Assembly: GCA_004299235.1 (NCBI GenBank)
Contig: SCQL01000017.1
Span: 62,001 to 126,000 of the forward strand
DNA: 64,000 nt
Direction of reading: 5' to 3'
From: a bacterium
Lineage (GTDB): Bacteria > Chloroflexota > Dormibacteria > Dormibacterales > Dormibacteraceae
Part shown: positions 1 to 64,000 of the stretch, in pieces
Position numbering within the stretch: position 1 is the first letter of the stretch
How the letters are laid out: each line of letters begins with the position of its first letter
Made by a program: the position numbers and the translations under genes
The notes under the pieces: model-generated
Seen by the model: the letters and a program-made list of their open reading frames with translations, nothing else
The model's database searches: none
What the model was told of the DNA's origin: nothing

Positions 1-87
1 CGCCCCGAAACCAGAGGTCGGGCAGGGGCAAAGGAAATCGCAGCTGCAGGTCTCCATGTAGTTCCCCTCAATCCGCCATTGCGTCAT
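1..87 (-). CDS. DUF1326 domain protein, N-terminal fragment cut by the window edge
   Basis: Twenty-nine codons are visible, beginning MTQWRIEGNYMETCSCDF and continuing LCPCPT. The tryptophan-rich start followed by ETCxCxFLCPC is characteristic of DUF1326 proteins, a family of unknown function with clustered cysteines that suggest metal or thiol chemistry. The ATG at 87-85 follows a strong ribosome binding site, GGAGGG, about eight bases upstream on the minus strand. The rest of the gene lies left of the window. The family call is good; the function is unknown. Confidence 0.8.
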   Translation of the reverse strand, partial: MTQWRIEGNYMETCSCDFLCPCPTSGFGA

Positions 88-247
88 CCTCGGTTCCCTC
101 CTGTGTGAGAACAGATCGGATCTCGCGCCGGATCGCCTGGTGGTGGCGCCGGTGCGCCTCGCGGCCGCGCACACACCCAGTGCGAACGCTGGACACTAAT
201 TTAGACCTCCAGCCACGTTTTGAGGGCGGGTCGGTGAAGCTCGCGGA

Positions 248-961
248 TCAGCTGCCGGCCGCCGGAGCCCCGTCACCCGGTTGGCGGCCGAAAGCACCAG
301 AGCCGGTTGAGCACGTTCCATTCGCCCTTGGAGGCGTGATCGTCAAGGCGGTCGCCTGGATTGCGCCGGAGGCATCTGGGGATCCGGCAGCGCGCAGGCA
401 CTGGCCGACCTGAAGGGAAGCCGCGGTCGCCGCGGAGCTCAGACTCATATTGGCAACGGTCGGGACCGTGAGTGTCTCGCTGGCGTTGGTGGGCGTCAAC
501 ACGGTGACGGAGGTGCCGCTGACCGTGGTGACCTCCCCGCTCACAAGGCTCACATCGGCCTGGGCACTCGGGGCCGGCCGCGGGCTTGGGCTTGGTCGGG
601 CGCTGGCGCCAGGAGCTGGACTGAATATTGATCGTCCGGTGGCACAGCCGTTCGGGCCCCTGGGCGCCAGCCGCACCGATGTCGCCGTGACCAGCCCAGA
701 CGGGTCTTTCGTGCCCATGGCGACGATGCACTCGCCGGGCGTGATGTCGCCCAGGGTGGCCGTCGAGGTCTTGGTCATCCTCGTGGTGTTCGAAAGCACG
801 ACTGTGATGTCACCGCCGGCCCCGGCGAGGATGAGGGTCTGGCCGTTGATCTGCACCAACCGGCCCGTGGGTGGTCGCTGGGACCAAGCGTTGGCTGGGG
901 GGCTGAGGGGGTCTGAACGATCGCGCCTCCACCCCACTTCAAGTTCCATGATTGGTTTCAA
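248..961 (-). CDS. DUF5666-like secreted-type protein with two OB/beta repeats
   Basis: About 237 residues. Two homologous segments are visible (about residues 33-108 and 138-220). Each follows the pattern 'G.V..I.G.T..V......T..V...T......A...L..G.C' and ends in a short GC or GTC, as in DUF5666 beta-strand repeats of exported proteins. A Pro/Ser/Ala linker joins them. The oddity is the N-terminus: there is no signal peptide or lipobox, and the only starts (TTG at 961, ATG about 12 bases further in) lie three bases from the divergent gene at 965. The N-terminal export signal may have been lost, or the true start is elsewhere. Function unknown. Confidence 0.6.
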   Translation of the reverse strand: MKPIMELEVGWRRDRSDPLSPPANAWSQRPPTGRLVQINGQTLILAGAGGDITVVLSNTTRMTKTSTATLGDITPGECIVAMGTKDPSGLVTATSVRLAPRGPNGCATGRSIFSPAPGASARPSPSPRPAPSAQADVSLVSGEVTTVSGTSVTVLTPTNASETLTVPTVANMSLSSAATAASLQVGQCLRAAGSPDASGAIQATALTITPPRANGTCSTGSGAFGRQPGDGAPAAGS

Positions 962-964
962 CGG

Positions 965-1570
965 ATGAGCACATCGAGCCGTGGATTACGGGGTCGCTGG
1001 TTCACGGTGGCTCTGCTGGCGGTCGTGCTGGTGGTGGCCGGCGTCCAGGTCGCCAACCCACACAGCTACCTGTCGGAAGCCGTCGCGCGCATCGGCGAAA
1101 CCGGATCCGGCCCCGACGCAACCCTCACCAACCTCACGAGCGTCGATCAGCTGCAAGCGAGATTCAATCGTGACTCGGGCCACCCACGTCTGATCCTCTT
1201 GCTGTCGCCGACCTGACCGACGTGTGCCGCAGGCGCCCGGTGGGTGCGAAGCAACATCCTGGAGAGGTACCCGTCATCGGTCGTACGGGTCTATGTGGTT
1301 TGGTTCGACACGCTGCCAGCGGATTCGCGAGGCCTGGTCGACCGAAAGGTGCTGAACGATCCTCGAGTCGCCAACTACTACGACCCGAACCGCGTGGTCG
1401 GATCGTGGTTCGCCAAGCACACCGGTGGTGGCGGGATCGTCTGGGACGCTTACTTCCTTTATGGCGCGGATGCTTCGTGGAGCGATGAGCCAGGACCGCT
1501 CGTGAGCTCCGGCGGGACCGTGATCGGGTCGAGCGGTGACCTGGCGGCGGCGTTCCGCAAGCTCGTTTAG
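965..1570 (+). CDS. Probable selenoprotein: membrane-anchored thioredoxin-like protein with UxxC motif (UGA at 1214-1216)
   Basis: Two open stretches, 965-1213 and 1217-1570, lie in the same frame and are separated by a single UGA. Read through, they give one 201-residue protein. It has a signal-anchor helix at about residues 12-29, then a beta strand LILLLSPT, then U84-P-T-C87, then a helix AAGARWVRSNILERYP and a second strand VVRVYVVWFD. That is the start of a thioredoxin fold with the redox motif where expected, with UGA in place of the first cysteine. The C-terminal part (YDPNRVVGSWFAKH, WDAYFLYG) is conserved-looking and continues without further stops. The gene probably encodes an envelope thiol/selenol oxidoreductase. 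The alternative, a nonsense mutation, would have had to strike exactly the catalytic cysteine codon. No sel genes are in the window. Confidence 0.75.
1214..1247 (+). promoter_or_regulatory. Candidate bacterial SECIS element after the in-frame UGA
   Basis: The UGA at 1214-1216 is followed by a hairpin. Arm GCGCCC (1233-1238) pairs with GGGTGC (1242-1247) around the three-base loop GGT. The loop begins 22 bases after the UGA and opens with G. This satisfies the published general model for bacterial SECIS elements: a loop of 3-14 bases, 16-37 bases from the UGA, with G in the first two loop positions. The stem is only six pairs, including one G-U. The pairing is seen in the sequence; SelB recognition is inferred. 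Confidence 0.55.
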
Positions 1571-1642
1571 AGAATCGGAGGCGAAACCGGGCGCGGAACT
1601 CTCGTCCCGGGTTCGCGCCGCGCCGAGCCGCCTGCCTGGAAC

Positions 1643-2191
1643 TCAGGCGTGCACCTGACCTCGCCTGAACCGGCGCTCCGCGTAGTCGACTGGTCCCAAC
1701 ACGAAGCAGCCGACCTGGTCGTCCCTCCCGAGAACCCAATTCGAGATGGCCAGCACCTCGCATCCGCCGTAACCACGTGAGGCGGCGAGCAACATCGAGG
1801 CCCCATAGAAGATCAGGGCCGCATCGCTGGTGAAGGCAAGGGGGCGCGCGTACCACGGAGTCAGGAACAGGGCGAGGAAGACCAGCATGTTGAGCGCGGT
1901 GCCCCAGAGTCCGGTGGCTTGAAAACGGCTCGGATCACGACGGGCACGCACCCACTGGACTGTGAGTAACGCGGCTGGGAAGACGGCCGCGCCAAGAAAC
2001 AGGCCGAGCGGATCGAAGCCCGCCCGCAGCTGACCATGGTCCACCACGATCTGGCCTCCCAGCAACCCGTACACCACAAGGGCCAGACCAAGGACCACTC
2101 TAACGGCTGTGCCGGCGGAGCCAATCTCGCGCCTTCGCCCGCTCTCACTCGGCTTCATTCGCGCTTCCACCGGTCCTGCCTCCATCCCCAC
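1643..2191 (-). CDS. Small integral membrane protein, unknown function
   Basis: About 182 residues with roughly four hydrophobic helices: VRVVLGLALVVYGLLGG, LFLGAAVFPAALLTVQWV, MLVFLALFLTPW, and LIFYGASMLLAA. A cytoplasmic-looking, cysteine-containing C-terminal tail follows (GYGGCEVLAISNW, DDQVGCFV). The tail pattern recurs in unnamed actinobacterial and chloroflexal membrane proteins as I remember them, but I cannot name a family. The start may be the inner Met of MKPSESGRRR, about 33 bases downstream of 2191. It is convergent with the thioredoxin-like gene. Confidence 0.55.
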   Translation of the reverse strand: MGMEAGPVEARMKPSESGRRREIGSAGTAVRVVLGLALVVYGLLGGQIVVDHGQLRAGFDPLGLFLGAAVFPAALLTVQWVRARRDPSRFQATGLWGTALNMLVFLALFLTPWYARPLAFTSDAALIFYGASMLLAASRGYGGCEVLAISNWVLGRDDQVGCFVLGPVDYAERRFRRGQVHA

Positions 2192-2395
2192 CGTATAGCC
2201 TCACCCGAGGCAAGAGTCAAGTCTGGGCGGCTCGTCGACCGAGGACCGCTGGCCGGCAATGCCCGGGCCGATATCCAGACTCGCCGGTCTTTGCCCATAG
2301 CCAGACGCGTCTCTCCACTTCGGGGTGGGTGGTGGTGGGGTAACTTCCACCCGTATAGATGAATACGCCCGACCGAGCGTTTGGGAGGTGGTCAA

Positions 2396-2878
2396 ATGGG
2401 AGTCTCCAGACTGAAACGAGAGTCGGTCCGCTGTTGGGTCGCCGTTTCGGCAGTCGTCCTGTCCGCCTGCAGCGGTTCAGGGTCGCCTTCGGCTGCAACG
2501 TCACCGAGCCCCGCCGCTTCGCCAACGGTTATCGTCGCGACGGCTACCGTGACAGGTACCTCGGAACAGGTGCTGACGACGCCCGGCGGGCTCACCCTGT
2601 ACTACCTGACGTCGGACCTTGCCGCAACGCCGAAGTGCAGCGCCAGCTGCTTGACCCACTGGCCCCCACTGCTGTCGACCGGCGTCGTGGTCCTTCCGTC
2701 CGGTGTGTCAGGAGCCCTGACTATCGTCCAGAACAGCAACGGCAGCCAGGTCGCATACAACGGCCACCTGCTCTACAGGTTCGCTAACGACAAGGCTCAG
2801 GGCGATTCGAACGGCGAGGGCATCAAAGCTTTCGGCGGCACCTGGCATGCGGCCACACCGGGTCTTACCTCAACGTGA
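2396..2878 (+). CDS. Secreted lipoprotein with 'Y-X4-D' repeats (PF03640/COG4315 type)
   Basis: About 160 residues from ATG 2396, which sits behind GGGAGGTGG. An earlier in-frame start at 2381 would place that site inside the gene. The N-terminus has a basic stretch, a short hydrophobic core and lipobox VLSAC, so it should be a lipid-anchored exported protein. A low-complexity Ser/Pro/Ala linker follows. Two repeats come next: GGLTLYYLTSD with the CSASCLTHWPPL cysteine pair, and NGHLLYRFANDKAQGD with GGTWHAATP. This is the COG4315 'secreted repeat' pattern. Function is unknown; members often sit near redox or electron-transfer genes. Confidence 0.8.
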   Translation: MGVSRLKRESVRCWVAVSAVVLSACSGSGSPSAATSPSPAASPTVIVATATVTGTSEQVLTTPGGLTLYYLTSDLAATPKCSASCLTHWPPLLSTGVVVLPSGVSGALTIVQNSNGSQVAYNGHLLYRFANDKAQGDSNGEGIKAFGGTWHAATPGLTST

Positions 2879-3045
2879 TTGGGGCGTGGCTCACAAGTTC
2901 TCAACCGCAGCCGTCCCCCGAATAAGACTGCCTTGCTTCGAGGGACCGGTGGTCGCTCGCCCGGTTCGCGGATACGAACATCCGAGTCACCTGTGAACAC
3001 CAATCCGAAGCGCAAGAGCGGTGCTCATCAGCCTCGGCACAATCG

Positions 3046-3831
3046 TCAGAAGCGAACCAGTCCGCCATCGATCAGCAACGATTCACCGGTTATGAACGGA
3101 GCCTCATCAGAAGCGAGAAATGCCACCGCGGCAGCGACTTCCTCGGGTCTGGCCGCGCGACCCAATGGCGCTTCGTGCTCCGCCGCGCGCTTTGCCGATC
3201 CGATTGCTTCGCCGGTAATAGACGTCATCTCTCGGTCGATGTATTCCCACATCCGGGTCGACGTCACGTGGCCCGGGCAGTAGGCATTGACCGTGATCCC
3301 ATGTGGAGCTAGTTCTACGGCCAGGCTCTGCGTTAGTCCGATCACACCGAACTTGGTGGCCGAATAGGCGCTGATCAGGCTGCTCCCTCGACGGCCCGCT
3401 CCCGACGCTCCGTTAATGATCCGACCTCCCCGACCCTGAGTGATCATCTGACGCGCCGCTTCCCGACAACCAATGAAGACGCCACGTAGGTTCACATCGA
3501 CCACACGATCCCAGGCCTCCGTGGTCATGTCGATCAGCGGTCCGATCACGATGGTGCCCGCATTGTTGATCATGATGTCGAGGTGCCCGAAGGCTGCCAC
3601 CGTTCGCTCCACGGCATCCCTCACGTCGTCTTCGCTGGTCACGTCCGCGACCAGCCCGATTACCCGGCTGCCATCCGCTCCAAGTTTGGCTACCGCGTCT
3701 TGGACGGATTCCGCATGCAAGGCGATAACCGCAACCGAAGCCCCTTCAGCCAAAAGGCGCTCAGAAATCGCGTAGCCGAGACCACGAGTGCCGCCGGTGA
3801 CTATGGCCACCTTGTCGCGTAGGCCGTTCAT
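3046..3831 (-). CDS. SDR-family oxidoreductase (FabG-like)
   Basis: A 261-residue classical short-chain dehydrogenase. It has the NAD(P)-binding TGGTRGLG near residue 12, NNAG at about 90, and catalytic Ser in INGASG with YSATK (Tyr-x3-Lys) at about 155-159. The C-terminus ends IDGGLVRF, and the length is typical. It is the last gene of the long minus-strand operon, 19 bases after the RidA gene. By context it probably oxidises a hydroxy or reduces a keto product after amide cleavage. The substrate cannot be read from the sequence. Confidence 0.85.
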   Translation of the reverse strand: MNGLRDKVAIVTGGTRGLGYAISERLLAEGASVAVIALHAESVQDAVAKLGADGSRVIGLVADVTSEDDVRDAVERTVAAFGHLDIMINNAGTIVIGPLIDMTTEAWDRVVDVNLRGVFIGCREAARQMITQGRGGRIINGASGAGRRGSSLISAYSATKFGVIGLTQSLAVELAPHGITVNAYCPGHVTSTRMWEYIDREMTSITGEAIGSAKRAAEHEAPLGRAARPEEVAAAVAFLASDEAPFITGESLLIDGGLVRF

Positions 3832-3850
3832 CGATCACCGAATCCCGGTC

Positions 3851-4240
3851 TTACTTGAGGACCGCGATGGCGTCTACTTCCATCAACAGTTCCGGTAGGC
3901 CCAGATTCGCAACTTGGACCTGCGTGCAGATTGGGCAACGTCCCGGCTCGAAGAGCTGCTGGCGAACCGCGATCTCATCAGGTGCGTGGCGGATGTCCGC
4001 GAGAAAGACCGTGATCTTGATGACGTCGGCAAGCTTGCCGCCCGCCGCCTCAACCGCCAGTCGGATGTTGTGCCAGACGCGTTCCGCCTGCTTGCGCGGG
4101 TCACCAATGCCAACCACGTTGTTGTGCTCGTCAAAGGCGACCTGCCCAGCTATATAAACCGTGTCACCACAGCGAATGGCGTGGGCATAGGGCTCTGGTG
4201 GCGCGGCGAGTCCTTCAGGCTCCAGGTACGTTCGTTCCAT
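3851..4240 (-). CDS. RidA/YjgF-family (Rid) protein
   Basis: A 129-residue protein of family length. Rid hallmarks are GDTVYIAGQVAFDEHNNVVG, RQAERVWHNI-like spacing, VIKITVFLADI, and the C-terminal strand ELLMEVDAIAVLK. The usual substrate-binding Arg in the 'R.......P.....V' region appears near GRCPICTQVQVANL, where two Cys are unusual. Rid proteins hydrolyse reactive enamines/imines or act in pyrimidine-type ring degradation (as RutC does). Here it lies between an amidase and an SDR, so it plausibly clears an imine or aminoacrylate-like intermediate of the pathway. Confidence 0.85.
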   Translation of the reverse strand: MERTYLEPEGLAAPPEPYAHAIRCGDTVYIAGQVAFDEHNNVVGIGDPRKQAERVWHNIRLAVEAAGGKLADVIKITVFLADIRHAPDEIAVRQQLFEPGRCPICTQVQVANLGLPELLMEVDAIAVLK

Positions 4241-4260
4241 TCAACCTCCAAACATCGACA

Positions 4261-5679
4261 TCATTTGGCACGAGCGGCCTCGAGTCCCCTGGGAGCTCCG
4301 ATTCCGCCAATTGCACGCTCAATCGCCAACGCAACCTGTAACGCCGTCTGTTCGTCGAATGGCCGAGCCACAACCTGAACGCTGACTGGAAATCCGGCGC
4401 TTCCGACACCGGCCGGAACGGCGACCGCTGGCAACCCTGCGAGATTGAAAGGAGCCGTGGTGCGGACCAGCGCCTGGATGACCGGTTCGGCCCCCTCGGC
4501 AAATTCATAGTCAAGCTGATCCCATCGCTGAGCTTTGGCCGGAACGGTGGGCGCAACCAGGGCATCGAGCCTCTGGTCGGCAAACAACGCAGTCAAGGCC
4601 CGCTGAATCACGCGACGCGTCTTTTGCGCCCGAAGATAGAGCGAGGCCGGCAACAGCAGGCCGGTCTCGAGCAACCCCCGGACGTCGCTCCCAATCAGGT
4701 CTGCGGACCGTTTCATGCGACTCTCGTGATATGAGGCCGCCTCAGCAGCCACGATGGCGAACTCGGCGGCCAGGCAAGCATTGAGCTCGGGTAACTCGAC
4801 CTCCAGAACCTCGGCGCCATCCTGCTGAAGGCGCTTTGAAGTCGTGGTCAGGCCGTGTTTGAAGTCGGCTTCCATAGGAGAGAACGGAGCGCCGTCCAGC
4901 AATCCGATACGCAAGCCACGCACATGCTCGCTTGCGGGCAGGAGTGGCTGGGGTAGGTACGGCCGCGCTTGTGTGGTCTGATCACGCGGATCAGGGCCCG
5001 CGAGCACCGACAACATCAACGCGGCGTCCTCCACGGTTCGAGTTAACGTGCCCACATGGTCGAGCGACCAGCTGAGAGCGAGTGCTCCGCTCCGGCTGAT
5101 GCGCCCGTAGGTCGGTTTCAATCCGACAAGCCCGCAGTGGGATGCTGGAATTCGAATCGAGCCACCGGTATCCGAGCCGATCGCCCCTGGAACTACACTC
5201 GCGGCGACGGCAGCGCCCGATCCGCCGCTCGAACCTCCTGGACTGCGGTCGAGGTCCCATGGATTGCGCGTCGGCGGCGTATACACGCCGCACGCCAACT
5301 CGTGCGTTGTCGTCTTGCCAAACACGATCCCTCCGGCCGCGCGAATGCGCGCAACCGCCGTGGCGTCCTGCACCGCTGGACGAGACCCGGACATTGCGTT
5401 TGAGCCGCAGCCGGTCGTGCTCCCGGTGACATCGAAGATGTCCTTCACGGCAATCGGAATCCCGCGGAGAGCACCTCCGGTCGTGTCGTCCTGAAGCCGA
5501 GCCTCATGAATAACTCTTTCGGCATCGACGGACACGAACGCTCGGATCAGAGGCTCCGCCGCTTCATAACGGGCAAGCGCTGACGCTGCATATTCCGAAG
5601 GCTTGAGGTCCCGCGCCGCTATGAGAGCTGCCGCCTCTACCATGCTCAAGTCCCCTAGCCGGTCACTCACTCGTTCCAC
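4261..5679 (-). CDS. Amidase-signature hydrolase (AtzE/GatA-like)
   Basis: About 472 residues, the normal length for amidase-signature enzymes. The catalytic triad is visible: Lys in GIPIAVKDIFDV, cis-Ser in SPGGSSGGSGAAVAA, and nucleophilic Ser in GSDTGGSIRIPA. Downstream, HCGLVGLKPTYGRISRSGALALS matches the family closely. The enzyme hydrolyses an amide to carboxylate and ammonia in the cytosol. The GTG start at 5679 overlaps the upstream 59-residue gene by 13 bases; an ATG at 5643 is an alternative. Pairing with a tiny GatC/AtzG-like partner resembles AtzE-AtzG of the cyanuric-acid/biuret pathway. Confidence 0.9.
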   Translation of the reverse strand: MERVSDRLGDLSMVEAAALIAARDLKPSEYAASALARYEAAEPLIRAFVSVDAERVIHEARLQDDTTGGALRGIPIAVKDIFDVTGSTTGCGSNAMSGSRPAVQDATAVARIRAAGGIVFGKTTTHELACGVYTPPTRNPWDLDRSPGGSSGGSGAAVAASVVPGAIGSDTGGSIRIPASHCGLVGLKPTYGRISRSGALALSWSLDHVGTLTRTVEDAALMLSVLAGPDPRDQTTQARPYLPQPLLPASEHVRGLRIGLLDGAPFSPMEADFKHGLTTTSKRLQQDGAEVLEVELPELNACLAAEFAIVAAEAASYHESRMKRSADLIGSDVRGLLETGLLLPASLYLRAQKTRRVIQRALTALFADQRLDALVAPTVPAKAQRWDQLDYEFAEGAEPVIQALVRTTAPFNLAGLPAVAVPAGVGSAGFPVSVQVVARPFDEQTALQVALAIERAIGGIGAPRGLEAARAK

Positions 5680-5846
5680 CTCGGCTCAAAGTAGACCGCG
5701 GGTTCGACGTCTTCAAGCTCTTCAGCCGGCAAGCCGCCGAGCCCCACGATCTGTCCTTCGAAGGACCGCGTGACCTCGGTCAGCCGGTCATCGGGAATTG
5801 ACACTCGCAGCGCCAGCGCCCACTCCGCAACGAGCTCTTCTTTCAT
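5667..5846 (-). CDS. 59-residue GatC/AtzG-like amidase partner
   Basis: A short complete frame starts MKEELVAEWALALRVSIPDD and ends PAVYFEPRWNE. Features are an acidic helical body, a spacer VGLGGLPAEELEDVEPA and a terminal F.PRW. This layout resembles AtzG and GatC, small proteins that wrap around amidase-signature enzymes and stabilise them. Its ATG overlaps the stop of the creatininase gene (ATGA, 5843-5846), and its end overlaps the start of the amidase, so translation of all three is likely coupled. Similarity is judged by eye; the position makes it convincing. Confidence 0.7.
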   Translation of the reverse strand: MKEELVAEWALALRVSIPDDRLTEVTRSFEGQIVGLGGLPAEELEDVEPAVYFEPRWNE

Positions 5847-6652
5847 CGTGGGACATCGGGAAAGGCGCGGAACATCGACTCGACGTTCTCAACGAATCGA
5901 ACCGAAGCCTCCTCGATCTGGTCCAGATACTGGCGCCCGCGCTCGGCGGTCGAACCGGATGGGTCGCCCCAGACCCCAGATCGGCTGGCGCGTGGCAGTG
6001 TCCCCGTGGCGGAAAAGAAGAAGGCTGAAACCATGGCCGGTGTCGGTTCGACGGGGAACGGCGGGTATTCGCGAACCGCGTGCTCGAGCTTCACCAACGA
6101 TGCGTTCACGGCCAGCACCGCCGACGTCTCACCGATGTTCGCGTGAAGACCAACCTCCGCTCCGAGATAGGTGCTCAGCTGTTCCGGGGGCAGAGCGTCC
6201 CAATAGTTGAACGGAAACGCAATCGTGCCCTTGGGCAGCCGATCGCCTATTTCCATGAACGCGCCCGACAACGCAATGGTGTTCGTGTAATGGCCGTTCA
6301 CGAGGATGATCTCGCGGAATCCGCCGAGAGCCAGTGAAAGGACGATGTCCTGAACCAGGCCAGTCATCGTTTTTACCGAGAGGTACGGGATGCCCGGATA
6401 GCCGCGATGGTCTCCGGACAGTCCGTAGCTGAGGGTTGGTCCAACCAGGGCATCGATCCTTCGCGCAAGCCGCACTGAAACCTCGGTCGCAAGAATTGAA
6501 TCCGTGCCATATGGCGAGTGCGGTCCGTGCTGCTCCGTCGACCCCACCGGAATGACCACCTTAGGGCTCTTCTCGAGGTGGGCCTTCACCTCGAGCGTTG
6601 TGCATGAGGACAAGAAAAGCCTTCCACCGTCTGATCGTTCGATTTCGATCAT
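5843..6652 (-). CDS. Creatininase-family amidohydrolase
   Basis: A 269-residue protein. Family metal-binding motifs are PVGSTEQHGPHSPYGTD (Glu/His/Asp ligands, about residues 36-52), a variant NGHYTNT where most members have NGHGGN, and a second His/Glu region LHANIGETSAV at about 168. These Zn/Mn enzymes open cyclic amides (creatinine) or cleave related N-substituted amides. It lies 38 bases after the ABC permease and is translationally coupled to the AtzG-like gene. It is the most likely first catabolic step on the imported substrate. The NGHYTN variation suggests a substrate other than creatinine. Confidence 0.85.
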   Translation of the reverse strand: MIEIERSDGGRLFLSSCTTLEVKAHLEKSPKVVIPVGSTEQHGPHSPYGTDSILATEVSVRLARRIDALVGPTLSYGLSGDHRGYPGIPYLSVKTMTGLVQDIVLSLALGGFREIILVNGHYTNTIALSGAFMEIGDRLPKGTIAFPFNYWDALPPEQLSTYLGAEVGLHANIGETSAVLAVNASLVKLEHAVREYPPFPVEPTPAMVSAFFFSATGTLPRASRSGVWGDPSGSTAERGRQYLDQIEEASVRFVENVESMFRAFPDVPR

Positions 6653-6690
6653 CTCCTTCGCCCGGATGCGCCCTGCCGCCGCTGGGGCAT

Positions 6691-7677
6691 CTAGGTCTTC
6701 AACCTTTGCCGGTAGACTCCGAGCAGCGCGACGATGATGAGTCCCTCTATCAGCTCTTGGTAGAAGGCATCCACTTGCACGCTGACAAAGAACTCACTCA
6801 GGAAGCCGAGCACCAGCGCCCCGCCCAGGACTCCGATCACGGAGCCTTCGCCGCCGAACAGACTCACGCCGCCGATCACCACCGCGGTGATGGTCGTCAG
6901 CAGCAAAGTGGCACCCAGATCCGGAGAGCCGACGTATGACTGCGTCAGCTCCAGCAGGCCCGCGGCGGCGGCGATAACAGAGCAGATGACGTAAGACGCG
7001 AAGCTCACTTGCGATGTGCGTACGCCGGCAAGACGAGCCGCCTCGCGATCTCCCCCCACCGCGTAGAGATGCTTGCCAAGCGCCGTCTGCCTCGCTACGT
7101 ACCAGCACAAGGCCCAAAAGACCCCCATGGTCAGCAGAAGAACCGGGACGCCGGCCACTGTCGACACGTAGATCGCGTAAAAGCCGGGCGCGGCCTGCCC
7201 GATTGGATTGCTGCTGTAGGTGTAAGCGATTCCCTGAAGGATGTAGAGCATGCCAAAGGTCGCGACAAACGGGGAGATCCTCAGCCAGTTGACCAGCAGG
7301 CCGTTGATCGTTCCGGCAACCAGACCGATTCCCAGCGACGCCAGGATCGCCACCAGGATGTTGCCGTTGCGGCCGCCCATGATGACTGCCGCCGCCATCC
7401 CGCTTAGAGTCGCGACGGAGCCAATCGAGAGATCGATGCCGCCGCCAATGACCACAAAGAACTCAGCCGCTGCCGCCATCCCTACGAAAGCGGTTCCCTT
7501 GAACGTCTCCAGGACCACATCGGTTGACCGGAACGTGTCGGACAGGGCGGTGCTCAACAAGAACAGCAACGCGAACAACGTCCAGGCGAGGACCGCGCGC
7601 GCGTGGCGCCGCAACCAATACCCGGACCCCGGGATCTGTGGCAGCGCCAGTCGCGTGGTCACGGAGCGAGTGCTCAC
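6691..7677 (-). CDS. Ribose-type ABC transporter permease (RbsC-like)
   Basis: About 328 residues of mostly hydrophobic helices. The carbohydrate-uptake-2 signature is present: FFVVIGGGIDLSIGSVATLSG, and later YAVGGDREAARLAGV (the loop that contacts the ATPase) and VIGGVSLFGGEGSVIGVLGG. Two such permeases in this operon probably form a heterodimeric channel. The start overlaps the end of the ATPase gene (7674-7677, GTGA type). Confidence 0.9.
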   Translation of the reverse strand: MSTRSVTTRLALPQIPGSGYWLRRHARAVLAWTLFALLFLLSTALSDTFRSTDVVLETFKGTAFVGMAAAAEFFVVIGGGIDLSIGSVATLSGMAAAVIMGGRNGNILVAILASLGIGLVAGTINGLLVNWLRISPFVATFGMLYILQGIAYTYSSNPIGQAAPGFYAIYVSTVAGVPVLLLTMGVFWALCWYVARQTALGKHLYAVGGDREAARLAGVRTSQVSFASYVICSVIAAAAGLLELTQSYVGSPDLGATLLLTTITAVVIGGVSLFGGEGSVIGVLGGALVLGFLSEFFVSVQVDAFYQELIEGLIIVALLGVYRQRLKT

Positions 7678-9242
7678 GCCTGGATGTGACCTTCGGCGGG
7701 GCGACCGGCCGCGAGGTTCTCGCCGGGATTACCACCGCTTTGCCTGCCCAAGACAGCCAGATGCAGGATCCGCTCCTCGCTGAACTCGCCCGCCTGCAGC
7801 TCGCCCACGATTTGCCCGGCGCTCATGACCAGAATCCGATCGCTCATCGCGATCACCTCTGGGAGCTCGGATGAGATGAGCAGCACCGCGGAGCCACGCT
7901 CGACCAGCTCGTCGATCAGTTGGTATATCTCGTACTTCGCGCCGACGTCGACACCCCGAGTCGGCTCATCCAGGATGACGACCTCGGGCGCGGGGCTGCG
8001 AATGAGCCATTTGCCGAGCACCACCTTCTGTTGATTGCCTCCGCTCAGCGTCCCAGCGGCGCGCTCGGTGTCCTGAGGCCGGATGCCAAAGACGCGGACC
8101 GCTTCACTCGAGAGGCGCCTCTCTTCGGCAGCCCTCACGAAACCGGCGGTTGAAACCTCCTTCAGCGACGCAAGCCCTACGTTCTCGCGCACCGAGTGCT
8201 CGAGGATGAGTCCTTCCCGCTTGCGATCTTCGGGGATCACCGCGATGCCGGCGCGAACGGCGGCTGCTGGGCTCTTCAGCTGAACCGGCGCCCCGTTTCT
8301 CAAGATGGTTCCCACCTTCGCGGGCCGGATGCCTCCGAGTGCGTTTGCCAGCCGCGACCGTCCTGAGCCAACCAGCCCCGCGAGTCCCAAGACCTCTCTC
8401 ACATGAAGCTTGAGGCTGATGGGTTCTCTGTCATTACCAAGCTCCAGGTCTCTGACCTCCAGGGCGAGGTCGCCAGCAGGTTTCACCGTCCGAGCCGGTC
8501 TCTGACGGATGTCTCGGCCGACCATGGATCTGATGAGATCGGCCATGGACAGCCCCTGCACGGGTCTACTCGCGACGACTCGACCGTCCTTTAGAACGGT
8601 GGTGCGATCCGCCAGCTCAAAGATTTCAGCCAGGCGATGCGAGATGTACAGGATGCCAAGGCCGGCCTGCCGAAGCTCTCTGATGACGTCAAAGATGCGC
8701 GCCAGCTCCCGACCGGAGAGGACCGCTGACGGCTCATCGAATATCAGAACACTCGCCTTCAAGACGAGTGCACGAGCGATCTCGACCAGCTGACGGTCTG
8801 CCACGCTGAGGCTGGCCACCTCGGTGTCGATCCGCACGCGGGCGCCAATCTTGTCCAGGGCGGCCTTCGCCTCCAGCCTCATCTTCCGTTGGTCGAGAAA
8901 ACCGACCGTGCGTCGCTGCTCCCAACCGAGGAACACGTTTTCCAGCACCGTCAGTGCGGGAACCAGGCTGGGCTCCTGATAGACGGCGCCGATCCCAAGC
9001 TCCCGAGCCTTCTCTGGCGCCAGGGGTGAGACTGCGTTACCCCGTACAAGCACCTCGCCGGCATCCGGTTTTTGGGCCCCGGTCATGATCTTGACCAAGG
9101 TCGACTTGCCGGCTCCGTTCTCTCCCACGAGGGCGTGAATCTCTCCCTGTACGACTTCCAGCGAGACGCCTGCGAGCGCTGTGATGCCGCCGTAGTGCTT
9201 GTGAATGCCTCGTGCAGCAACCAGCGCTCGCTCCGCTTGCAT
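7674..9242 (-). CDS. Ribose/galactose-type ABC transporter ATPase with two fused nucleotide-binding domains
   Basis: A 522-residue tandem ATPase like RbsA/MglA. The first half has Walker A GENGAGKSTLVK and Walker B VLIFDEPSAVLSG. Its signature LSVADRQLVEIARAL is degenerate, as is usual in this family. The second half has a degenerate Walker A (GLVGSGRSRLANAL) and a canonical signature LSGGNQQKVVLGKW, with VVILDEPTRGVDVGAK. It powers the importer formed with the permeases on either side and the lipoprotein at 9260. Confidence 0.93.
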   Translation of the reverse strand: MQAERALVAARGIHKHYGGITALAGVSLEVVQGEIHALVGENGAGKSTLVKIMTGAQKPDAGEVLVRGNAVSPLAPEKARELGIGAVYQEPSLVPALTVLENVFLGWEQRRTVGFLDQRKMRLEAKAALDKIGARVRIDTEVASLSVADRQLVEIARALVLKASVLIFDEPSAVLSGRELARIFDVIRELRQAGLGILYISHRLAEIFELADRTTVLKDGRVVASRPVQGLSMADLIRSMVGRDIRQRPARTVKPAGDLALEVRDLELGNDREPISLKLHVREVLGLAGLVGSGRSRLANALGGIRPAKVGTILRNGAPVQLKSPAAAVRAGIAVIPEDRKREGLILEHSVRENVGLASLKEVSTAGFVRAAEERRLSSEAVRVFGIRPQDTERAAGTLSGGNQQKVVLGKWLIRSPAPEVVILDEPTRGVDVGAKYEIYQLIDELVERGSAVLLISSELPEVIAMSDRILVMSAGQIVGELQAGEFSEERILHLAVLGRQSGGNPGENLAAGRPAEGHIQA

Positions 9243-9259
9243 CGTCTAAATCTCGAGAG

Positions 9260-10330
9260 TTACTTCAGTAGGTTGAGGGCTTTCAGCTCGTCCTGAGTGA
9301 GAACTGAATCGGTACCGACGTAAAGGTCGTCGCTGTACTGCGGCTTGTAGTACTTGTCGAGGGGCGGCAGGATGGGTCCGTACTCCGGCAGCGCGGATAT
9401 GTTGATGGACTTCGGAACCGTTTCGCCCTTGATGGCCTTGACAGCGGTGTCGACGCAAACCTTCGAGTCGGTTGGCGGGAATTGAAGTGAGGCCACCTCA
9501 ATCTTGTTTTCGATCCCCAATCGAAGAATTCCATTCGTCGCGGCGCCGCCGCCTATTGGCGGAACTGGCTGGACCTTAGCGTCGATGTAGGCCTGCATGA
9601 TGCCGGTCACCGCTTCGCCACCCACTCCCCACACGCCGGTGAAGTTCTTGCCTGAAGCGATCGCGGTCGCCGCAAGCTGCTTGGCGGTGCTGATGGAGTA
9701 ACTCGCGTTGCCTCCATTGACAATCTTGATGTCGGGGAACTGCTGCATGACCTGGTTGAATCCCTGGTCGTAAGCAATGGTGGTTGCGTTACCAGGTAGG
9801 CCGCCGATGTACAGCAGATTGCCTTTGTGGTTCATCTTGTCGGCGAGCCACTGGGCGAGGGGCACGGTAGCGGTCGCGGCGTTCGGATTGACCAACGACG
9901 TGTAGTTGTCTGTATTGACCGTGCTGTCACAGAGGATGACCTTGATGCCCATCGACATCGCTCTCTCGACCGGTCCGGTGTCGGCTGCGGCGCCGAGCGG
10001 CACGAGAACGATTGCGTCGGGATGCTGAGCGATGGCCTGGTCGATCAAAGGCAGTTGTTTTGTGGCATCCCCCTCTCCATTGAAGTAGACGAGGTTCACA
10101 CCGTCGGCTTTGGCCGTTTTCCTTGCCACGGCATCCAGTTGCGCCGCCCAGCTGTTGGACGTGCCCTGCGAGATGAATGCCACAGTGGGTGTTTTCGTGC
10201 CACCGCCGCCGGACTGTCCACCGCAGGCGGACAGCAGTAAGACCACGCCGGAGGGAACCACGAGTCCGAACGCGAACAGTTGCCGGAAACGTTTGCGAAC
10301 GGCCGGGCGACTAGACATCTCCATCTCCAT
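9260..10330 (-). CDS. Periplasmic-binding-protein-like lipoprotein (RbsB type)
   Basis: A 356-residue protein with basic N-terminus, hydrophobic core and lipobox LLLSACGG (Cys at about 36), so it is an exported lipid-anchored protein. The mature part starts PTVAFISQGTSNSWAAQLD and continues with Peripla_BP_4-type features such as DAIVLVPLGAAADTGPVERA and GIKVILCDSTV. It binds the transported solute. Family members bind sugars, but many bind amides, purines or polyols, and the enzymes encoded beside it argue for an amide. The start could be the inner Met at MSSRP. Confidence 0.88.
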   Translation of the reverse strand: MEMEMSSRPAVRKRFRQLFAFGLVVPSGVVLLLSACGGQSGGGGTKTPTVAFISQGTSNSWAAQLDAVARKTAKADGVNLVYFNGEGDATKQLPLIDQAIAQHPDAIVLVPLGAAADTGPVERAMSMGIKVILCDSTVNTDNYTSLVNPNAATATVPLAQWLADKMNHKGNLLYIGGLPGNATTIAYDQGFNQVMQQFPDIKIVNGGNASYSISTAKQLAATAIASGKNFTGVWGVGGEAVTGIMQAYIDAKVQPVPPIGGGAATNGILRLGIENKIEVASLQFPPTDSKVCVDTAVKAIKGETVPKSINISALPEYGPILPPLDKYYKPQYSDDLYVGTDSVLTQDELKALNLLK

Positions 10331-10334
10331 CTCC

Positions 10335-11408
10335 TTAAATGAGCGAACGCCGCTTGAACACCTGGAACAGGGACACCGCCACCAACATCACCGCGCCCTG
10401 GACGATCAGTTGCGTGAATGGATTCAGCGACGAGAGTGTCGTGACATTCAGCACGGTCAACAGGAACAGCGCTCCAATGAGCGCACCCAACGGCCGGCCC
10501 TCACCGCCAAGGAACGAAACTCCTCCGACGACCGCGGCCGCGATCGATTGCAAGTTGTATGTGCCCCCGATGGTGGGATCCACATACCCGACGTATGCGC
10601 TGAGGATGATCCCGGCCATGGCCGCGAAGATGCCGCAGATCGCGTACGCCGAAACCCTCACTGCAGTCGTGGAGACTCCGACCCGGCGCGCCACTTCCGC
10701 TGAGCGCCCGACCGCGTAGATCATTCGGCCATAGGTGCCCTTGCTGAGCACGAGCATCAGCACGGCCGCGACGCCAAGGCAGATGACCAGCGAGAACGGC
10801 ACGACTCCAACTCCTGCGAGAGCGACCGGCCGGAGCGATGTTGGGATGTTTCCGGCGGGAATCCCCTTCGTGTAGACGAGGATCGCGCCCTGTACGCACG
10901 CCGTCATGCCAAGCGTGGCAGCGAAGGGAGGGACGTCCCTCAGGGACACGAGCAGGCCATTGGTGATTCCGATCGCGGCGCCGAACAAGATGCACAGCAC
11001 GAGCGACAGCACCAGCAGATGCTCGTCGTAGTGATTCATCAGGGCGATGATGATCAGCGTTGCGTTCATGACTGCCCCGACGGATAGATCAATCCCGCCG
11101 ACCAGCAAGACGAGCAGTTGACCCAGCGTAACCAAGCCCAGGACGGCGTATTGCTGCATGAGCACGTGCAGGTTTTGAGGCCGGTAGAAGTTCGGTTCCA
11201 CAATCGCCACCACCACGCCGACCAGCAGCGTGGCCGCCACCGGCAAGGCATAGACACGAACCGGCAGTGGAAGCTGGTGAAAACGTACGAACCACCGCCC
11301 GGCGACGTCCTGGGGCAGGTCACGATAGGCGTCGCCCACGCTGTCGCCAGGCGGAGCGCCCGGGGCGGCGACCAACGCTTTGTTAGCACCTGGGCCCGGG
11401 TTGCTCAT
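10335..11408 (-). CDS. Ribose-type ABC transporter permease, second subunit
   Basis: Starts at ATG 11408 (MSNPGPGANK), which overlaps the IclR stop as ATGA. A longer frame upstream runs into the regulator and is not needed. It gives 357 residues with helices and the signature LVLLVGGIDLSVGAVMNATL, plus YAVGRSAEVARRVGV and VVGGVSFLGGEGRPLGALIG. It has a longer cytoplasmic N-terminus than the companion permease. It probably pairs with the 6691-7677 subunit. Confidence 0.9.
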   Translation of the reverse strand: MSNPGPGANKALVAAPGAPPGDSVGDAYRDLPQDVAGRWFVRFHQLPLPVRVYALPVAATLLVGVVVAIVEPNFYRPQNLHVLMQQYAVLGLVTLGQLLVLLVGGIDLSVGAVMNATLIIIALMNHYDEHLLVLSLVLCILFGAAIGITNGLLVSLRDVPPFAATLGMTACVQGAILVYTKGIPAGNIPTSLRPVALAGVGVVPFSLVICLGVAAVLMLVLSKGTYGRMIYAVGRSAEVARRVGVSTTAVRVSAYAICGIFAAMAGIILSAYVGYVDPTIGGTYNLQSIAAAVVGGVSFLGGEGRPLGALIGALFLLTVLNVTTLSSLNPFTQLIVQGAVMLVAVSLFQVFKRRSLI

Positions 11409-12259
11409 CGGTGACGTCCAGAGTTGGGTTCTGCGTTGTCGAGCAGGAGGAGCTCCGATCCAGCGACTGGTCGGAAAAGGGTGGCGGCGTCGCCTTTCCA
11501 TCCCATGGCGTGCGAGATCTCGATCGCCGCGCCGGCAACCAGGGGCCCGGTGTGGCCCGGATTGAAGAAGTCCTTGATGGTCGACAGGCTTACGGCAGCA
11601 ATCGAGCGGCCCGTGTGGTCACGTACCGGAGCGCCGACACAAAAGACGCCGGGCACCGCCTCTTGCTGATCGAGGGAGTAGCCGCGTTCGCGCGTCACCG
11701 CAAGGTCACCCAGCAGGACCTTTCGATCCGAAATGGTGTACCGGGTGACCGGCTCGAACCCGGCGCGGTCGAGCACCTTGATCACCGCGCCGTCGGTGAC
11801 GGCGGCCAGCAGCGCCTTACCGAGGCTCGAGCAGTGGAGCGGCCGTCTCGAAGTGACCCTTGGATCCGTCCGAATGTCCGACGCATCGCTCAAGACCTTG
11901 TCGACGAACAGCAGCCCACCCCGGTCGGGGACCGCGAGGAGGGCCGTGTCATGCGTTGCGGCAACCAGCCTCTCCAGGGGCTCGCGTGCGACAGTCCGAA
12001 GCTCGAGGCGATCGCCGACGCTCAACCCGAGTTGGATCAACCGTGCACCGAGCTGGAAGCGGTGACCGCCGTTCAGCGTGAGGTAGCCGCGCGACTGAAG
12101 CGTGTAGACCAGGCCATGCGTGCTGCTCTGCGCAAAGCCAAGACGCGCGCTGATCTCCGAAATCTTCAGGCCCTGGGGTTCGGTGGCCAGGAGCTCCAGG
12201 ATGTCGAGCGTCCTGTCGGCGGACTTGACCGGCGAACCATTGATCGCTAATCGGTCCAT
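11405..12259 (-). CDS. IclR-family transcriptional regulator
   Basis: Start chosen at ATG 12259 (MDRLAINGSPVKSADRTLDI), just after the EthD-like gene ends. The longer frame overlaps that gene. About 284 residues: N-terminal winged helix (ADRTLDILELLATEPQGLKISEISARLGFAQSS in two parts, with recognition helix SSTHGLVYTLQSRGYL), then the GAF-like effector domain (RTVAREPLERLVAATHDTALLAV, HCSSLGKALLAA, GYSLDQQEAVPGVFCVGAPV). IclR proteins sense small aromatic or carboxylic metabolites. Its position second in the operon suggests it is autoregulated and controls uptake and breakdown of the amide substrate. Confidence 0.9.
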   Translation of the reverse strand: MDRLAINGSPVKSADRTLDILELLATEPQGLKISEISARLGFAQSSTHGLVYTLQSRGYLTLNGGHRFQLGARLIQLGLSVGDRLELRTVAREPLERLVAATHDTALLAVPDRGGLLFVDKVLSDASDIRTDPRVTSRRPLHCSSLGKALLAAVTDGAVIKVLDRAGFEPVTRYTISDRKVLLGDLAVTRERGYSLDQQEAVPGVFCVGAPVRDHTGRSIAAVSLSTIKDFFNPGHTGPLVAGAAIEISHAMGWKGDAATLFRPVAGSELLLLDNAEPNSGRHR

Positions 12260-12264
12260 CTGCG

Positions 12265-12615
12265 TCAAGGCCTGATCGATGAAGCAGAGGGCCCGCCGGG
12301 CGCCGGCGGAAAGTCCTCGAAGTCGCACAACATGATCGTCACCCCGCCGGTTGCGAAGCGCGGCACGTCGGCCAGGGCCGCAGCCATTTCCGGGCTGCTT
12401 TGGGCCGCATCGAACGCTGCGTCGTCAGCGAAGTAGACGTCCGAGATCAGATAGAAGGGCGCCGGCGATCCGTCGCTCATGGGCTGAACACGCCCAAAAC
12501 GCACGTTGCTGACGCCGGGTATCTGCTGAACCAAAGGCGTGTGTGTGTTCCGGTAGTAGTCGTCAAATGCCGCCGGGTCGGCGGGATGCCCGTGAAGCGA
12601 AACTATCCGGCGCAT
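12265..12615 (-). CDS. EthD/ferredoxin-like-fold small protein
   Basis: A 116-residue protein starting MRRIVSLHGHPADPAAFDDYYRNTHTPLVQQIPGV. The pattern '(Y/F).G.P.D...FD.YY...H.PL...IPG' is that of EthD and related dimeric alpha-beta barrel proteins. The Asp/His environment is where such proteins handle small catabolic intermediates or act as accessory factors. It is the first gene of the operon, and its start codon abuts a 16-bp palindrome. The exact role is unknown. Confidence 0.8.
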   Translation of the reverse strand: MRRIVSLHGHPADPAAFDDYYRNTHTPLVQQIPGVSNVRFGRVQPMSDGSPAPFYLISDVYFADDAAFDAAQSSPEMAAALADVPRFATGGVTIMLCDFEDFPPAPGGPSASSIRP

Positions 12616-12616
12616 T

Positions 12617-12632
12617 CTTCACATATGTGAAG
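12617..12632. promoter_or_regulatory. 16-bp perfect palindrome, candidate operator of the IclR operon
   Basis: CTTCACATATGTGAAG is a perfect inverted repeat placed one base upstream of the first start codon of the amide operon. It occupies the place where a ribosome binding site should be. IclR proteins bind short palindromes that overlap promoters. If the transcript is leaderless or nearly so, this site would cover the promoter/+1 region. The symmetry is seen; binding by this IclR is inferred. Confidence 0.5.
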
Positions 12633-12884
12633 TGTCATCATGGTAGTGATTAAGGTTAGATCGCCAGAGGCAATCTGTAAATAGGCAGGGGATACAAAAT
12701 TCAGAGGCTGCCAACTCGGCTCACCCGAGCCAATGACCGGCGGTGGCTACCCGCCGAGACGGCCAGATTCGCGGGTCAGGCTATGGGCGGCACGTAACGC
12801 TCTGCTCGATCGAAAATCGATCGCCCGGCCGACATGTGGAGGTAGGTTCCGCCTCATCGTCGCGCCCGCGGTGGTTGCCGGCAG

Positions 12885-13115
12885 TCACTCCCGCTCAGCG
12901 TTTGGAGTTGGAGGCGCCGGCGTAGCCGTTGCAACGCCTTGTCGCTGGTGGAGTGCCATCCGCACCTCGCCGAGCTGGCTCTCCAGCTCGGCGACGCGAG
13001 GGTCACTCGTGGGCGCTGATCCCTGCTTGTGATGCCTGGGCATCATCAGCCACATCATCACGCCCATCGAGATCGGACAGGCCAGAAAGAACAGGTACGG
13101 AAGGATGTGGTCCAC
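12885..13115 (-). CDS. 76-residue single-helix membrane protein
   Basis: GTG start at 13115 behind GGAGG. The N-terminus is one membrane helix rich in Met and Cys (ILPYLFFLACPISMGVMMWLMM), followed by RHHKQG, a short coiled segment (VAELESQLGEVRMALHQ) and a Thr/Pro tail. Such small Met/His-rich helices often accompany metal-resistance genes. It lies downstream of the BlaI/BlaR1 pair and may be in the same regulon. Function unknown. Confidence 0.55.
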   Translation of the reverse strand: MDHILPYLFFLACPISMGVMMWLMMPRHHKQGSAPTSDPRVAELESQLGEVRMALHQRQGVATATPAPPTPNAERE

Positions 13116-13229
13116 AGTCGACCTCCAGTCTTAACTATCGGCCCATAGTAGCAGGAGACGGCGTGCATAGATCGCATCCTGCCGACCTTGCCTCTGTGTG
13201 CATGCACTACACGCGGCGAGCGTTCGAGC

Positions 13230-13254
13230 GCGCGGGCTACGGGCTCGCCCGCGC
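13230..13254 (-). terminator. GC-rich hairpin after the BlaR1-like gene
   Basis: GCGCGGGC (13230-13237) pairs perfectly with GCCCGCGC (13247-13254) around a nine-base loop. It starts 12 bases beyond the stop codon of the minus-strand gene at 13267. No run of T follows, so it may be a weak or Rho-assisted terminator, or an attenuator before the small membrane gene. Confidence 0.4.
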
Positions 13255-13266
13255 CTGGTCGGGACT

Positions 13267-14070
13267 CTACCGTCTCAGCGCGAGCACCACCTCGAACAGG
13301 CAGGCAGCCAGGCTGAGCGCCAGCCCTGAATAGACAAAAGTTGCCGCCCACATCCCCCGCGGCGGGCCCGGCTCGTCGATCCTCATCCCAAGCAGCCGTT
13401 GCGCACGGAGCTCGGCGTGACCCACAAACGCGGCCAGCGGGATCGCGGGGGCCGTCATCACCAGCAGAGCCCCTGCGAGCGCAGATCGACCGGCCATCCG
13501 CTCGGCGGCCGCATCTGCGCTCAGCTCCGAGCGCGCGATCTGTCGTTCTGACCACCAGCCGACGATCGGCAGGAAGGCAAGGACGTCTGCAGCCGCCGTG
13601 CGGGCCATTCGCCGCAGGGGCTCGTATCGACGAGCGTGGTCTGCCTCGTGGTGAAGCACGGCCATCAGCTCGGAGTCGGAAAGTCCGGCCGCCGCCGCTT
13701 CGCTGATGAACACCGAGGGCCGCACAATGCCTGCGCAGAATGCCACCAGAGATCCACCTGCGACGCAGTCAATACGGTCAAGGCCCACTGCTTTGGCGGT
13801 TCGGACCAGATTTGGCGGAAAGGGAGCGCGCGGCAACCTTTTCAGCTCGCGAATCGTCCTCAACGCCACGAAACCGAGCCTGAGGGTCCAGGCGAAAGCC
13901 GAAGCCGAAATCACCAGCAGCGGCGGTACGTAGGCTGTGGACCACCAAAAAGTGCCCTGGGTGGGCATCCAACCGCACAGCCCGGACATACGACAGCCGG
14001 CGAGCGCGCCCAGGCAAGCGACCGGCACCGCTGCCAACACGCCAAGCAAGACAAGCCGGCGCCCCGTCAC
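13267..14070 (-). CDS. BlaR1/MecR1-type M56 metallopeptidase
   Basis: A 267-residue membrane protease. Helices lie near residues 5-25, 40-60 and at the C-terminus, and the zinc motif HHEADHA (HExxH) is at about residue 141, after VFISEAAAAGLSDSELMAVL. M56 proteins sense an envelope signal and cleave a BlaI-type repressor. This one is short and lacks the C-terminal penicillin-binding sensor domain of BlaR1, so the signal is unlikely to be a beta-lactam bound covalently. Its ATG overlaps the BlaI stop (14067-14070). Confidence 0.88.
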   Translation of the reverse strand: MTGRRLVLLGVLAAVPVACLGALAGCRMSGLCGWMPTQGTFWWSTAYVPPLLVISASAFAWTLRLGFVALRTIRELKRLPRAPFPPNLVRTAKAVGLDRIDCVAGGSLVAFCAGIVRPSVFISEAAAAGLSDSELMAVLHHEADHARRYEPLRRMARTAAADVLAFLPIVGWWSERQIARSELSADAAAERMAGRSALAGALLVMTAPAIPLAAFVGHAELRAQRLLGMRIDEPGPPRGMWAATFVYSGLALSLAACLFEVVLALRR

Positions 14071-14468
14071 CGCGAGCGCAGCCTCTTGAGGGCCTCGCGC
14101 GTCGCCGGCGACAGCCGATCGAGGCGAGCGGCGAAGGCGGCGAGCGCGACCTCTCCGTAACGCTCGATCAGACGATCGACTTCCGCACGACCGGAATCGG
14201 CCAGGAACTCTTTCACTCCCCCGTTGGCCCGGTACTTGTGAGGCTGGTGAGAGCCCACCTTCGTCACGCTCAACAGACCTTTGTCAGCCAGGCGGTTGAG
14301 GGTTGTCATCACCGTCGTGTAGGCGAGCTCCGGGGTCAGCGCCAGTACGTCGCGAACGATGAAGGGCTCGCGGACGCGGCTGTCCCATATCAGTTTCATC
14401 AACCGGCCTTCGAGCGGACCCAGCAGTGACATCGCCCGTCCCACCTGATCCTCTCGTCGAGTCATCAC
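14067..14468 (-). CDS. BlaI/MecI/CopY-family repressor
   Basis: A 133-residue protein: LGPLEGRLMKLIWDSRVREPFIVRDVLALTPELAYTTVMTTLNRL is the family winged helix (read here in two parts, with recognition helix YTTVMTTLNRLADKG). An alpha-helical dimerisation tail ends RDALKRL-like. Start GTG 14468 or ATG 14465. It is expected to repress its own operon through the palindrome at 14497-14520 and to be released by cleavage by the neighbouring M56 peptidase. Confidence 0.9.
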   Translation of the reverse strand: MMTRREDQVGRAMSLLGPLEGRLMKLIWDSRVREPFIVRDVLALTPELAYTTVMTTLNRLADKGLLSVTKVGSHQPHKYRANGGVKEFLADSGRAEVDRLIERYGEVALAAFAARLDRLSPATREALKRLRSR

Positions 14469-14496
14469 CCGCGATCATAGCGCTACAGACCGGTAT

Positions 14497-14520
14497 TCTT
14501 ACTAGGGCCTGATAGTAAGA
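14497..14520. promoter_or_regulatory. BlaI-type operator palindrome
   Basis: TCTTACTA (14497-14504) and TAGTAAGA (14513-14520) form a perfect eight-base inverted repeat with an eight-base spacer. It sits 28 bases upstream of the BlaI-like start. BlaI/CopY repressors bind dyads with TAC/GTA-type half-sites of this size upstream of their own genes. The match of site, spacing and neighbour is good. Confidence 0.65.
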
Positions 14521-14721
14521 CTGCAATCCCTTCAACTTCTGCAATCACTCTCGTCCAACAGCCAACGACTCGTAACGCTCTCGGACGCCGGCGGAGTTGC
14601 CGCTGGTACCCTTCTCGCTTCCCTCGAGTGGGGTTTGCCTTGTCGCCTGGCGTCTACCGGTGTCGTGGTCTTCTAGAACTTGGAACCCCGTGCGGCCCTC
14701 GCCGATCACTCACCGGCCTGA

Positions 14722-15363
14722 TTAGCGAATGAGCTGCCGGCGCCGAGCATCAGCCTCGAGCGAAGCGCGCCGGGCCCGTGACCGCACACGTCGATCGACG
14801 CTTGCCATCAGCGTGCCGACCTTTCCCTCAGCCAAGGCTGCCGTCCGCAGCCGGCGACGCACATAGTCCCAGTCCATCGTTACGTAATTCGTCAGTGCGA
14901 TTTCCAGCGCTGCATCGAAACTGATGTCTTCGCGTGGCCAAGGCACGGTGGCTTGACGAACTCGGTCAAGGTACAGGTCCTCGCAACTGATCATCAGGAT
15001 GGAAATCCCGCCGACCTTGACTGGCACGGTCCGCTCAATGCCCTCGCCTGAGCCCGGAAACTCTACGGCCACCGCCAGATCCTTTCGAGTCCAGTGCCTG
15101 CCGGCCTTGCGCAGTCCTAGCGACTCAAGAGCCTGCAGATCGCTTGCGGAAGGCACAGGGCAAAGGTCCAGATCCGTCGGGTGGTACTCGCCCCCAGCCC
15201 AGTACTCCTCAGCCGTGCCGCCAACCACGATCGGCTTGTTGCTCAGCAGCGTCGTCAAGGCTGCCGCCAAGAGCAGGCGTTGCCGCAGCCCTGACTTTGC
15301 AGTCGGGATTTGACGCAGTATTGCCTCGGCTTGTTCCTGAGCCCGATTAGTGCCTCTGGCCAC
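14722..15363 (-). CDS. Nucleotidyltransferase-fold protein, probable toxin of a TA pair
   Basis: A 213-residue protein. KPIVVGGTAEEYWAGGEYHPTDLDLCP has the minimal nucleotidyltransferase layout: GG, then a DxD metal motif. It resembles DUF6036/AbiEii-like proteins. The C-terminus is strongly basic. It overlaps the end of the upstream XRE-type gene by 17 bases, an arrangement typical of antitoxin-then-toxin operons. Such enzymes may modify tRNA or proteins with nucleotides; the target is unknown. Confidence 0.65.
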   Translation of the reverse strand: MARGTNRAQEQAEAILRQIPTAKSGLRQRLLLAAALTTLLSNKPIVVGGTAEEYWAGGEYHPTDLDLCPVPSASDLQALESLGLRKAGRHWTRKDLAVAVEFPGSGEGIERTVPVKVGGISILMISCEDLYLDRVRQATVPWPREDISFDAALEIALTNYVTMDWDYVRRRLRTAALAEGKVGTLMASVDRRVRSRARRASLEADARRRQLIR

Positions 15364-15730
15364 GAACTTGCTTCAACCGCTCAAAATGTTGACGGCTTTC
15401 GCCGGCTCGCTCTAGCAGCTCTGCCTCAACCGGCGATGGATTCCGTTCCCATGGATTGAAGCGGCCCGGACCTAGAACAGACCGCACCATCGCGCGCCGC
15501 GCCGATGCCGGCTGCGTTCTTCGCGGAGTGGCGCCCAGCGTGAGAGCGATAGGGGCTCCAGTGGCAAGAGCCCACCTCTCGATGAACCCGAGCGTGGGCA
15601 TTCGATAGCCGGCCTCCGCCCGTGCCACTACAGGTTGGGTCGTCCCCATCGCTTGGGCAAGGTCAGCCTGGGTCTGGCCCGAGCGACGCCTCGCTCTGGC
15701 AAGAATGAAGCCGATCTCCGATTTTGTCAC
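15347..15730 (-). CDS. XRE-family helix-turn-helix antitoxin/regulator
   Basis: Start chosen at GTG 15730 (VTKSEIGFILARARRRSGQT), because the longer frame runs through the palindromic operator. About 127 residues: N-terminal HTH (LARARRRSGQTQADLAQAMG, then TTQPVVARAEAGYRMPTLGFIERWALATG), then a C-terminal extension that probably binds the toxin. The family autoregulates toxin-antitoxin operons, and the triple half-site at 15740-15762 directly upstream fits. Confidence 0.8.
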   Translation of the reverse strand: MTKSEIGFILARARRRSGQTQADLAQAMGTTQPVVARAEAGYRMPTLGFIERWALATGAPIALTLGATPRRTQPASARRAMVRSVLGPGRFNPWERNPSPVEAELLERAGESRQHFERLKQVRGQRH

Positions 15731-15739
15731 AGCCACAAT

Positions 15740-15762
15740 TATAGCCAATTGGCTATATAGCC
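15740..15762. promoter_or_regulatory. Operator with three alternating half-sites upstream of the XRE gene
   Basis: TATAGCCAATTGGCTATA (15740-15757) is an 18-bp perfect palindrome. It overlaps a second one, GGCTATATAGCC (15751-15762). The result is three TAGCC/GGCTA half-sites in alternating orientation beginning nine bases before the GTG. This geometry suits cooperative binding of XRE dimers, as in conditional cooperativity of toxin-antitoxin operons. The sequence symmetry is certain; the binder is inferred. Confidence 0.65.
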
Positions 15763-16181
15763 AGCAAGACTCGTCCTGTCGGGCTCCATACGTGTTGCAG
15801 CCGCTAATCCAGGGCCCACCCAGGCTTTCGGGCGCAGACAGTTCATCGCCGGTGCGCAGCGATCCTGGCCTGATCGCAAACGGCCTGGCAACCTTCTCAT
15901 GGTTGCGGCCCGGAAGGCCGACCACTTACCGTGCCCGCTCGTGCTCCCTCGCGTCCTTCTATTCGCTGGCGGAAGGGGCAGCATTTTCAGCGACGCCCCC
16001 ATGGTCGACACCACAGGGGCTTGATCTCCTTGCAGCCGATCCAAGACCGACGGCCGCGGCTGGTGCGATCGTGCGCGAGCGAAAGCCGTTCGTTACGGGC
16101 GATGCGATCGAGCAGCTTTGGAGAAGCCGCCGCGGCGGCACGCACCCTAGCATGAGGCTCGTTCCCATCAATACTCGCAGC
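15763..16181. other. Gene-free stretch of about 420 bases
   Basis: Lies between the divergent XRE and DUF1801 genes. Long frames exist on both strands, but they have arginine/proline/serine-heavy composition and no recognisable motif. I see no RNA gene or clear repeat here. Confidence 0.4.
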
Positions 16182-16194
16182 GGAGGAAACCTCC
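16182..16194 (+). promoter_or_regulatory. Shine-Dalgarno sequence inside a small hairpin
   Basis: GGAGG (16182-16186) is the ribosome binding site for the ATG at 16196. It is followed after AAA by CCTCC (16190-16194), its exact complement. The five-pair GC stem could partly mask the site, which would make translation sensitive to temperature, an RNA-binding protein or coupling. The arrangement may also be chance. Confidence 0.3.
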
Positions 16195-16195
16195 A

Positions 16196-16672
16196 ATGAA
16201 GGACACGCAGAAGTCCGCCAAGAGCGCCAGCACGAAACAAAAGAGGTACGAGGGATTCACCGACGAGGAACGAGCCGCGATGGTGGACCGCGTCCAAGAG
16301 ATGAAGGTGGCGGCGCGCCGCGGCCCCCGCGCGGACAAGGCCGACGAGGAAAGCGCCGTGCTCGCGAAGATCGCCGAGATGCCGGAACGCGATCGCGCCG
16401 TGGGCGAGCGGCTCCATGCCGTCATCACCGCGAGCGCGCCAGCCCTCTCGCCGAGACTCTGGTACGGCATGCCCGCGTATGCCAAGGACGGCAAGATCGT
16501 CTGCCATTTCCAAAGCGCGCAGAAGTTCAAGACGAGGTACGCGACGCTCGGCTTCAGCGACGAGGCGAACCTCGACGAAGGCGCCATGTGGCCGACCGCC
16601 TTCGCTCTGACGGAGTTGACCGCCGCCGTCGAGGCAAGGATCGGCGCGCTCGTGAAGAAAGCGGTGAGCTGA
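16196..16672 (+). CDS. DUF1801/YdhG-like protein
   Basis: A 158-residue protein. The Lys-rich N-terminus (about 20 residues) is followed by a helical linker [17 protein letters not shown]. The DUF1801 core comes next: [48 protein letters not shown], recognisable by the 'P.L....WYGMPAY...GK.V' pattern. Members include frataxin-like iron chaperone FraI/YdhG and many of unknown role. It is a soluble cytosolic protein, monocistronic, with GGAGG seven to nine bases upstream of the start. Confidence 0.8.
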
Positions 16673-17093
16673 GGACTGAGCTCGACACCAGGCCCCGCCC
16701 TAGGCGGGACGGCTTGGCCTCCAGCTAAGCCCGAAACAATCCCCAGACTCTGGGCAACGCGCTGGTCGCACAGTTCGCCAAGACGGTTGCTCAGCTGCGG
16801 AGGCTCGCCGGCCGGTTTAAGAGCCCTCCGATCAGCGCATGGGTCGGAGCTTGAGGTAAGCAGCCTAGAGCGTGAATTTGTTAAGGCGAGATATCGATAG
16901 ACCCGCATTATCAGCATCAACCGATGCAGGCGGGAGCGATGTCGCAAGCAGCGCGGAGACGCCGCTCGCTACAGCCCCGACAGACCAGCTCGCCCGACTC
17001 GATCCCAAACATCGAGGCCAAGCCTGCCCGACGCCCCCTGAGGCCAAAATCCTGGTGCCGCGGGCCTTCAGCACCAACTTTTGAACTCGAAAC
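16673..17093. other. Gene-free stretch bordering the integration region
   Basis: About 420 bases with no gene I can support. It forms the left flank of the leftmost tRNA-Pro partial copy. A few short GC-rich dyads occur (for example around 16690-16705), but none is followed by a T run. Confidence 0.4.
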
Positions 17094-17123
17094 TGGTCGG
17101 GAGCCCCGGGATTTGAACCCGGA
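17094..17123 (-). repeat. Partial copy of tRNA-Pro 3' end (site A)
   Basis: On the minus strand the sequence reads like the T-arm, acceptor 3' strand and CCA of the tRNA-Pro at 30658, with a mismatch and an inserted base. The match continues past the tRNA into the flank: TTTTGAACTCGAAA is shared with 30643-30656. The anticodon half is absent. It is best read as the outermost attachment-site copy left by integration at the tRNA gene. Confidence 0.65.
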
Positions 17124-17195
17124 CCCAGCCCGCGCTGATCATCGCGAGGACCAGCGCAGCCCAGGTCCAGCGCGCTCAGCCGACCGGAGAGCAAA

Positions 17196-18026
17196 TCACT
17201 CTTTGTCGAGGAAGGCCAGGATCACGGTGGCGAGCAGTGGCGAGCTGCCTATGTTGTAGTGGGTCAGCCCGGGCAGGATCGCGAGTGCGTGACCGCCCCT
17301 GGGCCGACCCTCCCCCATCCAGCCCCCATCGCGCAGGCCGCCGTCGAGCAGTTTGAACACCTCGACATAGTGGCTCGGCGGCGCCATGTCGGCATCGGCG
17401 GCCGCGATGAGCGTGGGAACTTGGAGACCACGCACGTCTTCGGTGAAGTCGAAGTCCTTGGCCATCGACTGGCCGATCTTGTCCAGCAGGCGCGGGAAAT
17501 CTTGCGGGCGCGGCGCGACCCGCTGGTACTCCTGGTACATCGGGGTGTCTTTCATGAACTCGGCCGCGGCCGCGCTCACCTGGCCCTGCTGCATCAGCAT
17601 CTCAGCCGGAATCGCATCGCGCCTGATGTTTGCCGAGACGACTACGAGCCGGCGGATCTTGGCCGGGTATCTCACCGCGGTCTGCAGGGCAACTCCGCCT
17701 CCCAGCGAGTAGCCCACGAGGTCTGGCCTTTCGACCCCGAGATGCTCGATGAGCGCGGCGATGTCGTCGGCCAGGAGCCGCACATCGATCGGTCGCTCGA
17801 TGTCGGCAGTCCGGCCGTGTCCTTGCAGGTCGACCGTGATGACCTGGTGACGCTGCGCCAGAAGTGGAATGACGGGCCCGAACATCTCGCCCATCATCAA
17901 TCCACCGTGCAGCAGAATCAGCGGGCGACCTGTCCCGTGGATCTCGAAGTAGAGATTGATGCCGTTGACATCGGCGTACCGCCCGGCGCCATTTTCGTTG
18001 GTCGTCGATTCAGTGGTCACGGTCAT
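17196..18026 (-). CDS. Alpha/beta-hydrolase fold enzyme
   Basis: Start chosen at ATG 18026 (MTVTTESTTNENG). The upstream extension has no homology-like character. About 276 residues: oxyanion region LILLHGGLMMGEMF, nucleophile elbow VGYSLGGGVAL (Ser in GYSLGG), acid Asp in LIAAADADMAPP and catalytic His near LPGLTHYNI. It is a soluble esterase/hydrolase of unknown substrate. It belongs to the first cargo block between tRNA-like sites A and B. Confidence 0.85.
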   Translation of the reverse strand: MTVTTESTTNENGAGRYADVNGINLYFEIHGTGRPLILLHGGLMMGEMFGPVIPLLAQRHQVITVDLQGHGRTADIERPIDVRLLADDIAALIEHLGVERPDLVGYSLGGGVALQTAVRYPAKIRRLVVVSANIRRDAIPAEMLMQQGQVSAAAAEFMKDTPMYQEYQRVAPRPQDFPRLLDKIGQSMAKDFDFTEDVRGLQVPTLIAAADADMAPPSHYVEVFKLLDGGLRDGGWMGEGRPRGGHALAILPGLTHYNIGSSPLLATVILAFLDKE

Positions 18027-18218
18027 GCTCCTGCACTGGAACCAGACTGGATGAAGGAGCCGAGCTTCAACTCCCCAGCGCCCGTACATGGCCACGATAA
18101 CGCCGCTCGGCGAGACCTGACTGTCGAGCAACTGCCAGCCGCCCGGGCTGGCGGGGCGAGCTGATCTCGTACGAGGCGCCGGCCTACTTCGGCATGCTGA
18201 CCGCCGCGTTCAGCCTGC

Positions 18219-19331
18219 CTAGGCGAACGCCCCCTCCGCCGGCTTCGCCGGCACCTCCTCAGGGCGTGGGGCGGTAGCGGCGATGCGCCGCGCAACGTAG
18301 CGGGCATCGCGAACGATGCCAGGGAGCACGCCCGACGTCGCCGCGTACTGAAACTCGAGACCCACGAAGTACAGGCCGGGCAGTGACTGAACCACGCCGC
18401 GATACTGCAGCGGCCGGCCGTCATCCCCGAACGCCGGCAGGTGGACCCAGTCGAAATCCGTCTTGAACCCCGTGCACCAGATGATGTTGGGCACGTCGAT
18501 GACGCGATCGTCCTCAATGAGAGGTCGGCCGCCGCTCACACCCACTACGCGCGGCACGCGCTCGACTCCCGCAGCCGCGAGATCTTTCGCCTTGACCCTG
18601 ATCAGCGGTGCGCCGCTGCGAAGGAACTGCGGCCGCGCCTTCTTCCCCATCGGCGTGTCCACGGTGAGCACATAGGTCCCGAGGAATCGGACCAGCGGCA
18701 GCGCGAAAGCGGCGCCGACCGCACCGTGGGGAAACGGAATCTCGCGATGCGCTGACCCGGCCAACGACACGCGCCGCGTGCGCGACAGCTCGAGCGCGAC
18801 CTCTGCGCCCGAGTTGCCCGTGCCGACGACCAGGACATCGCCGTCGCGCAGCTGTGCCGGGCTCGTGTACTGGCTGGAGTGGATCTGGTTGATGCCCGCG
18901 TTGAGCTGGGAGGCGAAGGCCGGCAGCTTCGGGATCTGGCACGCGCCGGTCGCGATGACGACGTTGTCCGCAACGAACGTCGTTGCGTCGGCCGTCACCA
19001 AATAGCGATTGCCATCCTGGTGCAGGGCATCGACTTTCGTCGAAGTCTTGACCGGGAGGTGGAACCGCACGGCGTACGCCGCCTGGAAGTCGCCAACTGC
19101 ATCCTTGGTCGGGAACGAGAGCAAAGGCGCCGGGAATCGCACGCCGGGGAGCCCGTTGTACTTCGCCGGTGTGAAGACGCGCAGCGAGTCCCAGCGCTTG
19201 CGCCACGAATCGCCGACCCGCGCGTTGGCTTCGAGGATGACGAATGATCGCCCGCCCCTTCCGAGGTGATAGCCGACCGCAAGGCCTGCCTGACCGCCGC
19301 CGATGATCACGGTTTCGACGTGTTCGTTCAT
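18219..19331 (-). CDS. Flavin-dependent monooxygenase/oxidoreductase (FAD/NADPH)
   Basis: A 370-residue protein with FAD-binding GGGQAGLAVGYHLGRGG at the N-terminus, WRKRWDSLRVFTPAKY (typical of the YUCCA/CzcO-like group), NADPH-binding VVGTGNSGAEVALELS at about 170, and FVGLEFQYAATSGVLPGI near the C-terminus. Relatives oxygenate N or S atoms or carry out Baeyer-Villiger reactions, and CzcO-like members lie near metal-resistance genes. No redox partner is needed. The substrate is unknown. Confidence 0.87.
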   Translation of the reverse strand: MNEHVETVIIGGGQAGLAVGYHLGRGGRSFVILEANARVGDSWRKRWDSLRVFTPAKYNGLPGVRFPAPLLSFPTKDAVGDFQAAYAVRFHLPVKTSTKVDALHQDGNRYLVTADATTFVADNVVIATGACQIPKLPAFASQLNAGINQIHSSQYTSPAQLRDGDVLVVGTGNSGAEVALELSRTRRVSLAGSAHREIPFPHGAVGAAFALPLVRFLGTYVLTVDTPMGKKARPQFLRSGAPLIRVKAKDLAAAGVERVPRVVGVSGGRPLIEDDRVIDVPNIIWCTGFKTDFDWVHLPAFGDDGRPLQYRGVVQSLPGLYFVGLEFQYAATSGVLPGIVRDARYVARRIAATAPRPEEVPAKPAEGAFA

Positions 19332-19427
19332 GGCGACGAGGCTAGGCGTCGCGCACCCTGGCCCGCATCGAACGAAATGCCCAATCCGCGAAGCCGCCCG
19401 CTATGGGTATTTCTATATAGGCGAGGC

Positions 19428-21050
19428 CTACCTCAGGCCGTGCTCGTACGCGTACGCGGTCGCCGCTGCCCGGTTGGAGAGGCCGAGCTTGGTGAAGATG
19501 TTGCTCACGTGGCGCGCCACCGTCTTCTCGCTGATCACCAGCCGCAGGGCGATGGCGCGGTTGGAACTGCCGGCCGCGACCAGGCGAAGAACCTCCACCT
19601 CCCGCTCCGAGAGTCCGGAGGTGGCCGCCGGTCTCGTGTCAATGGCGGCGAGATCAGGCAGCGCGCCCAGCTCCTTGAAGGTCCGGCGCGCAGCTTCGAG
19701 CTCCATCGCGCTGGTTTCCGAGTCGCCGAGCGCGCGGCAGGCGCGAGCGATCAGCACGCGCACTCGCGCCCCTTCGTAAGGCGCCTCGAGCTCACGCCAC
19801 AGGCTTGCCGAGCGGCGAAGGGGCTGCAGCGCGGCGCGCGGGTCGCCTTCCGCGAGCAGCACCGCCCCGCGGGCCTGGCTCGCGATGGCGTTGAGGATCG
19901 GCGCTTTGATATGTGCGGCTATCTCAGCAAGCTCAGCCACACCAATACGAGCAGAGTCGAGGTCACCGGTCGCCACCATGAGATCGACGAAGGCGGTAAG
20001 CACCGCCGCGCGTGCAGCTGGGCCGGTCGCTTCGTCGCGCTCGCGGCGGATGACGGTCGCGGCCTGGTCCGGGTGACCCTGGGCGAACCTCATAAGAGCC
20101 AACCCCGGCATCGGCCCGTGACCCATGTGGCTCGCCTGCCGATACCCCTCTTCAGCCTGGGCAAACTCGCCGCGCAGCCTGTGGAGTTCAGCGAGCTCGT
20201 AGAACGCCGCACCCGCAAACGGCTTGGGGGGCGGCTTGAGGAGCAGGTCGCGCGCCCTCTCGGCCTCGGTGATCGCATCGGCCCAGCGTCCGTGCAGCTG
20301 CATGATCTCGGTCCGGAAGATCAGGCAGTTGCCCCGAAACGCCACGAGGCCGGGCTGCGACTCGCACCAGCGAGTAAGGGCAGACGTCCACTCCTGCGCC
20401 CGACGCAGGTCGAACACCTCGCGGCAGTTCTCGATCACCACGCAGTAAGCGATGCCGGCTATGGCCGGCGAGACCTCGCCCGACGTGACCGAGACCATGA
20501 TCTCGTCGTGCAACGCTGCGCCGGCCTCGATCTCACCTCGCGCGATCAGTGAAGATCCGTGGCCGAGCCGGCTCAGGGCCAGCAGGTCGGCGTCGCCGAA
20601 GCGTTCGCCGATCTCGAGGGCATGGGTGAAAGCCGCGTCGGCGCCGGCGAGGTCGCGCGTACCGAGACTCTGCATCGCGATCGCGGCCTGTAAGTATCCA
20701 GACTCGACGCAATCCCGCCGCCCATCGTCAAGTAGCCGGCCCGCGCGCCCGAGCCAGCCGCCGGCCTGGGCGGCCTGGCCGGCGTTGAGCAGCCACATCC
20801 CGAGTCGCACGGCCCATAGGGCAGCGCGCTCAAGATCGCCCCGGCCAAGGAAGGCATTGTGCGTGCGCTGCATCAGCGCAAAGCCCTGCGCGTCCTGTCC
20901 GGAGAGGAGGGCCGCGGTCGACAGCAGCTCCAGGTCCTCAGCGCCAAGAGGTTCGCGATTGTCAGCGGCGACCAGATCACTGAACGCCTCAGCCCAGGAG
21001 AGCCTGTCGCAGGCCGCGCGGCCCTGCTCGAGCTCCGACGTGGCGTTCAT
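19428..21050 (-). CDS. LuxR-family regulator with TPR-like helical repeats
   Basis: A 540-residue protein. The first 460 residues are alpha-helical repeats (for example DLAGADAAFTHALEIGERFGD, RGEFAQAEEGYRQASHMG) without a nucleotide-binding P-loop, unlike MalT. The C-terminus is a LuxR/NarL helix-turn-helix: LSEREVEVLRLVAAG, SNRAIALRLVISEKTVARHV, NIFTKLGLSNRAAA. It probably controls the adjacent oxidoreductase and hydrolase, which lie downstream in the same orientation. Confidence 0.87.
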   Translation of the reverse strand: MNATSELEQGRAACDRLSWAEAFSDLVAADNREPLGAEDLELLSTAALLSGQDAQGFALMQRTHNAFLGRGDLERAALWAVRLGMWLLNAGQAAQAGGWLGRAGRLLDDGRRDCVESGYLQAAIAMQSLGTRDLAGADAAFTHALEIGERFGDADLLALSRLGHGSSLIARGEIEAGAALHDEIMVSVTSGEVSPAIAGIAYCVVIENCREVFDLRRAQEWTSALTRWCESQPGLVAFRGNCLIFRTEIMQLHGRWADAITEAERARDLLLKPPPKPFAGAAFYELAELHRLRGEFAQAEEGYRQASHMGHGPMPGLALMRFAQGHPDQAATVIRRERDEATGPAARAAVLTAFVDLMVATGDLDSARIGVAELAEIAAHIKAPILNAIASQARGAVLLAEGDPRAALQPLRRSASLWRELEAPYEGARVRVLIARACRALGDSETSAMELEAARRTFKELGALPDLAAIDTRPAATSGLSEREVEVLRLVAAGSSNRAIALRLVISEKTVARHVSNIFTKLGLSNRAAATAYAYEHGLR

Positions 21051-21307
21051 ATGGAGTGCAGCCTAACGCGACACATCGCCACTTCCATGGCCAAGTGGTC
21101 GGGAATCTATCGCACGCCGGATTCGCGATCTCCTGCCGGCTCAGGCCGCCCAAGGCCATGGGAACGCTCGAAAAGCCGCCCCACGCCACGAACGCAAGGG
21201 CGCGATTGCGGAAATGCCCCTTGCCACAGGTCCTTTGAATTCTGTGATCCGCCGCGATCCCACTAGCGCGGCACGCAGGCCCGGACGCCCGCCTCGTATT
21301 CAAAAAC

Positions 21308-21348
21308 TGGTCGCCCGGGGTTTGAACCCGGGGCCTCACGGTCCCGAA
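21308..21348 (-). repeat. Partial copy of tRNA-Pro 3' half (site B)
   Basis: Matches the tRNA-Pro from the anticodon loop (TTCGGGA) through CCGTGAGGCC and the T-arm to CCA. It lacks four Cs of the acceptor strand and has one T-loop substitution. It cannot fold a full tRNA. Same orientation as the intact gene at 30658. The surrounding 21051-21528 contains no supportable gene. Confidence 0.7.
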
Positions 21349-21528
21349 TCAGCCGTGGTTGCGTCCAACCATGTCAGTTTCTGCAGGTTTCAGTTCGATT
21401 CTTCGGCTCGACGGCCATCGACGTCCCGGTTTGCACGACTCTTCAGCCGGATTACTACATGAACTACTACACGGATTGTTTACGGAGGCTGACGTCGCCA
21501 AGCTGCTTTGGGCTCCACGTTTCGCAGC

Positions 21529-21906
21529 TTACGGCTCGGCCACTACCTCCCCGATCGAGCGCCGCACACCGCGAACGATCGCATCGATAAGCTTGGGGCT
21601 CAGAGTTCCGGCGGGGCCACGGGCGAGAAAATCGCGGTCGATCGTGGTGATCTCTTCGCAGAAGACGACACTGTCATGGCGCAAGCCTGTTGACCGCGCC
21701 TGCAATGGCACACGCGTGGGCCCGACTTGACCAGCCGAAAAGATCGGGACGACAATCAGATCATCCCGCAGACGATTCCTTACATCCTCTGAAATGACTA
21801 CAGCTGGACGTGGCCGGTGGGGATCATCCGGCTGGCCGGGCGTGAACACATACCAGATCTCCCCCCGACGTGGAGCGGGGTGGGCTAGGCGACTTCGCTG
21901 GCTCAG
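21529..21906 (-). CDS. MazF/PemK-family toxin (RNase) with no usual start codon at the conserved N-terminus
   Basis: The frame contains the MazF beginning RRGEIWYVFTPGQPDDPHRP followed by RPAVVISED, then DLIVVPIF, VGPTRVPLQ, HDSVVFCEEITTIDR. MazF enzymes cleave mRNA. The first ATG/GTG/TTG in frame is the GTG at 21849, inside the conserved strand (WYV|F), which would delete RRGEIWY. The upstream alternative is CTG at 21906-21904, overlapping the antitoxin stop as CTGA, the position where an ATGA junction would be expected. Coordinates here assume that CTG. The toxin may be weakly translated or disabled. Confidence 0.7.
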   Translation of the reverse strand: MSQRSRLAHPAPRRGEIWYVFTPGQPDDPHRPRPAVVISEDVRNRLRDDLIVVPIFSAGQVGPTRVPLQARSTGLRHDSVVFCEEITTIDRDFLARGPAGTLSPKLIDAIVRGVRRSIGEVVAEP

Positions 21907-22154
21907 GTTCTAGAGAGCCGACGCGCAGCTGCCGAACGTCGGATCGATCGCCAGGCACGCTGTTCGGAGGCGATCGGTTGCTCCGGATTGGCGTACTGAG
22001 CCTCCATGGCAAGCTCTTGCTGGCGCGCGTACCACTGGTGAAGAGCTTGGTCGATCACCTTGCTGCGGTCTTGACCAGGATGGTCTTGAACGAACCCGTC
22101 CACTGCATCAAGCAGGTTCGGATCCACCGTCACACTCACTTTGACTCGACTCAT
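21903..22154 (-). CDS. Ribbon-helix-helix antitoxin of the MazF pair
   Basis: An 83-residue protein. N-terminal strand-helix-helix MSRVKVSVTVDPNLLDAVDG, then FVQDHPGQDRSKVIDQALHQWY, is the MetJ/Arc-type fold. The C-terminal Arg-rich helical tail would bind the toxin. It sits directly upstream of the MazF-like gene and should autoregulate the pair. Confidence 0.82.
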   Translation of the reverse strand: MSRVKVSVTVDPNLLDAVDGFVQDHPGQDRSKVIDQALHQWYARQQELAMEAQYANPEQPIASEQRAWRSIRRSAAARRLSRT

Positions 22155-22298
22155 GCGACAAAGGGTAGCACGATTGGTCGGACATTACGTCGGCTGTGAT
22201 GCTGTTGGGTTCAAAAAGTCGGTCATACCAAGACCGGTGTGCGCCGATATTCGCTGAGCAAGCCGGCCAAGCTGTAGGCTGGCAAACTTGGGTCGCGC

Positions 22299-22556
22299 TC
22301 ATGCCGCCCTCGAAAAGACGTGATGAAGTCCGCCTAGGATCGGCCGACAGACTACGGCACCGCCCGACATTGGCGGTATCACCTGCCTCCAGATCCAGGC
22401 CGCGGTCGGACTCGCCGTGACGTTGAACTGAATCAGCTCCCTGCGCTCGTGGCTGATGAGGATGAACACATACAGGGTTCGGAAGCCGATCGTCTGCACA
22501 ACGAAAGGTCCGCCGCCCAGATACCCTTGATCTGGTTGCGTAGTGTCAATGGCCAT
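22299..22556 (-). pseudogene. Fragment of a DDE transposase/integrase core
   Basis: An 85-codon frame. The segment FVVQTIGFRTLYVFILISHERRE then LIQFNVTASPTAAWIWRQV resembles the 'F.VLYVF..L.H..R...HFNVT.HPTA.W..QQ' stretch of IS481/integrase-core transposases. The sequences before and after it are not transposase-like, and no catalytic triad is complete. It is a decayed transposon piece. Confidence 0.65.
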
Positions 22557-22756
22557 CTCAAAGTCCCCACTTTTGGCCAGGTGAAAGTCCCCACCCGGCG
22601 CTCATTTCTTCAGGCGCTCACCTCCTCTTGAACGGGCTTCGCGGAGTCTGAAGGACTCGCCCTCGGTGACCACCACGACGGCGCTTGATCCGTTTGGGAT
22701 TACCGCTCGCGAAGAGCTTCTAGGTCATCCATGTCAATGGCCATCTCAAAGTCCCC
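22544..22756 (-). mobile_element. Insertion-sequence debris with 25-bp direct repeats (IS21-like ends)
   Basis: The same 25 bases beginning TGTCAATGGCCATCTCAAAG occur at 22544-22568 and 22732-22756 in direct orientation. A third related piece (GGCCAGGTGAAAGTCCCC) is at 22575-22592. Nested 'GGCCA..TGAAAGTCCCC' units are typical of IS21-type termini. Between them the minus strand encodes a short tail ending VVVVTEGESFRLREARSRGG and stopping at 22602, which looks like the C-terminus of an IstB-like protein. Nothing complete remains. Confidence 0.5.
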
Positions 22757-23375
22757 TGTTAGCGATCACCCAAAACCGGCCAGGACCGATCGAGTTAAAA
22801 CCGGCCATCTGAGGTAGCCCAGGATCACCCTCCGTGGGCTGATTGGCGCTTGCTCGGGCGTTAGCGCCACGACATGTCGGCCTGTCAGGACGACCTCAGC
22901 CAGCGGAGTAGGTGTCGACGAAAGCAACCAGCTTGAGAACGTGCGGGTCGGCCAGCAGTCCGAGAGATTTTTACACAATTTGTGCAGCTACAGCAGAACT
23001 ATCACGTTCCATCCGTTGACGAGAATATTTCTGAATTCAGAAACTGGTCGGGGGAACGGGACACTATTTGAACTCTCGAATTGAGCTCGGCAGCGGCCTC
23101 CTCGACCTAATTAGGACCCATTGCGGCCGGCTTGAACAGGCCGCTGCTGGCGTTTAGTCCCCGCCCGCCGGGCGGGGCAAGGGGAGGTGGCAGTCGGCTC
23201 GGAGGAGCGCGACAAGGTGGCGGGCGTTGGCGGCGCGCCAGCATTCTTGGGCGCCCCGCTGGTGCGGCCCCCTAGGTCGCGATAGTCCCCCCGGAAATTG
23301 TGACCCGGCGGTGATCCACCGGCTCCCGACCACAGACAAGATCGCCAATACAAGGCGTTATGTAGGCCTGGCGGC
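22757..23375. other. Gene-free stretch with decayed tRNA-like copy
   Basis: About 620 bases. Apart from the tRNA-Pro-like remnant at 23041-23075 I find no gene. Short frames on the minus strand around 23111-23353 look like transposon leftovers, but I cannot assign them. Confidence 0.35.
23041..23075 (-). repeat. Strongly decayed tRNA-Pro 3'-end copy
   Basis: AAACTGGTCGGGGG followed by CGGGA, an insertion and TTTGAACTC mirrors the acceptor/T-arm order of the other copies (sites A-D), including the AAACTGG lead seen at site A. It is too damaged to be certain. If real, it marks another element boundary between sites B and C. Confidence 0.4.
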
Positions 23376-24263
23376 TTACGAGAGGGTATCTACCGAGTAG
23401 AGGAACGTTGCCAAGCGCTCGTTGAAGGGCGCCCCCAGCAACTGCGGATTGTGGAAGGACTCTGGAAGCGTTGCCAGTTCACCGCCAAGTCTCTTTGCGA
23501 GACGCTCCCCAACAGCGCGAAAGGCGCGACCAGTGCTTCGTACGGGCGGATCTTCGCTGGGCCAGCCGCCAAGCACGATCAGCACCGGAAAAGCTTGGCG
23601 ATGCAGCGCCGGGATGGTGGCGTCCCAGGGAGGAGGCTCTCGGAGGCTGGCCCGTATGCACTTCAGATCCATGGCCGTCGGCGTCGCCGGTGGGGATGCA
23701 AAGCCGAAGGCGCCTATGAAAGCCGCGTAAGCACCGGCAGGATCGGAGTCGTTCGCATTCGCAAGCACGCGCGACACGCGGTCGATCAGTGCCTCAGCAT
23801 CGACATCGTCGCGGGCCAGTCCCAGGGTGTTGGGCTCGACCAGGGTCAGCGATCGCACAGCCTCCGGTCTTCGAAAGGCTGCCAGAAGCGCCAGAGTGCC
23901 GCCATGAGATTGGCCGACCAGGTGCGCGCCGCCGCCTAGAAGATTGGCAATGTCCTCTGACTGCTCGTTCCAGCCGGAACGACCGGTGTCAGGGCTGCGA
24001 CCGTGGCCGCAGCGATCAACCAGCAGCATCCTCCACCGTAAGCTGAGTGGTCTCTGGTGTTCCCACTGCTCTTCGCCGAAGCCGAAGCTGCCGTGGACAA
24101 AGAGGATTGACTCACCGGTACCCACTCCGACACGTGCAGTCCTAGGGTCGACACATTTCGAGGTTAATAGAACCGACTGCCATTCGGTTTCTAGCCCAGG
24201 CCACGGCGGAGCACTTCTTCCAGTATGTTGTCCCGCGATGTCGGGCCGGGTCGCCATCGTCAC
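23376..24263 (-). CDS. Alpha/beta-hydrolase fold enzyme
   Basis: Up to 295 residues. ILFVHGSFGFGEEQW (oxyanion), VDRCGHGRSPDTGRSGW, nucleophile elbow VGQSHGGTLALLA, and a C-terminal ESFHNPQ with the His. The GTG/ATG starts near 24263-24257 overlap the divergent SDR gene by about 26 bases, so the real start may be lower, for example a GTG at VGTGESILF (about 24125). The His after the nucleophile (GQSHGG) is a common variant. Substrate unknown. Confidence 0.8.
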   Translation of the reverse strand: MTMATRPDIAGQHTGRSAPPWPGLETEWQSVLLTSKCVDPRTARVGVGTGESILFVHGSFGFGEEQWEHQRPLSLRWRMLLVDRCGHGRSPDTGRSGWNEQSEDIANLLGGGAHLVGQSHGGTLALLAAFRRPEAVRSLTLVEPNTLGLARDDVDAEALIDRVSRVLANANDSDPAGAYAAFIGAFGFASPPATPTAMDLKCIRASLREPPPWDATIPALHRQAFPVLIVLGGWPSEDPPVRSTGRAFRAVGERLAKRLGGELATLPESFHNPQLLGAPFNERLATFLYSVDTLS

Positions 24264-25047
24264 CGGGGCCAGCCGCGGAATCGGACGCGGTGTGGCAGTT
24301 GGGCTGGGTGAGGCGGGATGGACGGTCTACGTCACTGCACGCACCTTTCGCGACGGCGAGAGCGATCGCCCTGGTTCGATTACAAAGACAGCTGAACAGG
24401 TAACGCGAGCCGGTGGGCGTGGCATCGCGATGCGCTCCGACCACAGCGTGGATTCGGAGACAGAAGCCGTATTTCGTCGCGTCGAGGATGAGCAGGGTGG
24501 GCTCGATCTTCTGGTCAACAATGCGACGTCCTACAGCACAGACCTAGGCCCGCGCGAGGACGCCATGTTCTGGGACCTGCCTGTCAAGGAGTGGGACCAG
24601 ATGCACGCGGTCGGCCTGAGGTCGCATTACATCGCCAGCGCGTGCGCTGCCCGGATGATGGTCGCGCGGCGCAGTGGTCTTATCGTCAACATCTCTTCGA
24701 TAGGCGCGATTAAGTACACGGGCAACGTGTCCTACAACGTCGTCAAAGCCGCGGTGGACATGCTCACGTTGAGCACGGCAGAGGAGCTGCGCCCATACAA
24801 GGTGGCGGTCGTCTCGTTCTGGCCGAGGTTGACACGGACCGAAGCGCTCATTGCCCACCCCGACCAGTTCGCTGACCCGACCAGAGCCTGGTCGGCCGAG
24901 TTCAATGGACGATGCGTGGCCGCACTGGCGAACGATCCTCGGATCGTCGAGAAGTCGGGCAGGGCTCTAGACCTCGCGGAAGTGGCCATCGAGTACGGAT
25001 TGGCGGACTCCGACGGCCGAGTTCCGGAGCTACGTCCGCGAGCCTGA
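24238..25047 (+). CDS. SDR-family oxidoreductase
   Basis: Start chosen at ATG 24238 (MSGRVAIVTGASRGIGRGVAV). The longer frame upstream is antisense to the hydrolase. It gives 269 residues: TGASRGIG, NNATSY in place of NNAG, catalytic NISSIG and YNVVK. The C-terminal part is longer than in FabG and resembles the DHRS1-like group (VVSFWPRLTRTEALIAHPD). Cofactor and substrate are not predictable. Confidence 0.85.
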   Translation: MSGRVAIVTGASRGIGRGVAVGLGEAGWTVYVTARTFRDGESDRPGSITKTAEQVTRAGGRGIAMRSDHSVDSETEAVFRRVEDEQGGLDLLVNNATSYSTDLGPREDAMFWDLPVKEWDQMHAVGLRSHYIASACAARMMVARRSGLIVNISSIGAIKYTGNVSYNVVKAAVDMLTLSTAEELRPYKVAVVSFWPRLTRTEALIAHPDQFADPTRAWSAEFNGRCVAALANDPRIVEKSGRALDLAEVAIEYGLADSDGRVPELRPRA

Positions 25048-25281
25048 CCCGCGAGTGCCGTTTGGTATACAAACGCACCTTGTTTCGGTCCGGAAACTTC
25101 GTGAACGGCGCACACGCTCATACCAGGGACGGGTGCGGTTTATCTGGGCTTGGCGACAGTGGTGATCCGTCCATGAGTTCAAATCCCGCTACCTGTCCGA
25201 GGCCAGAGTGTTTGCGGCCCAATATCTGGGGGCCCACACGCTGCTTGACCGTCTAGATATTGGGGTCGCTTCGACCAACTT

Positions 25282-25331
25282 TTGGTCGGGGGCCCGGGAT
25301 TTGAACCCGGGGCCTCACGGTCCCGAACCGT
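25282..25331 (-). repeat. 50-bp direct repeat identical to the tRNA-Pro 3' part (site C)
   Basis: Identical over 50 bases to 30657-30706: 49 bases of tRNA-Pro(CGG), from inside the anticodon stem to CCA, plus one flanking base. Beyond it the sequences diverge completely. With site D it brackets 25332-30656, as expected for attL/attR of an element integrated in the tRNA gene. Perfect identity suggests this was the most recent insertion. The 234 bases to its left (25048-25281) hold nothing I can identify. Confidence 0.85.
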
Positions 25332-25440
25332 CCTAATGGTGTTTCCTCGCGTGTCCTCTGGGGTCCGCCAGGGCCCTCCTGAACTCAAATCTCGCAGCCT
25401 TCATGTCCTCAGGTGACCTGCCGTGACCGCCTGTTTCCGG

Positions 25441-25468
25441 GAATGTGTGCCCCGGCTGTGCCCCGGCG
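25441..25468 (+). repeat. 28-bp repeat, copy 1 of the element-end repeat
   Basis: GAATGTGTGCCCCGGCTG and the next ten bases are repeated exactly at 30588-30615; a 20-base core recurs at 27335. This copy sits between site C and the integrase remnant. It contains an internal tandem TGTGCCCCGG. Confidence 0.7.
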
Positions 25469-25472
25469 GGGC

Positions 25473-25687
25473 CCACCGCGAATCCGGTTCCATGATCTTC
25501 GGCTCTCATGCGCGACGCTGTTGTTAGTCCAAGGCGTGTCGCCACGCGTCGTGATGGAGTCCTCGGTCACTACGAGATCGCCGTGACTATGGACACCTAC
25601 CGCCATGTCGTTCCGGAATTGCGACGCGATGCGGCCGAAAGAATCGACACGGTTCGCCGAAGGCCGCGAGTTGAGCGAGAAAGATGA
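25473..25687 (+). pseudogene. Tyrosine recombinase (integrase) C-terminal remnant with frameshift
   Basis: Reading PPRIRFHDLRLSCATLLLVQ then GVSPRVVME in one frame, then, after loss of one base near 25559, VLGHYEIAVTMDTYRHVVPE followed by LRRDAAERIDTVRR in the next. This is the catalytic C-terminus of a phage-type integrase: HxxR box (HDLR), LGH and the nucleophilic Tyr in TMDTYRHV. The His usually following HDLR is Leu here. The N-terminal and core-binding domains are gone. It supports the view that sites C and D were made by integrase-mediated insertion. Confidence 0.8.
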
Positions 25688-25848
25688 GCTTCTGACACCA
25701 CGCCGGATTGATCGAGATGTCGTTGATTCAGCTTCGGACGTCTCGTGCACGTTTGAGTCGTGCGGCTACAACCTCCGGCTCGACACCAAGCCGTTGACAC
25801 AAGAGTCTCAATTGACCGTTGCGACGGCACGCCCTACTCTCGGTTTCG

Positions 25849-27261
25849 ATGCCTCGCGAAGTTGGCTCGTTTTTGGGCGAATGGTGGCTACCCGATAAGC
25901 CAGAGCGCCGTGTTGCCGGCCTTCTGCACATAACTGATCGCGGCGATCTTCAGCTGGAAACAACAAGACTTTTCGAAGAGCGCGAGCCGTTCGACCTAAC
26001 CATTGAGGACACGTATCCAGTGGTACATGGCCGTGCAGGGAAGAAGGAATTTACTCTTCTCGACGTTCTGCCGACGACTCCGTACCGCCCAAGCACTTGT
26101 CTCATCGGAGCAACCCTCGCGCCCGAGCACCTGAAGTTCAACCGCATTTGCATTGCGTTTCCGAATCTGACACGGTTCACAGGGTCAACTGGCCTCAGTC
26201 GCACGCGTACTGGCGACAGCCCGACGCACACCTGGAAGCGCCCGCCTTCGAGACGTACTCGAATCTCCGAAGGAGCCTACGTGGACCTCAGCTTTAGCTG
26301 GGAGAGCCCATCGGAGCGCGACAAACTGACGATCGCGGAAACTGCGTATTTCGACGTCCAAGTCGACGATCCGACTGAGATCGAATCACTGCATCAGCAC
26401 ATCGGACCCATTCGCCAGCTAGTCTCGCTGGGGTTCGGAGACTCCGTCGCGCCGTGCGCGGTGGACGTGTTTACACCCTACGTGACCTCGGACATCGGAG
26501 CGAAGAGCGTTGAGGAACCACTTGAGCTAATTCGTGCATACGTTCATCCCGACGATCAGATCGACCCCGATATTTGGCCGATGTTCACGTTGGACGATCT
26601 TCCGGGGAGCTTCGAGGGCGCCCTGCCGCGCTGGTACGAACTCTCGCGCCGCTTGGAACCGGCCCTCGTGGTCTACTTCGGTGCCCTGTACGGTCGCCCC
26701 AGATACCGAGACGATGAGCTCCTGCTATTGGTGATAGCAGCTGAGTCGTATCACCGATTGTCACCACACTTTCAACAAACGACTCAGGGAAAGGATGTAG
26801 ACCGCTGGAACGCAGTCCTTGCATCTGCGCCGACGGAACTGAAGGATTGGCTCGGAGGTCGAATAGGAGAGTCTTTGCAGCGGCGGCTCTGGGAAAGACT
26901 CCGCGACCTTGCGCACCATCCCGGTCCGTCTGGACGAAGAATTGCCAAACGTATTCCCGACTTTCCGTCGAAGCTCGCAAACTGGCGAAACCGGTTGATC
27001 CATTACGACCCGACTAAGGATGCCGCCCGACTAGACGGCGCTCAAATGGCACACGCTTGTTTCGTGTTGCGCTGCCTCCTCACCGGTTGCTTGCTGCGAG
27101 ATATGGGCGTGGAAGAAGCGACGGTCGAGGTAATGCTGGGTAGGAGCCGCCCTGCCCGATATGCGATGGAGTTGAACCCGTGGGAAGACTTCGCGAAGTC
27201 TGCTGAGTCAGAGCCGAACCGTAGCGATGGCGTGTCCCCCGGTGTCCCCGAGGATCCTTAG
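25849..27261 (+). CDS. ApeA-like HEPN protein, probable abortive-infection defence
   Basis: Start chosen at ATG 25849 (MPREVGSFLGEWWLPDKPER). About 470 residues. The N-terminus resembles the ApeA N-terminal domain: GEWWLP with 'G.L....G.L.L....F' strands, and long beta-rich stretches to about residue 200. The C-terminal third is helical with RNRLIH at about 380-385 (R-x4-H), the HEPN ribonuclease motif, followed by YDPTKD. ApeA proteins are single-gene anti-phage systems that are thought to cut RNA on infection. It is the first gene of the element between tRNA sites C and D. GC content looks lower than in core genes. Confidence 0.75.
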   Translation: MPREVGSFLGEWWLPDKPERRVAGLLHITDRGDLQLETTRLFEEREPFDLTIEDTYPVVHGRAGKKEFTLLDVLPTTPYRPSTCLIGATLAPEHLKFNRICIAFPNLTRFTGSTGLSRTRTGDSPTHTWKRPPSRRTRISEGAYVDLSFSWESPSERDKLTIAETAYFDVQVDDPTEIESLHQHIGPIRQLVSLGFGDSVAPCAVDVFTPYVTSDIGAKSVEEPLELIRAYVHPDDQIDPDIWPMFTLDDLPGSFEGALPRWYELSRRLEPALVVYFGALYGRPRYRDDELLLLVIAAESYHRLSPHFQQTTQGKDVDRWNAVLASAPTELKDWLGGRIGESLQRRLWERLRDLAHHPGPSGRRIAKRIPDFPSKLANWRNRLIHYDPTKDAARLDGAQMAHACFVLRCLLTGCLLRDMGVEEATVEVMLGRSRPARYAMELNPWEDFAKSAESEPNRSDGVSPGVPEDP

Positions 27262-27334
27262 AGTCCCCCCGGAATTCAATCGCCGGGTTGTCGTCTCCTC
27301 TGGTGTCCTTTAAGGTCCCCCTGGTTCCGCGATT

Positions 27335-27354
27335 CTGTGCCCCGGCTGTGCCCC
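27335..27354 (+). repeat. 20-bp copy of the element-end repeat
   Basis: CTGTGCCCCGGCTGTGCCCC matches the core of the repeats at 25445 and 30592. It follows two short, similar 'GTGTCC.C.GG.GTCC' units (27228-27330), which resemble sequence just right of site C (25345-25380). This suggests an internal junction between two element ends. Confidence 0.6.
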
Positions 27355-27378
27355 GTGGCCCGGCGGGACAGGCGCCGG

Positions 27379-27951
27379 TTATGGGCCCCCGGGTTTGATT
27401 TCCCACGCGGCCCGCGCTTCATTCGCGAATGTGGGAGCCGTCTTCTCCAAGTGATCCAGGACATCTGCAACGCTCATGGGCGGCCTCCGCTTGATCGAGG
27501 CCTGGCGGCTCAGTGCCTCGTGCACCACGAAGGGCTCGAGGCTAAGCGCGTGAACAAGAAATTCATCGGCTGACTGCACCTCCACGCCGAACTCACCGCA
27601 CGCCTCGGCGGGAAAGTGCTTGAGGTTGTTGGTAACCAGAACGCCGACCTTAGCCACGACCGCCGCGGCCAGCACGTGCCGATCCTTCTCGTTGATTGGC
27701 ATAACGTCGATGAGCTTCTGATACCCGGTCACCTCAGCCTCAGGAAACGCCGTCTGCATATCTCGGATCATCTCGTCGAGGTCCTTCTCACTTACGTGTT
27801 TGTGCTCCTTCAAGATGTTTTTGCGCATCTCCTTCAGGACGTCGGCACTCCACCGGGGCGAATACACCTCGAAGTGAGCGATCCAGAGGAGGCTGTCACG
27901 AAGGCCGACGGGAAAAAGGACGTCGGCATCCAAGAAGGCCGAGAACGCCAC
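27379..27951 (-). CDS. PIN-domain ribonuclease toxin
   Basis: A 190-residue protein. FSAFLDADVLFPVGLRDSLL carries the first PIN acidic residues, DLDEMIRDM a central acid, and NEKDRHVLAAAVVAKVGVLVTNN the second cluster with 'D..VLAAA'. PIN toxins cleave tRNA or mRNA using Mg. Nine bases downstream of the HTH gene in the same orientation, which is standard antitoxin-toxin order. The C-terminal part (ADEFLVHALSLEP) matches the PIN_3-like group. Confidence 0.82.
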   Translation of the reverse strand: MAFSAFLDADVLFPVGLRDSLLWIAHFEVYSPRWSADVLKEMRKNILKEHKHVSEKDLDEMIRDMQTAFPEAEVTGYQKLIDVMPINEKDRHVLAAAVVAKVGVLVTNNLKHFPAEACGEFGVEVQSADEFLVHALSLEPFVVHEALSRQASIKRRPPMSVADVLDHLEKTAPTFANEARAAWEIKPGGP

Positions 27952-27960
27952 GGCCGGAGC

Positions 27961-28401
27961 TTAGTACTTAAGCTCCAGACGCTCCGCCTGCTCGCTCAGG
28001 CGCCGCAAGGCGTCGTCCCTCGTGGACTCGCGGCGTCGCTTGTATTGGATCAGGTCCTCCATGCGGATCCTGCGATGGGTCCCCACCATCTCGTGCGGCA
28101 GGTCCTTCTCTGTGATGAGCTTCACCACATGCTGCCGGGACACCCCGAGGAGGTCCGCCGCCTGCTGCGTGGTGACGAGCATCTTCGTGGGGACGACACT
28201 TATGGCCCTGCCCTTGCCCATCTGGTCGGCAACGATCTTTAGGATCTCAAAGATGGGCCGAGGCACGGCAAGCATTTCGGGCGCCTTGCCGTCCACCAAG
28301 ATCTGTGCGTGGTCGGCCGGCACATGCTCGAGAGCCCGCGAAAACGTCTCGATGACTTTGCGATCCTGCTCGGAGGGAGCCACTGGGGTTGAGAGAGCCA
28401 T
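27961..28401 (-). CDS. Excisionase-type HTH antitoxin
   Basis: A 146-residue protein. The C-terminal half MLVTTQQAADLLGVSRQHVV then KLITEKDLPHEMVGTHRRIR is an excisionase/MerR-like (HTH_17) DNA-binding domain. A preceding helical region (FSRALEHVPADHAQILVDGK) would dimerise or bind the PIN partner. This gene pair (HTH_17 + PIN) is a recognised toxin-antitoxin arrangement. Confidence 0.8.
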   Translation of the reverse strand: MALSTPVAPSEQDRKVIETFSRALEHVPADHAQILVDGKAPEMLAVPRPIFEILKIVADQMGKGRAISVVPTKMLVTTQQAADLLGVSRQHVVKLITEKDLPHEMVGTHRRIRMEDLIQYKRRRESTRDDALRRLSEQAERLELKY

Positions 28402-28555
28402 GGCGGCATACTACCACATAATCACCACAAACGTCATAGTCGCTATATTCGCCACAGCAAGAGGGGTTCCGCGACTCGGCTGGCCTTTAGCTGTACCAGC
28501 ATCGGCCCAAGACTCACTGTAGACGAGCCTAGGCTACAGGCGTACTGTATGCCTC

Positions 28556-29308
28556 GTGATCGTCGGAGAGAAGGAAATCGCGTCCCTGCTAGAGGTGAAG
28601 GAAAACACCGTTCACCAGTGGTTCGTTCGGCGGATGTTGCCTGAACCTGACGGGTCAGTTAGCGGGAACCCCGCTTGGCACTGGGACACGATCCAATCGT
28701 GGGCTTGGGAGACAGGCAGGATGCCTGATCTCCGCATTCGCGTTCTGTCCATCCTCTCCAAGACGACTGGAGCATTTGCGACACCGCTGACCATCGAGCT
28801 GGTCGGCCGCGGGTGGGTTGGGCCAGGAACGAGCCCCGCAAAAATCGCCAGCGTTTTAACCGACCTCTTCGAGGAGCACTACGTTTCGATCCACCTTCGC
28901 AACGAGTGGCGCATCACCGATGAGGGTCGCCAGTTCCTCGGAGACCGAGCGGAAGGCAAGGAGATTCGACCCATGACTTACCAACCGACCCCAGAAGAAA
29001 TCATCAGGATCTTCCAGCAGTGGGAGAACGCCGCGCGGCGCAGTCCAAACGACAAGGTTTCCACGACTGCACCGCTCGCACCTCCAACTCTCACAGAGGC
29101 ACGCTCACTGATTCCTCGCCTCGAGCAACTGCGACGCGATTTGGAAACGGCGGAGGTTGACTGGCACGGGCGACCCGTCGCCAACCGGGATCAGGCGGCA
29201 ATGGGCCAGCTGTGGGAGGAGTGGAGGGATGACAAACTCGGTGTGCTCAATGGCTACCGCGACGTCTGGCGGTCGCCCGATCCGTTCTACGACTCCCGCC
29301 CGCTCTAA
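28556..29308 (+). CDS. Unrecognised protein with N-terminal HTH and second winged-helix-like region
   Basis: GTG start at 28556. About 250 residues. Residues 1-50 (EKEIASLLEVKENTVHQWFV, then RRMLPEPDG) look like an AlpA/MerR-type DNA-binding helix-turn-helix. Residues 60-130 (IRVLSILSKTTGAFATPLTI, ITDEGRQFLGD) resemble a winged helix. The rest is helical and acidic with LIPRLEQLRRDLETAEVDW. I do not recognise the family. It is divergent from the PIN/HTH pair, with a 154-base intergenic region that must hold both promoters. It may regulate the island or be part of a defence function. Confidence 0.55.
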   Translation: MIVGEKEIASLLEVKENTVHQWFVRRMLPEPDGSVSGNPAWHWDTIQSWAWETGRMPDLRIRVLSILSKTTGAFATPLTIELVGRGWVGPGTSPAKIASVLTDLFEEHYVSIHLRNEWRITDEGRQFLGDRAEGKEIRPMTYQPTPEEIIRIFQQWENAARRSPNDKVSTTAPLAPPTLTEARSLIPRLEQLRRDLETAEVDWHGRPVANRDQAAMGQLWEEWRDDKLGVLNGYRDVWRSPDPFYDSRPL

Positions 29309-29481
29309 GCAGTCCGCCCGCATCCTCTATAACCTCGACCCAGTAAAGGCAGCTGGTCCCGACAACCTGACTGCGTTGTGACCGCGGAAGCACCGCTCGG
29401 AGTCGAGTGCTGTAAGGCTGGGAGTGGAAGAGGAACGTCTGGAAGCGGCTCTGATTATCACGGCGGCGGTATGGTCCTGTC

Positions 29482-30132
29482 ATGCCAAAGAAGGGCGAGC
29501 CAGAGCAAGTTGACATTTCGCGCTTCAAGTCAGAAGAAGACGCCCTCCGGCAGGTCGAGGCAGTCAGGGACCGTTTACATCAGCTCGCAAAGCTGGTCTT
29601 CGAATCAAACGACCGGAACATCACTTACTTGTCAATGTTCCTACTCAGCGCGATTGCACGAGCAAACGGACTCCACCTTGCGACAGTGCATGCCATTGAG
29701 ACGAGCAACCCGCATGCGGCGATTCCGCTAATTCGGTCCTACGGTGATCTCGTGGTTACCGCTCTCTACGTCCGCGACCATCCAGAGTATGTCGATGCCC
29801 TAACCGACCGGCGGCGGGACACGAAAAGCAAGCGCCGCAGCATCGGCTCACTGATAACGGCGGTCACCAAGTATGCCCCCGGAATTAAACACGTCTATGA
29901 CGAACTGTCGGAAGGAACTCACTTCGGTTCAGTGGCAATGTGGGCATCCTGGACCCACAAACCAGACACGGAGGGCACGGTGACATACGCCTCCTACCCT
30001 CGATGGCGCGATGCGCAAAGAGACCCTCTCGTGATGGCTGGTTGGTTGATAGAACTCGGGGAAGCGCTGATTGGTACCGTAGAGGCAACAGTTGGCGCTT
30101 ACCTAAGCCAGGCACCCGCCGCACGCACGTAG
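29482..30132 (+). CDS. Unrecognised helical protein in the defence-like island
   Basis: A 216-residue protein, almost entirely alpha-helical: DALRQVEAVRDRLHQLAKLV, NPHAAIPLIRSYGDLVVTAL, YDELSEGTHFGSVAMW. The 'Y..LSE.THFGS' segment resembles motifs in HEPN-like/DUF5677-type proteins near phage-defence genes, but no R-x4-H nuclease motif is present. No membrane segments. I cannot name it. It is downstream of the HTH protein (173 bases), same strand. Confidence 0.5.
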   Translation: MPKKGEPEQVDISRFKSEEDALRQVEAVRDRLHQLAKLVFESNDRNITYLSMFLLSAIARANGLHLATVHAIETSNPHAAIPLIRSYGDLVVTALYVRDHPEYVDALTDRRRDTKSKRRSIGSLITAVTKYAPGIKHVYDELSEGTHFGSVAMWASWTHKPDTEGTVTYASYPRWRDAQRDPLVMAGWLIELGEALIGTVEATVGAYLSQAPAART

Positions 30133-30587
30133 ATCTCTGTCGACCAGCGAACTGAATCTGGTTGTTGCACTGCAGGCATCCTTGACACGGCCGGACCCCC
30201 CGGGTTCGGGAAACGTCGTCTGGGTCACATCGGGTCAATCGATGCCGCTCCCGATCAACACTGTCGCGTCGCACAACGGGGTGAGCACGTGACGCCCTCG
30301 CTTCGGAGCTCGCACACGTCGGACCTCCGTGCCACTCCGATCGACCCACGCGAGCGTGTTTTCGAACGGGATGGAGAACGCGAAACCATCCCCGGTGGCG
30401 GACCATGCTGGTGTGGCGCAGTCCAACGAGCCAGTCGGCCTGTGATTTTCGAACCGTCTGCCTCACGGTCCTGACAGTTGCATCAACTGATATATAGCTC
30501 TGCGCACGCCCCAAGTCCGTGTCGTCCAAGTTCAGATCGTGCCCACCATCGCGACAAACTTCGCAACCTCGATGCGAGGTTCTCCAA
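30133..30587. other. Gene-free end of the integrated element
   Basis: No supportable gene. A weak resemblance to the tRNA-Pro T-arm/anticodon half appears at 30431-30474 (GATTTTCGAACC and GCCTCACGGTC in the right order), which might be another decayed attachment copy. Confidence 0.35.
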
Positions 30588-30615
30588 GAATGTGTGCCCC
30601 GGCTGTGCCCCGGCG
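30588..30615 (+). repeat. 28-bp repeat, copy 2 of the element-end repeat
   Basis: Exact copy of 25441-25468, here 42 bases from the tRNA-Pro CCA end. The two copies lie at the two ends of the C-D element in direct orientation. Confidence 0.7.
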
Positions 30616-30657
30616 ACTGCGGATGACGTCCAAAATCGGCGATTTTGAACTCGAAAT

Positions 30658-30734
30658 TGGTCGGGGGCCCGGGATTTGAACCCGGGGCCTCACGGTCCCG
30701 AACCGTGCGCGCTGCCAAACTGCGCCAGCCCCCG
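30658..30734 (-). tRNA. tRNA-Pro (anticodon CGG), CCA encoded
   Basis: A 77-base minus-strand gene. Acceptor CGGGGGC pairs with GCCCCCG; D-arm GCGC/GCGC; anticodon stem CACGG/CCGTG with loop TTCGGGA gives anticodon CGG; T-arm CCGGG-TTCAAAT-CCCGG; discriminator A and CCA are encoded. It is the only complete copy; its 3' part recurs at 25282, 21308, 17094 and, decayed, 23041. Integration into the 3' half restores the gene each time, so it stays functional. Confidence 0.95.
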
Positions 30735-30784
30735 ACACGAGCGCCCGAGCGCGACGAACCTGCACGCCCGGCGAGGTGTTGATT

Positions 30785-31204
30785 CTACCTGCCGATCGGA
30801 TCCACCACGGTCTTGACCTCCATCAGGGTCGCGGTCGCGTCGGCCACTCGCGAGTGGTCGTCGCGGTTCTCGATGAAGGCCGTGGCGTACACCAGCGTGC
30901 GCCGGATCCTCTCCACGCTCGCCACCACCCGGATCGGCTCGCCGAGCCTCAGCGGCCGGCGGTAGCTCACCTGCAGGCGACCCGTCACCCCCGGATGCCC
31001 CGCATGCCAGGCCGCCCATCCCACCGCCTCGTCGAGCATCAACGCCACCATGCCCCCATGCGCCATCCCCGCCCAGCTCTGGAATCGGTCCGGCACCTCG
31101 AACTCCGCGACTGAGCCATCCGGTCCCGGTACGAAGCTCAGGCGCAGACCCTCGAGGTTGAGCGGGCCGCAGCCGAAACAGTGACCGTCGAACCTGACCT
31201 CCAC
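30785..31204 (-). CDS. PaaI-like hotdog-fold thioesterase
   Basis: Start chosen at GTG 31204 (VEVRFDGHCFGCGPLNLEGL), five bases after the lipoprotein gene; a longer frame overlaps that gene. About 139 residues. Pattern FGCGPLNLEGLRLSF, then MAHGGMVALMLDEAVGWAAW with the hotdog helix and catalytic Asp/Glu region, and TGRLQVSYRRPLRLGEPI. It hydrolyses acyl-CoA thioesters. Acyl-CoA dehydrogenase and a kinase lie close by on the other strand. Confidence 0.85.
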   Translation of the reverse strand: MEVRFDGHCFGCGPLNLEGLRLSFVPGPDGSVAEFEVPDRFQSWAGMAHGGMVALMLDEAVGWAAWHAGHPGVTGRLQVSYRRPLRLGEPIRVVASVERIRRTLVYATAFIENRDDHSRVADATATLMEVKTVVDPIGR

Positions 31205-31208
31205 CCCC

Positions 31209-31730
31209 CTAGCCTCGGCAGTTCCAACGCCCGGTGACCTTCTCGACACCCGCCTTGCCGGTGCCGGCGTCGGTCAGCGAGGCTTCGATCGTCCCCGACT
31301 GCTGCCCACGATCGACCGTGAACGTGACCTTGTCGCCGCCCAGGTTCTGCCACACCTTGGTGTTGTCCGCGCTGTGCACCTGGACCGCGACGTCGCCATC
31401 GACGTAGGTGCCTTGACCGCGGAAGTTGCCGATCAGGAAGACCAGTCCCCAATTCTGTCCGCTGGCATCGACCGTGCCGTAGAAGCTGTCCGACCACGTT
31501 TCCCCGTTATGCGTCCTGGAACCGGTGCACTCGCTCTGCTGGACGTCCGTGTTGGGGACGATCCCGGTCATCTGCCCCGCAACCTCACCGCTGAACGTGA
31601 GGCTCTCGGTCCAGTTTCCCTCCGGGATCACGGGGGACGGCGAGGCCACCGTCTTGACGGCGGTCTGGGCGCAGGCGGCCAAGACGAGGAGAGGGACGAT
31701 GAGGGCGACTATGCCCACAGCCCGGAGCAT
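31209..31730 (-). CDS. Lipoprotein of unknown function
   Basis: A 173-residue protein. Signal peptide with lipobox VLAACAQ (Cys at about 20), then PSPVIPEGNW. The mature part is beta-rich and ends GVEKVTGRWNCRG; the single CTGSRT and WNCRG cysteines may form a disulfide. No family recognised. Divergent, by only eight bases, from the phosphatase gene at 31739. Confidence 0.65.
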   Translation of the reverse strand: MLRAVGIVALIVPLLVLAACAQTAVKTVASPSPVIPEGNWTESLTFSGEVAGQMTGIVPNTDVQQSECTGSRTHNGETWSDSFYGTVDASGQNWGLVFLIGNFRGQGTYVDGDVAVQVHSADNTKVWQNLGGDKVTFTVDRGQQSGTIEASLTDAGTGKAGVEKVTGRWNCRG

Positions 31731-31738
31731 GTGGTCGA

Positions 31739-32332
31739 ATGTTAGCCGTGGCAGCAGGCTCGGAGCAGCTCACCCGGGCCATGCGAGCCCTCGAAGCCGC
31801 CTTCCTGATCGGCCTCGAAGGCGTGACCGAGATCTGGCTGGTCCGCCACGCGGATTGCTACCAAGGCCTTGCCGAAACCGAGGATCCGCCGCTCAGCCGG
31901 CTCGGCCGGGACCAGGCGGCCCGCCTCGCCGCGCGCGTCCGCCGAGCCCATCCGGCAGCCGTCTACACAAGTCCCTATCGCCGTGCGCTCGAGACCGCCC
32001 GCGCCATCACCGACGACGTGCGCGTCGACCGGCGGCTGGTCGAGATGGCCCTCGACATCAGCGACGACGGGCAGCTCGACCCCAAGGAGCCGCCGGCCGG
32101 CGTCATCGAACGGATGCGAGCGGTGGTCGATGACATCACACAGCGGCACGCCGGCGGCCGCGTCGTCGCGGTCGGGCACGGCGCGGCGATCATCGCCTAC
32201 CTCACCGATGTGCTCGGGCTCGAGGCAGCGCAGCTCCGCGTGCTGCCCTACTACACGAGCGTTAGCATCGTGCGGGCGCTGGGCGATCGGCGGGTGGTAG
32301 GCGCGATCGGGGACACGGCGCACCTGGAGTGA
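31739..32332 (+). CDS. Histidine phosphatase (phosphoglycerate mutase-like)
   Basis: IWLVRHADCYQ contains the catalytic RH of the family, followed by PPLSRLGRDQAARLAARV and TSPYRRALETARAI (second Arg). The second His lies in VVAVGHGAAIIAYL. The full frame gives 197 residues; internal starts (ATG 31781, or GTG 31823 at VTEIWLVRH) would give the usual 170 and lack a clear ribosome site as well. Its stop overlaps the next start (GTGA), so it is co-translated with the kinase. Confidence 0.85.
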   Translation: MLAVAAGSEQLTRAMRALEAAFLIGLEGVTEIWLVRHADCYQGLAETEDPPLSRLGRDQAARLAARVRRAHPAAVYTSPYRRALETARAITDDVRVDRRLVEMALDISDDGQLDPKEPPAGVIERMRAVVDDITQRHAGGRVVAVGHGAAIIAYLTDVLGLEAAQLRVLPYYTSVSIVRALGDRRVVGAIGDTAHLE

Positions 32333-33306
32333 GCGAGCAGATCCGGCACGACCTGGAGCTGCAGTGCCGCTCCCGCCTCGGCCGGCCCAACCTCCGCGTC
32401 GTCGCCGTCGAGCCCATCCCCGAAGGCCACTCCGGCTTCACCTACTTCCTATCCGTCGAGGACGGCGGCACCACCACCCGCTACGTCCTCCGCCTCCCCC
32501 CTCCCGGGGCGCGCATCGCCGGTCCCGCCGATGTCGTCCGTCAGGGCCGCATCATGGCCGCCCTGCACGCCGCCCGCCTCCCCACCCCCGCCATCGCGGT
32601 GTCGAGCGCCGACCCGGTGGTCGACGGCCGTCCTTTCGTCCTGATGAAAGCGGTCGATGGCGCGCGCATCGAAAAAGCCGGGGCCGAGCAGCCACCGCTG
32701 GAGATCGCCGCCTCGGCGGTGGAGGTCCTCAAGCGCCTTCACGCCCTGCCCCTGGATAGGACCGGGATCGGCGAGGAGGCACCGGTCGGGCTGCGGGCGG
32801 AGATGATGCGCTGGGCGTGGCTGATGCAGCGGGCGCCGGAGGAGCTCACGATCCGTGCCGGCGAGCTCGGGGGCCGGCTCGCGATACAGCTCCCGGCGGA
32901 GCGCGAACCGACTCTGGTCCACGGCGACTACCACTACGGCAACATGCTGTTTCGAGGCTCTGAGGTGGTGGCGGTCCTCGACTGGGAGATCGCCGAGATC
33001 GGCCAGCCGCTCCTGGATCTGGGGTGCCTGTGCACCGTCTCCCTCCGCCGGCGCTTCCGGGGCGCGCCCAACCCCGGCGGCGCCATCGACGCGAGCGCGG
33101 ACGAGCTGTACCGGCTGTACGGCGCGGATCCCCAGGAGATGCGCTGGTACTCGGCAATGAGCCTCTACAAATACGCCTCGATCTTCGGCTACAACCTCAT
33201 GCTCCACCGCCGCGGCAAGCGGCCCGACCCCATGTACGAGGGATTGACGGATACCATCACCGGCATGATCGACGAGGGCATCGCGCTGCTCGATCGCGGC
33301 GTGTAA
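32329..33306 (+). CDS. APH-family phosphotransferase (ACAD10/11-type kinase)
   Basis: A 325-residue protein. GHSGFTYFLSV with RYVLRLPPPG (nucleotide-binding lobe), catalytic loop TLVHGDYHYGNMLF (HGDxxxxN) and metal motif AVLDWEIAEIGQPLLDLG (DWE). This branch is fused to or next to acyl-CoA dehydrogenases (human ACAD10/11) and phosphorylates 4-hydroxyacyl-CoAs before elimination. The following gene is an acyl-CoA dehydrogenase, so the role transfers well. Confidence 0.88.
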   Translation: MSEQIRHDLELQCRSRLGRPNLRVVAVEPIPEGHSGFTYFLSVEDGGTTTRYVLRLPPPGARIAGPADVVRQGRIMAALHAARLPTPAIAVSSADPVVDGRPFVLMKAVDGARIEKAGAEQPPLEIAASAVEVLKRLHALPLDRTGIGEEAPVGLRAEMMRWAWLMQRAPEELTIRAGELGGRLAIQLPAEREPTLVHGDYHYGNMLFRGSEVVAVLDWEIAEIGQPLLDLGCLCTVSLRRRFRGAPNPGGAIDASADELYRLYGADPQEMRWYSAMSLYKYASIFGYNLMLHRRGKRPDPMYEGLTDTITGMIDEGIALLDRGV

Positions 33307-33315
33307 GGGGCGCCC

Positions 33316-34605
<1,290 letters not shown>

Positions 34606-34612
34606 AGGCGCG

Positions 34613-34637
34613 GGGGAGGCTGGATTTCCTCCTCCCC
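34613..34637. terminator. Bidirectional hairpin between convergent genes
   Basis: GGGGAGG (34613-34619) pairs with CCTCCCC (34631-34637) around an 11-base loop. It lies between the ends of the acyl-CoA dehydrogenase (+) and the MBL-rhodanese gene (-). No long T tract. Confidence 0.4.
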
Positions 34638-34651
34638 TCGATCCGCCAACG

Positions 34652-35998
34652 CTAGCCCGGGATGGTCTGCGCCAGGTGGAGGCGGTCCCAGTCCGAGTAG
34701 GGGCCGTTGACGTGGATGATGCGTTGCCGCCCCGCCTGCTCCAAAAGGCTCGCCGCGATGCCGGCGCGGTAGCCCGACGCGCAGTGGACGGCGACGGGCG
34801 CATCGGGCGGAATCTCCCCCACCCGGTACGGGATGTCGGGCAGATAGATGTGGACGGCGCCGGGCACGTGCCCCGCCGCCCATTCGTGCTCGTCACGCGT
34901 ATCGACCACGGTCATGGGCTCGGCGCTCAGGATCCACGAGGCCATGTCCTCGACGTCATGGGTTTCGAACGAGGACAGGTCCCGCCCGCTCTCGCGCCAC
35001 GCGTCCATGCCGCCTTCGAGCGCCCCGGCGATGGTGTCGAACCCGATGCGCAGCAGCTGACGCTGCGCCTCCCGATGCTGAGCTGGGGACCCGCCGGCCA
35101 GGACGATCTGGCGGCCGCGGGCGACGAGCCATCCCACCCAGGCGCTCAGGGGGCCGTCCAGCCCGACGCCGTAGCTGCCCGGGATGTGCCCGCGGTCGTA
35201 ATCGCGCCCGGGACGCACGTCCACCAGCGCCGCGCCCTCGGTCATGAGCCGCGCGACCGCCTCGGGGCTCAGGCTGGGGGGCGGCGCCGGGTGGCGGCCC
35301 AGCAGCTGGGCGCCCTCGCGGTTGATCCGCGCCATGTCGCGGTAGTAGGCGGGGTAGCGATGCTGGTTGAGCACGCGAGCCAGGAAGGGCATCAACTCGG
35401 TCGTCTGGAAGAACGGGTTGGTCGCCCGCTCCTGGCCCAACGTGGTCTCGTGCCCCCGGCGGCCCCCGGTGCCGCAGAACGAACCGCTGCCGTGAGTCGG
35501 GAACACGGCGATGTCGTCGGGCAGGCCGCGCAGCCGCACCTGCAGCGTGCGCAGGGCCTCGAGGGCGAGGTGGACCGCCATGTGCGGGCCGAGCAGGTCG
35601 GTCCGCGCGATCGCGCCCACCATGACCGCGCCGCCGGAGAAGAGCGCGCGCGGACGGTCCGCCTCGAGCAGGAGGTAGCTCAGGTGGTCCGGCGTGTGGC
35701 CTGGGGTGTGCAAGGCGCGCAGCGTCAGGCCGCCAAGCGACAGGTCCTCTCCCGGACGGAGCTCGTCGATGTTGGTCGCGGCCTCGGCCGCGAGCTCGCG
35801 CCGGCCGGAGACGAAATCGTTGTGCAGATGCGTATCGAGCGCGTGCGTCAGCCTGACGCCGAGGGATTCGGCCCGGCTCAGATATCCGTCGATATCGCGC
35901 AGGGGATCGATGACCAGCGCGACGTGGCGGTCAGGGTCGCAGACGAGAAAGCTCGAGTTGCCCAGCTCACGAGCGGGGATCGATTCAACCGTGAACAT
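34652..35998 (-). CDS. Metallo-beta-lactamase fold plus two rhodanese domains (persulfide-type sulfur enzyme)
   Basis: A 448-residue protein. The N-terminal MBL domain has THLHNDFVSG (H-x-H-x-D), HTPGHTPDHLSYLL and a third His in VFPTHGSGSFCG, fitting ETHE1-like persulfide dioxygenases that bind one iron. Rhodanese domain 1 (DVRPGRDYDRGHIPGS) lacks the active Cys; domain 2 (DTRDEHEWAAGHVPGA) keeps it in VHCASGYRAG. It is seven bases downstream of frdD and probably co-transcribed with frdABCD, an unusual pairing. Confidence 0.85.
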   Translation of the reverse strand: MFTVESIPARELGNSSFLVCDPDRHVALVIDPLRDIDGYLSRAESLGVRLTHALDTHLHNDFVSGRRELAAEAATNIDELRPGEDLSLGGLTLRALHTPGHTPDHLSYLLLEADRPRALFSGGAVMVGAIARTDLLGPHMAVHLALEALRTLQVRLRGLPDDIAVFPTHGSGSFCGTGGRRGHETTLGQERATNPFFQTTELMPFLARVLNQHRYPAYYRDMARINREGAQLLGRHPAPPPSLSPEAVARLMTEGAALVDVRPGRDYDRGHIPGSYGVGLDGPLSAWVGWLVARGRQIVLAGGSPAQHREAQRQLLRIGFDTIAGALEGGMDAWRESGRDLSSFETHDVEDMASWILSAEPMTVVDTRDEHEWAAGHVPGAVHIYLPDIPYRVGEIPPDAPVAVHCASGYRAGIAASLLEQAGRQRIIHVNGPYSDWDRLHLAQTIPG

Positions 35999-36005
35999 GC
36001 CTGCA

Positions 36006-36419
36006 TCAGCCGAGCGATATCGGCGCCGTGGTCAGCAGCACCCAGATGGTGAGCAGCGTGACGGCGACCGCGCCGCCATAGAAGATGACCTGCGCCGGAA
36101 GCGTTTTCGCCGCCGGCACGCCCAGGTCGACCACGAGGTAGCGCAGGCGGTGGGCGAAATGGAAGAAGGGCACCGCCACCAGCAGCAGCACGTACAGCTT
36201 CACGATCGGGTTGCCGAGGATGCCGATCCAGGTGTCGTAGTGCCGGTCGACGACGCGGACGATTCCGAGGGGGCCGAGTATGCCCTGGACGAGGATGTGC
36301 ACCGGGAGCAGGATGGCGGCCAGCACCCCACCCTGCGCGAACATGAACCACCAGAAGAGGTGCGCCAGCGACGGTTGCCGGCCGCGCGAGCGCCCCTGAT
36401 GCGCCATCGCCGCGCTCAT
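36006..36419 (-). CDS. frdD: Fumarate reductase membrane subunit D
   Basis: Start at ATG 36419, overlapping the frdC stop (ATGA); a longer open frame upstream is a shadow of frdC. 137 residues, three helices: LFWWFMFAQGGVLAAILLPVH, VKLYVLLLVAVPFFHFAHRL, VIFYGGAVAVTLLTIWVLL. Layout and residues resemble E. coli FrdD (heme-free, type D anchor). It binds quinol together with FrdC. Confidence 0.85.
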   Translation of the reverse strand: MSAAMAHQGRSRGRQPSLAHLFWWFMFAQGGVLAAILLPVHILVQGILGPLGIVRVVDRHYDTWIGILGNPIVKLYVLLLVAVPFFHFAHRLRYLVVDLGVPAAKTLPAQVIFYGGAVAVTLLTIWVLLTTAPISLG

Positions 36420-36832
36420 CTGCCGAACCCGATCAGCACGGCCCCGATGACGATCGAGGCCACGGCCCACGCGCCGAACTGCGAGGCCACGACCAGCCGC
36501 GACGGGATGGGCCGGCCTAGGAACTTGAAATGGAGGATCACCCCCGCCAGGCTCAGGAACGTGACGCTGTGATACAGCGCGAACAAAAGGCAGATGACGC
36601 TGAAGATGACGAAGGGGAGCGAGCCGTGCGGTGAGTAGCTCGCGGCCCCGCTCCCCGCGCGCTTGATCTCGACCAGAAACCACAGCAGCCACAGAGCGAG
36701 CGGCAGGGCCGTGAACTCGCGGACCATGTAGAAGAGGTAGTGGCGCTTTTGCGTCCACCACCCGGTGGGCATCACCCACCCGTAGGCCCGCCTGCCGCCG
36801 CGGGCCGCGGCCGGCGCCTCCGATGCGCTCAT
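36416..36832 (-). CDS. frdC: Fumarate reductase membrane subunit C
   Basis: ATG 36832, overlapping the frdB stop (ATGA). 138 residues. The N-terminal MPTGWWTQKRHYLFYMVREF closely follows the E. coli FrdC pattern 'TWW.K..FY.FYMLREGTA'; three helices follow. It lacks the His pairs that ligate haem in type B/C anchors, as far as can be judged. It anchors FrdAB to the membrane. Confidence 0.87.
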   Translation of the reverse strand: MSASEAPAAARGGRRAYGWVMPTGWWTQKRHYLFYMVREFTALPLALWLLWFLVEIKRAGSGAASYSPHGSLPFVIFSVICLLFALYHSVTFLSLAGVILHFKFLGRPIPSRLVVASQFGAWAVASIVIGAVLIGFGR

Positions 36833-37569
36833 TCGCGGTTTCCGTACGGCAGCACGAATCGCATCGTGGTGTCGAGCTTGGTCTGCTGGATGGCCTTGGC
36901 CGGGTCGACCCCCTTGGGGCACACCACCGAGCACTCGCCGACGAAGCTGCATTCCCAGATGCCTTCCGAGTGGGCGATCACCGGCAGCCGCTCCCGGGTG
37001 CCCTGGTCGCGCGAGTCGAGGTTGTAGCGCCGCGCCAGCGCGATGGCCGCGGGACCGAGGAACTCGTCGTTCAGGCCGTACACCGGGCACGCCGCGTAAC
37101 ACAGCATGCAGTTGATGCACTGGCTGAACTGCCGGAAGTCGTCGATCTGCGCCGTCGTCTGCCGGTGCTCGCCCGCCCCGAGCGGCAGGTCCTGCTTGCG
37201 GATGATCCACGGCTTAATGGACTTCAGCTTGCGCATGAAGTCCTCGATGTCGATCACCAGGTCGCGAACGACCGGGAAGTTGCTCAGCGGGTTGACCACG
37301 ATCGGTCGGGGCCAGTAGTCGCGCACGAACGCGTTGCAGGTCAGCTTCGGCGTGCCGTTGACCATCATCCCGCAGCTGCCGCAGATCCCCATCCGGCACG
37401 ACCACCGGTAGCTCAGGCTCCCGTCGACGTGCGCCTTGATGTAGTTGAGCGCGTCCAGGACGACCATGCTCTGGTCGCTGAAGGGAATTTCGTAGGTCTG
37501 CAGGCGCGGCGCCCGGTCCTTCTCGGGGTCGAACCGCGTCGCCTGGATGGTGATCTTCTTCTCCATCAC
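36829..37569 (-). CDS. frdB: Fumarate reductase/succinate dehydrogenase iron-sulfur subunit
   Basis: A 246-residue protein. [2Fe-2S] ligands in SCRMGICGSCGMMVNG with a later C in LTCNAFV; [4Fe-4S] in CINCMLCYAACPVYG; [3Fe-4S] in CSFVGECSVVCPKGVDP. Start is ATG 37569 or the next Met at 37566. It carries electrons from quinol (FrdCD) to the flavin of FrdA. Confidence 0.93.
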   Translation of the reverse strand: MMEKKITIQATRFDPEKDRAPRLQTYEIPFSDQSMVVLDALNYIKAHVDGSLSYRWSCRMGICGSCGMMVNGTPKLTCNAFVRDYWPRPIVVNPLSNFPVVRDLVIDIEDFMRKLKSIKPWIIRKQDLPLGAGEHRQTTAQIDDFRQFSQCINCMLCYAACPVYGLNDEFLGPAAIALARRYNLDSRDQGTRERLPVIAHSEGIWECSFVGECSVVCPKGVDPAKAIQQTKLDTTMRFVLPYGNRE

Positions 37570-37582
37570 TCTTGCATCCCTC

Positions 37583-39295
37583 TCAGTACGAGCGCGCCTG
37601 CGGCTTGAAGTTGGTGATGTGGACGTCGCGGTACTCGAGGCGCGGCGCCAGCTCGTCGGTGTGGTGGGCGATGGTGTGCTTCAGGTATTCGCCGTCCAGC
37701 CGCTCCGGGAAATCGCGCCGAGCGTGGGCGCCGCGGGACTCCTCGCGCGCCAAGGCCGAGTAGGTGATGGCGTCCGCCACCTCGAGCATGAAATCCAATT
37801 CCAGGGCGGCGGTCAGCTCGGTGTTGAACGTCCGGCTCGAATCCTCGATCTTGATCCGCTCGAATCGCTCGCGCAGCTCGCCGATCTGCCGGGTCAGCTT
37901 GCCCAGGCCGTCGCGCGTGCGGAACACGCCGGCGCCCGCATCCATCTCCTTCTGCAGCTGCTCGCGGATGACGCCGATTCGCTCCTCGCCGCCCCGCTTG
38001 TCGAGATAGGCGTCCTCGACGCGGCGCGCCTCGTCCTTCAGCAGCGCGGCGACAGGGTTGGCGCCGGCCGCGCCGGCGGAGCTCGCGTGATGGGCCGCCG
38101 CCCGGCCCGCCGCGGCGCCGAACACCAGGCACTCGGACAGCGAGTTGGAGCCCAGCCGGTTGCCGCCGTTCAAGCCGACGTTGGCGCACTCGCCGGCGGC
38201 GAACAGTCCGCTCAGCGAGGTCGCGCCGTAGATGTCGACATCCACCCCGCCCATCATGTAGTGCTGCACCGGCCGCACCGGGATGGGGTCGGTGACGATG
38301 TCGATGCCGACGAACTCCCGTCCGAGCTCCCGCATGAAGGGCAGCTTGCGATCGATCACCGCTTCGCCGAGGTGGCGCACGTCGAGGTGCATGTACTGGC
38401 CATGGGGGCCTTCGAAACCGCGGCCCGCCTCGAACTCGGTGGTCATAGCGCGAGAGAGGATGTCGCGGGGTCCCAGCTCCATCTTGTTGGGCACGTAGCG
38501 CTTGAGGAAGCGCTCGCCATCCTTGTTGGTGAGGTAGCCGCCCTCGCCGCGGACCGCCTCGGTGATCAGGATGCCGGTGTAAGGCAGTCCGGTCGGGTGG
38601 AACTGGACCATCTCCATGTCCTTGAGCCCGACGCCGGCGCGGTAGGCCAGCGCCATGCCGTCGCCGGTGCAGATGTTGCCGTTGGTGCTGAACGCGTAGA
38701 CGCGGCCCGCGCCACCGGTGGCCAGGATCACCGCTTTCGCGGTGATGGCGTCGAAGCGCCCGCTGCGCTGGTCGAGCGCGACCACCCCGACGCAGCGCCC
38801 GTCTTCGACCAGCAGCTTGGTCACGAAGGCCTCGTCGTGGCGGTGGATCTGCGGGTACTTGAGCGAGGTCTGGAACACGGTGTGGAGCATGTGGAAGCCG
38901 GTCTTGTCAGCGGCGAAGCAGGTGCGCCAGGTGGTCATGCCGCCGAACGGCCGGGCCGAGATCTTGCCGTCCGGGTCGCGGTTCCAGGGACACCCCCAGT
39001 GCTCCATCTGGATGACCTCGAGCGGCGCCTCGCGCACGAAAGCCTCGACCACGTCCTGATCAGCGAGGTAGTCCGAGCCTTTGATGGTGTCGAAGGCGTG
39101 GGTCTCGTAGCTGTCCTCAGGCCGCAAGACCGCCGCGGCTCCGCCCTCGGCGGAGACGGTGTGGCTGCGCATCGGATAGACCTTGGAGACCAGCCCGACC
39201 TTGACCCTGGGATTGGTCTCCACCGCGGCTATCGCCGCCCTGAGACCGGCGAGCCCTCCGCCGACGACCAGGACGTCGTAGCTCTCGAAGTCCAT
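37583..39295 (-). CDS. frdA: Fumarate reductase/succinate dehydrogenase flavoprotein subunit
   Basis: A 570-residue protein. FAD-binding VVGGGLAGLRAAIAAVE, flavinylation His in MRSHTVSAEGG, HPTGLPYTGILITEAVRGEG (active site with His and Arg), GGVDVDIYGATSLSGLFAAGEC and NRLGSNSLSECLVFG. First gene of frdABCD, 13 bases before frdB. With FrdC/D of the E. coli type it is likely to run as a quinol:fumarate reductase, although it may also oxidise succinate. Divergent from the FAD oxidase at 39335. Confidence 0.94.
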   Translation of the reverse strand: MDFESYDVLVVGGGLAGLRAAIAAVETNPRVKVGLVSKVYPMRSHTVSAEGGAAAVLRPEDSYETHAFDTIKGSDYLADQDVVEAFVREAPLEVIQMEHWGCPWNRDPDGKISARPFGGMTTWRTCFAADKTGFHMLHTVFQTSLKYPQIHRHDEAFVTKLLVEDGRCVGVVALDQRSGRFDAITAKAVILATGGAGRVYAFSTNGNICTGDGMALAYRAGVGLKDMEMVQFHPTGLPYTGILITEAVRGEGGYLTNKDGERFLKRYVPNKMELGPRDILSRAMTTEFEAGRGFEGPHGQYMHLDVRHLGEAVIDRKLPFMRELGREFVGIDIVTDPIPVRPVQHYMMGGVDVDIYGATSLSGLFAAGECANVGLNGGNRLGSNSLSECLVFGAAAGRAAAHHASSAGAAGANPVAALLKDEARRVEDAYLDKRGGEERIGVIREQLQKEMDAGAGVFRTRDGLGKLTRQIGELRERFERIKIEDSSRTFNTELTAALELDFMLEVADAITYSALAREESRGAHARRDFPERLDGEYLKHTIAHHTDELAPRLEYRDVHITNFKPQARSY

Positions 39296-39334
39296 CTTGG
39301 CGCGTACATGTTAATTGGGCCCGCCTATCACTCC

Positions 39335-40438
39335 ATGCCTCGCGCCGATTACCCTGACCGTCGCGTGAAAACGGGGATTCCGTTCTGGGCGCCACCCACC
39401 GAGCGCTACCCGGGGCGCCTGCCCGGCCGGGCCGATGTGCTCGTCGTCGGCGGTGGGATCACCGGCGTCAGCCTCCTGCACCACCTGGCGCGCCGCCGCA
39501 TGGATGCGGTGCTGGTGGAACGAAGGCGACTCGCCGCCGGCGCCAGCGGGCGCAACGCGGGTTTCCTGCTGGCGGGGGTGGCGGCGAGCTACGCCGAGGC
39601 CGTCCGCCTGTTCGGGCGTGATCAGGCCCGCGAGGTTTGGCAGCTCACCAACGAGAACCACGACCGCATGCTCGAAGCGGTCGCCGGCGAGGACGTCGGA
39701 CACCGGCGCCTGGGCAGCGCGACCCTGGCCTCAGGCGACGAGGAAAGGCTCCAGCTCGAGGAGTCGCACGAGCTGCTGCGCGAGGATGGCTTCGAAGCCC
39801 GCTGGGACGGCAGGTGCCTCAGCAACCCGCGCGACGGCGAGGTCGACCCGGCGGCGCTGGTCGGCGCCCTGGCGCGGCGCGCTCAGCCCGGCGCGATCCG
39901 CGAGGGGGTCGAGGTGACCGCGATCGAAGCGAGCCGCGGCGGCCTGGTCGTGCGTGCCGGTGAAGACGAGTGCCGGGCGGGGCTGGTCATTCTCGCGACC
40001 AACGCCTACACGCCGCTGCTGCTGCCGCAGGTGCAGATCCGCCCCTTGCGAGCGCAGATGCTGGCGTGCGGACCGATACCGAAGCCGGTGTGCGACCGAC
40101 CCACCTATTCCCACTTCGGCTACCGCTACTGGCGGCAGCTCGCAAGCCGCGAGGTGCTCATCGGCGGCTGGCGCGACGCTTCGATGGACACCGAGGTCGG
40201 CTACGACGAGCAGCCCACGCCCCGGATCCAGGCGCTTCTCGACGCCCAGCTCGAGCGCCTCGGCGCCGCGGGGGAGGTCACCCATCGCTGGGCGGGCACG
40301 ATGGGATTCACCGCCTCGGGCCTGCCGCTGGCCGGGCCGCTCGACGGGATGCCGAACGTCCACATCTGCGCCGGCTTCAACGGCCACGGCATGGGGTTCG
40401 CATTCGTGACCGCCAAGCGGGTGGTGGACTCGCTCTAG
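39335..40438 (+). CDS. FAD-dependent oxidoreductase (DAO/glycine-oxidase-like)
   Basis: Start at ATG 39335 (MPRADYPDRRVKTGIPFWAP); ATG 39308 is possible. About 367 residues. FAD motif VLVVGGGITGVSLLHHLARR with ERRRLAAGASGRNAGFLLAG (typical of the DAO family), IRPLRAQMLACGP, RYWRQLASREVLIGGWRD, and the C-terminal THRWAGTMGFTASGLPLAGP with CAGFNGHGMGFAF. It oxidises an amine or amino acid; related proteins include gamma-glutamylputrescine oxidase. The larger open frame to its left is antisense to frdA. Confidence 0.9.
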   Translation: MPRADYPDRRVKTGIPFWAPPTERYPGRLPGRADVLVVGGGITGVSLLHHLARRRMDAVLVERRRLAAGASGRNAGFLLAGVAASYAEAVRLFGRDQAREVWQLTNENHDRMLEAVAGEDVGHRRLGSATLASGDEERLQLEESHELLREDGFEARWDGRCLSNPRDGEVDPAALVGALARRAQPGAIREGVEVTAIEASRGGLVVRAGEDECRAGLVILATNAYTPLLLPQVQIRPLRAQMLACGPIPKPVCDRPTYSHFGYRYWRQLASREVLIGGWRDASMDTEVGYDEQPTPRIQALLDAQLERLGAAGEVTHRWAGTMGFTASGLPLAGPLDGMPNVHICAGFNGHGMGFAFVTAKRVVDSL

Positions 40439-40444
40439 CCGGTT

Positions 40445-40480
40445 CCACCTCCGCCCCCTCCCGGTCACGCGGGGAGGTGG
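40445..40480. terminator. Hairpin between convergent oxidoreductase and dipeptidase genes
   Basis: CCACCTCC (40445-40452) pairs with GGAGGTGG (40473-40480) with a 20-base GC-rich loop. It overlaps the last codons of the dipeptidase gene and directly follows the stop of the oxidoreductase gene. Confidence 0.4.
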
Positions 40481-41427
40481 TTGCCGAGGAAGCTGATCCA
40501 GTTGCCGCCCAGGATCCCGTCGACCTGGGCTCGATTGAATTGACGTCGCAACCGCGGCGCCAGGTCCTTGAGCTCGGCGAGATCGCTCAGCGGCGCTTCC
40601 TTGGAGCCGAAGCCACCATCCAGGTCGGTGCCGAGTCCGACGTGTTCGGGGCCGCCGGCGGCGCGAGCCAGGTGCACCGCATGGCGGACGACGTCGTCGA
40701 AGGTGGCGCGGCCCGACGACCGCAGGTGTCGCTGGTAGAAGCTGATGCCGATGATGCCGCCGCGGCGCGCGACCTCGGCCGCCGTCGCATCGGTGATCTG
40801 ACGATCGCCGGGCACGATCGCCCGCGCGTTGCTGTGAGAGGCCATGATCGGTCCGCGCCACAGCGCCAGCGCCTCCGCCACCGACTGCTCGGCCATGTGG
40901 CTGAGGTCCAGGATCACGCGCTTGCGGCGCATGGCCTTCAGCAGCTGCACGCCCAATTCGGTCAGGCCTCCCGGCGCGCCGGTGCCGCCGCTGTAGCGCG
41001 TGGCGCCCCACGCCGGTCCGATGATGCGCACGCCCATGTCGGTCCACGCTCCCAGCTGAGAGGGAGTCTCCACCGGGTCCGCGCCCTCCATGAGCAGCAC
41101 CGCGGCGAGCCGGCCCTTCTTCCAACCCTTGACGTAGGCGTCGAGCTCGGCCCGGTCGTGGATGAACGCGAGCCCGCTGCTCCGGTAGTAGTTGACCTGC
41201 GCCACGGCCATGAGGTGCGCCTCGTGCGCGGTCTCGTAGACAAAGCGCGTGCGCATCGCTCGCCGGGCACGAGCGGGCGCCGTGTACAGGGTCGCGAAGA
41301 CCAGGCCCACCCCGGCGCCGGCCAGCGACGAGCGGCTGACGACATAGCCCGGCGCCGGCGGCCCAAGAAAGCCACGGCCGCCCGCGATCGCGTTCCAACC
41401 GATGTCGAGGTGGGCGTCGACGATCAC
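40465..41427 (-). CDS. Membrane-dipeptidase family (M19) metallopeptidase
   Basis: A 320-residue protein: VDAHLDIGWNA (first zinc ligands, HxD), VLLMEGADPV (bridging Glu), LDLSHMAEQSV (His), IMASHSNARAI (second SH motif), and HVGLGTDLDGGF. M19 enzymes split dipeptides, including D-residues. No signal peptide, so it is cytosolic here. Convergent with the FAD oxidase; a D-amino-acid or amine route is possible but unproved. Confidence 0.9.
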   Translation of the reverse strand: MIVDAHLDIGWNAIAGGRGFLGPPAPGYVVSRSSLAGAGVGLVFATLYTAPARARRAMRTRFVYETAHEAHLMAVAQVNYYRSSGLAFIHDRAELDAYVKGWKKGRLAAVLLMEGADPVETPSQLGAWTDMGVRIIGPAWGATRYSGGTGAPGGLTELGVQLLKAMRRKRVILDLSHMAEQSVAEALALWRGPIMASHSNARAIVPGDRQITDATAAEVARRGGIIGISFYQRHLRSSGRATFDDVVRHAVHLARAAGGPEHVGLGTDLDGGFGSKEAPLSDLAELKDLAPRLRRQFNRAQVDGILGGNWISFLGNHLPA

Positions 41428-41485
41428 GCGGCAGGCGCCCCCACGAACATCGCCGACGAGAATAGCTTGACGCCGAAAGCTGTAT

Positions 41486-42076
41486 TTGGTAATAATGAAT
41501 TCCTACACTATGAATGATTCCACTATGAAGCACCCCGAACACCTCGACCACGCCACCGCACCCGTTTACGAGCTCGCCCGCGACGACGCCGGACGCCTGT
41601 ACAGCGTCGCCATGCGCCAACTCTTCCAGCCGCTCCAGGTCGACGTCAGCGTGATCGAGGCCATGTCGGCGCTGCGGATCGCCGCCCGCGCCCTGCACCA
41701 CCTCCAGGAGCGGTGGGCGGACCAGCACGGGCTCAGCGAGGGCCGGCTGGGCGTGCTGTTCCGCCTGTACCGCTGCGGGGCGACGCCGCTCGGCGACCTG
41801 GCCCACAACCTCGACTCCACGCCTCGCAACATCACCGGCCTGGTCGACCATCTGGAGCGCGACGGCCTGGTCGAGCGCGTCCCCGACCCCGACGACCGGC
41901 GTTCGGTTCACGCCCGCCTGACCGAGCCCGGCCGGGCCCGCATCGAGGCGATCTGGAAAGAAGGGCTCGAGCACCAGCAGGAGCTCGCGGAGGGATTGAG
42001 CCAGGACGACCTGGCGCAGCTTCGACACCTGTGCCTGCAGCTGGTGGAGAACGCCAGAAAGGAACTGGGAAAGTGA
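41486..42076 (+). CDS. MarR-family regulator
   Basis: Up to 196 residues from a start at 41486; ATG 41495 or inner Mets are also possible. Winged helix GLSEGRLGVLFRLYRCGATP, then LGDLAHNLDSTPRNITGLVD and HLERDGLVERVPDPDDRRSV (the DxRS wing). The leader contains a repeated CACTATGAA (two copies around 41507-41528), which could be an operator or chance. Its stop overlaps the MFS start (GTGA), so it likely represses its own efflux operon. Confidence 0.9.
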   Translation: MVIMNSYTMNDSTMKHPEHLDHATAPVYELARDDAGRLYSVAMRQLFQPLQVDVSVIEAMSALRIAARALHHLQERWADQHGLSEGRLGVLFRLYRCGATPLGDLAHNLDSTPRNITGLVDHLERDGLVERVPDPDDRRSVHARLTEPGRARIEAIWKEGLEHQQELAEGLSQDDLAQLRHLCLQLVENARKELGK

Positions 42077-43665
42077 CCCAAGGACTCTCTAGCCGGCGCA
42101 TCATCCTCGCCACCGCCGGGACGATGCTGGCGCTGCTGCTGGCCGCGCTCGACCAGACGATCGTCGGCACCGCCATTCCCCGCATCGTGGCCGACCTCAA
42201 CGGCCTCGACCGCCTGGCCTGGGTCACGACCGCCTACCTGGTCACCTCGACCACCATGACCCCGATCGCCGGCAAGCTTGGCGACCTGTTCGGCCGCAAG
42301 CCCTTCTTGCTCGTGGGCATGATCGGGTTCGTGGTCGCGTCCGCCTTCTGCGGGCTCGCGCAGGACATGACCCAGCTGATCGTGTTCCGCGGCATCCAGG
42401 GCATCTTCGGCGGCGTGCTCTTCGCCACCGTCTTCACCGTCATCGGCGACCTCTTCCCGCCCGACCAGCGAGCCCGCGCGCAGGGCCTGTTCGGCGCCGT
42501 CTTCGGCCTGAGCTCGATCGTCGGGCCCACCGCCGGCGGATTCATCACCGACCACTGGAGTTGGCGCTGGGTGTTCGAGGTGAACATCCCCGTCGGCATC
42601 GTCGCCGTGGCGGTCGTGCTGGCCGGCCTCCCCTACGTGCGCTCCAAGGCCTCCTGGCGCGACATCGACTTCTGGGGTGCGGCGACACTCGCGGCCGGCG
42701 TGGTGCCTCTGCTGGTCGCTCTCACCATCACCCGCGACCACGCGTGGACGTCGCCCGAGGTGATGGGCCTGCTCGCGCTCGCGACCGTGATGCTCGCCGT
42801 GTTCGGGTTCATCGAGTCGCGGGTCGAACACCCGATCGTCCCGCTCGAGCTGTTCAAGAACCCGACGTTCAGCGTCAGCATGCTGGTGGGCTTCCTGACC
42901 GCCTTCGGCATGTTCGGCTCGATCCTGTTCACGCCGCTCGTCTTCCAGGGTGTGCTCGGCATCAGCGCGACCAACTCCGGCGCGCTCATCACCCCGATGA
43001 TGTTCGGCCTGCTCGCCGCCAGCACGCTGACCGGGTTCGTGATGCGCCGGATCAGGTACTACCGCCTCCTCGGCACACTCGGGGTGGTCGTGATGATCTT
43101 CGGCATGTGGCTGCTCTCACAGATCCTGCCCGGCACCCCCGAGTGGCACGTCGTGGCCGCCCTGATCGTGGTCGGGCTCGGCATCGGCGTCACCTTCCCC
43201 CTGTACCTGACCGCCGTGCAGACCGCCCTGCCCCGCCAGTACCTGGGCGTGGCCTCGAGCCAGATCCAGTTCTGGCGCAACCTGGGCGGCACGGTCGGCA
43301 GCGCCATCCTGGGCGCCGTGCTGGCCAACCGGCTGCCCGACTACCTGAAGACGCGCGTCGCCGACCTGAACCTGCCGGCGCAGGTGGTCGCCCACCTGCC
43401 CAAGAGCGGGAGCGCGAACTCGATCCTCGACCCGACGCTGCTCGCCAAGCTGCCCCCCGCCTTCGTCCACGCCATCCGCCTGGCGCTCTCGGACACGCTG
43501 CGCGACATCTACGTTTTCGCCGGCGTGATCCTCATCATCGCCCTGATCTCGACCGTTTTTCTCAAGGAAGTCCCCCTGACCGGCGCTCGCGGCGGCACGG
43601 GATTCGCCGAGGCGCCGGTCATCGAAGACGAGCAGGAGCGGGAGGCGGCGCCGGTCACGGCCTGA
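42073..43665 (+). CDS. DHA2-type (14-helix) MFS drug efflux transporter
   Basis: GTG start at 42073, overlapping the MarR stop; the longer upstream frame is antisense-like over marR and not real. 530 residues. Motif near helix 1 LAALDQTIVGTAIPRI (motif D1), motif A GKLGDLFGRKPFL, motif C GLSSIVGPTAGGFITD, and about 14 hydrophobic helices as in EmrB/QacA. It exports lipophilic compounds using the proton gradient. Confidence 0.92.
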   Translation: MTQGLSSRRIILATAGTMLALLLAALDQTIVGTAIPRIVADLNGLDRLAWVTTAYLVTSTTMTPIAGKLGDLFGRKPFLLVGMIGFVVASAFCGLAQDMTQLIVFRGIQGIFGGVLFATVFTVIGDLFPPDQRARAQGLFGAVFGLSSIVGPTAGGFITDHWSWRWVFEVNIPVGIVAVAVVLAGLPYVRSKASWRDIDFWGAATLAAGVVPLLVALTITRDHAWTSPEVMGLLALATVMLAVFGFIESRVEHPIVPLELFKNPTFSVSMLVGFLTAFGMFGSILFTPLVFQGVLGISATNSGALITPMMFGLLAASTLTGFVMRRIRYYRLLGTLGVVVMIFGMWLLSQILPGTPEWHVVAALIVVGLGIGVTFPLYLTAVQTALPRQYLGVASSQIQFWRNLGGTVGSAILGAVLANRLPDYLKTRVADLNLPAQVVAHLPKSGSANSILDPTLLAKLPPAFVHAIRLALSDTLRDIYVFAGVILIIALISTVFLKEVPLTGARGGTGFAEAPVIEDEQEREAAPVTA

Positions 43666-43790
43666 GAGGGCGTACAAACCTGTGCCGCCAAATTCGCGTC
43701 AAGCGCGCTAAAATCGCCCCCGCAACGCTGGAGGGGTAGACCGGCCACCTACGTCCGGGCCTCTGAGCGAGATTTCTAGGAGGCCAGACG

Positions 43791-44075
43791 GTGAGTTTCT
43801 CGGACAGGACCTTGCAGTGTCGCGACTGTGGGCGTGATTTTCTCTTTACGGCAGGCGAGCAGGAGTTTTATCAGACCCGCGGGCTCCAGAACGAACCGCG
43901 GCGCTGTCCCGAATGCCGGGCGGCCAGGCGCTCGTCGGAGGGCAACGGCCGGACTCGGGCCATGCACGACGTGATCTGCTCGAACTGCGGCAAGCAGACA
44001 CAGGTCCCGTTCGTCCCGACCGGGGCCCGTCCCGTCTACTGCCTGGACTGCTTCCAGACCGTAGGCCGCCGCTAG
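43791..44075 (+). CDS. Zinc-ribbon protein
   Basis: GTG start at 43791, eight bases after AGGAGG. 94 residues with four CxxC pairs: LQCRDCGRDFLF, RRCPECRAAR, VICSNCGKQTQVPF, VYCLDCF. The first half matches the 'probable zinc-binding domain' (F...E...Y...G....P.RC..CR..R), the second is a CxxC_CxxC ribbon. It likely binds two zinc ions. Found near ribosome or stress genes in related genomes; role unknown. Confidence 0.82.
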   Translation: MSFSDRTLQCRDCGRDFLFTAGEQEFYQTRGLQNEPRRCPECRAARRSSEGNGRTRAMHDVICSNCGKQTQVPFVPTGARPVYCLDCFQTVGRR

Positions 44076-44215
44076 AGCCTTACGCAGCGCAGCCGGGGGC
44101 AACTGGGTTTGACCGGGCGCAACTCGGCTGCGTTGTGCTCTCCCCCCTCGGAGCGGCTCGGAGCCAAACTCACGCACCGGGCCGCGCATGGCGGCACGGC
44201 TCGAGGTTCAGGCGC

Positions 44216-44509
44216 CTATTCGCGGTAGCGGTAGACGATCCGGCCGCGCGTCAGGTCGTAAGGCGACAGCTCGACGCGGATGCGGTCTCCGGGCGTGATC
44301 CGGATGAAGTAGCGTCGCATGCGCCCCGCGGCGTAAGCGATGAGCTTGTGCCCGTTCTCCAGCTCGACTTCGAACATGGCGTTGGGCAGCGCCTGCGCCA
44401 CGACCGCGTCCATGACCACCGCCTGCTCTTTCTGGTCGCCGTTCTCGCGTTCCGGCTTGCGCGCTTTCTCCGGACGCCGCGGCCCTCGTCGACCTCTGAA
44501 CTTTCCCAA
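44216..44509 (-). CDS. infA: Translation initiation factor IF-1 with basic N-terminal extension
   Basis: A 97-residue protein. The S1/OB fold from about residue 28: [69 protein letters not shown]-1 is normally about 72 residues. Here a 25-residue Arg/Lys/Pro-rich extension ([20 protein letters not shown]) precedes it. It is not next to ribosomal protein genes, so it may be a second copy. Confidence 0.88.
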
Positions 44510-44521
44510 GACTCGTGAAGT

Positions 44522-45436
44522 CTAAAGGCGTCGAGCACCCGCCGCGAGGCGGGCCTCGATTGTGGACGCCAATTCCGGTGTCAATCGATCGACTGCAGCG
44601 AGGCGGTGCAGGGTCTCCAGCCAGCGGCTGTCCTGGCCCACGGCCTCCGCGATCAGCTTGCATCCGGCGTCGAGGTCTCCGGCCTCAGCCATCGCCAGAC
44701 CCGCCCAGAATCGGAGCTCGATCATCTCGGGCGCGATCGCCAATCCCTCGCGGCGCCGGTTCGCCGCGCCCTCGACATCGCCCGCCGCGGCGAGGCGATC
44801 CGCCTCGTCGTCGGTCTGGTACGCACGTCTGATGCGCAGCAGGCGGCGCAGCTCGACCAGAGGCTCGGCGGCATCCTCGACCCGCAGGTCGATGATCCGT
44901 TCCTCCCACGAGCGGCCGGTGGGCGTGCCCCGCACAACTAGCATCGCCGCCGACTGCTGACCTCGAATGTCCCCGCCCTCGGCCTCGGCGGCATCCAGCG
45001 CCGCCATCATGCGCTCCGCCAGCGGCGCGCCGGTCGAGGTGTAGGCGTCCGCCATCGCCGCCCAGACGGTGTCCTTCTCCATCAGGTTGGCCTGGCAGCT
45101 GAAACCGTCACCGAGCTCGTGGCCGGCGGCGGGAATGCACTTGCTCCCGGTGTGCGCGGCGACGTTGCCGGCGGCATCGACGATGGCGCACTGCCGCACC
45201 TCGGCCTGCGGGTCGCCGGACGTGAGCGCCGTGAGCGCCTGCTCGGCGGTGAATCCAGCCCGCATGAGATCCAATCCCAGCGGCCCGTAGCTGACGTTGA
45301 CCTGCGACTGGGTCGCCACTGCGCCCACCCCGGCGAGGGCCCAGGGCACGACCGGGCCGACCCCGAAGTAGTGCGACTGCACGGCGACTCCGAGCTCACC
45401 CGTCACCTTGTCGCGCGCCACGATCGAGTAGGTCAA
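44522..45436 (-). CDS. DUF1028 protein (Ntn-hydrolase-like)
   Basis: A 304-residue protein. MTYSIVARDKVTGELGVAVQ, then GVGPVVPWALAGVGAVATQS and SYGPLGLDLMRAG match DUF1028, predicted to have an Ntn-hydrolase fold; HTGSKCIPAAGHELG and FSCQANLM continue it. A helical C-terminal region (about 220-300) resembles peptidoglycan- or TPR-binding tails seen in this family. Its ATG starts one base after the acyltransferase stop. Function unknown. Confidence 0.85.
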   Translation of the reverse strand: MTYSIVARDKVTGELGVAVQSHYFGVGPVVPWALAGVGAVATQSQVNVSYGPLGLDLMRAGFTAEQALTALTSGDPQAEVRQCAIVDAAGNVAAHTGSKCIPAAGHELGDGFSCQANLMEKDTVWAAMADAYTSTGAPLAERMMAALDAAEAEGGDIRGQQSAAMLVVRGTPTGRSWEERIIDLRVEDAAEPLVELRRLLRIRRAYQTDDEADRLAAAGDVEGAANRRREGLAIAPEMIELRFWAGLAMAEAGDLDAGCKLIAEAVGQDSRWLETLHRLAAVDRLTPELASTIEARLAAGARRL

Positions 45437-46318
45437 CTAGTCTCCGTAGCGCAGCTCTCGCGGTTTCGAGGCTCGCCACCGTTCGATCCAGGTGCCCTGG
45501 ATCTCGGGCTGGGAGGATTTGGCGGCCAGCGCCCGAACGGCGGTCTCCACCCTGGCGGTGAACTCGCGCGAGCCTTCCTTTGGCCGCGGCGTCATGGGCT
45601 TGCCGATCCGCACCCTCACGGGCGCCGGCAGCGGCAGCTTTTGCCCTCTCGGCATCACCTGGTAAGCGCCGCGGATGTGCATGGGCACGACGGGAGTGCC
45701 CGTCTCGTTGGCGAGATGTCCAACCCCGGGTTTGAATTCCTGGATCCGCCCGTCAGGAGAGCGGCTCCCTTCCGGAAAGAGCACGAGGTTCCAGCCGGAC
45801 TTCAGGAGCTGGCTCGAGCTGTGGAGCTGCGCCTGAGCGCCGCCGGTGCGCGAGAAGGGGAAGGTGTTCAGAAACAGGCTCACGATGTTGCCGAGCAGCG
45901 GCCGCTTGAACCAGTAATCGGCCGCGGCGGCGACCACCGTGCGGTCGCGTGCGCGGTCGGTCAGCGCGTGAAGGATGAGCGACGTGTCGGCGTGGCTCGA
46001 GTGGTTGGCGGCGAAGATCACCGGACGCTGGAGCTCGCGCACCCATTCGCGGCCTTCGACCTTCGGATGCGCCATCGCCTCGGTGAAGGGCAGCAGCAGC
46101 CCGTGCTGGATGAGGTAGCGGAAGGAGCGAACCGGTTCCTGCCGCGCCCAACCGAGGTCGCTCGCCGGCGCCGGGACGACAGCTCCTTGCTCCGGCCAGG
46201 TGTGCGGTCGCGGCGTATCCCAGTGCCAGCCGCGGCGGACCCGGCTCACATCGCGAACCAGAGCGCCGGCGGTGCCGGCAAGCCGCGTCAACCCGCCCTC
46301 CCCCGAATACCAGGTCAC
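45437..46318 (-). CDS. PlsC-like 1-acyl-glycerol-phosphate acyltransferase
   Basis: GTG start at 46318, overlapping the stop of the LarA-like gene (GTGA); the longer frame is a shadow. 293 residues. Motif I VIFAANHSSHADTSLIL (NHxxxxD, here NHSSHAD), motif II NTFPFSRTG, motif III LVLFPEGSRSPDG, and motif IV GTPVVPMHIRGAY. It acylates lysophospholipid or a related lipid at the membrane. Its neighbours (acyl-CoA reductase, dehydrogenase) suggest a special lipid. Confidence 0.9.
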   Translation of the reverse strand: MTWYSGEGGLTRLAGTAGALVRDVSRVRRGWHWDTPRPHTWPEQGAVVPAPASDLGWARQEPVRSFRYLIQHGLLLPFTEAMAHPKVEGREWVRELQRPVIFAANHSSHADTSLILHALTDRARDRTVVAAAADYWFKRPLLGNIVSLFLNTFPFSRTGGAQAQLHSSSQLLKSGWNLVLFPEGSRSPDGRIQEFKPGVGHLANETGTPVVPMHIRGAYQVMPRGQKLPLPAPVRVRIGKPMTPRPKEGSREFTARVETAVRALAAKSSQPEIQGTWIERWRASKPRELRYGD

Positions 46319-47895
46319 CCTTCCACGTCGCAGAGCATGATCGGGGGCATTCTCAGATGCGTCACGCTCGGATGACGCCCCACGGTCTGCTCGGCCATCT
46401 CGAAAGCGTCCTCCAGGGTGGTCGCGCACTTGAAGCCGAGCCGGTGCACGACATCCCGCTCCCCCCCGACGATGATGACATCGCCCGCATGTTCCATCGC
46501 ATGGGCGGCCCAGTACCACGCATAAAAAGGATGTACGCCGTGGTAGGCGTGGGATTTGCGGTACAGCTGGCGGAACCACGGGTCCTCGGCGAAACGCAGC
46601 TCGTACTTGCTCTCGATCTCGCGCGGGTCGGTGGTGTCGGCCAGCACCTCGTCGTAGAAGTCGATATAGCTGGGATGCTGCACCGCGTCGAACTCGTACC
46701 TGCACGGATGCGTGAGGATGAGGACGCCGCCCTTCCTCAGCACCGGCTTCGACCGGTAGAAGTTGAAGAGATAACCGATGCCCATGCAGACCACCAGCAC
46801 GGGGTTCATCGGGGCGTTGACGTTGTATGGGCCGAGGTACGGCACTCCGATGGTGACGATGTCCGTCTGGCCTTCGACCCTCACGCTGATCTGAGCCCTG
46901 ACCGCCTCCAGGGTCTTGTCATGCACGGCGTCGACCTGACCCGCATTCACCCCGGTCAACCCATAAGGCGCTCGCATGGCGTGGAAGACGCTGCGCTTGA
47001 ACGCCGGTGGCGCAAGGTCGGTCAGCTGCTTCATGCCGAGGAACATGGCCTGGTCGCGAGCGGTCCAGTCGGTCTCGCGCTTCTGCATGAAGCTGGCGAT
47101 GGACGGAAACGCGTGATTGTTGACCGTCGTCTCGATGTGAAACACGCGCACCGTGTCCTCGATCAGCTGGCCCTGCCGGATGCAGGAGTGATGCAGCGCG
47201 GAATCGGGTGGGTTCATGTAGGAGCGCGAGCCGAGCAGCGTCTTCACGTTGTGGTGGGCGCGAATGCCGCGATACGTCGCCAGCCCGGTGGACATCGACT
47301 TGTGCCCCCCGTCCATCGGGACCAGGGTCAAGTTGACGTAGACGACCAGGTCTGACTCGGCGGCGCGCTTGTGCAGAGTGACCTCTTCGCCTTCCGCGGT
47401 CTTGCCGATGTAGACGTTGGCGTCCGGATCCTCGCCGTCGTGCTGGTAGAGGCGGTCGGGCCAGAACGTGCTGAAGATGCGTTCGCCGACGATGTGCCGG
47501 ATCTCGTCCTCCGTCATCCGGCGATGCAGCCCGAGGGCGGCGATCAGGTGGATGTCCTCGACGCCGGCCTCCGCCGCCATGTCGATGACCTCCTCCATGA
47601 CAAGCTGCCGCACGTCAGGCGCCGCCATCGGCGGCAGCGGCAGAGACAGGTCGTCAAAGGCGATCGTGAGCTTCATCCCGCGCCGCAGCAGCGACTTCAG
47701 CGGGTCGTCTTCGAGCGGCTTGGCCAGTGCGCGCTTGATCGCCCTTTCGGGATGCGCGATCGGCTCGAACGGATCGGGCGGATAGACGATGCGCGCACCT
47801 AGCGGGAGCTTCTCCAGCCGCACGCCCTCGCCGAAGTGGAACAGCACCGGCGGGGTGTTGCGGTCGACTTCGATGACAGCTCCAGGTCGAGGCAT
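46315..47895 (-). CDS. LarA-family (DUF2088) nickel-pincer racemase/epimerase-like protein
   Basis: ATG 47895, overlapping the alcohol dehydrogenase stop (TGATG); the longer frame is a shadow. 526 residues. N-terminal DLSLPLPPMAAP and IHLIAALGLHRRMTEDEIRH correspond to the LarA 'D.TRP' and 'GTHR.....E' regions; GGHKSMSTG has the Lys expected for the pincer cofactor; HHN follows where a nickel His is found. LarA homologues racemise or epimerise 2-hydroxy acids and sugars. The larB/C/E maturation genes are not in view, so catalysis depends on genes elsewhere. Confidence 0.78.
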   Translation of the reverse strand: MPRPGAVIEVDRNTPPVLFHFGEGVRLEKLPLGARIVYPPDPFEPIAHPERAIKRALAKPLEDDPLKSLLRRGMKLTIAFDDLSLPLPPMAAPDVRQLVMEEVIDMAAEAGVEDIHLIAALGLHRRMTEDEIRHIVGERIFSTFWPDRLYQHDGEDPDANVYIGKTAEGEEVTLHKRAAESDLVVYVNLTLVPMDGGHKSMSTGLATYRGIRAHHNVKTLLGSRSYMNPPDSALHHSCIRQGQLIEDTVRVFHIETTVNNHAFPSIASFMQKRETDWTARDQAMFLGMKQLTDLAPPAFKRSVFHAMRAPYGLTGVNAGQVDAVHDKTLEAVRAQISVRVEGQTDIVTIGVPYLGPYNVNAPMNPVLVVCMGIGYLFNFYRSKPVLRKGGVLILTHPCRYEFDAVQHPSYIDFYDEVLADTTDPREIESKYELRFAEDPWFRQLYRKSHAYHGVHPFYAWYWAAHAMEHAGDVIIVGGERDVVHRLGFKCATTLEDAFEMAEQTVGRHPSVTHLRMPPIMLCDVEG

Positions 47896-49076
47896 CAGGC
47901 CCTCAATCCTCGCAGATCGAATGCGACCTTCACGGCGCCAAGGCGTCCCGCGCTCATCGCGTACGCGATTGCATCCCGATACTCGCCGAGGCCGAACAGC
48001 GGACCGGTGAGCTTGTCGAGGTGCAGTTCCGGCGCCGCCTCCAGCGCCAGCTCGAAGGTCCGCTTGCCCTTCCTCTTCGCTTCGGATCCGTACGCGTAGG
48101 CGCCGGTCACCGTCAGCTCGCGCTGCCAGATCGGCGCCCAGTCGACCTTCTCCTCGCTCGGCATACCGACCGCCACCACGGTGCCTCCCTCGCGCGTGAA
48201 GCGAACGGCGTCGTTCAGGCTGTCGGCGCGACCGACGCACTCGAAGGTCAGGTCTGCGCCGCCGAGCAGGAGCGGGCGGTTCATGCCTTCCAGCCGGCGC
48301 GCCCCGGTGGCGAAGCGGATGCGCTGGAAGACATCGGCGGGAGCGATGACCTGGTCGGCGCCGAGCCTGCGGGCCAGGTCGCGCTGGGTCGGATGCTTGG
48401 CAACCGCGATGAGGCGCTTGGGCGGGGTGAAGATCCTGACCGCGGCCACGGTTAAGAGGCCGATCGTCCCGGCGCCCTGCACGACCACCACGTCGTCTTT
48501 GGTCGCCCCACCGCGCAGCGCCGCGTGCACGCAGCACGCAAACGGCTCGATGAGCACGGCGGCCTCATCGGCAAGCGCGGCCGGGACCTGGTGCAGCTGG
48601 CTCGGGTGGGCGACGAGCACTTCGCCCCATCCCCCACCGGTGCCGGCGCAGTATCCGGTCTGCAGGCCGACCTCGATCGGCCCCTCGGTCACGTTGTAGC
48701 AGAGCCCCGGACGGCCCTCGGCGCAGCGTGGGCAGGGAGGGTCGATGCCCCGCACCTTGCAGCCAAGCGCGGGCTCGACGACCACGCGCGTGCCATCGTC
48801 AAGCGTGCCCACGACCTCGTGCCCGGGCACGAACGGATAGCTGGTCAGCGGGTCGAGGTACAGCGAAGCATGGCCGCCGACGGCCGCGAGGTCAGAGCCG
48901 CAGATCCCGCTCAGCGTGGGTTGCACGCGCACCCAGTCGCGTGTTGGGAGCTGCGGTTCGGCGACGTCGCCCAGGTGCAGCATCGACAGGGCGCTGGTGG
49001 CGACGTCGGGCCGGCCGCCCGAGGCTTTGACGATGGCGTAGGACGCAATCGACCGGACGTACTGGACCGCTAGCAC
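47895..49076 (-). CDS. Zinc-dependent alcohol dehydrogenase (MDR)
   Basis: A 393-residue protein. Catalytic zinc Cys in SGICGSDLAAVG and GHE in VPGHEVVGT, structural-zinc cysteines in PCPRCAEGRPGLCYN, Rossmann VVQGAGTIGLLTVAA and FECVGRADSLNDAV. It oxidises or reduces an alcohol/aldehyde with NAD(P). It is the first gene after the hairpin at 49098 and translationally linked to the LarA-like gene. Confidence 0.88.
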   Translation of the reverse strand: MLAVQYVRSIASYAIVKASGGRPDVATSALSMLHLGDVAEPQLPTRDWVRVQPTLSGICGSDLAAVGGHASLYLDPLTSYPFVPGHEVVGTLDDGTRVVVEPALGCKVRGIDPPCPRCAEGRPGLCYNVTEGPIEVGLQTGYCAGTGGGWGEVLVAHPSQLHQVPAALADEAAVLIEPFACCVHAALRGGATKDDVVVVQGAGTIGLLTVAAVRIFTPPKRLIAVAKHPTQRDLARRLGADQVIAPADVFQRIRFATGARRLEGMNRPLLLGGADLTFECVGRADSLNDAVRFTREGGTVVAVGMPSEEKVDWAPIWQRELTVTGAYAYGSEAKRKGKRTFELALEAAPELHLDKLTGPLFGLGEYRDAIAYAMSAGRLGAVKVAFDLRGLRA

Positions 49077-49097
49077 CGGCTCAAGCCCTCACTCCAG

Positions 49098-49120
49098 CCC
49101 TCTTCCCGACGGGAAGAGGG
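49098..49120. terminator. Perfect 10-bp hairpin, possible terminator or interspersed repeat
   Basis: CCCTCTTCCC (49098-49107), loop GAC, GGGAAGAGGG (49111-49120). It lies 14 bases after the end of the acyl-CoA reductase fusion gene (-) and 22 bases before the alcohol dehydrogenase start. The flanks CTCACTCCAG and AACTCAACCTCACTC are of the type seen in short intergenic repeats of some high-GC genomes. No T-run. Confidence 0.5.
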
Positions 49121-49133
49121 AACTCAACCTCAC

Positions 49134-51509
49134 TCATCGTCTTACCGCCTCCCGGTACTCGGGGGAGCGCGGGTCGGGCATGGGCAGGCGCCAGTTGCCG
49201 GGCGCCATGCGCCAGCGCTCGATCCGCCAGCCGCGCTGGCCCGCGACCTGCGACAGCCGCGCGTCGGGGTTGACCGCGACCGGAGTCCCGACCAGCTCCA
49301 GCATGGGCAGGTCGGACAGCGAGTCCGCGTAGGCGAAGCTCTCGGACAGCACGATGCCGTTGCGACCGGCGTACTCCTCCAGCAGCGTCCCGCGCGCCTC
49401 GCCCGCGGGTGGCGGCGATTGGAGGTCGCCGGTCAAACGGCCGTCCTTCGTCAGCAGGTGAGCGCAGTCGACCTCGACTTCAAGCAGCTCGGCCAGCGGC
49501 TCGACGACCACGTCCAGCGCACCGGTGAGGAGCAGCACCCGATGCCCGGCGCGCTTGTGCTCGCGGATGCGCCGCATGCCCTCCGGATAGATGCGCCGCA
49601 GGGTGACGGCGTCAAGCGCTTCGCGGCCCAATCCCTTCATCACCTCGAGGTCGAGGCCGTCGTACTCGCGGTAGAAGCTGCGCTGGAACTCGGCTCGCGA
49701 CCGCCGCTCGAGATAAAGCCAGCGCGGGGCTTCGCGGAGCATCTGCGCCATGAAGGCCGGCCAGTCGTCCAGCGGCTGTGCCCGCAGGCGCATCCAGAGG
49801 AAGTATTCGACGACGTTGGTCTCGACCAGCGTGCCGTCGACATCGAAGACGGCGAGCACGTCTGAGCGACCCGTGCGCCGATCGATCGCGGCGCGCACCG
49901 AGCTCGACTCGGCCCTGGGCGCGGTGCTGCCGGTCGGCTGCTTGCCCTTCCGCGCCGTGGTCTCGGCGCGCGACATGCGCACGACGGTGGGGAAATGGAC
50001 GTCCTGGAAGTAGTGCTCCCAGTCGTAGAGCGCAGCGTCGAACGGAAAATGCTGGCGCTCCGCGGCGGGCACCTTCTCCCAGATCGACATCAGGTTACGG
50101 GTGTCGAAGATGCAGTCGACCTCGGTGTAGACGCCATAGAGCTGGATGAGGTTGAGCCCGCGTTCCAGGCGCTCGCGCTCGGCGTTGAGGTCGTCCGACA
50201 CGTCCGCGACGCTGGCGCCGAGCGGCAGGCGCTCGACCACCCATTGCGCGGCCTCGACGAACCGCAGCGCGGTTCGCGCCCGGGTCGCCAGCTCGCCCCG
50301 GGTGGGATAGGTCCAGTTCGGTGTGCCGATCGCCTGGCCGTAGCGGTCGCGCAGCGGATGCTGGCCGAAATATCGCGTGGCTTCGTCGGCGACCTGCCGG
50401 AAGCGCAGTGGATTGCGGCTCCCCGAGGCGGCGTGGTACACGCGCGGCCTGGAGTCCGGCGGCGGGTTGGCGGCGACCGCGAGCACGGTGTTGACGACGA
50501 AGTCCGCGGGAATGATGTCGAGCAGCGAGTCGGGCAGGCCGGAAAAGTCGCGGAGGATGCCGCGCCCGAACGCGAGGATCAGCGGCTCGGCCATGCGGAA
50601 TCCCTCGAGCCAGCCGGGGAAGGGCTCCTCCAGTGCGCTCTCGATGATCGAGGGGCGCACGATCGACAGCGGGATGTCGCCGTGCAGCTCGACGACGGCG
50701 TGCTCGGCCATGGCCTTGGTGAAGGAGTAGATGTCGGCGAAGCCCATGGCATTCGCGTGCGCGCGTCCGCGCTCGATCAGGCGGTCCTTGACCCAGCGAT
50801 CGCGCCGCCGTTCGGTGGCGCGCGCCACCGCCGGCGTGCCCGCGGGTCCCATCCGCGACTGCGCCTCGCGGCGGAGCCGGTTGAGGATCTCGGGACGCCG
50901 CGACTCCTCCTCCACCGGCCCGCGCAGGCTGGACAGCACGGCCGCCTCGTGGCGCCAGTTGAGCCCGGGATCCAGCGGCGGCTCCTCGCGGACCAGTCCG
51001 CGCAGCATGCCGCCGACATATGCGGTGGAGATGTGAACGAGGTGCGGCGGCGCGCCCGCCCGGCCGAGGGCGGCGTGCTTCAGCGCCTCGACCATGCGCG
51101 CGGCGCCCAGCAGGTTGGTCTGGGCCGAGAGGTCGGCGGGGTTGTCGAACTCGACCGCCGCGGCGGAGTGGATGACGATGTCGCACGCCCGCAGCTGCTC
51201 GAGGCCGTTGGCGGTGAGGCCGAGCCCGTCGCGCCCGAGGTCGAGCTCGAGCACCGCGAGCTTGTCCTTGACCAGCCGGGCGAAGGCGTCCTCGCCGCGC
51301 TCCTCCTTGAGGCGCCTGAAGGCGGGGCTGGACAGCACCTCGCGCTCGAGCCGCTCCGCAGCGGGGCGACGCGCGCTGGAGCGGATGGCCAGGTTGATGC
51401 GTCCAACCTCCGGGATGGAACGCAAGCATTTCTCGACAAGCGACTTGCCGAGGAAACCGGTGCTGCCGGTGACCAGAATGGTCTTGCCCTTGAAGGCCTC
51501 GGCTATCAA
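49134..51509 (-). CDS. Fatty acyl-CoA reductase-like SDR fused to HAD-IB phosphatase
   Basis: A 791-residue two-part protein. Residues 1-500: extended SDR/NAD_binding_4 with ILVTGSTGFLGKSLVEKCLR, HISTAYVGG and catalytic YSFTK (Y261, K265), as in fatty acyl-CoA reductases. Residues 545-770: HAD phosphatase of the SerB/IB type with nucleophile AVFDVDGTLVE (556-560), LLLTGALDVVVEPL, and SESFAYADSLSDLPMLELVG. The fusion could reduce an acyl thioester to aldehyde/alcohol and dephosphorylate a lipid phosphate. Myxococcal ether-lipid proteins combine such activities, as I recall. The linker (about 510-545) is low complexity. Confidence 0.85.
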   Translation of the reverse strand: MIAEAFKGKTILVTGSTGFLGKSLVEKCLRSIPEVGRINLAIRSSARRPAAERLEREVLSSPAFRRLKEERGEDAFARLVKDKLAVLELDLGRDGLGLTANGLEQLRACDIVIHSAAAVEFDNPADLSAQTNLLGAARMVEALKHAALGRAGAPPHLVHISTAYVGGMLRGLVREEPPLDPGLNWRHEAAVLSSLRGPVEEESRRPEILNRLRREAQSRMGPAGTPAVARATERRRDRWVKDRLIERGRAHANAMGFADIYSFTKAMAEHAVVELHGDIPLSIVRPSIIESALEEPFPGWLEGFRMAEPLILAFGRGILRDFSGLPDSLLDIIPADFVVNTVLAVAANPPPDSRPRVYHAASGSRNPLRFRQVADEATRYFGQHPLRDRYGQAIGTPNWTYPTRGELATRARTALRFVEAAQWVVERLPLGASVADVSDDLNAERERLERGLNLIQLYGVYTEVDCIFDTRNLMSIWEKVPAAERQHFPFDAALYDWEHYFQDVHFPTVVRMSRAETTARKGKQPTGSTAPRAESSSVRAAIDRRTGRSDVLAVFDVDGTLVETNVVEYFLWMRLRAQPLDDWPAFMAQMLREAPRWLYLERRSRAEFQRSFYREYDGLDLEVMKGLGREALDAVTLRRIYPEGMRRIREHKRAGHRVLLLTGALDVVVEPLAELLEVEVDCAHLLTKDGRLTGDLQSPPPAGEARGTLLEEYAGRNGIVLSESFAYADSLSDLPMLELVGTPVAVNPDARLSQVAGQRGWRIERWRMAPGNWRLPMPDPRSPEYREAVRR

Positions 51510-51534
51510 GACCGACTGATTCTAAGGGGGCGGT

Positions 51535-52608
51535 CTACTGCGCCTCGCCGTGGTTGAGGTGCGGCACCGATATCGCCACCGAGCCGTTGGCGTCGGACCA
51601 GCCGAGATCCGTGGTCACGGCGACCCAGAACCAGTAGCTCTGGCCGGGCCGCCCGTGGAAGACCGCGGAGCCGGCGCCGGCTCCGCCCATCCACCTCGTC
51701 ATCCTCCCATCCTGGTCGACGGCGTCGACGGTGAAGGCGTCGCCCTCGCCCGGGCTCGACCAGGACACGTCGATGGCGGTGGGGTCCGCCAGCTCCGGCG
51801 CCGCGCTGACGCTGACGTGCGGCATCGGGATGCCGGCATATCGCGGCGACCCGCCGATCCACAGGTCGCCCAGGTCGTGCGGATACGGGTCGGGGAACGA
51901 GCCGGACCAGCCGTATGGGTCGACCGGGCCGCTGCCGTTGACGTGGTAGATGCCGAAGTGGAGGTGCGGACCCGTGGCGGTGCCCGTGCTGCCCGAAATT
52001 CCGATCACCTGGCCCCGGCGCACGTGCTGGCCTTGGGCGACGGAGAGCCGGGACAGGTGCCCGTAGTAAGAGAGCAACCCGTTGCCGTGATCGATCTCGA
52101 TCGTCAGACCGCTCAGGCAGCTGTGGCACGACGGCACGGCCCAGTCCGCCAGCCTGACGGTGCCCGGGGCGGCCGCCGCCACGGGTTCGTAGTCCAGACC
52201 GTAGTCGTAGCCGTCGTGGCCGTCGTAGTAGAGGTAGTCGTGCCGGCCCGGGGTTTGCGCATAACCGGCATCGAACGTGGGGTCGGGACCGCCGACGGCG
52301 GCCGACGCGACCACGCCGTCGTACCTGCAGACCCTGCCGTTCGAAGCGTAGTTCGGCGAGCAGTGATCGAAGATCGAGGTGACGTAGTGCGGACCCATGA
52401 AGGGCAGCGTCAGGAAGGCCCACGGCGCGGGCGCCGAGCCGGTGTTCCCCGAGCCGTTTTCGATGGGGCCGTAGGCCATCTGGCTGGGATAGAACCACCT
52501 CACGTACCGGGCGGCTTGATGGCCTGGCGGCTGTGCCGGCGCAGCCTGCACGGGGGCGCCGTAAAGGCACAGGGTGAGGAGGACACCGGCCAGAGCCCAA
52601 GCCCGCAT
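51535..52608 (-). CDS. Secreted M23-family (LytM-like) peptidase
   Basis: Start at ATG 52608 (MRAWALAGVLLTLCLYGAPV): signal peptide ending AQAAP or similar. 357 residues. The M23 core has HDGYDYGLDYEPVAAAAPGT (first zinc His and Asp), GLTIEIDHGNGLLSYYGHLS, VRRGQVIGISGSTGTATGPH and LHFGIYH (HxH). The C-terminal fibronectin-like region (about 265-350) may bind the wall. It cleaves peptidoglycan cross-links or acts in cell separation. The long frame reaching 53088 is antisense to the next gene. Confidence 0.87.
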   Translation of the reverse strand: MRAWALAGVLLTLCLYGAPVQAAPAQPPGHQAARYVRWFYPSQMAYGPIENGSGNTGSAPAPWAFLTLPFMGPHYVTSIFDHCSPNYASNGRVCRYDGVVASAAVGGPDPTFDAGYAQTPGRHDYLYYDGHDGYDYGLDYEPVAAAAPGTVRLADWAVPSCHSCLSGLTIEIDHGNGLLSYYGHLSRLSVAQGQHVRRGQVIGISGSTGTATGPHLHFGIYHVNGSGPVDPYGWSGSFPDPYPHDLGDLWIGGSPRYAGIPMPHVSVSAAPELADPTAIDVSWSSPGEGDAFTVDAVDQDGRMTRWMGGAGAGSAVFHGRPGQSYWFWVAVTTDLGWSDANGSVAISVPHLNHGEAQ

Positions 52609-52683
52609 GGACCTTGTAACGCCGGGTTGGAGCCTGGGGTTGCGGCCGGCGCGTGTCGCCGCGGTTCTGGTTAAGTTTCGCAA

Positions 52684-53733
52684 ATGATCTCTTCGCACGC
52701 CGGTGCGGGCGTCGTCAGCCAGGGCCGAGCTGCAGTGTACGAAGAACCCATCGGCCCGGCGGGAGTGCGCATCCGTGAGCGGCCGAGGACTGAGCCCGCG
52801 CCGGGTTCGGTCGCGGTCGCCATCCGCTCCGCCTCGATCAACCACCTCGATCTGTGGCTGGCCCACGGCGCCCAGCGTGTCACCCCGCCACGAGTCATCG
52901 CGGCGGATGGCGCCGGGGTCGTGCGATCCTCCTCCGATCCGGCGTGGAAGCCGGGTGACGAGGTCGTCCTCTTCCCCACCCTGTGCTGCTGGGAATGCGA
53001 ATGGTGCCGAGCCGGTCAGAACGTCAGATGCGCCAGCTTCGGCATCCTCGGCGAGCATTCGGACGGTACCGCCTGCGAGCTCATCCACATCGACGCTCGC
53101 AACCTCTTTGCCAAGCCGGCCGGCCTGTCATGGCCCGAGGCGGCGGCCTTTCCACTCACCTTCCTGACCGCCTGGCGGATGCTGACCACGCGTGCCCGCC
53201 TGCAGCCCGGTGAGACGGTCCTCGTCGTCGGGGCGGGGGCCGGCGTGGCCGTGGCCGCCATCCGCATCGCCAAGCACCTGGGAGCGCGCGTCCTGGCGAC
53301 CAGCCGGTCGGAGGCGAAGCGTCAGCGTGCGCTCGAGCTCGGCGCCGAGGCGGTCTTCGATTCGGCGAGCTTCAGCAAATCGGTTCGCGAGGCGACCAAC
53401 GACGGCGTCGACGTCGTCTTCGAGCACGTCGGCCCCGCCACCCTCGAAGAGTCCATGCGCTCGCTCGCGATCGGCGGGCGCGTCGTCACCTGCGGCTCGA
53501 CCTCAGGGGTCAAGGCGGAGCTCAGCATGCCTCGCCTCTTCTTCCGGCACTCGGGCCTGCTGGGATCGACGATGGGCAACGCGGACGAGTTCGAATCCGT
53601 GCTCAAGGCGATCGATCGCGGCCTGCGTCCGGTCGTCGACAGCGTCTATCCGCTCGAGGAAGTGCAGCAGGCCCTGAGGCGGCTCGACGCGGCCGAACAG
53701 TTCGGCAAGGTGGTGCTGTCCGTCTCCTCGTGA
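52684..53733 (+). CDS. MDR-family oxidoreductase (zinc-type alcohol dehydrogenase-like)
   Basis: A 349-residue protein; ATG at 52684, with a later Met-less start alternative. VAIRSASINHLDLWLAHG, PRVIAADGAGVV (in place of GHE), cysteine set LCCWECEWCRAGQNVRC for structural zinc, LPLTFLTAWRML, and Rossmann VLVVGAGAGVAVAAI. Relatives are quinone-oxidoreductase or crotonyl-type MDRs. Divergent from the M23 peptidase with 75 bases between. Confidence 0.86.
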   Translation: MISSHAGAGVVSQGRAAVYEEPIGPAGVRIRERPRTEPAPGSVAVAIRSASINHLDLWLAHGAQRVTPPRVIAADGAGVVRSSSDPAWKPGDEVVLFPTLCCWECEWCRAGQNVRCASFGILGEHSDGTACELIHIDARNLFAKPAGLSWPEAAAFPLTFLTAWRMLTTRARLQPGETVLVVGAGAGVAVAAIRIAKHLGARVLATSRSEAKRQRALELGAEAVFDSASFSKSVREATNDGVDVVFEHVGPATLEESMRSLAIGGRVVTCGSTSGVKAELSMPRLFFRHSGLLGSTMGNADEFESVLKAIDRGLRPVVDSVYPLEEVQQALRRLDAAEQFGKVVLSVSS

Positions 53734-53737
53734 CGGC

Positions 53738-54442
53738 TCAGGGCGATGGCACCGCCCACAGCTTGGCCGCAGTCTCGTGGCTCAGGGTGATCTCCCGCTC
53801 CGCCGCCCGGAGCCGCAGCGTCCGCGCCACCTTGTCGACCTCGAGCACCGTGATCTGCCTGCCCGGGGTCAGGTCGCGCTCGAGGAGGTACGCGAGCAGC
53901 AGCGGGGCCTCCCGCTCGGCGACCTCCGACACGCGCGAGATGCTGGCCCTGGCGCCGCTGCCCAGGGTGGCAAGGCGCACCTCGTTCGGCAGGGCTTCCG
54001 AATAGCCGGGGATGGGGTTGCCGTGCGGGCAGGTGCCGGGGCGCCCGATGACCTCGTACAGCCGGAGTTCGACCACCTCCGAGACGGCGTGCTCGAGGCG
54101 GGCGGCCTCCGCATCGGCGGTCACCCAGTCCAGGCCGAGACCGTCGGTCAGCCATCGCTCCATGATCCGGTGCCGTCTGACGATCGACTCCGCCATCCGT
54201 TGCCCGCGCGCGGTGAGCTCGATCTCCTTACGGCCGTTCATGCGGACCATGCCGTCGCGCGCCATCCGCCGCAACGCGACGGTCACCGTGGGCCGGCTGA
54301 CTCCCAGCCAATCCGCCAGGCGGGCGCTCCGCAAAGGCTCGCCCTCCGACCACATGTAGTAGATGGCCTCCAGGTAGCGCGAGACCACCTCGGAAGGCGG
54401 TCGCGGTCCCTCGTTAGACTTATCTAATCGCGACTTTTGCAC
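53738..54442 (-). CDS. DtxR/MntR-type metal-dependent regulator
   Basis: A 234-residue protein. DNA-binding SEVVSRYLEAIYYMWSEGEP, RLADWLGVSRPTVTVALRRM, then dimerisation/metal region RRHRIMERWLTDGLGLDW and LEHAVSEVVELRLYEVIG, GTCPHGNPIP (Cys/His ligands), and a C-terminal SH3-like FeoA domain ITVLEVDKVARTLRLRA. It should sense Mn or Fe and control the divergent ZIP transporter. ATG 54442; a GTG at 54388 would place the palindrome at 54414 upstream of the gene. Confidence 0.9.
   Translation of the reverse strand: MQKSRLDKSNEGPRPPSEVVSRYLEAIYYMWSEGEPLRSARLADWLGVSRPTVTVALRRMARDGMVRMNGRKEIELTARGQRMAESIVRRHRIMERWLTDGLGLDWVTADAEAARLEHAVSEVVELRLYEVIGRPGTCPHGNPIPGYSEALPNEVRLATLGSGARASISRVSEVAEREAPLLLAYLLERDLTPGRQITVLEVDKVARTLRLRAAEREITLSHETAAKLWAVPSP
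54414..54427. promoter_or_regulatory. Candidate DtxR/MntR-type operator
   Basis: TTAGACTTATCTAA has five-base inverted arms (TTAGA/TCTAA) around CTTA and resembles DtxR/MntR boxes, which share TTAG/CTAA ends. It lies between the divergent regulator and ZIP genes, 50 bases from the ZIP start, and inside the first codons of the regulator if ATG 54442 is used. Confidence 0.45.
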
Positions 54443-54476
54443 GTACTAATCCCTTGAGAACACAATTGAGAGCACT

Positions 54477-55265
54477 GTGAGCCAATCGGTCGCCGTCCTA
54501 CTCGGAGGCATCGCCGGCGCCACGATTTTCCTCGGGCTGCCGGTGGCCCGTCTGCGCGGTCTGCCGAAGTCGGCACAGGGCTTCCTCAATGCGTTTGCCA
54601 CCGGCATCCTGGTCTTCTTGCTGTGGGACATCTTGACGCACGCCGGAGCACCGGTCCAGGACGCCCTGACCGCCGTTCGAGCCGGCCACCCCGGCACGTT
54701 CACCCTCATGGCGGTCATATTCGCCGGCGGCATCGCCGCCGGACTCCTGGTCCTCGTGTACTTCAACCGCGCGCTGTTCGGCCGGTTCAAGCACGGCGCG
54801 GACTCGCCGAGCCCGCAATCCATCTCGCTCGCCATCGCGACCGGCCTCGGGCTGCACAACCTGTCCGAGGGCCTCGCTATCGGAGAATCGGCGCATGTCG
54901 GGGCGATCGCCTTCGCCGGCGTGCTCGTCGTCGGCTTCGCGCTCCACAACGTGACCGAGGGTTTCGGCATCGCGGCGCCGATGACGATGAACCCGAAACC
55001 GGCGTCGTGGGGCTTCCTCGGGCTGGCCGGCCTCATCGGCGGCGGTCCGACCTTCCTCGGCACCTGGATCGGCTATCTGGCCAGCTCGAGCTTCATCTAC
55101 GTGGCGTTCTTGGCGCTGGCGGCCGGGGCGCTGCTGTACGTCCTGAACGAGCTGTTCCACGTCGGCCGCAAGCTCAGCTCGCCGCCGGCGTTTGCCTGGG
55201 GCCTGCTGTTCGGCTTCCTGACCGCCTACGCGACCGACCTGGTGCTCACCCTGGCGAGCGCTTAG
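54477..55265 (+). CDS. ZIP-family metal transporter
   Basis: GTG start at 54477. 262 residues, about eight helices. Metal-site helices IV and V: GLGLHNLSEGLAIGES (HNxxEG) and VVGFALHNVTEGFGIAAP. AFATGILVFLLWDILTH and AGALLYVLNELFH add conserved polar residues. ZIPs carry Zn, Fe or Mn into the cytosol. Divergent from the DtxR-type regulator, so Mn or Fe uptake is the simplest reading; direction and metal remain open. Confidence 0.9.
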   Translation: MSQSVAVLLGGIAGATIFLGLPVARLRGLPKSAQGFLNAFATGILVFLLWDILTHAGAPVQDALTAVRAGHPGTFTLMAVIFAGGIAAGLLVLVYFNRALFGRFKHGADSPSPQSISLAIATGLGLHNLSEGLAIGESAHVGAIAFAGVLVVGFALHNVTEGFGIAAPMTMNPKPASWGFLGLAGLIGGGPTFLGTWIGYLASSSFIYVAFLALAAGALLYVLNELFHVGRKLSSPPAFAWGLLFGFLTAYATDLVLTLASA

Positions 55266-55618
55266 CTCGCGTAGTCGATGTCGTCGGGCTCCCCGTCCGG
55301 CTCGATGTCCTGCCAGTCCGGGTACCGCCACCTGAACAGGCGTTCCTGGACCTCAAACAGGCCGTCCAGGGCGTCCTGCACGTGACCGCAGTCCCGCAGC
55401 GGCTCCCGAACGTGAGGCGGCATGGTCTCGAACACCTCACGAAGCTCGGCGCGAACCGGCGCCGGCACCGTCTTGACGCCGTCCCGATTCATCTCCTCCA
55501 GCTGCCAGAGCACCCGGTCGGTGGCCTCCAGCATGCGCTGGAAGGCGTAACGGCGCCGATTCTCGAGGCGAAGGGCCGTCTCCTGCTGCTCGATTCGCGC
55601 GCTCGTGTGGTCGATCAT
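55262..55618 (-). CDS. Unrecognised small helical protein
   Basis: A 118-residue protein, charged and helical: RLENRRRYAFQRMLEATDRV, LWQLEEMNRDGVKTVPAPVR, ending acidic DIEPDGEPDDIDYAS. No cysteines of note and no membrane segments. It converges with the ZIP gene with a four-base overlap at the stops. Family unknown. Confidence 0.55.
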   Translation of the reverse strand: MIDHTSARIEQQETALRLENRRRYAFQRMLEATDRVLWQLEEMNRDGVKTVPAPVRAELREVFETMPPHVREPLRDCGHVQDALDGLFEVQERLFRWRYPDWQDIEPDGEPDDIDYAS

Positions 55619-55680
55619 GCTCAGCTACCTTTCTTAGCTTACCGCTCCGATGCGGCTTCACCAACCGCCCGGGCGCGCGC

Positions 55681-56304
55681 ATGACGCATCAGCCACGAGG
55701 CGAGATGACTGAATTCCTGGCCCGGCTCGAACACCTGCTCCGTCCGATCGACGGCTGGGGCGAGTTCAGCCCAGGCGCGCGGCGGGCCGCCGTGGTGTTC
55801 GTGCTGTACCAGTCGGCGGGACGGTGGCGGGTGCCCTTCGTGCGGCGCCGCGCCGACCTCCGGGACCACCCCGGGCAGGTGGCCCTGCCCGGCGGCGGCG
55901 TCGAGGAGGGGGAGTCGGCCTGGGCGGCGGCGCAGCGCGAGGTCGAAGAGGAGATCGGCGTGCCGGTCGGCCGCCTGAGGGCGCTCGGCGCCGGCGACCC
56001 GATCTATGCGGCAGTCTCCAACTTCTCGGTCGTCCCCTTCGTCGCCCACCTGGCGGCTCCCGTCCCGACCTTCGTCCACGACGCGCGCGAGCTCGACGGC
56101 GTGCTGGCGATACCGCTCGACCGGCTGCTGGACGACAGCGCCTGGCTCACGTCCGACGACCCGAGGCGGTTCCGCTACCTCGCTCATGAACACAGCGTCG
56201 TGTGGGGGTTGACGGAACGGATCGTCGCCGGGCTCGCGCCCAAGCTCAGGCAGGCCGCGCCGAGCGCAGATCGAAGCCCGGATCGGCCAGGTCCCGAGGG
56301 CTGA
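55681..56304 (+). CDS. NUDIX hydrolase (CoA-pyrophosphatase-like)
   Basis: A 207-residue protein. NUDIX box GGGVEEGESAWAAAQREVEE followed by EIGV (Gx5Ex7REUxEExGU). Preceding RADLRDHPGQVALPGG is typical of CoA/ADP-sugar pyrophosphatases (NudL type: 'R...L..H.GQ...PGG'). Hydrolyses a nucleoside diphosphate linked to another group. The start could be the second Met at 55705. Its last 59 bases overlap the convergent reductase gene. Confidence 0.88.
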   Translation: MTHQPRGEMTEFLARLEHLLRPIDGWGEFSPGARRAAVVFVLYQSAGRWRVPFVRRRADLRDHPGQVALPGGGVEEGESAWAAAQREVEEEIGVPVGRLRALGAGDPIYAAVSNFSVVPFVAHLAAPVPTFVHDARELDGVLAIPLDRLLDDSAWLTSDDPRRFRYLAHEHSVVWGLTERIVAGLAPKLRQAAPSADRSPDRPGPEG

Positions 56305-57403
56305 CCGTGGCGCGCCGCTGCATCAGGCGGCGTGAACGGGAAACGATGCGCGGATCGTTGATCCCGGCCGCGGCCACCAGCCGGCCCCGCCGCAGGTAGA
56401 AGACGCTGAAGGGCGGCCGTCCGAATGCGCCCCGGGTGACGGTCTCGTCCCACGCCACACCGGCGCCCACGTACTGCAGGTTGAGCTCGTACTGATCGGA
56501 CCAGAACCAGGGCACCTCGGTGAAGGGCTCGTCGACCCCGGCCATGGCCCGCCCGACCGCAAAGCCCTGGCGCTGGGCGGTTTGGAAATGCTCGACGCGG
56601 ATCCGGGCCTCAAAAAGCGGGCTCCAGAAGCGGGTCACATCCCCGGCGGCGAAAACGTCCGGGGCCGAGGTGCGGCCGAAGTCGTCGACGACGATGCCAC
56701 CGTCCACCTCCAGCCCGGCACGCTCAGCGAGCTCCGTCCGAGGCTGCGAGCCGGCGCCGACGAGCACGGGTGGAGAGATCCCCGGTGGAGCGTCAGCGCG
56801 AAGACGAAGGTCGACCCCGTGCGCGCGGTGGACCTCGGCGAGGTAGGCGCCGAGCTCGGGGCCGAGCACTCGCATGAGCGGCTGGTCGAGGGTTTCGTAG
56901 ACGTGCACCCCGATGCCCTTTTGCCTGGCCGCGGCGGCCACCTCGCAGCCGATGAACCCGGCCCCGACGACGCTCAGCTCGTCGTGGCGGTCGAACTCCG
57001 CGAGCAGCGCGTCGGCGTCCGGCAGCTCGCGCAGATAGATCCCGTCCTCGAAGCCGACGAGACGGCGGGCACCGGACCCGGTGGCGAGGCACAGGCGGTC
57101 CCAGGCGATCATGCGTCCGCTCTCGAGCGCGGCCGTGCGCCGTTCGATCCCCAGGTCGGCGACCGGCTCGCCGAGCATCAGCTCGATGCCGAGGTCGCGA
57201 TACTGGCCGGCCGGGCGCAGGCCCAGGCGCTGCCGCGGCACCGTCCCCAGCAGGTAGCCCTTGGAGAGATGCGGCCGTTCGTACGGCAGCACCGCCTCGC
57301 TGCCGGCAAGGACAATGTCGCCGCCGAACCCCGCGTCGCGCAACCCGGCCGCGACGGCGTCGCCCGCGGGCCCGCCGCCGACGATTAACGCCTTTGGGTT
57401 CGT
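56246..57403 (-). CDS. Ferredoxin/rubredoxin-reductase-like FAD oxidoreductase lacking a canonical start
   Basis: The frame encodes ALIVGGGPAGDAVAAGLRDA as its first strand and GxGxxG FAD motif, then RPHLSKGYLLG, LCLATGSGARRL, NAD-binding SVVGAGFIGCEVAAAARQ, VFAAGDVT and a reductase C-terminus. Between the upstream stop and the conserved strand there is no ATG, GTG or TTG. The first usual start is TTG at 57343, which would delete the FAD motif. ACG at 57403 (one base from ATG, followed by N-P-K-A-L) is the best guess and overlaps ccmD by 19 bases. It transfers electrons from NAD(P)H to a small redox protein. Confidence 0.75.
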   Translation of the reverse strand, partial: TNPKALIVGGGPAGDAVAAGLRDAGFGGDIVLAGSEAVLPYERPHLSKGYLLGTVPRQRLGLRPAGQYRDLGIELMLGEPVADLGIERRTAALESGRMIAWDRLCLATGSGARRLVGFEDGIYLRELPDADALLAEFDRHDELSVVGAGFIGCEVAAAARQKGIGVHVYETLDQPLMRVLGPELGAYLAEVHRAHGVDLRLRADAPPGISPPVLVGAGSQPRTELAERAGLEVDGGIVVDDFGRTSAPDVFAAGDVTRFWSPLFEARIRVEHFQTAQRQGFAVGRAMAGVDEPFTEVPWFWSDQYELNLQYVGAGVAWDETVTRGAFGRPPFSVFYLRRGRLVAAAGINDPRIVSRSRRLMQRRATVSPRDLADPGFDLRSARPA

Positions 57404-57492
57404 GTCAGCTCACGCAGGCGTTGGAGCGACCACGCGAGGTAGCCGCCAAGCAGCAGCACGGCGAACGTGTAGGCGGCGACGAGGTAGATCAC
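57385..57492 (-). CDS. ccmD: Heme exporter small subunit CcmD
   Basis: A 35-residue frame: GTG start two bases after the ccmC stop, then IYLVAAYTFAVLLLGGYLAW (one membrane helix) and a basic tail RTQRR. Size, single helix, YxxxAY-like start and position directly after ccmC are those of CcmD, which helps release holo-CcmE from the CcmABC complex. Confidence 0.82.
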   Translation of the reverse strand: MIYLVAAYTFAVLLLGGYLAWSLQRLRELTRTQRR

Positions 57493-57493
57493 C

Positions 57494-58228
57494 TCACCGG
57501 ACCCCTGACGGCCCTGGATCGGGGGCGCTGACGACGGGCGCCGGCGCCACGGCCGCCGGCTGCGAGCCGTCGGTGACGGCCTCGATCCGGTAGCGGATGG
57601 CGATCATCACCGCGGCCAGGACCAGCGTGCAGGCCATGGTGAAGAAGAACGTGGCCAGCATCTCCGGCGGCAGCGCGCCGTTGACGATCACCGGGCCAGG
57701 GTGCTGGGTGCGCCACCAGGTCACGCTGAAGTGCACGACCGGGACGTCGATGAAACCGAAGATGCCGACGACCGCCGCAAAGCGCGCGGCCTGCCGCCCG
57801 GGCTCGGCGAGCCGGCGGACCAGCAGGTAACCGGCGTAGATGATCCAGAGGACGAGCGTCGACGTGAGCCGCGCGTCCCAGGTCCAGAACGTTCCCCAGA
57901 TGGGTTTCGCCCACAACATCCCCATGACCAGCGTCACGGTGGTGAACACGAGTCCGACCAGCGCGGCGGCGCGAGCCCACCTGTCCGCGGCGGCGCTCTC
58001 CGTGCGGAGGTAGATCGCGCCTCCGAGCAACACGACCGCAAAGCAGCCGTAGGCGGCGATGGCCGAGCTGACGTGCAGGTAGAAGATTCGCTGCACCGGG
58101 CCCTGGAGCGCGTCGGCCGGCGCGAATCCGAAGATGGCGCCGGCGGCCGCCAGCATCAGCACGACCGCGGCGGCTGCCGCCTTTTCGTATCCGGTGAAGC
58201 GCCCGGCGCGCGCACCGGCCTCAGTCAT
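57494..58228 (-). CDS. ccmC: Cytochrome c biogenesis protein CcmC
   Basis: A 244-residue protein with six helices. Tryptophan-rich haem motif WGTFWTWDARLTS (periplasmic loop), external His in YLHVSSAIAAY and PVVHFSVTWWRTQH. It loads haem onto CcmE. A proline/alanine-rich C-terminal tail of about 25 residues is extra. Eight-base overlap with ccmB. Confidence 0.93.
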   Translation of the reverse strand: MTEAGARAGRFTGYEKAAAAAVVLMLAAAGAIFGFAPADALQGPVQRIFYLHVSSAIAAYGCFAVVLLGGAIYLRTESAAADRWARAAALVGLVFTTVTLVMGMLWAKPIWGTFWTWDARLTSTLVLWIIYAGYLLVRRLAEPGRQAARFAAVVGIFGFIDVPVVHFSVTWWRTQHPGPVIVNGALPPEMLATFFFTMACTLVLAAVMIAIRYRIEAVTDGSQPAAVAPAPVVSAPDPGPSGVR

Positions 58229-58886
58229 CGAGCACGAACCGCGCCGCGAGGGAGGTGAGCACCACGAACAGTATGTCGAAGTCCACGAGCAGACCCAGGG
58301 CGCTGCCGTAGCCGCCGCCCGAACCCATCGCGGCCTGCACCGCCTGCCCGCCGGCGACGATGATCGGGATCCACAAGGGCAGCGTCAGCAGCGGCAGGAG
58401 CAGCTCGCGCGCGCGCATCCGCGCCACCATGGCGGCGAACAGGCAGCCGAGCGCGGCCATGCCGATGGTCGCCAGCAGCACGGCGGCGACGACCGGAAGG
58501 GAGAGCGGGGCGCCGAAGAAGAGCGCCAGCGCGGGCAGCAGCACCGCCTCGCAGACGACGAGCAGCAAACCAGCCGCGAGCGCCTTGCCGGCGAAGATCG
58601 CGGCCGGCGGCGCCGGCGTCATCAGCATGGCTTCGAGCGACGCCTGCTCACGCTCGGCGGCGAACGCCCGCCCGAATGCGACCAGGCCGGCGAAGACAAG
58701 AGCGAGCCACAGCACGCCGGGGGCGATCGCCGCCGCGTTGCGAGAGTCGATCTGGAACCCGAAGTTGGCGATCACCAGAGCCAGGACGACGAACTGCGCC
58801 AGCGCCGGCACCACCTCGCGCGTGCGCCATTCGGACCTCAGGTCCTTGCGCGCGACCGCGAGCGCGACCGCGATCGCCCCCGTCAT
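58221..58886 (-). CDS. ccmB: Heme exporter permease CcmB
   Basis: A 221-residue, six-helix protein. VARKDLRSEWRTREVVPALA and FGRAFAAEREQASLEAMLMT are the family's conserved cytoplasmic segments. It forms the ABC complex with CcmA and CcmC that releases haem-CcmE. 37 bases after ccmA. Confidence 0.92.
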   Translation of the reverse strand: MTGAIAVALAVARKDLRSEWRTREVVPALAQFVVLALVIANFGFQIDSRNAAAIAPGVLWLALVFAGLVAFGRAFAAEREQASLEAMLMTPAPPAAIFAGKALAAGLLLVVCEAVLLPALALFFGAPLSLPVVAAVLLATIGMAALGCLFAAMVARMRARELLLPLLTLPLWIPIIVAGGQAVQAAMGSGGGYGSALGLLVDFDILFVVLTSLAARFVLDD

Positions 58887-58923
58887 CCCCGGCCCTCGCG
58901 AGCTCGCGGCTCGTGTGGGGTGC

Positions 58924-59568
58924 TCATCGGAGGACGCTGAGCCGGGTGGCGGTGCCGACCGACCGGCCGTGGCGCAGCACCAGCGTGCGCGGGCACAGCC
59001 GGTTGGCCAGGGCGTGGTCGTGCGTCGCCAGCACGGCCGTCCGGCCGTGCATCACCCGCGCCAGCAGGTCCGCACCGTCCGAGCCGAGGCTCGCGTCAGG
59101 CTCGTCGAGCACCAGGAGCTTGGGGTCGTGAAGCACCGCGCGCCCGATCGCGAGTCGCTGCTGCATGCCTCGCGAGAGCTGGCCCGCCGGCCGTCCCGCC
59201 GCGCCGGCGAGGCCCACCAACGCGAGCGTCTCCGCCACGCGCGAGCGGCTCACCCCCTGGAGCGCGCAGAAGAACTCGAGGTTCTCGGTCGCGGAAAGCG
59301 CGGGATACAGCCCGGGCGAGTGGCCGACGAAGCCGATCCTGTGCCGCAGCCGTCTTCGCTCCCGCATGGCGTCGAGGCCGAGAATCTCGAGGCGGCCCGA
59401 AGTCGGACGCGACGCGGTGGCGAGGATGCGAAGCAGCGTCGTCTTGCCGGCGCCGTTCTCGCCCAGCACGGCCATGTGCTCACCGGCGTCGAGCACGAGG
59501 TCCACCGAATCGAGCGCCAGCTCCGGACCGAATCGATGTGTCAGTCCGTGGCCGACGAGGATGCTCAC
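58924..59568 (-). CDS. ccmA: Heme exporter ATPase CcmA
   Basis: A 214-residue ABC ATPase: Walker A LGENGAGKTTLLRIL, signature LSRGMQQRLAIGRAVL, Walker B KLLVLDEPDASLG, and switch His in LATHDHALA. The GTG start overlaps the stop of the 34-residue gene (GTGA). It provides energy for CcmABCD. Confidence 0.92.
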   Translation of the reverse strand: MSILVGHGLTHRFGPELALDSVDLVLDAGEHMAVLGENGAGKTTLLRILATASRPTSGRLEILGLDAMRERRRLRHRIGFVGHSPGLYPALSATENLEFFCALQGVSRSRVAETLALVGLAGAAGRPAGQLSRGMQQRLAIGRAVLHDPKLLVLDEPDASLGSDGADLLARVMHGRTAVLATHDHALANRLCPRTLVLRHGRSVGTATRLSVLR

Positions 59569-59669
59569 GTATCCCCCTTCTCCTCCGCCTCATCCGGCGT
59601 CTTGATCAGCGGCCACAGCACGAACGGACCGACGGCGAACAGAAGCAGGGTGGCGACGATGAGCACCAT
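59565..59669 (-). CDS. 34-residue single-helix membrane peptide between ccmF and ccmA
   Basis: ATG 59669 begins directly after the ccmF stop (TAGATG) and the TGA overlaps the ccmA GTG. The product starts MVLIVATLLLFAVGPFVLWP and ends in an acidic tail EAEEKG. It has one membrane helix and a conserved-looking WPL. It may be a degenerate CcmI/CcmH-like anchor or an operon-specific microprotein. The tight coupling on both sides argues that it is translated. Confidence 0.6.
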   Translation of the reverse strand: MVLIVATLLLFAVGPFVLWPLIKTPDEAEEKGDT

Positions 59670-61634
59670 CTATGCCGGCAGGGCGCTGGCCACGCGCCGA
59701 GTCACCAATTCCGCCACCGCGCGCCTTTCGCCGAGATTCCCCAGCAGCACGCCGAGGATGATGATCGCCCCGCCCGCCCAGATCCATGTCACCAAGGGGT
59801 TGACGAACACGCGAAAGGAGGCGGCACCGTCACTGCCCACCCCGGCGAGGACGACGTAGACGTCGGCCACCGGCGTGGTGCTGATCGCCACGTGCGTCAG
59901 CGACTGGCCGCCGAGCCCCGCGTACGTGGCCCGCCCGGGTTCGAGCATCTTTTCGCCCAGGCGCATGGCGGCGACCAGCTCGGTATGGTCGGCCAGCTGC
60001 CGCTGTTCAGATCCCGTGTAGGTGAGCGTGTAACCGGCGACCGTCACCTGGTCTCCGGGCATCAGCGTCACGTCTTTCTCCTGCTGCCAGAAATGGGAGC
60101 CCGCGAGGCCGATGACGAGCACCACCAGCCCGAGGTGCGCCAGGTAGGCGCCGTACCGCCTCCGCCGGCGACGGGCCAGCGCGGCCGCTCGGCCCCACCC
60201 GCCCCCCAAGCGGCGAATCCGCCAGCCGGCGCGGGCGTACTCGGCGATGCACGTCGCCCCCGCCGCCACGGCCAGGGGCAGGGACACGAGCGCCGGGAGT
60301 GAGCGCACGCCCGCCAGCAGGAGCGCGCCCAGCACGATCACCGCCGCGGCGGCCGGCCAGCGGAGGGCTCGCAGCACCGGCGTGCCGGCGTGGCGCCAGG
60401 GCAAAAGCGGCCCCGCCGCCATCAACGCCAGCAGCACCACGAACAGCGGCCCGGCCGCGCGCTCGTAGTACGGGGCCCCGACCACGCTCTCCCGTCCCAG
60501 CATCCCCGAGACCAGAGGGAGGATCGTGCCCCAGAAGATGACGACGATCACGCCGACCAGGAGGAGGTTCTGGAGCACGAAGGCCCCCTCGCGCGACACC
60601 AGGGGTGCGGGTTCGGCGCGGCTGCCGAAGGATGGAGCCCGGATGGCGAGCAGCGCAGCCGAGAAGGCCAGGCAGATGAACAGGAACGCCAGGAACCAGG
60701 GCCCGATCGCGCTGATGGCGAACGTGTGAACGGACGGCACGACTCCGCTGCGCACGATGAAGGTGCCGAACACGACGAGCAGGAAGGCGAGGATGACGAG
60801 CCCGAAGTTCCAGGCACGCAACCGGCCGCGCATCCGCTGGACCTGCGACGAGTGCAGGTACGCGGTGGTCGCCAGCCACGGCAGGAGCGCCACGTTCTCG
60901 ACCGGGTCCCAGCCCCAGTAGCCGCCCCAGCCGAGCACGTGGTAGGCCCACCACATGCCCAGCACCAGACCCGTGGTCTGCAGCCCCCAGGCCATCAGCG
61001 CGAAGCGCCGCGTGTGCGCGATCCATGCGGCATCCGACCGGCCCGCCAGCAGCGCGGCGGCCGCAAAGCTGAAGGGGATGGCGAACGAGGCGAAACCCGC
61101 GAGCACGACGGGCGGGTGGATCAGCATCCCGCCGTCGCGGAGCACCGGGTTCAATCCGAGGCCGTCGGGCGGGGTCAGGGAAAGCAGGTCGAACGGGCTC
61201 GCCACGAGCACCAGCACCACCAGGAAGAAGCTCAGGATCGACGCCATGACGCCCGCGGCATAACCGGCCAGGCGCAGCCCCAAGGCGGCGCTGGCGACCA
61301 GCGAGACGCTGCCCAGCACTCCCAGCACGAGCGCCCAGTAAAGCAGCGAACCCTCCTGGCCGCCGTAGAATCCCGCCGCGACGAGCGCCGTCGGCGTCGA
61401 CAGGTCGGTGTGCTCGGTGACATACGCCAGCGAGAAGTCGTGCGTGAGCAGCGCCGTCTCGAGCAGCCCGCCGGCGACGGCGATCATGGCCGTCGCGGCG
61501 TAAAAGCCACGGCGCCCGACCTGGACCATCACCGCGTGGCGCCGCCAGCCCGCCCAGAAGGACAGCAGAGCGGAGAACCCGCCCAGCACGAGTCCCGCGA
61601 GCAGGGCGCCGGCGCCCAGGTAGCCGATGATCAT
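59670..61634 (-). CDS. ccmF: Heme lyase subunit CcmF
   Basis: A 654-residue protein with about 15 helices. WWD motif WGGYWGWDPVENVALLPW, GGMLIHPPVVLAGFASFAIP and HSSQVQRMRG. A C-terminal periplasmic domain with VTVAGYTLTYTGSE is present. It attaches haem from CcmE to apocytochrome c. Confidence 0.94.
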   Translation of the reverse strand: MIIGYLGAGALLAGLVLGGFSALLSFWAGWRRHAVMVQVGRRGFYAATAMIAVAGGLLETALLTHDFSLAYVTEHTDLSTPTALVAAGFYGGQEGSLLYWALVLGVLGSVSLVASAALGLRLAGYAAGVMASILSFFLVVLVLVASPFDLLSLTPPDGLGLNPVLRDGGMLIHPPVVLAGFASFAIPFSFAAAALLAGRSDAAWIAHTRRFALMAWGLQTTGLVLGMWWAYHVLGWGGYWGWDPVENVALLPWLATTAYLHSSQVQRMRGRLRAWNFGLVILAFLLVVFGTFIVRSGVVPSVHTFAISAIGPWFLAFLFICLAFSAALLAIRAPSFGSRAEPAPLVSREGAFVLQNLLLVGVIVVIFWGTILPLVSGMLGRESVVGAPYYERAAGPLFVVLLALMAAGPLLPWRHAGTPVLRALRWPAAAAVIVLGALLLAGVRSLPALVSLPLAVAAGATCIAEYARAGWRIRRLGGGWGRAAALARRRRRRYGAYLAHLGLVVLVIGLAGSHFWQQEKDVTLMPGDQVTVAGYTLTYTGSEQRQLADHTELVAAMRLGEKMLEPGRATYAGLGGQSLTHVAISTTPVADVYVVLAGVGSDGAASFRVFVNPLVTWIWAGGAIIILGVLLGNLGERRAVAELVTRRVASALPA

Positions 61635-61649
61635 CGGCGCCTCACCGGT

Positions 61650-62036
61650 TCACTGCACATACGGCTTGGTCGAGAACCGCGACGGGCACTTGGCGAGCAA
61701 CGTCCGGGCGTGGAACACCCCGTCCGGCCCGAGCTTGCCCTCCGCGACCACCGTGATCCCCGGCTTGAAGATGTCGGGCACGGTGCCCGTGTAATCGACC
61801 GGCACCGCTGCCGTTCCGTCCTTCTCGGTGAACGTGATGTGCAGGCCGCCGTCGCTCTTCTGGATGTCGTCCTCGACCACGCCGGCCACCCGCACGTCGC
61901 CGCTGGTCGCATGCGACCGCAGCTCCGAGACGGTGAGGTAGTACTCGGCGGAGCCGCCAGAGGCGGAGTAGGCCAGGTAGCCCACGCACGCCGCGATCAC
62001 GGCGGCCGGTATCCCCCAACGAAGCCCGGTCATCAT
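61650..62036 (-). CDS. ccmE: Heme chaperone CcmE with cysteine-type motif
   Basis: A 128-residue protein: one N-terminal helix, then an OB-fold domain (EYYLTVSELRSHATSGDVRV, GLHITFTEKDGTAAVPVDYT, GITVVAEGKLGPDGVFHA). The haem site is LLAKCPSRF (Cys at about 117) in place of the classical HxxxY. It is thus of the CxxxY type known from archaea and some sulfate reducers, but with Phe at the Tyr position. Its start overlaps the CcmG-like gene end. It carries haem covalently in transit. Confidence 0.88.
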   Translation of the reverse strand: MMTGLRWGIPAAVIAACVGYLAYSASGGSAEYYLTVSELRSHATSGDVRVAGVVEDDIQKSDGGLHITFTEKDGTAAVPVDYTGTVPDIFKPGITVVAEGKLGPDGVFHARTLLAKCPSRFSTKPYVQ

Positions 62037-62551
62037 GGCGCGGCGATCAGCGCCAGGTAGTGGTCGAGGGTGGTCGCATCGAGGGGGCCGGCGAAGGACG
62101 CCGCGATCCGGCCCCGCGTGTCGATGAAGAACGTCACGGGAAGGCCCGCCACGCCATAGGCCTGGTAGCTGCCGGTCACGATCGGCCCGACGGGGTACGG
62201 GTGCGGATACCGCGCCTCAAAGCTCTGGAACCCGCCGGTCGTGTCCTGGTTGTCGACCCCGATGAAGACGGCATCGCGGTGCCTGGCGAAGCCGTCGGCC
62301 AGAACCGGGAGCTCCTGCAGGCAGGCGGTGCACCAGGAGGCCCAGAAGTTGACGACGACCGGCTTGCCCTGGAGCTCCCAGACGCGCACCTGCTCCCCGC
62401 CCGGCGTCTCGATGGCGAGGCGCGGAGCGGTCCTGCCGAGAAGCGGCGGGTTGGCCAGCGCAGCGTGCTGGAGCCCCCAGACGAGCGAGAGCATGAGCAC
62501 CGCACAGAGGACGATGGCACCCGCGGCGAGGAACCCGGACCTGAGACTCAC
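62033..62551 (-). CDS. TlpA/CcmG-type membrane-anchored thioredoxin
   Basis: A 172-residue protein: N-terminal anchor AGAIVLCAVLMLSLVWGL, then the thioredoxin fold with VVVNFWASWCTACLQELPVL (CxxC), VAGLPVTFFIDTRG (cis-Pro). It reduces apocytochrome c thiols before haem attachment. Overlaps ccmE by four bases. Confidence 0.92.
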   Translation of the reverse strand: MSLRSGFLAAGAIVLCAVLMLSLVWGLQHAALANPPLLGRTAPRLAIETPGGEQVRVWELQGKPVVVNFWASWCTACLQELPVLADGFARHRDAVFIGVDNQDTTGGFQSFEARYPHPYPVGPIVTGSYQAYGVAGLPVTFFIDTRGRIAASFAGPLDATTLDHYLALIAAP

Positions 62552-62567
62552 GAGTCTCTAGTGTGTC

Positions 62568-63800
62568 TCATTCGGGAAGGGCGTTGGCCTGGGCCACGCG
62601 TGCGTACAGGCGTCCGCTGGGCTTGATCGTGCGTTCCAGAGTGCTGCGGTCGACCGAGATCAGGCCGAAGCGCATCGCGTAACCGCGGGCCCACTCGAAG
62701 TTGTCCATGTTCGTCCAGTGGAAGTAGCCGCGGACGTCGACACCGTCCTCGATCGCGAGCAGCACGTTGGACAGGACGTCGACGAGATAGCGCTGGCGCC
62801 ATTCGTCATCGTTGCTGGCCAGCCCGTTCTCGGTGATGTACACCGGCTTGCCGAGGTCGCGCAGCTCATTCAACACGGTGCGCATCCAGCTCGGGTCGGC
62901 GCTCCAGCCCATGTCCGTCACCGGCGCGCCGGGCACGTTGAACCGGCGGATGAACTGGTCCTGCGGCCGGCTGGGGTCGAAGGCGCACATCTGCCCCCAG
63001 TAGTGGGCGATCCCGATGTAGTCGGAGGTCGCCTCGACGACACGGTGCAGCTGCCCTGGAGCGACCGGCCACCGATCCAGGACCAGCTGCGCGGTCTGAG
63101 CGGCCCAGCGGTCGCGACGCCTTGATGTCGCCGGCATGAACAGGAACTTGTGGTGCGACAGTCCGACCGGAGCGTCCGGCCAGCGGCGTTTGATGGCGCG
63201 ATACGCGAGCTCGTGAGCGCGGCGCATGTTGCCCGCCACGCGGTAGGCGCCGGCGACGTCTCCATGGTGCGCCGGCGGAAACTCGCCCACCATCCAGCCG
63301 TTGGCGGCGTAAATGCCGGGCTCGTTGATCGTGCACCACATGGCGACCAGGTCGCCCAATTCCTCGACCACGCGATGCACGAACGGCATGAACGCATGCG
63401 CCGAGCCGGAGGCCGCCCAGCCGCCCTTGCGCGCAAACCATGCCGGGCTGGTGAAGTGGTGCAGCGTGACCATGGGCTGGACGCCTTGTTCCCGCAGCTC
63501 TCCGAGCACGTCTCGGTAATGGCGGATCTGCCGCGCGTCGAACTCGCCTTCAGCGGGTTCGATGCGCGACCACTCGATCGACAGGCGGTGTGCGTTCTGG
63601 CGGAGCTCGCGCAGGAGCGCGAAGTCCTCCCGATAACGGTGGTAGTGGTCGCAGGCGGCCTCGGAGGAATCGCCGTTGGCGATCGTCCCGGGCTTCTGCT
63701 CGAACTCCCACCAGTCACTGTTCCGGTTGCAGCCCTCGACCTGGTGGGCGGCGCTTGCCGTCCCCCAGAGGAACCCGTCGGGGAAGCGCCTCAGAGGCAC
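62568..63800 (-). CDS. GH1 beta-glycosidase
   Basis: A 410-residue protein. FLWGTASAAHQVEGCNRNSD, HRLSIEWSRIEP, acid/base Glu in WCTINEPGIYA (NEP), nucleophile Glu in PVYITENGLAS (TENG), and substrate residues in GYFHWTNMDNFEWA. No signal peptide, so cytosolic. It hydrolyses beta-glucosides, galactosides or fucosides. It precedes the ccm operon by 16 bases on the same strand, without an obvious functional link. Confidence 0.93.
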   Translation of the reverse strand: MPLRRFPDGFLWGTASAAHQVEGCNRNSDWWEFEQKPGTIANGDSSEAACDHYHRYREDFALLRELRQNAHRLSIEWSRIEPAEGEFDARQIRHYRDVLGELREQGVQPMVTLHHFTSPAWFARKGGWAASGSAHAFMPFVHRVVEELGDLVAMWCTINEPGIYAANGWMVGEFPPAHHGDVAGAYRVAGNMRRAHELAYRAIKRRWPDAPVGLSHHKFLFMPATSRRRDRWAAQTAQLVLDRWPVAPGQLHRVVEATSDYIGIAHYWGQMCAFDPSRPQDQFIRRFNVPGAPVTDMGWSADPSWMRTVLNELRDLGKPVYITENGLASNDDEWRQRYLVDVLSNVLLAIEDGVDVRGYFHWTNMDNFEWARGYAMRFGLISVDRSTLERTIKPSGRLYARVAQANALPE

Positions 63801-63828
63801 GGGCGGGCTTCCGGCCGAGCCGCTCGCC

Positions 63829-64000
63829 TCAAGCCGCGGCGCTGGCCGGTTTGCCGACCTCGGGCGGAGCGATGTACTCCCAAGCCACCGGCGTCTCGCC
63901 GTCCATGTCCAGCTGGAGCATGCCGGCCTTTTCGACGCCCCGGCGGTACATCTCCCGCTCGTTGTGCGGGCGGCCCTCGAGCAAGATCCTGGCCGCGTTC
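63829..64000 (-). CDS. C-terminal end of an unrecognised protein (cut by the window)
   Basis: The minus-strand frame runs in from the right edge for 57 codons: NAARILLEGRPHNEREMYRR, then GVEKAGMLQLDMDGETPVAW, ending PPEVGKPASAAA. It is soluble and charged. Codon use and position, 28 bases upstream of the GH1 start, suggest a real gene in the same direction. Family not recognised. Confidence 0.55.
   Translation of the reverse strand, partial: NAARILLEGRPHNEREMYRRGVEKAGMLQLDMDGETPVAWEYIAPPEVGKPASAAA

Follow-up and report, generated by a model that had tools for sequence, protein, structure and literature searches.

A 2026 catalogue lists 119 prokaryotic selenoprotein families and subfamilies, several of which are UxxC thioredoxin-like proteins (PMC13188914). 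Its entries include SaoT (NF040730), taken from a publication about selenoproteins in organometallic biochemistry, and a thioredoxin-superfamily selenoprotein listed as 'Redoxin family protein' (UxxC, PF08534, HEU0032618.1); selenocysteine (Sec) is also known in mercury and heavy-metal proteins, such as MerT with a C/SxxU motif and the MerB-like SaoL (PMC13188914). ResA, TlpA, DsbE, and CcmG, for their part, place a thioredoxin fold behind a membrane anchor. Here, we analyzed a 64,000-nucleotide stretch of a Dormibacteraceae contig (the window), in which one gene appears to encode a protein of this architecture with Sec at the position of the first Cys of the CxxC motif. We put the probability that the gene encodes a selenoprotein at roughly 0.97, an estimate that rests on sequence comparison, without protein or selenium data. 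That the product is jointly a selenoprotein, a thioredoxin fold, and a participant in some metal or thiol redox role is a broader statement, which we make with good confidence. By the same comparisons, its relatives constitute a new putative family in the host phylum (Chloroflexota) and in Acidobacteriota, with Sec and Cys interchanging at one position. A link between the family and mercury-resistance operons is new beyond the first-pass annotation of this locus.

SaoT is also thioredoxin-like with a UxxC motif, but its NCBIfam model misses the window protein and 37 relatives; the window protein gave no match to it at E up to 1, and none of the 38 members matched at 0.01. No model in Pfam or in NCBIfam (June 2026) covers the family, and the window protein and the 37 relatives match none of the NCBIfam selenoprotein models. 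The Redoxin entry differs as well, with only one of the 38 family members touching PF08534 (E = 0.04). In the case of ResA, TlpA, DsbE, and CcmG, the anchored architecture is shared, but the window protein has no significant sequence match to them, lacks a cis-Pro before strand 4, and has Sec replacing the first Cys. The mercury-linked selenoproteins (MerT with C/SxxU, the MerT/CopZ fusion NF045683, and SaoL) also employ Sec in metal handling, but their folds differ, and the window family carries its predicted Sec in a thioredoxin-fold partner of MerT/MerA, not in the transporter or the lyase. The family is apparently uncatalogued and would be added to the 119 listed families and subfamilies. 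This assessment has a defined scope: catalogue entries with NCBIfam models, including the families of Haft and colleagues, were excluded by the NCBIfam scan alone, and entries without such models, notably Redoxin, were not directly compared.

The locus had been described as two in-frame halves split by a single UGA at the first Cys of a CxxC motif, and the reading frame bears this out. It runs from ATG 965 to TAG 1568-1570, encodes 201 residues, and is interrupted by one TGA alone (Table 1). Reading this TGA as Sec places U84 in SPT-U-P-T-C87, within the local sequence LILLLSPT-U-P-T-C-AAGARWV. Downstream of this gene, the window encodes a Lipoprotein_15 secreted repeat protein (2381-2878), with no evident link to it.

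Table 1. Features of the predicted selenoprotein gene and of the gene cluster preceding it.
Feature	Position	Strand	Basis or detail
Selenoprotein gene (predicted)	965..1570	+	201 codons plus TAG; one in-frame UGA taken as Sec; homologues
N-terminal membrane helix, residues 9-30	989..1054	+	Structure model
Thioredoxin-fold domain, ~residue 55 to end	1127..1567	+	Model, structural matches
UGA codon of Sec84	1214..1216	+	Cys in 10/38 aligned relatives
TGT codon, resolving Cys87 of U-P-T-C	1223..1225	+	Invariant in alignment
SECIS hairpin (putative)	1233..1247	+	Stem 1233-1238 with 1242-1247, loop GGU 1239-1241
arsM/ArsR/PpoB2/DUF1326 cluster	L022:7398-10174 (~2.6 kb before window base 1 to window base 174)		

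A scan of named genomes returned three relatives, one from a Chloroflexi MAG (85% identity) and two from Pyrinomonadaceae MAGs (46-49%), each with TGA at the same codon as in the window. Profile searches matched the family in 9 of 400 Chloroflexota genomes and in 48 of 396 genomes of the Acidobacteriota, the phylum of Pyrinomonadaceae, where 41 of the 54 matches contain an in-frame TGA; the plasmid and viral collections yielded no relatives. At the aligned codon of 38 members, TGA is present in 28 and a Cys codon, TGC or TGT, in 10. The 14 nearest members, including the window gene, form a clade (support 100/100) in which all have Sec, and outside this clade Sec and Cys are intermixed over the tree, with 7 changes. 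Homologues ending at the UGA would have refuted the selenoprotein claim; instead, the homologues extend beyond it, and the Sec and Cys forms align across it. A long-branched Acidobacteriota subgroup of nine (L063, L069-L076) is part Sec and part Cys, with its SECIS hairpin in a different register and no mer neighbours.

The standard code would close the frame at 1216 and leave another ORF opening from GTG 1244, and the locus could be taken for a pseudogene or for two genes parted by a true stop. The first-pass annotation had warned that such a reading would miss the protein, and several observations contradict it: the TGA is kept in 28 diverged relatives from two phyla, the Cys versions are one continuous protein, a single fold covers both halves, and purifying selection continues past the TGA. 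Between the window gene and L017, dN/dS falls from 0.28 upstream of the TGA to 0.10 downstream, and the corresponding values for L018 and L019 are 0.24 and 0.19. Such low values downstream of the TGA indicate that the post-stop part is constrained as protein, and we regard the pseudogene or two-gene interpretation as practically untenable. The UGA-bearing members are liable to be annotated in two pieces, a truncated protein and a fragment, and the family is therefore easily missed by standard pipelines.

A search for sel genes had been suggested as a check, and selA, selB, tRNA-Sec (selC), and selD were all found in the host genome (2.87 Mb, 97% complete). SelB scores 353 bits against a cut-off of 242, SelA (492 bits) is encoded directly upstream of selB, and a tRNA-Sec with the anticodon UCA was identified by ARAGORN and by Rfam (68.6 bits). 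The gene for SelD (364 bits; L034, G000:C9:225013-225951) likewise contains an in-frame TGA, at the UxxK site (GAG-U-ACK), and the host SelD is itself a predicted selenoprotein. Among the Sec-bearing Acidobacteriota genomes, 34 of 37 have a SelB scoring above the cut-off, versus 219 of 359 others (p = 1e-4). Among Sec-bearing MAGs, which may be incomplete, SelB was not found in G401 and G668 and was seen only below the cut-off in G400 and G644. A different account would have the UGA decoded as another amino acid, through a Trp or Cys code variant, or passed by programmed readthrough without Sec, and the frame is indeed open under any code that gives UGA a sense meaning. However, TGA is an ordinary terminator in the host genome (selA, selB, merA, merB, and others), which indicates that the code is not simply altered; moreover, the residue swaps with Cys and not with Trp, and the Sec machinery is complete. 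We consider an altered code or Sec-independent readthrough very improbable.

A hairpin (GCGCCC-GGU-GGGUGC) of 6 bp with a 3-nt loop starting with GG lies at 1233-1247, 22 nt past the UGA, and has a predicted energy of -10.1 kcal/mol. The published bSECIS limits call for a hairpin 16-37 nt after the UGA, G in the first loop positions, and an MFE of at most -7.5 (PMC13188914), and the window hairpin satisfies each of them. The first-pass annotation had leaned on this fit and on the improbability of a chance nonsense mutation producing a SECIS-like loop. The fit to the bSECIS model stands, and the selenoprotein reading is supported by conservation and the sel genes, but the window hairpin taken alone is not unusual: all six pairs form in 13% of random synonymous codon draws, which is not significant. 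Neither an Rfam scan of the region nor a search of the genome with Rfam SECIS_1 detected a SECIS, and the control search likewise gave nothing. A SECIS argument drawn from one sequence is weak alone and needs comparative evidence, and significance is reached only family-wide. In the window clade, 79 hairpin pairs are formed, compared with 63.3 under a synonymous-codon null whose 400 draws never exceed 73 (z 5.4). In the other Sec members, the conserved hairpin uses a second register, shifted about 5 nt towards the TGA, with 96 pairs against 65.3 (maximum 79; z 7.8). The Cys members show no pairing excess over the synonymous-codon null (z 0.6 and 1.1). Because the second register was picked after inspection of those sequences and the members are related, the evidence is less strong than these z values suggest; the Cys rows nonetheless serve as a fair internal control. 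One stem pair switches among C-G, G-C, and U-A at two codon wobble positions (nine sequences).

The first-pass annotation had also assigned both halves to one fold with an N-terminal anchor, and the structure prediction agrees, with the anchor helix and the strand-UxxC-helix element predicted at high confidence. The AlphaFold2 model built on the family alignment (mean pLDDT 89) consists of the membrane helix followed by a thioredoxin fold, with pLDDT >= 90 in each ten-residue block from residue 51 on, and residue 84 is situated immediately before helix 85-99, at the start of helix 2. It meets the test for the thioredoxin superfamily, a beta-alpha-beta-alpha-beta-alpha-beta-beta-alpha fold with C/UxxC opening helix 2, together with PDB matches. 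The nearest PDB folds are extracytoplasmic thioredoxins (DsbE/DsbF, ResA, and CcmG) and glutathione peroxidases, with sequence identities of 9-18%. In both the alignment and the model, Trp160-Asp161 takes the place of the cis-Pro before strand 4; the Trp of this WD motif is invariant in the family and the Asp nearly so. The cut-off for a classical thioredoxin/TlpA protein is not met: the window protein has no Pfam match at E up to 1, and the best Pfam score among the relatives is to PF00085 (E = 5e-4). The N-termini of the relatives carry either a membrane helix or a lipobox-like LLTAC, VVAGC, or ALAGC motif, and from these anchors we infer that the domain is located outside the membrane. Kinship with glutathione peroxidases, which the WD motif and the structural neighbours had hinted at, was rejected, with hhalign giving a probability of 0.3% against E. 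coli BtuE.

Genes for MerR-family regulators, MerT, MerC, MerE, HMA, and MerA proteins are found beside the relatives, and a mer-type gene lies no more than 3.5 kb away in 18 of 44 regions. When only the 32 regions that supplied no query proteins are counted, all 21 mer-type matches fall within 4 kb, and the other 189 kb contains none (binomial p = 2e-6), on MAG contigs of unequal length. In G337 (L077), a MerR-family regulator is followed by two Sec relatives with a 512-bit MerA between them; this regulator scores best as CueR-like, below every cut-off, and the MerR-family matches are not all mercury-specific. In G488 (L089:9610-10641), the Cys-bearing domain is fused to the MerT transmembrane part, in the order MerR - MerT/Trx - MerA. 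In G473 (L085), the relative adjoins MerT and possesses a C-terminal HMA-like domain, recognized by motif reading without a family-library scan. In G402 (L091, G402:C311, about 1700-4800), tandem Sec and Cys copies are situated between MerR-family and MerT-like genes. One relative is followed by a gene for a DsbD_TM/CcdA-type membrane protein. Most regions have no nearby mer gene, and the window gene, L017, and the subgroup of nine have none, so the metal role may be limited to part of the family. At L080:1832-3659, an HMA-MerA gene beside a relative appears to be split by a frameshift into two overlapping frames.

We propose that SelB with Sec-tRNA(UCA) would decode the UGA, aided by the hairpin, yielding a 201-residue product with an N-terminal membrane anchor, a thioredoxin-fold domain on the outer side, and a Sec84-Pro-Thr-Cys87 active site. 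The Sec/Cys pair outside the membrane may bind Hg(II) or another soft metal(loid), or may reduce its thiol adducts, and the metal would then be passed to MerT, MerC, or MerA, or the Mer thiols would be kept reduced; which of these steps applies, capture with transfer of the metal or reduction of thiols, is a matter of inference. We infer that the mer-linked subgroups are likely to take part in handling mercury or soft metals. For the gene product in general, a role specific to mercury alone is an evenly balanced inference. That the membrane-anchored extracytoplasmic Sec-x-x-Cys fold itself captures mercury (or another soft metal) and delivers it to MerT/MerC and MerA remains tentative, somewhat short of an even chance. 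The selenoprotein could instead be a general extracytoplasmic thiol-disulfide reductase (ResA/TlpA/DsbE-like) or a thiol peroxidase, the mer linkage of its relatives being a local recruitment and not a sign of its own task. The identity of the closest solved folds, the CcdA/DsbD-type protein after one relative, and the position of the window gene outside any mer operon are in keeping with a general enzyme, whereas the concentration of mer-type genes less than 4 kb from many relatives, the fusions to MerT and to an HMA-like domain, and the absence of the cis-Pro, with Trp160-Asp161 preceding strand 4, speak against it; for a peroxidase, the failure of BtuE to align by profile is a further objection. 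We hold this general role to be possible but doubtful.

Selenium binds mercury extremely tightly, and the family points to selenium used directly within mer systems. If the capture and delivery reading is true, bacteria from at least two phyla would be using selenium to detoxify mercury. Sec and Cys members coexist, and one mer cluster (L091) even has them in tandem, which offers a natural comparison of the benefit of Sec in metal handling.

The window copy is located outside a mer cluster, and neither it nor L017, its closest relative, has a mer-type gene nearby. Some 1.8 to 2.6 kb upstream of window base 1 is a gene for an arsenite methyltransferase (arsM; 265.6 bits, cut-off 263), and it is accompanied by a divergently oriented gene for an ArsR-family regulator and by genes for a PpoB2 copper-chaperone family protein and a DUF1326 protein. 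Because its neighbours are arsenic and metal genes rather than a mer operon, the metal role of the window copy is less sure, and for this copy we infer a part in mercury or soft-metal handling only as a toss-up. Another contig of the host genome encodes MerA (561 bits) with an N-terminal HMA domain, and MerB follows directly after it (L123:7625-10161, G000:C26). An ArsP-type permease with a YHS domain is encoded near this merA-merB pair.

Follow-up and report, generated by a model that had tools for sequence, protein, structure and literature searches.

Unrecognised genes ORF1 and ORF2 in a stack of nearly integrase-free cassettes behind tRNA-Pro(CGG) in a Dormibacteraceae genome

The 64,000-nt stretch of DNA that we analysed (the window) carries two neighbouring genes, ORF1 and ORF2, in what appears to be an unusual setting: accessory cassettes, nearly free of integrases, that are stacked head to tail behind a tRNA-Pro gene. 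We propose, giving the account as a whole slightly better than an even chance, that the pair belongs to an integrase-free cassette at tRNA-Pro(CGG), with ORF2 as an accessory or effector protein and ORF1 as a regulator. Several parts of this account can be read from the sequence itself: repeats of half the tRNA gene, a decayed integrase, the stacking, an internal cassette end, similar arrays in related genomes, and defence-type neighbours of some relatives. ORF1 and ORF2 are real genes, selected by a custom codon-usage caller (scores of 30.3 and 18.3, respectively) and backed by homologues, and a preliminary description of this DNA had their boundaries exactly right. It had also called them unrecognised, and so they truly are, since both score below every curated cut-off in Pfam and NCBIfam. 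Furthermore, neither matches PADLOC at E up to 1; a PDB sequence search with ORF1, ORF2 and DUF5677 (the family with which we compare ORF2 below) returned nothing at E below 0.1; and no relatives were found in viral contigs (by short-peptide patterns) or on plasmids, where a search with the ORF2 homologue at locus L032 gave one weak match (E=0.3).

The two genes lie in a 5,375-bp segment between perfect repeats of part of the tRNA gene (Table 1). The repeat stops in the anticodon loop: its shared core runs as far as 30702, just past the anticodon at 30698-30700 (from ARAGORN's position 35). Four att-like matches with up to 3 mismatches occur in the window and none in 100 shuffles. G+C content is 0.596 within the segment versus 0.694 in the right flank. 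A single tRNA-Pro(CGG) is present in each of nine relatives' stretches (L153-L157, L159-L162), with none in L158, and farther out the gene at 16196-16672 has relatives on array contigs of genomes G071 and G199. No integrase or transfer families were found among the segment's five scanned proteins; the decayed integrase fragment resembles an integrase on array contig G239:C24 (77% identity over 35 aa, 56% over 43 aa). Flanking att repeats with the integrase present as a remnant only make up the sequence pattern of a CIME, and the rest of the window's genome holds seven Phage_integrase matches. ApeA has the sequence features that define its family and carries the Rx4-6H motif as R390NRLIH395.

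Table 1. Features of the window at and around the tRNA-Pro(CGG) gene
Feature	Position	Strand	Basis or remarks
Weak att-like copy, possible older boundary	17094-17143		62% identity
Degenerate att copy, next boundary outward	21303-21352		76%; 2 mismatches over 37-nt core
att copy, distal end of 5,375-bp segment	25282-25331		perfect 50-nt repeat of 30657-30706
Beta-family cassette end with arm-like repeat	25332-25467		TGTGCCCCGGC twice, 25446-25467; one of 34 similar ends
Decayed tyrosine-integrase C-terminus, two frames	25455-25651	+	similarity to integrase of G239:C24
ApeA: ApeA_NTD1 and Apea-like HEPN	25819-27261	+	PF18862 6.6e-29, PF18739 1.3e-16
Internal beta-family cassette end, no att core	27227-27355		alignment to left end and to other cassettes' ends
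PIN-domain toxin-like protein	27379-27951	-	below Pfam PIN_3 and NCBIfam RSP_2648 cut-offs
HTH_17 protein, presumed antitoxin	27961-28401	-	also above NCBIfam excisionase-family DNA-binding cut-off
ORF1	28556-29308	+	250 aa, GTG start; N-terminal HTH, possible winged HTH, C-terminal region
ORF2	29482-30132	+	216 aa; DUF5677-like helical protein
Right cassette end with arm-like repeat, abuts att	30583-30656		TGTGCCCCGGC twice, 30593-30614; class of five other right ends
att copy near tRNA gene, 3' half of tRNA-Pro to anticodon loop	30657-30706		50-nt direct repeat, 100% = 25282-25331
tRNA-Pro, anticodon CGG, integration target	30658-30734	-	ARAGORN

The pair had been said to follow toxin and defence genes in the same element. 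ApeA and the PIN/HTH pair do precede it between the tRNA-Pro repeats; the internal cassette end suggests, on the other hand, that ApeA stems from a different ancestral cassette. The left end of the segment (25336-25465) aligns with this internal copy at a score of 61, which compares with a maximum of 31 in 500 shuffles, and the internal copy aligns with cassette ends of other genomes at scores up to 82 (a comparison made without shuffles). No att core precedes it, the best candidate having 24 mismatches of 44, and the final ~11 codons of ApeA extend into it. Because of this internal end, we infer that the segment may consist of two cassettes fused by deletion, one with the integrase remnant and ApeA, the other with the PIN/HTH pair, ORF1 and ORF2.

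Similar arrays recur in the family. With 3 mismatches allowed, a 37-nt att pattern was matched in 36 of 42 family genomes, the window's own included, and its reversed control gave 0. With the tRNA gene counted, there are 32 matches in G289, 18 in G199, 12 in G087, 11 in G239, 8 in G441 and 3 in the window's genome; at least three occur in 14 of the 42 genomes, two in 4, one in 18 and none in 6, the last two groups indicating that arrays are either not universal or have been lost in drafts. On 33 contigs of ten genomes, which were selected for holding several copies and represent part of the places with pattern matches, a 44-nt core (up to 10 mismatches) gave 86 copies and its control 0; conservation drops sharply at either edge of the core. 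These copies delimit 53 intervals of 1.3-28.7 kb (median 4.5 kb), and in 52 both ends are on the same strand. Ten integrase queries detected an intact integrase in a single interval (G289:C100) and remnants in three more: the window, G199:C138 and, weakly (E=5e-4), G441:C34. Outside complete intervals there is a remnant on G087:C22, and there are intact or partial integrases on G239:C24, G071:C14 and G296:C24. Together with a profile of 6 sequences, these ten queries made up the search, a set small enough for an unrelated recombinase to be missed.

The sequence following the core falls into two families, comprising 37 and 34 of the 86 sites (single linkage at a score of 60, versus a shuffled maximum of 30); 8 of the remaining sites form a third group, the genuine tRNA gene, while two make up a pair and five stand alone. 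The opposite side of the core is diverse among the 86 sites. To the left of the window's array there is a nine-gene block (3-12 kb; ABC-transporter-like by eye) that is also found beyond the att copies of G441:C68, with protein identities of 67-87%; its presence beyond the array in both genomes argues for insertion between conserved flanks. These genomes are drafts, and several contigs break off no more than a few hundred bases from the tRNA repeat; the copy numbers may therefore be underestimates, and the continuity of the arrays is for the most part presumed. The array contigs of G199 and G289 are 99.9% identical over 7.6 kb, with chromosomal flanks at 79%; we do not claim a recent transfer between the two from this identity, the same contig possibly having been binned twice.

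Comparison with its homologues places ORF2 as a divergent, DUF5677-like and predicted helical protein. Relatives at 37% identity occur in 2 of 399 other genomes, and searching 110 class genomes with a profile added a single, distant match in G416 (E=1.2e-6). The three homologues besides the window (L031, L032 and L033) are 31-33% identical overall; we judge two of them to be the relatives from the 399-genome search. ORF2 had been described as a helical protein with an 'LSE.THFGS' segment, and both points are borne out: the structure model is all-helical (pLDDT 70.4, pTM 0.70), and residues 142-150 read LSEGTHFGS, of which L142, E144, H147, F148, G149 and S150 are invariant in all four homologues, that of the window among them, and three of the four share S143. 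Against DUF5677 (PF18928) the window protein scores 13.6 bits, under the gathering cut-off of 27.1, and in this it differs from members of the family; L033 passes at 29.7, L032 falls just below at 25.2, and the L031 and G416 proteins gave no match. The likeness to the family lies in R85 and S143EGTH147, which correspond to the conserved R100 and S212xxxH216 of DUF5677 as matched by eye, without computed significance; R100 and H216 are invariant among 11 DUF5677 proteins. An hhalign comparison of ORF2 with these 11 proteins (E=0.023, probability 2%, 47 columns) sets R85 in register with the DUF5677 arginine and leaves SxxxH outside the alignment. In a mostly open-access literature, mention of DUF5677 was found only in work that, judging by its title, concerns another subject, and neither ApeA nor DUF5677 is named in the available portion of the main text of PMC9519451.

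ORF2 might also be a HEPN-like RNase, which we regard as possible. According to excerpts of PMC3710099, Rx4-6H is the predicted HEPN active site, the residue following R is typically polar, and some families retain the His without the Arg; the HEPN protein Tha is described, in an excerpt of PMC11087260, as an RNase with abortive-infection-like action. ORF2 has a candidate motif, R60ANGLH65, in which R60 and H65 are invariant in all four homologues. This motif is not conserved across the wider DUF5677 set, and the residue following its R is non-polar. Foldseek returned no match to the ORF2 model under E 0.001 (best E 0.57), and VIA-align placed the HEPN protein 2hsb at Z 8.7, amid unrelated helical proteins at similar Z. 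Structure prediction and fold search, which had been suggested for both genes, yielded for ORF2 the all-helical model with no significant fold match, and for ORF1 a model too poor for a fold search (pLDDT 38.6).

The preliminary description took the location of the pair to be a defence position. That judgement holds in part for relatives of the two genes, some of which are defence-linked, and does not extend to the surrounding array as sampled. We examined cargo in 50 of the 53 intervals, namely those that are same-strand and under 16 kb, which carry 1-12 called genes in both directions. From 220 usable proteins (224 unique non-window proteins with a caller score over 12, less 4 that span a boundary), 150 were drawn at random. 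They match 151 Pfam families at E up to 1e-5, the top ones being TetR_N (6), GerE (5) and NAD_binding_10, ABC_tran, Response_reg, rve_3, RibD_C and DAO (4 each); Phage_integrase is absent from the 25 commonest. PADLOC matched mad3, mad8 and CARF3 (4 each), AriA (2), and PycC, pVip and NsnB (1 each). The control, 83 of 112 flank proteins after near-duplicate flanks of four genomes were left out and not mobility-matched, gave mad2 (3) and mad3, mad8, AriA and AbiLi (1 each). The cargo matches are mainly to models that the control also rings, the single PycC, pVip and NsnB matches having no control counterpart. We considered whether the array is a defence island; the sample does not bear this out, with TetR, LuxR, NAD-binding, ABC and response-regulator types the commonest. 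As the commonest cargo is metabolic or regulatory, a place in the array does not by itself mark a gene as defensive; the array looks like a general cargo store.

Such cargo, together with PADLOC matches mainly to generic models, lends weight to the best-surviving alternative: that ORF1 and ORF2 are ordinary passengers, a regulator and a helical protein of unrelated cellular role, captured by the array and taking no part in defence. The expectation that homologues of the pair lie near defence genes also fails at L009 and L010, two of the three non-window ORF2 relatives, whose closest neighbouring genes appear ordinary on visual inspection. (At L010 there is a recombinase-like gene beside tRNA-Gly, ~7 kb from the ORF2 relative.) The same expectation is borne out at 4 of 17 loci with a DUF5677-type gene. 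These loci come from 16 of 301 phylum genomes; 14 are above the family cut-off (L148, L149 and L150 are below it) and L137 and L151 are near-duplicates. Our scan of their neighbours took in 38 proteins within 1.5 kb, some of them partial and with L147 968-2020 left out, and had no random-gene control. Among the matches listed, DUF5677 genes above the cut-off have as neighbours ApeA (L143), KwaA at a distance of two bases (L145) and a methyltransferase-like gene (L137), and those below it have AbiEi plus a pAgo-like cross-hit (L149) and a SocA/Panacea antitoxin (L150); ApeA, KwaA, AbiEi or methyltransferase thereby adjoins a DUF5677-type gene in the 4 of 17, one of them sub-threshold.

Two segments speak against the passenger explanation. 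In G071, ApeA and a DUF5677 gene adjoin each other in a 5.9-kb segment with a 57-nt repeat (93%) that includes the 3' half of tRNA-Arg(tct); no integrase was seen by eye in its gene list, and the HEPN part of this ApeA has no Rx4-6H, unlike that of the window. At L032, a PIN gene, an HTH gene and the ORF2 homologue follow in that order, without ORF1, in a segment of 3.2 kb. On either side of it stands a 93-nt repeat (95%) that comprises the tRNA-Arg(ccg) 5' half plus DNA upstream of that gene; here too no integrase was seen by eye, in gene list or translations. Neither association is general. Among 301 genomes, 6 contain ApeA, at 7 loci; two of these, in the window and in G071, have a gene of DUF5677 or ORF2 type nearby (E up to 0.01), and the other five have none within the 5-18 kb searched. 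PIN matches were found in 24 of 400 genomes (own included), with an HTH match within 1.5 kb at 27 of 28 loci; no match to ORF1 or ORF2 lies within that distance of any of the 27 other PIN matches listed (at the window's own locus the range stops short of ORF2), and the PIN/HTH pair is therefore a general module. For the same reason we rejected the view of PIN/HTH plus ORF2 as a single conserved unit. With the defence and toxin-antitoxin genes that adjoin DUF5677 matches, and also the HTH module of ORF1 (below), set against it, we rate the passenger explanation as unlikely, if well short of negligible. ORF2 is most likely, we infer, an accessory defence or toxin-antitoxin protein; the interpretation of the pair as defence components is, on these comparisons, partly supported.

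ORF1 is a predicted DNA-binding protein with one supported HTH. It had been described as a double-HTH protein, and the N-terminal HTH is supported: it matches phrog_597 (E=1.2e-7), and residues 2-57 or 2-59 share 53-59% identity with three HTH modules. The second, winged HTH is weakly indicated, by a match to phrog_2440 (E=0.033). Partial relatives of ORF1 occur in 4 of 399 other genomes. The N-terminal module is common to three class relatives, in which it adjoins DUF6088 and AbiEii (L012), lies upstream of an AbiEii-type gene (L013) or adjoins a TIR protein (L014). The AbiEii-type genes at L012 and L013 are nucleotidyltransferases. Residues 145-239, at the C-terminus, have a counterpart of 64% identity in G063, ~275 bp from tRNA-Leu.

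Could ORF1 and ORF2 form a new stand-alone two-gene defence system? They stand next to each other in one orientation, with toxin and defence genes upstream, and the absence of any Pfam, NCBIfam or PADLOC assignment would suit novelty. Against this, 173 bp separate them, no second locus holding genes of both types was found, and relatives of each occur apart: they are present together in one other genome (G396), on separate contigs, and the L032 homologue of ORF2 adjoins PIN/HTH with no ORF1. We find this explanation improbable. The least probable alternative is a mobility role, ORF1 (or the HTH_17 protein) acting as an excisionase-like directionality factor and ORF2 as an accessory recombination protein: the small-type HTH at the start of ORF1, the tRNA-Leu near the relative of its C-terminus, and the 53.3 bits of the HTH_17 protein against an excisionase-family cut-off of 28.8, by which an excision role is possible, are countered by a cassette without intact integrase, the 250-aa length of ORF1 with its long extra C-terminus, the recurrence of the HTH_17 protein beside PIN genes elsewhere, as expected of an antitoxin, and the defence genes that adjoin DUF5677 matches.

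We hypothesize that the cassette arose and works as follows. An integrase acting in trans, or formerly in cis, would insert each cassette at the anticodon loop, with the tRNA restored at every insertion. ORF1 and ORF2 would have arrived together with the PIN/HTH toxin-antitoxin pair, and a later deletion would have joined their cassette to the neighbouring ApeA cassette. ORF2, a helical bundle, would most likely have an accessory or effector role in a phage-response or toxin-antitoxin module and rely on two conserved residues, R85 and H147; ORF1 would most likely be a DNA-binding regulator, both of the promoter region between the divergent antitoxin gene and ORF1 and of ORF2.

Several known systems resemble the array. 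The available part of PMC3146451 describes 31 ssrA islands of Dehalococcoides, of which 16 carry an integration module; the other 15 lack one and are discussed there as possible cis-mobilizable elements. Like the array, these islands stand in tandem at one RNA gene and are bounded by repeats of its 3' end; the array is nevertheless no ssrA island, its target being tRNA-Pro rather than ssrA and its remnant a tyrosine integrase rather than a DsiB-type serine recombinase. The scale differs as well: there are 32 att matches in G289 alone versus 31 ssrA islands over all datasets, and one interval among the 53 holds an intact integrase, versus a module in 16 of 31 islands (PMC3146451, same part). 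With CIMEs and tandem accretion, both named in that source, the array shares att-flanked DNA without an integrase of its own, arranged in tandem. It is distinguished from a CIME by its many cassettes with two end-families at one site. We regard the array as a probable form of tandem accretion or of cis-mobilizable elements, new in its tRNA-Pro setting; literature on tRNA arrays or Dormibacterota mobile elements, judged by titles and abstract openings and covering few subscription papers, gave no description of it. The tycheposons of marine cyanobacteria are tRNA-anchored cargo elements with tyrosine recombinases; their likeness to the array would lie in the tRNA anchoring and the tyrosine recombinases, in a different lineage. 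Integrons gather many same-orientation cassettes at one site, with the integrase mostly outside the cassette. Unlike theirs, the repeat here is, by its identity, half a tRNA gene and not attC, and the intervals of up to 16 kb carry 1-12 called genes in both directions.

A broader conjecture, which we hold tentatively and consider rather less probable than the account of the pair itself, is that the window's family runs an integron-like system: the tRNA-Pro half would be a shared site at which integrases in trans shuffle integrase-free multi-gene cassettes with two end-families and one orientation, and ApeA, DUF5677 and toxin-antitoxin modules would be recurrent cargo, also at other tRNA genes. 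If so, a little-studied lineage would keep accessory genes behind one tRNA gene, in long stacks with a common orientation, and the near-absence of integrases would open integron-like traffic driven in trans to direct test. The order in which cassettes arrived could perhaps be read from a stack, with the most recent beside the tRNA, and the cassette ends would offer a sequence rule for finding cargo, defence genes included, in other genomes. DUF5677, a family so far without a function, would be linked to ApeA, KwaA and toxin-antitoxin neighbours, with R85 and H147 as the residues to mutate.

Two of the sequence stretches from relatives place DUF5677 matches, one of them sub-threshold, beside defence-type genes. 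In L145, a KwaA gene follows the DUF5677 gene after two bases on the same strand, with a TraG-like gene on the opposite flank. In L179, two tRNA-Asn genes that are 99% identical are separated by 6.1 kb; a sub-threshold DUF5677 match and AbiEi are located 3' of one of them. A third stretch (L152, from genome G071) carries a 5.9-kb segment comprising ApeA, DUF5677 and two more called genes. At both ends of the segment stands a 57-nt repeat that includes the 3' half of tRNA-Arg(tct). Rx4-6H is absent from the HEPN part of this ApeA.

Relatives of the two window proteins have neighbours of their own. An HTH protein that shares the N-terminal module of ORF1 (an HTH protein of the window) adjoins a TIR-domain protein that also scores over the ThsB_TIR cut-off (L014). 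A homologue of ORF2 (the DUF5677-like helical protein) accompanies a PIN/HTH pair in a segment of L032. The repeats bounding this segment match the 5' half of tRNA-Arg(ccg), the opposite tRNA half to the one repeated around ORF1 and ORF2 in the window. In L010, tRNA-Gly is adjoined by a recombinase-like gene and then, as judged by eye, by one HTH-type and one nucleotidyltransferase-like gene, all several kb away from an ORF2 relative.

Positions of the features in the window and in stretches from relatives
Sequence	Positions	Feature
L145	713-2034	DUF5677 and KwaA genes
L179	9832-15992	tRNA-Asn gene pair
L152	7484-13411	ApeA and DUF5677 segment
L014	4713-6072	TIR-domain and HTH proteins
L032	5679-8996	PIN/HTH pair and ORF2 homologue
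L010	1709-4629	tRNA-Gly and adjoining genes
Window	21529-22154	PemK-like toxin, RHH-type antitoxin
Window	22544-22594	Repeat
Window	22732-22758	Repeat

The PemK-like toxin and RHH-type antitoxin of the window lie in the next cassette outward from that of ORF1 and ORF2; both G071 and G239 carry relatives (81-85% identity) on their array contigs. The repeats at 22544-22594 and 22732-22758 resemble the ends of IS21-family elements; no transposase was seen in the window's gene list.

Array contigs from two further genomes (L099 and L113) share 7.6 kb of array at 99.9% identity, and the chromosomal flanks of these genomes are 79% identical; the near-identity may reflect either transfer or double binning.
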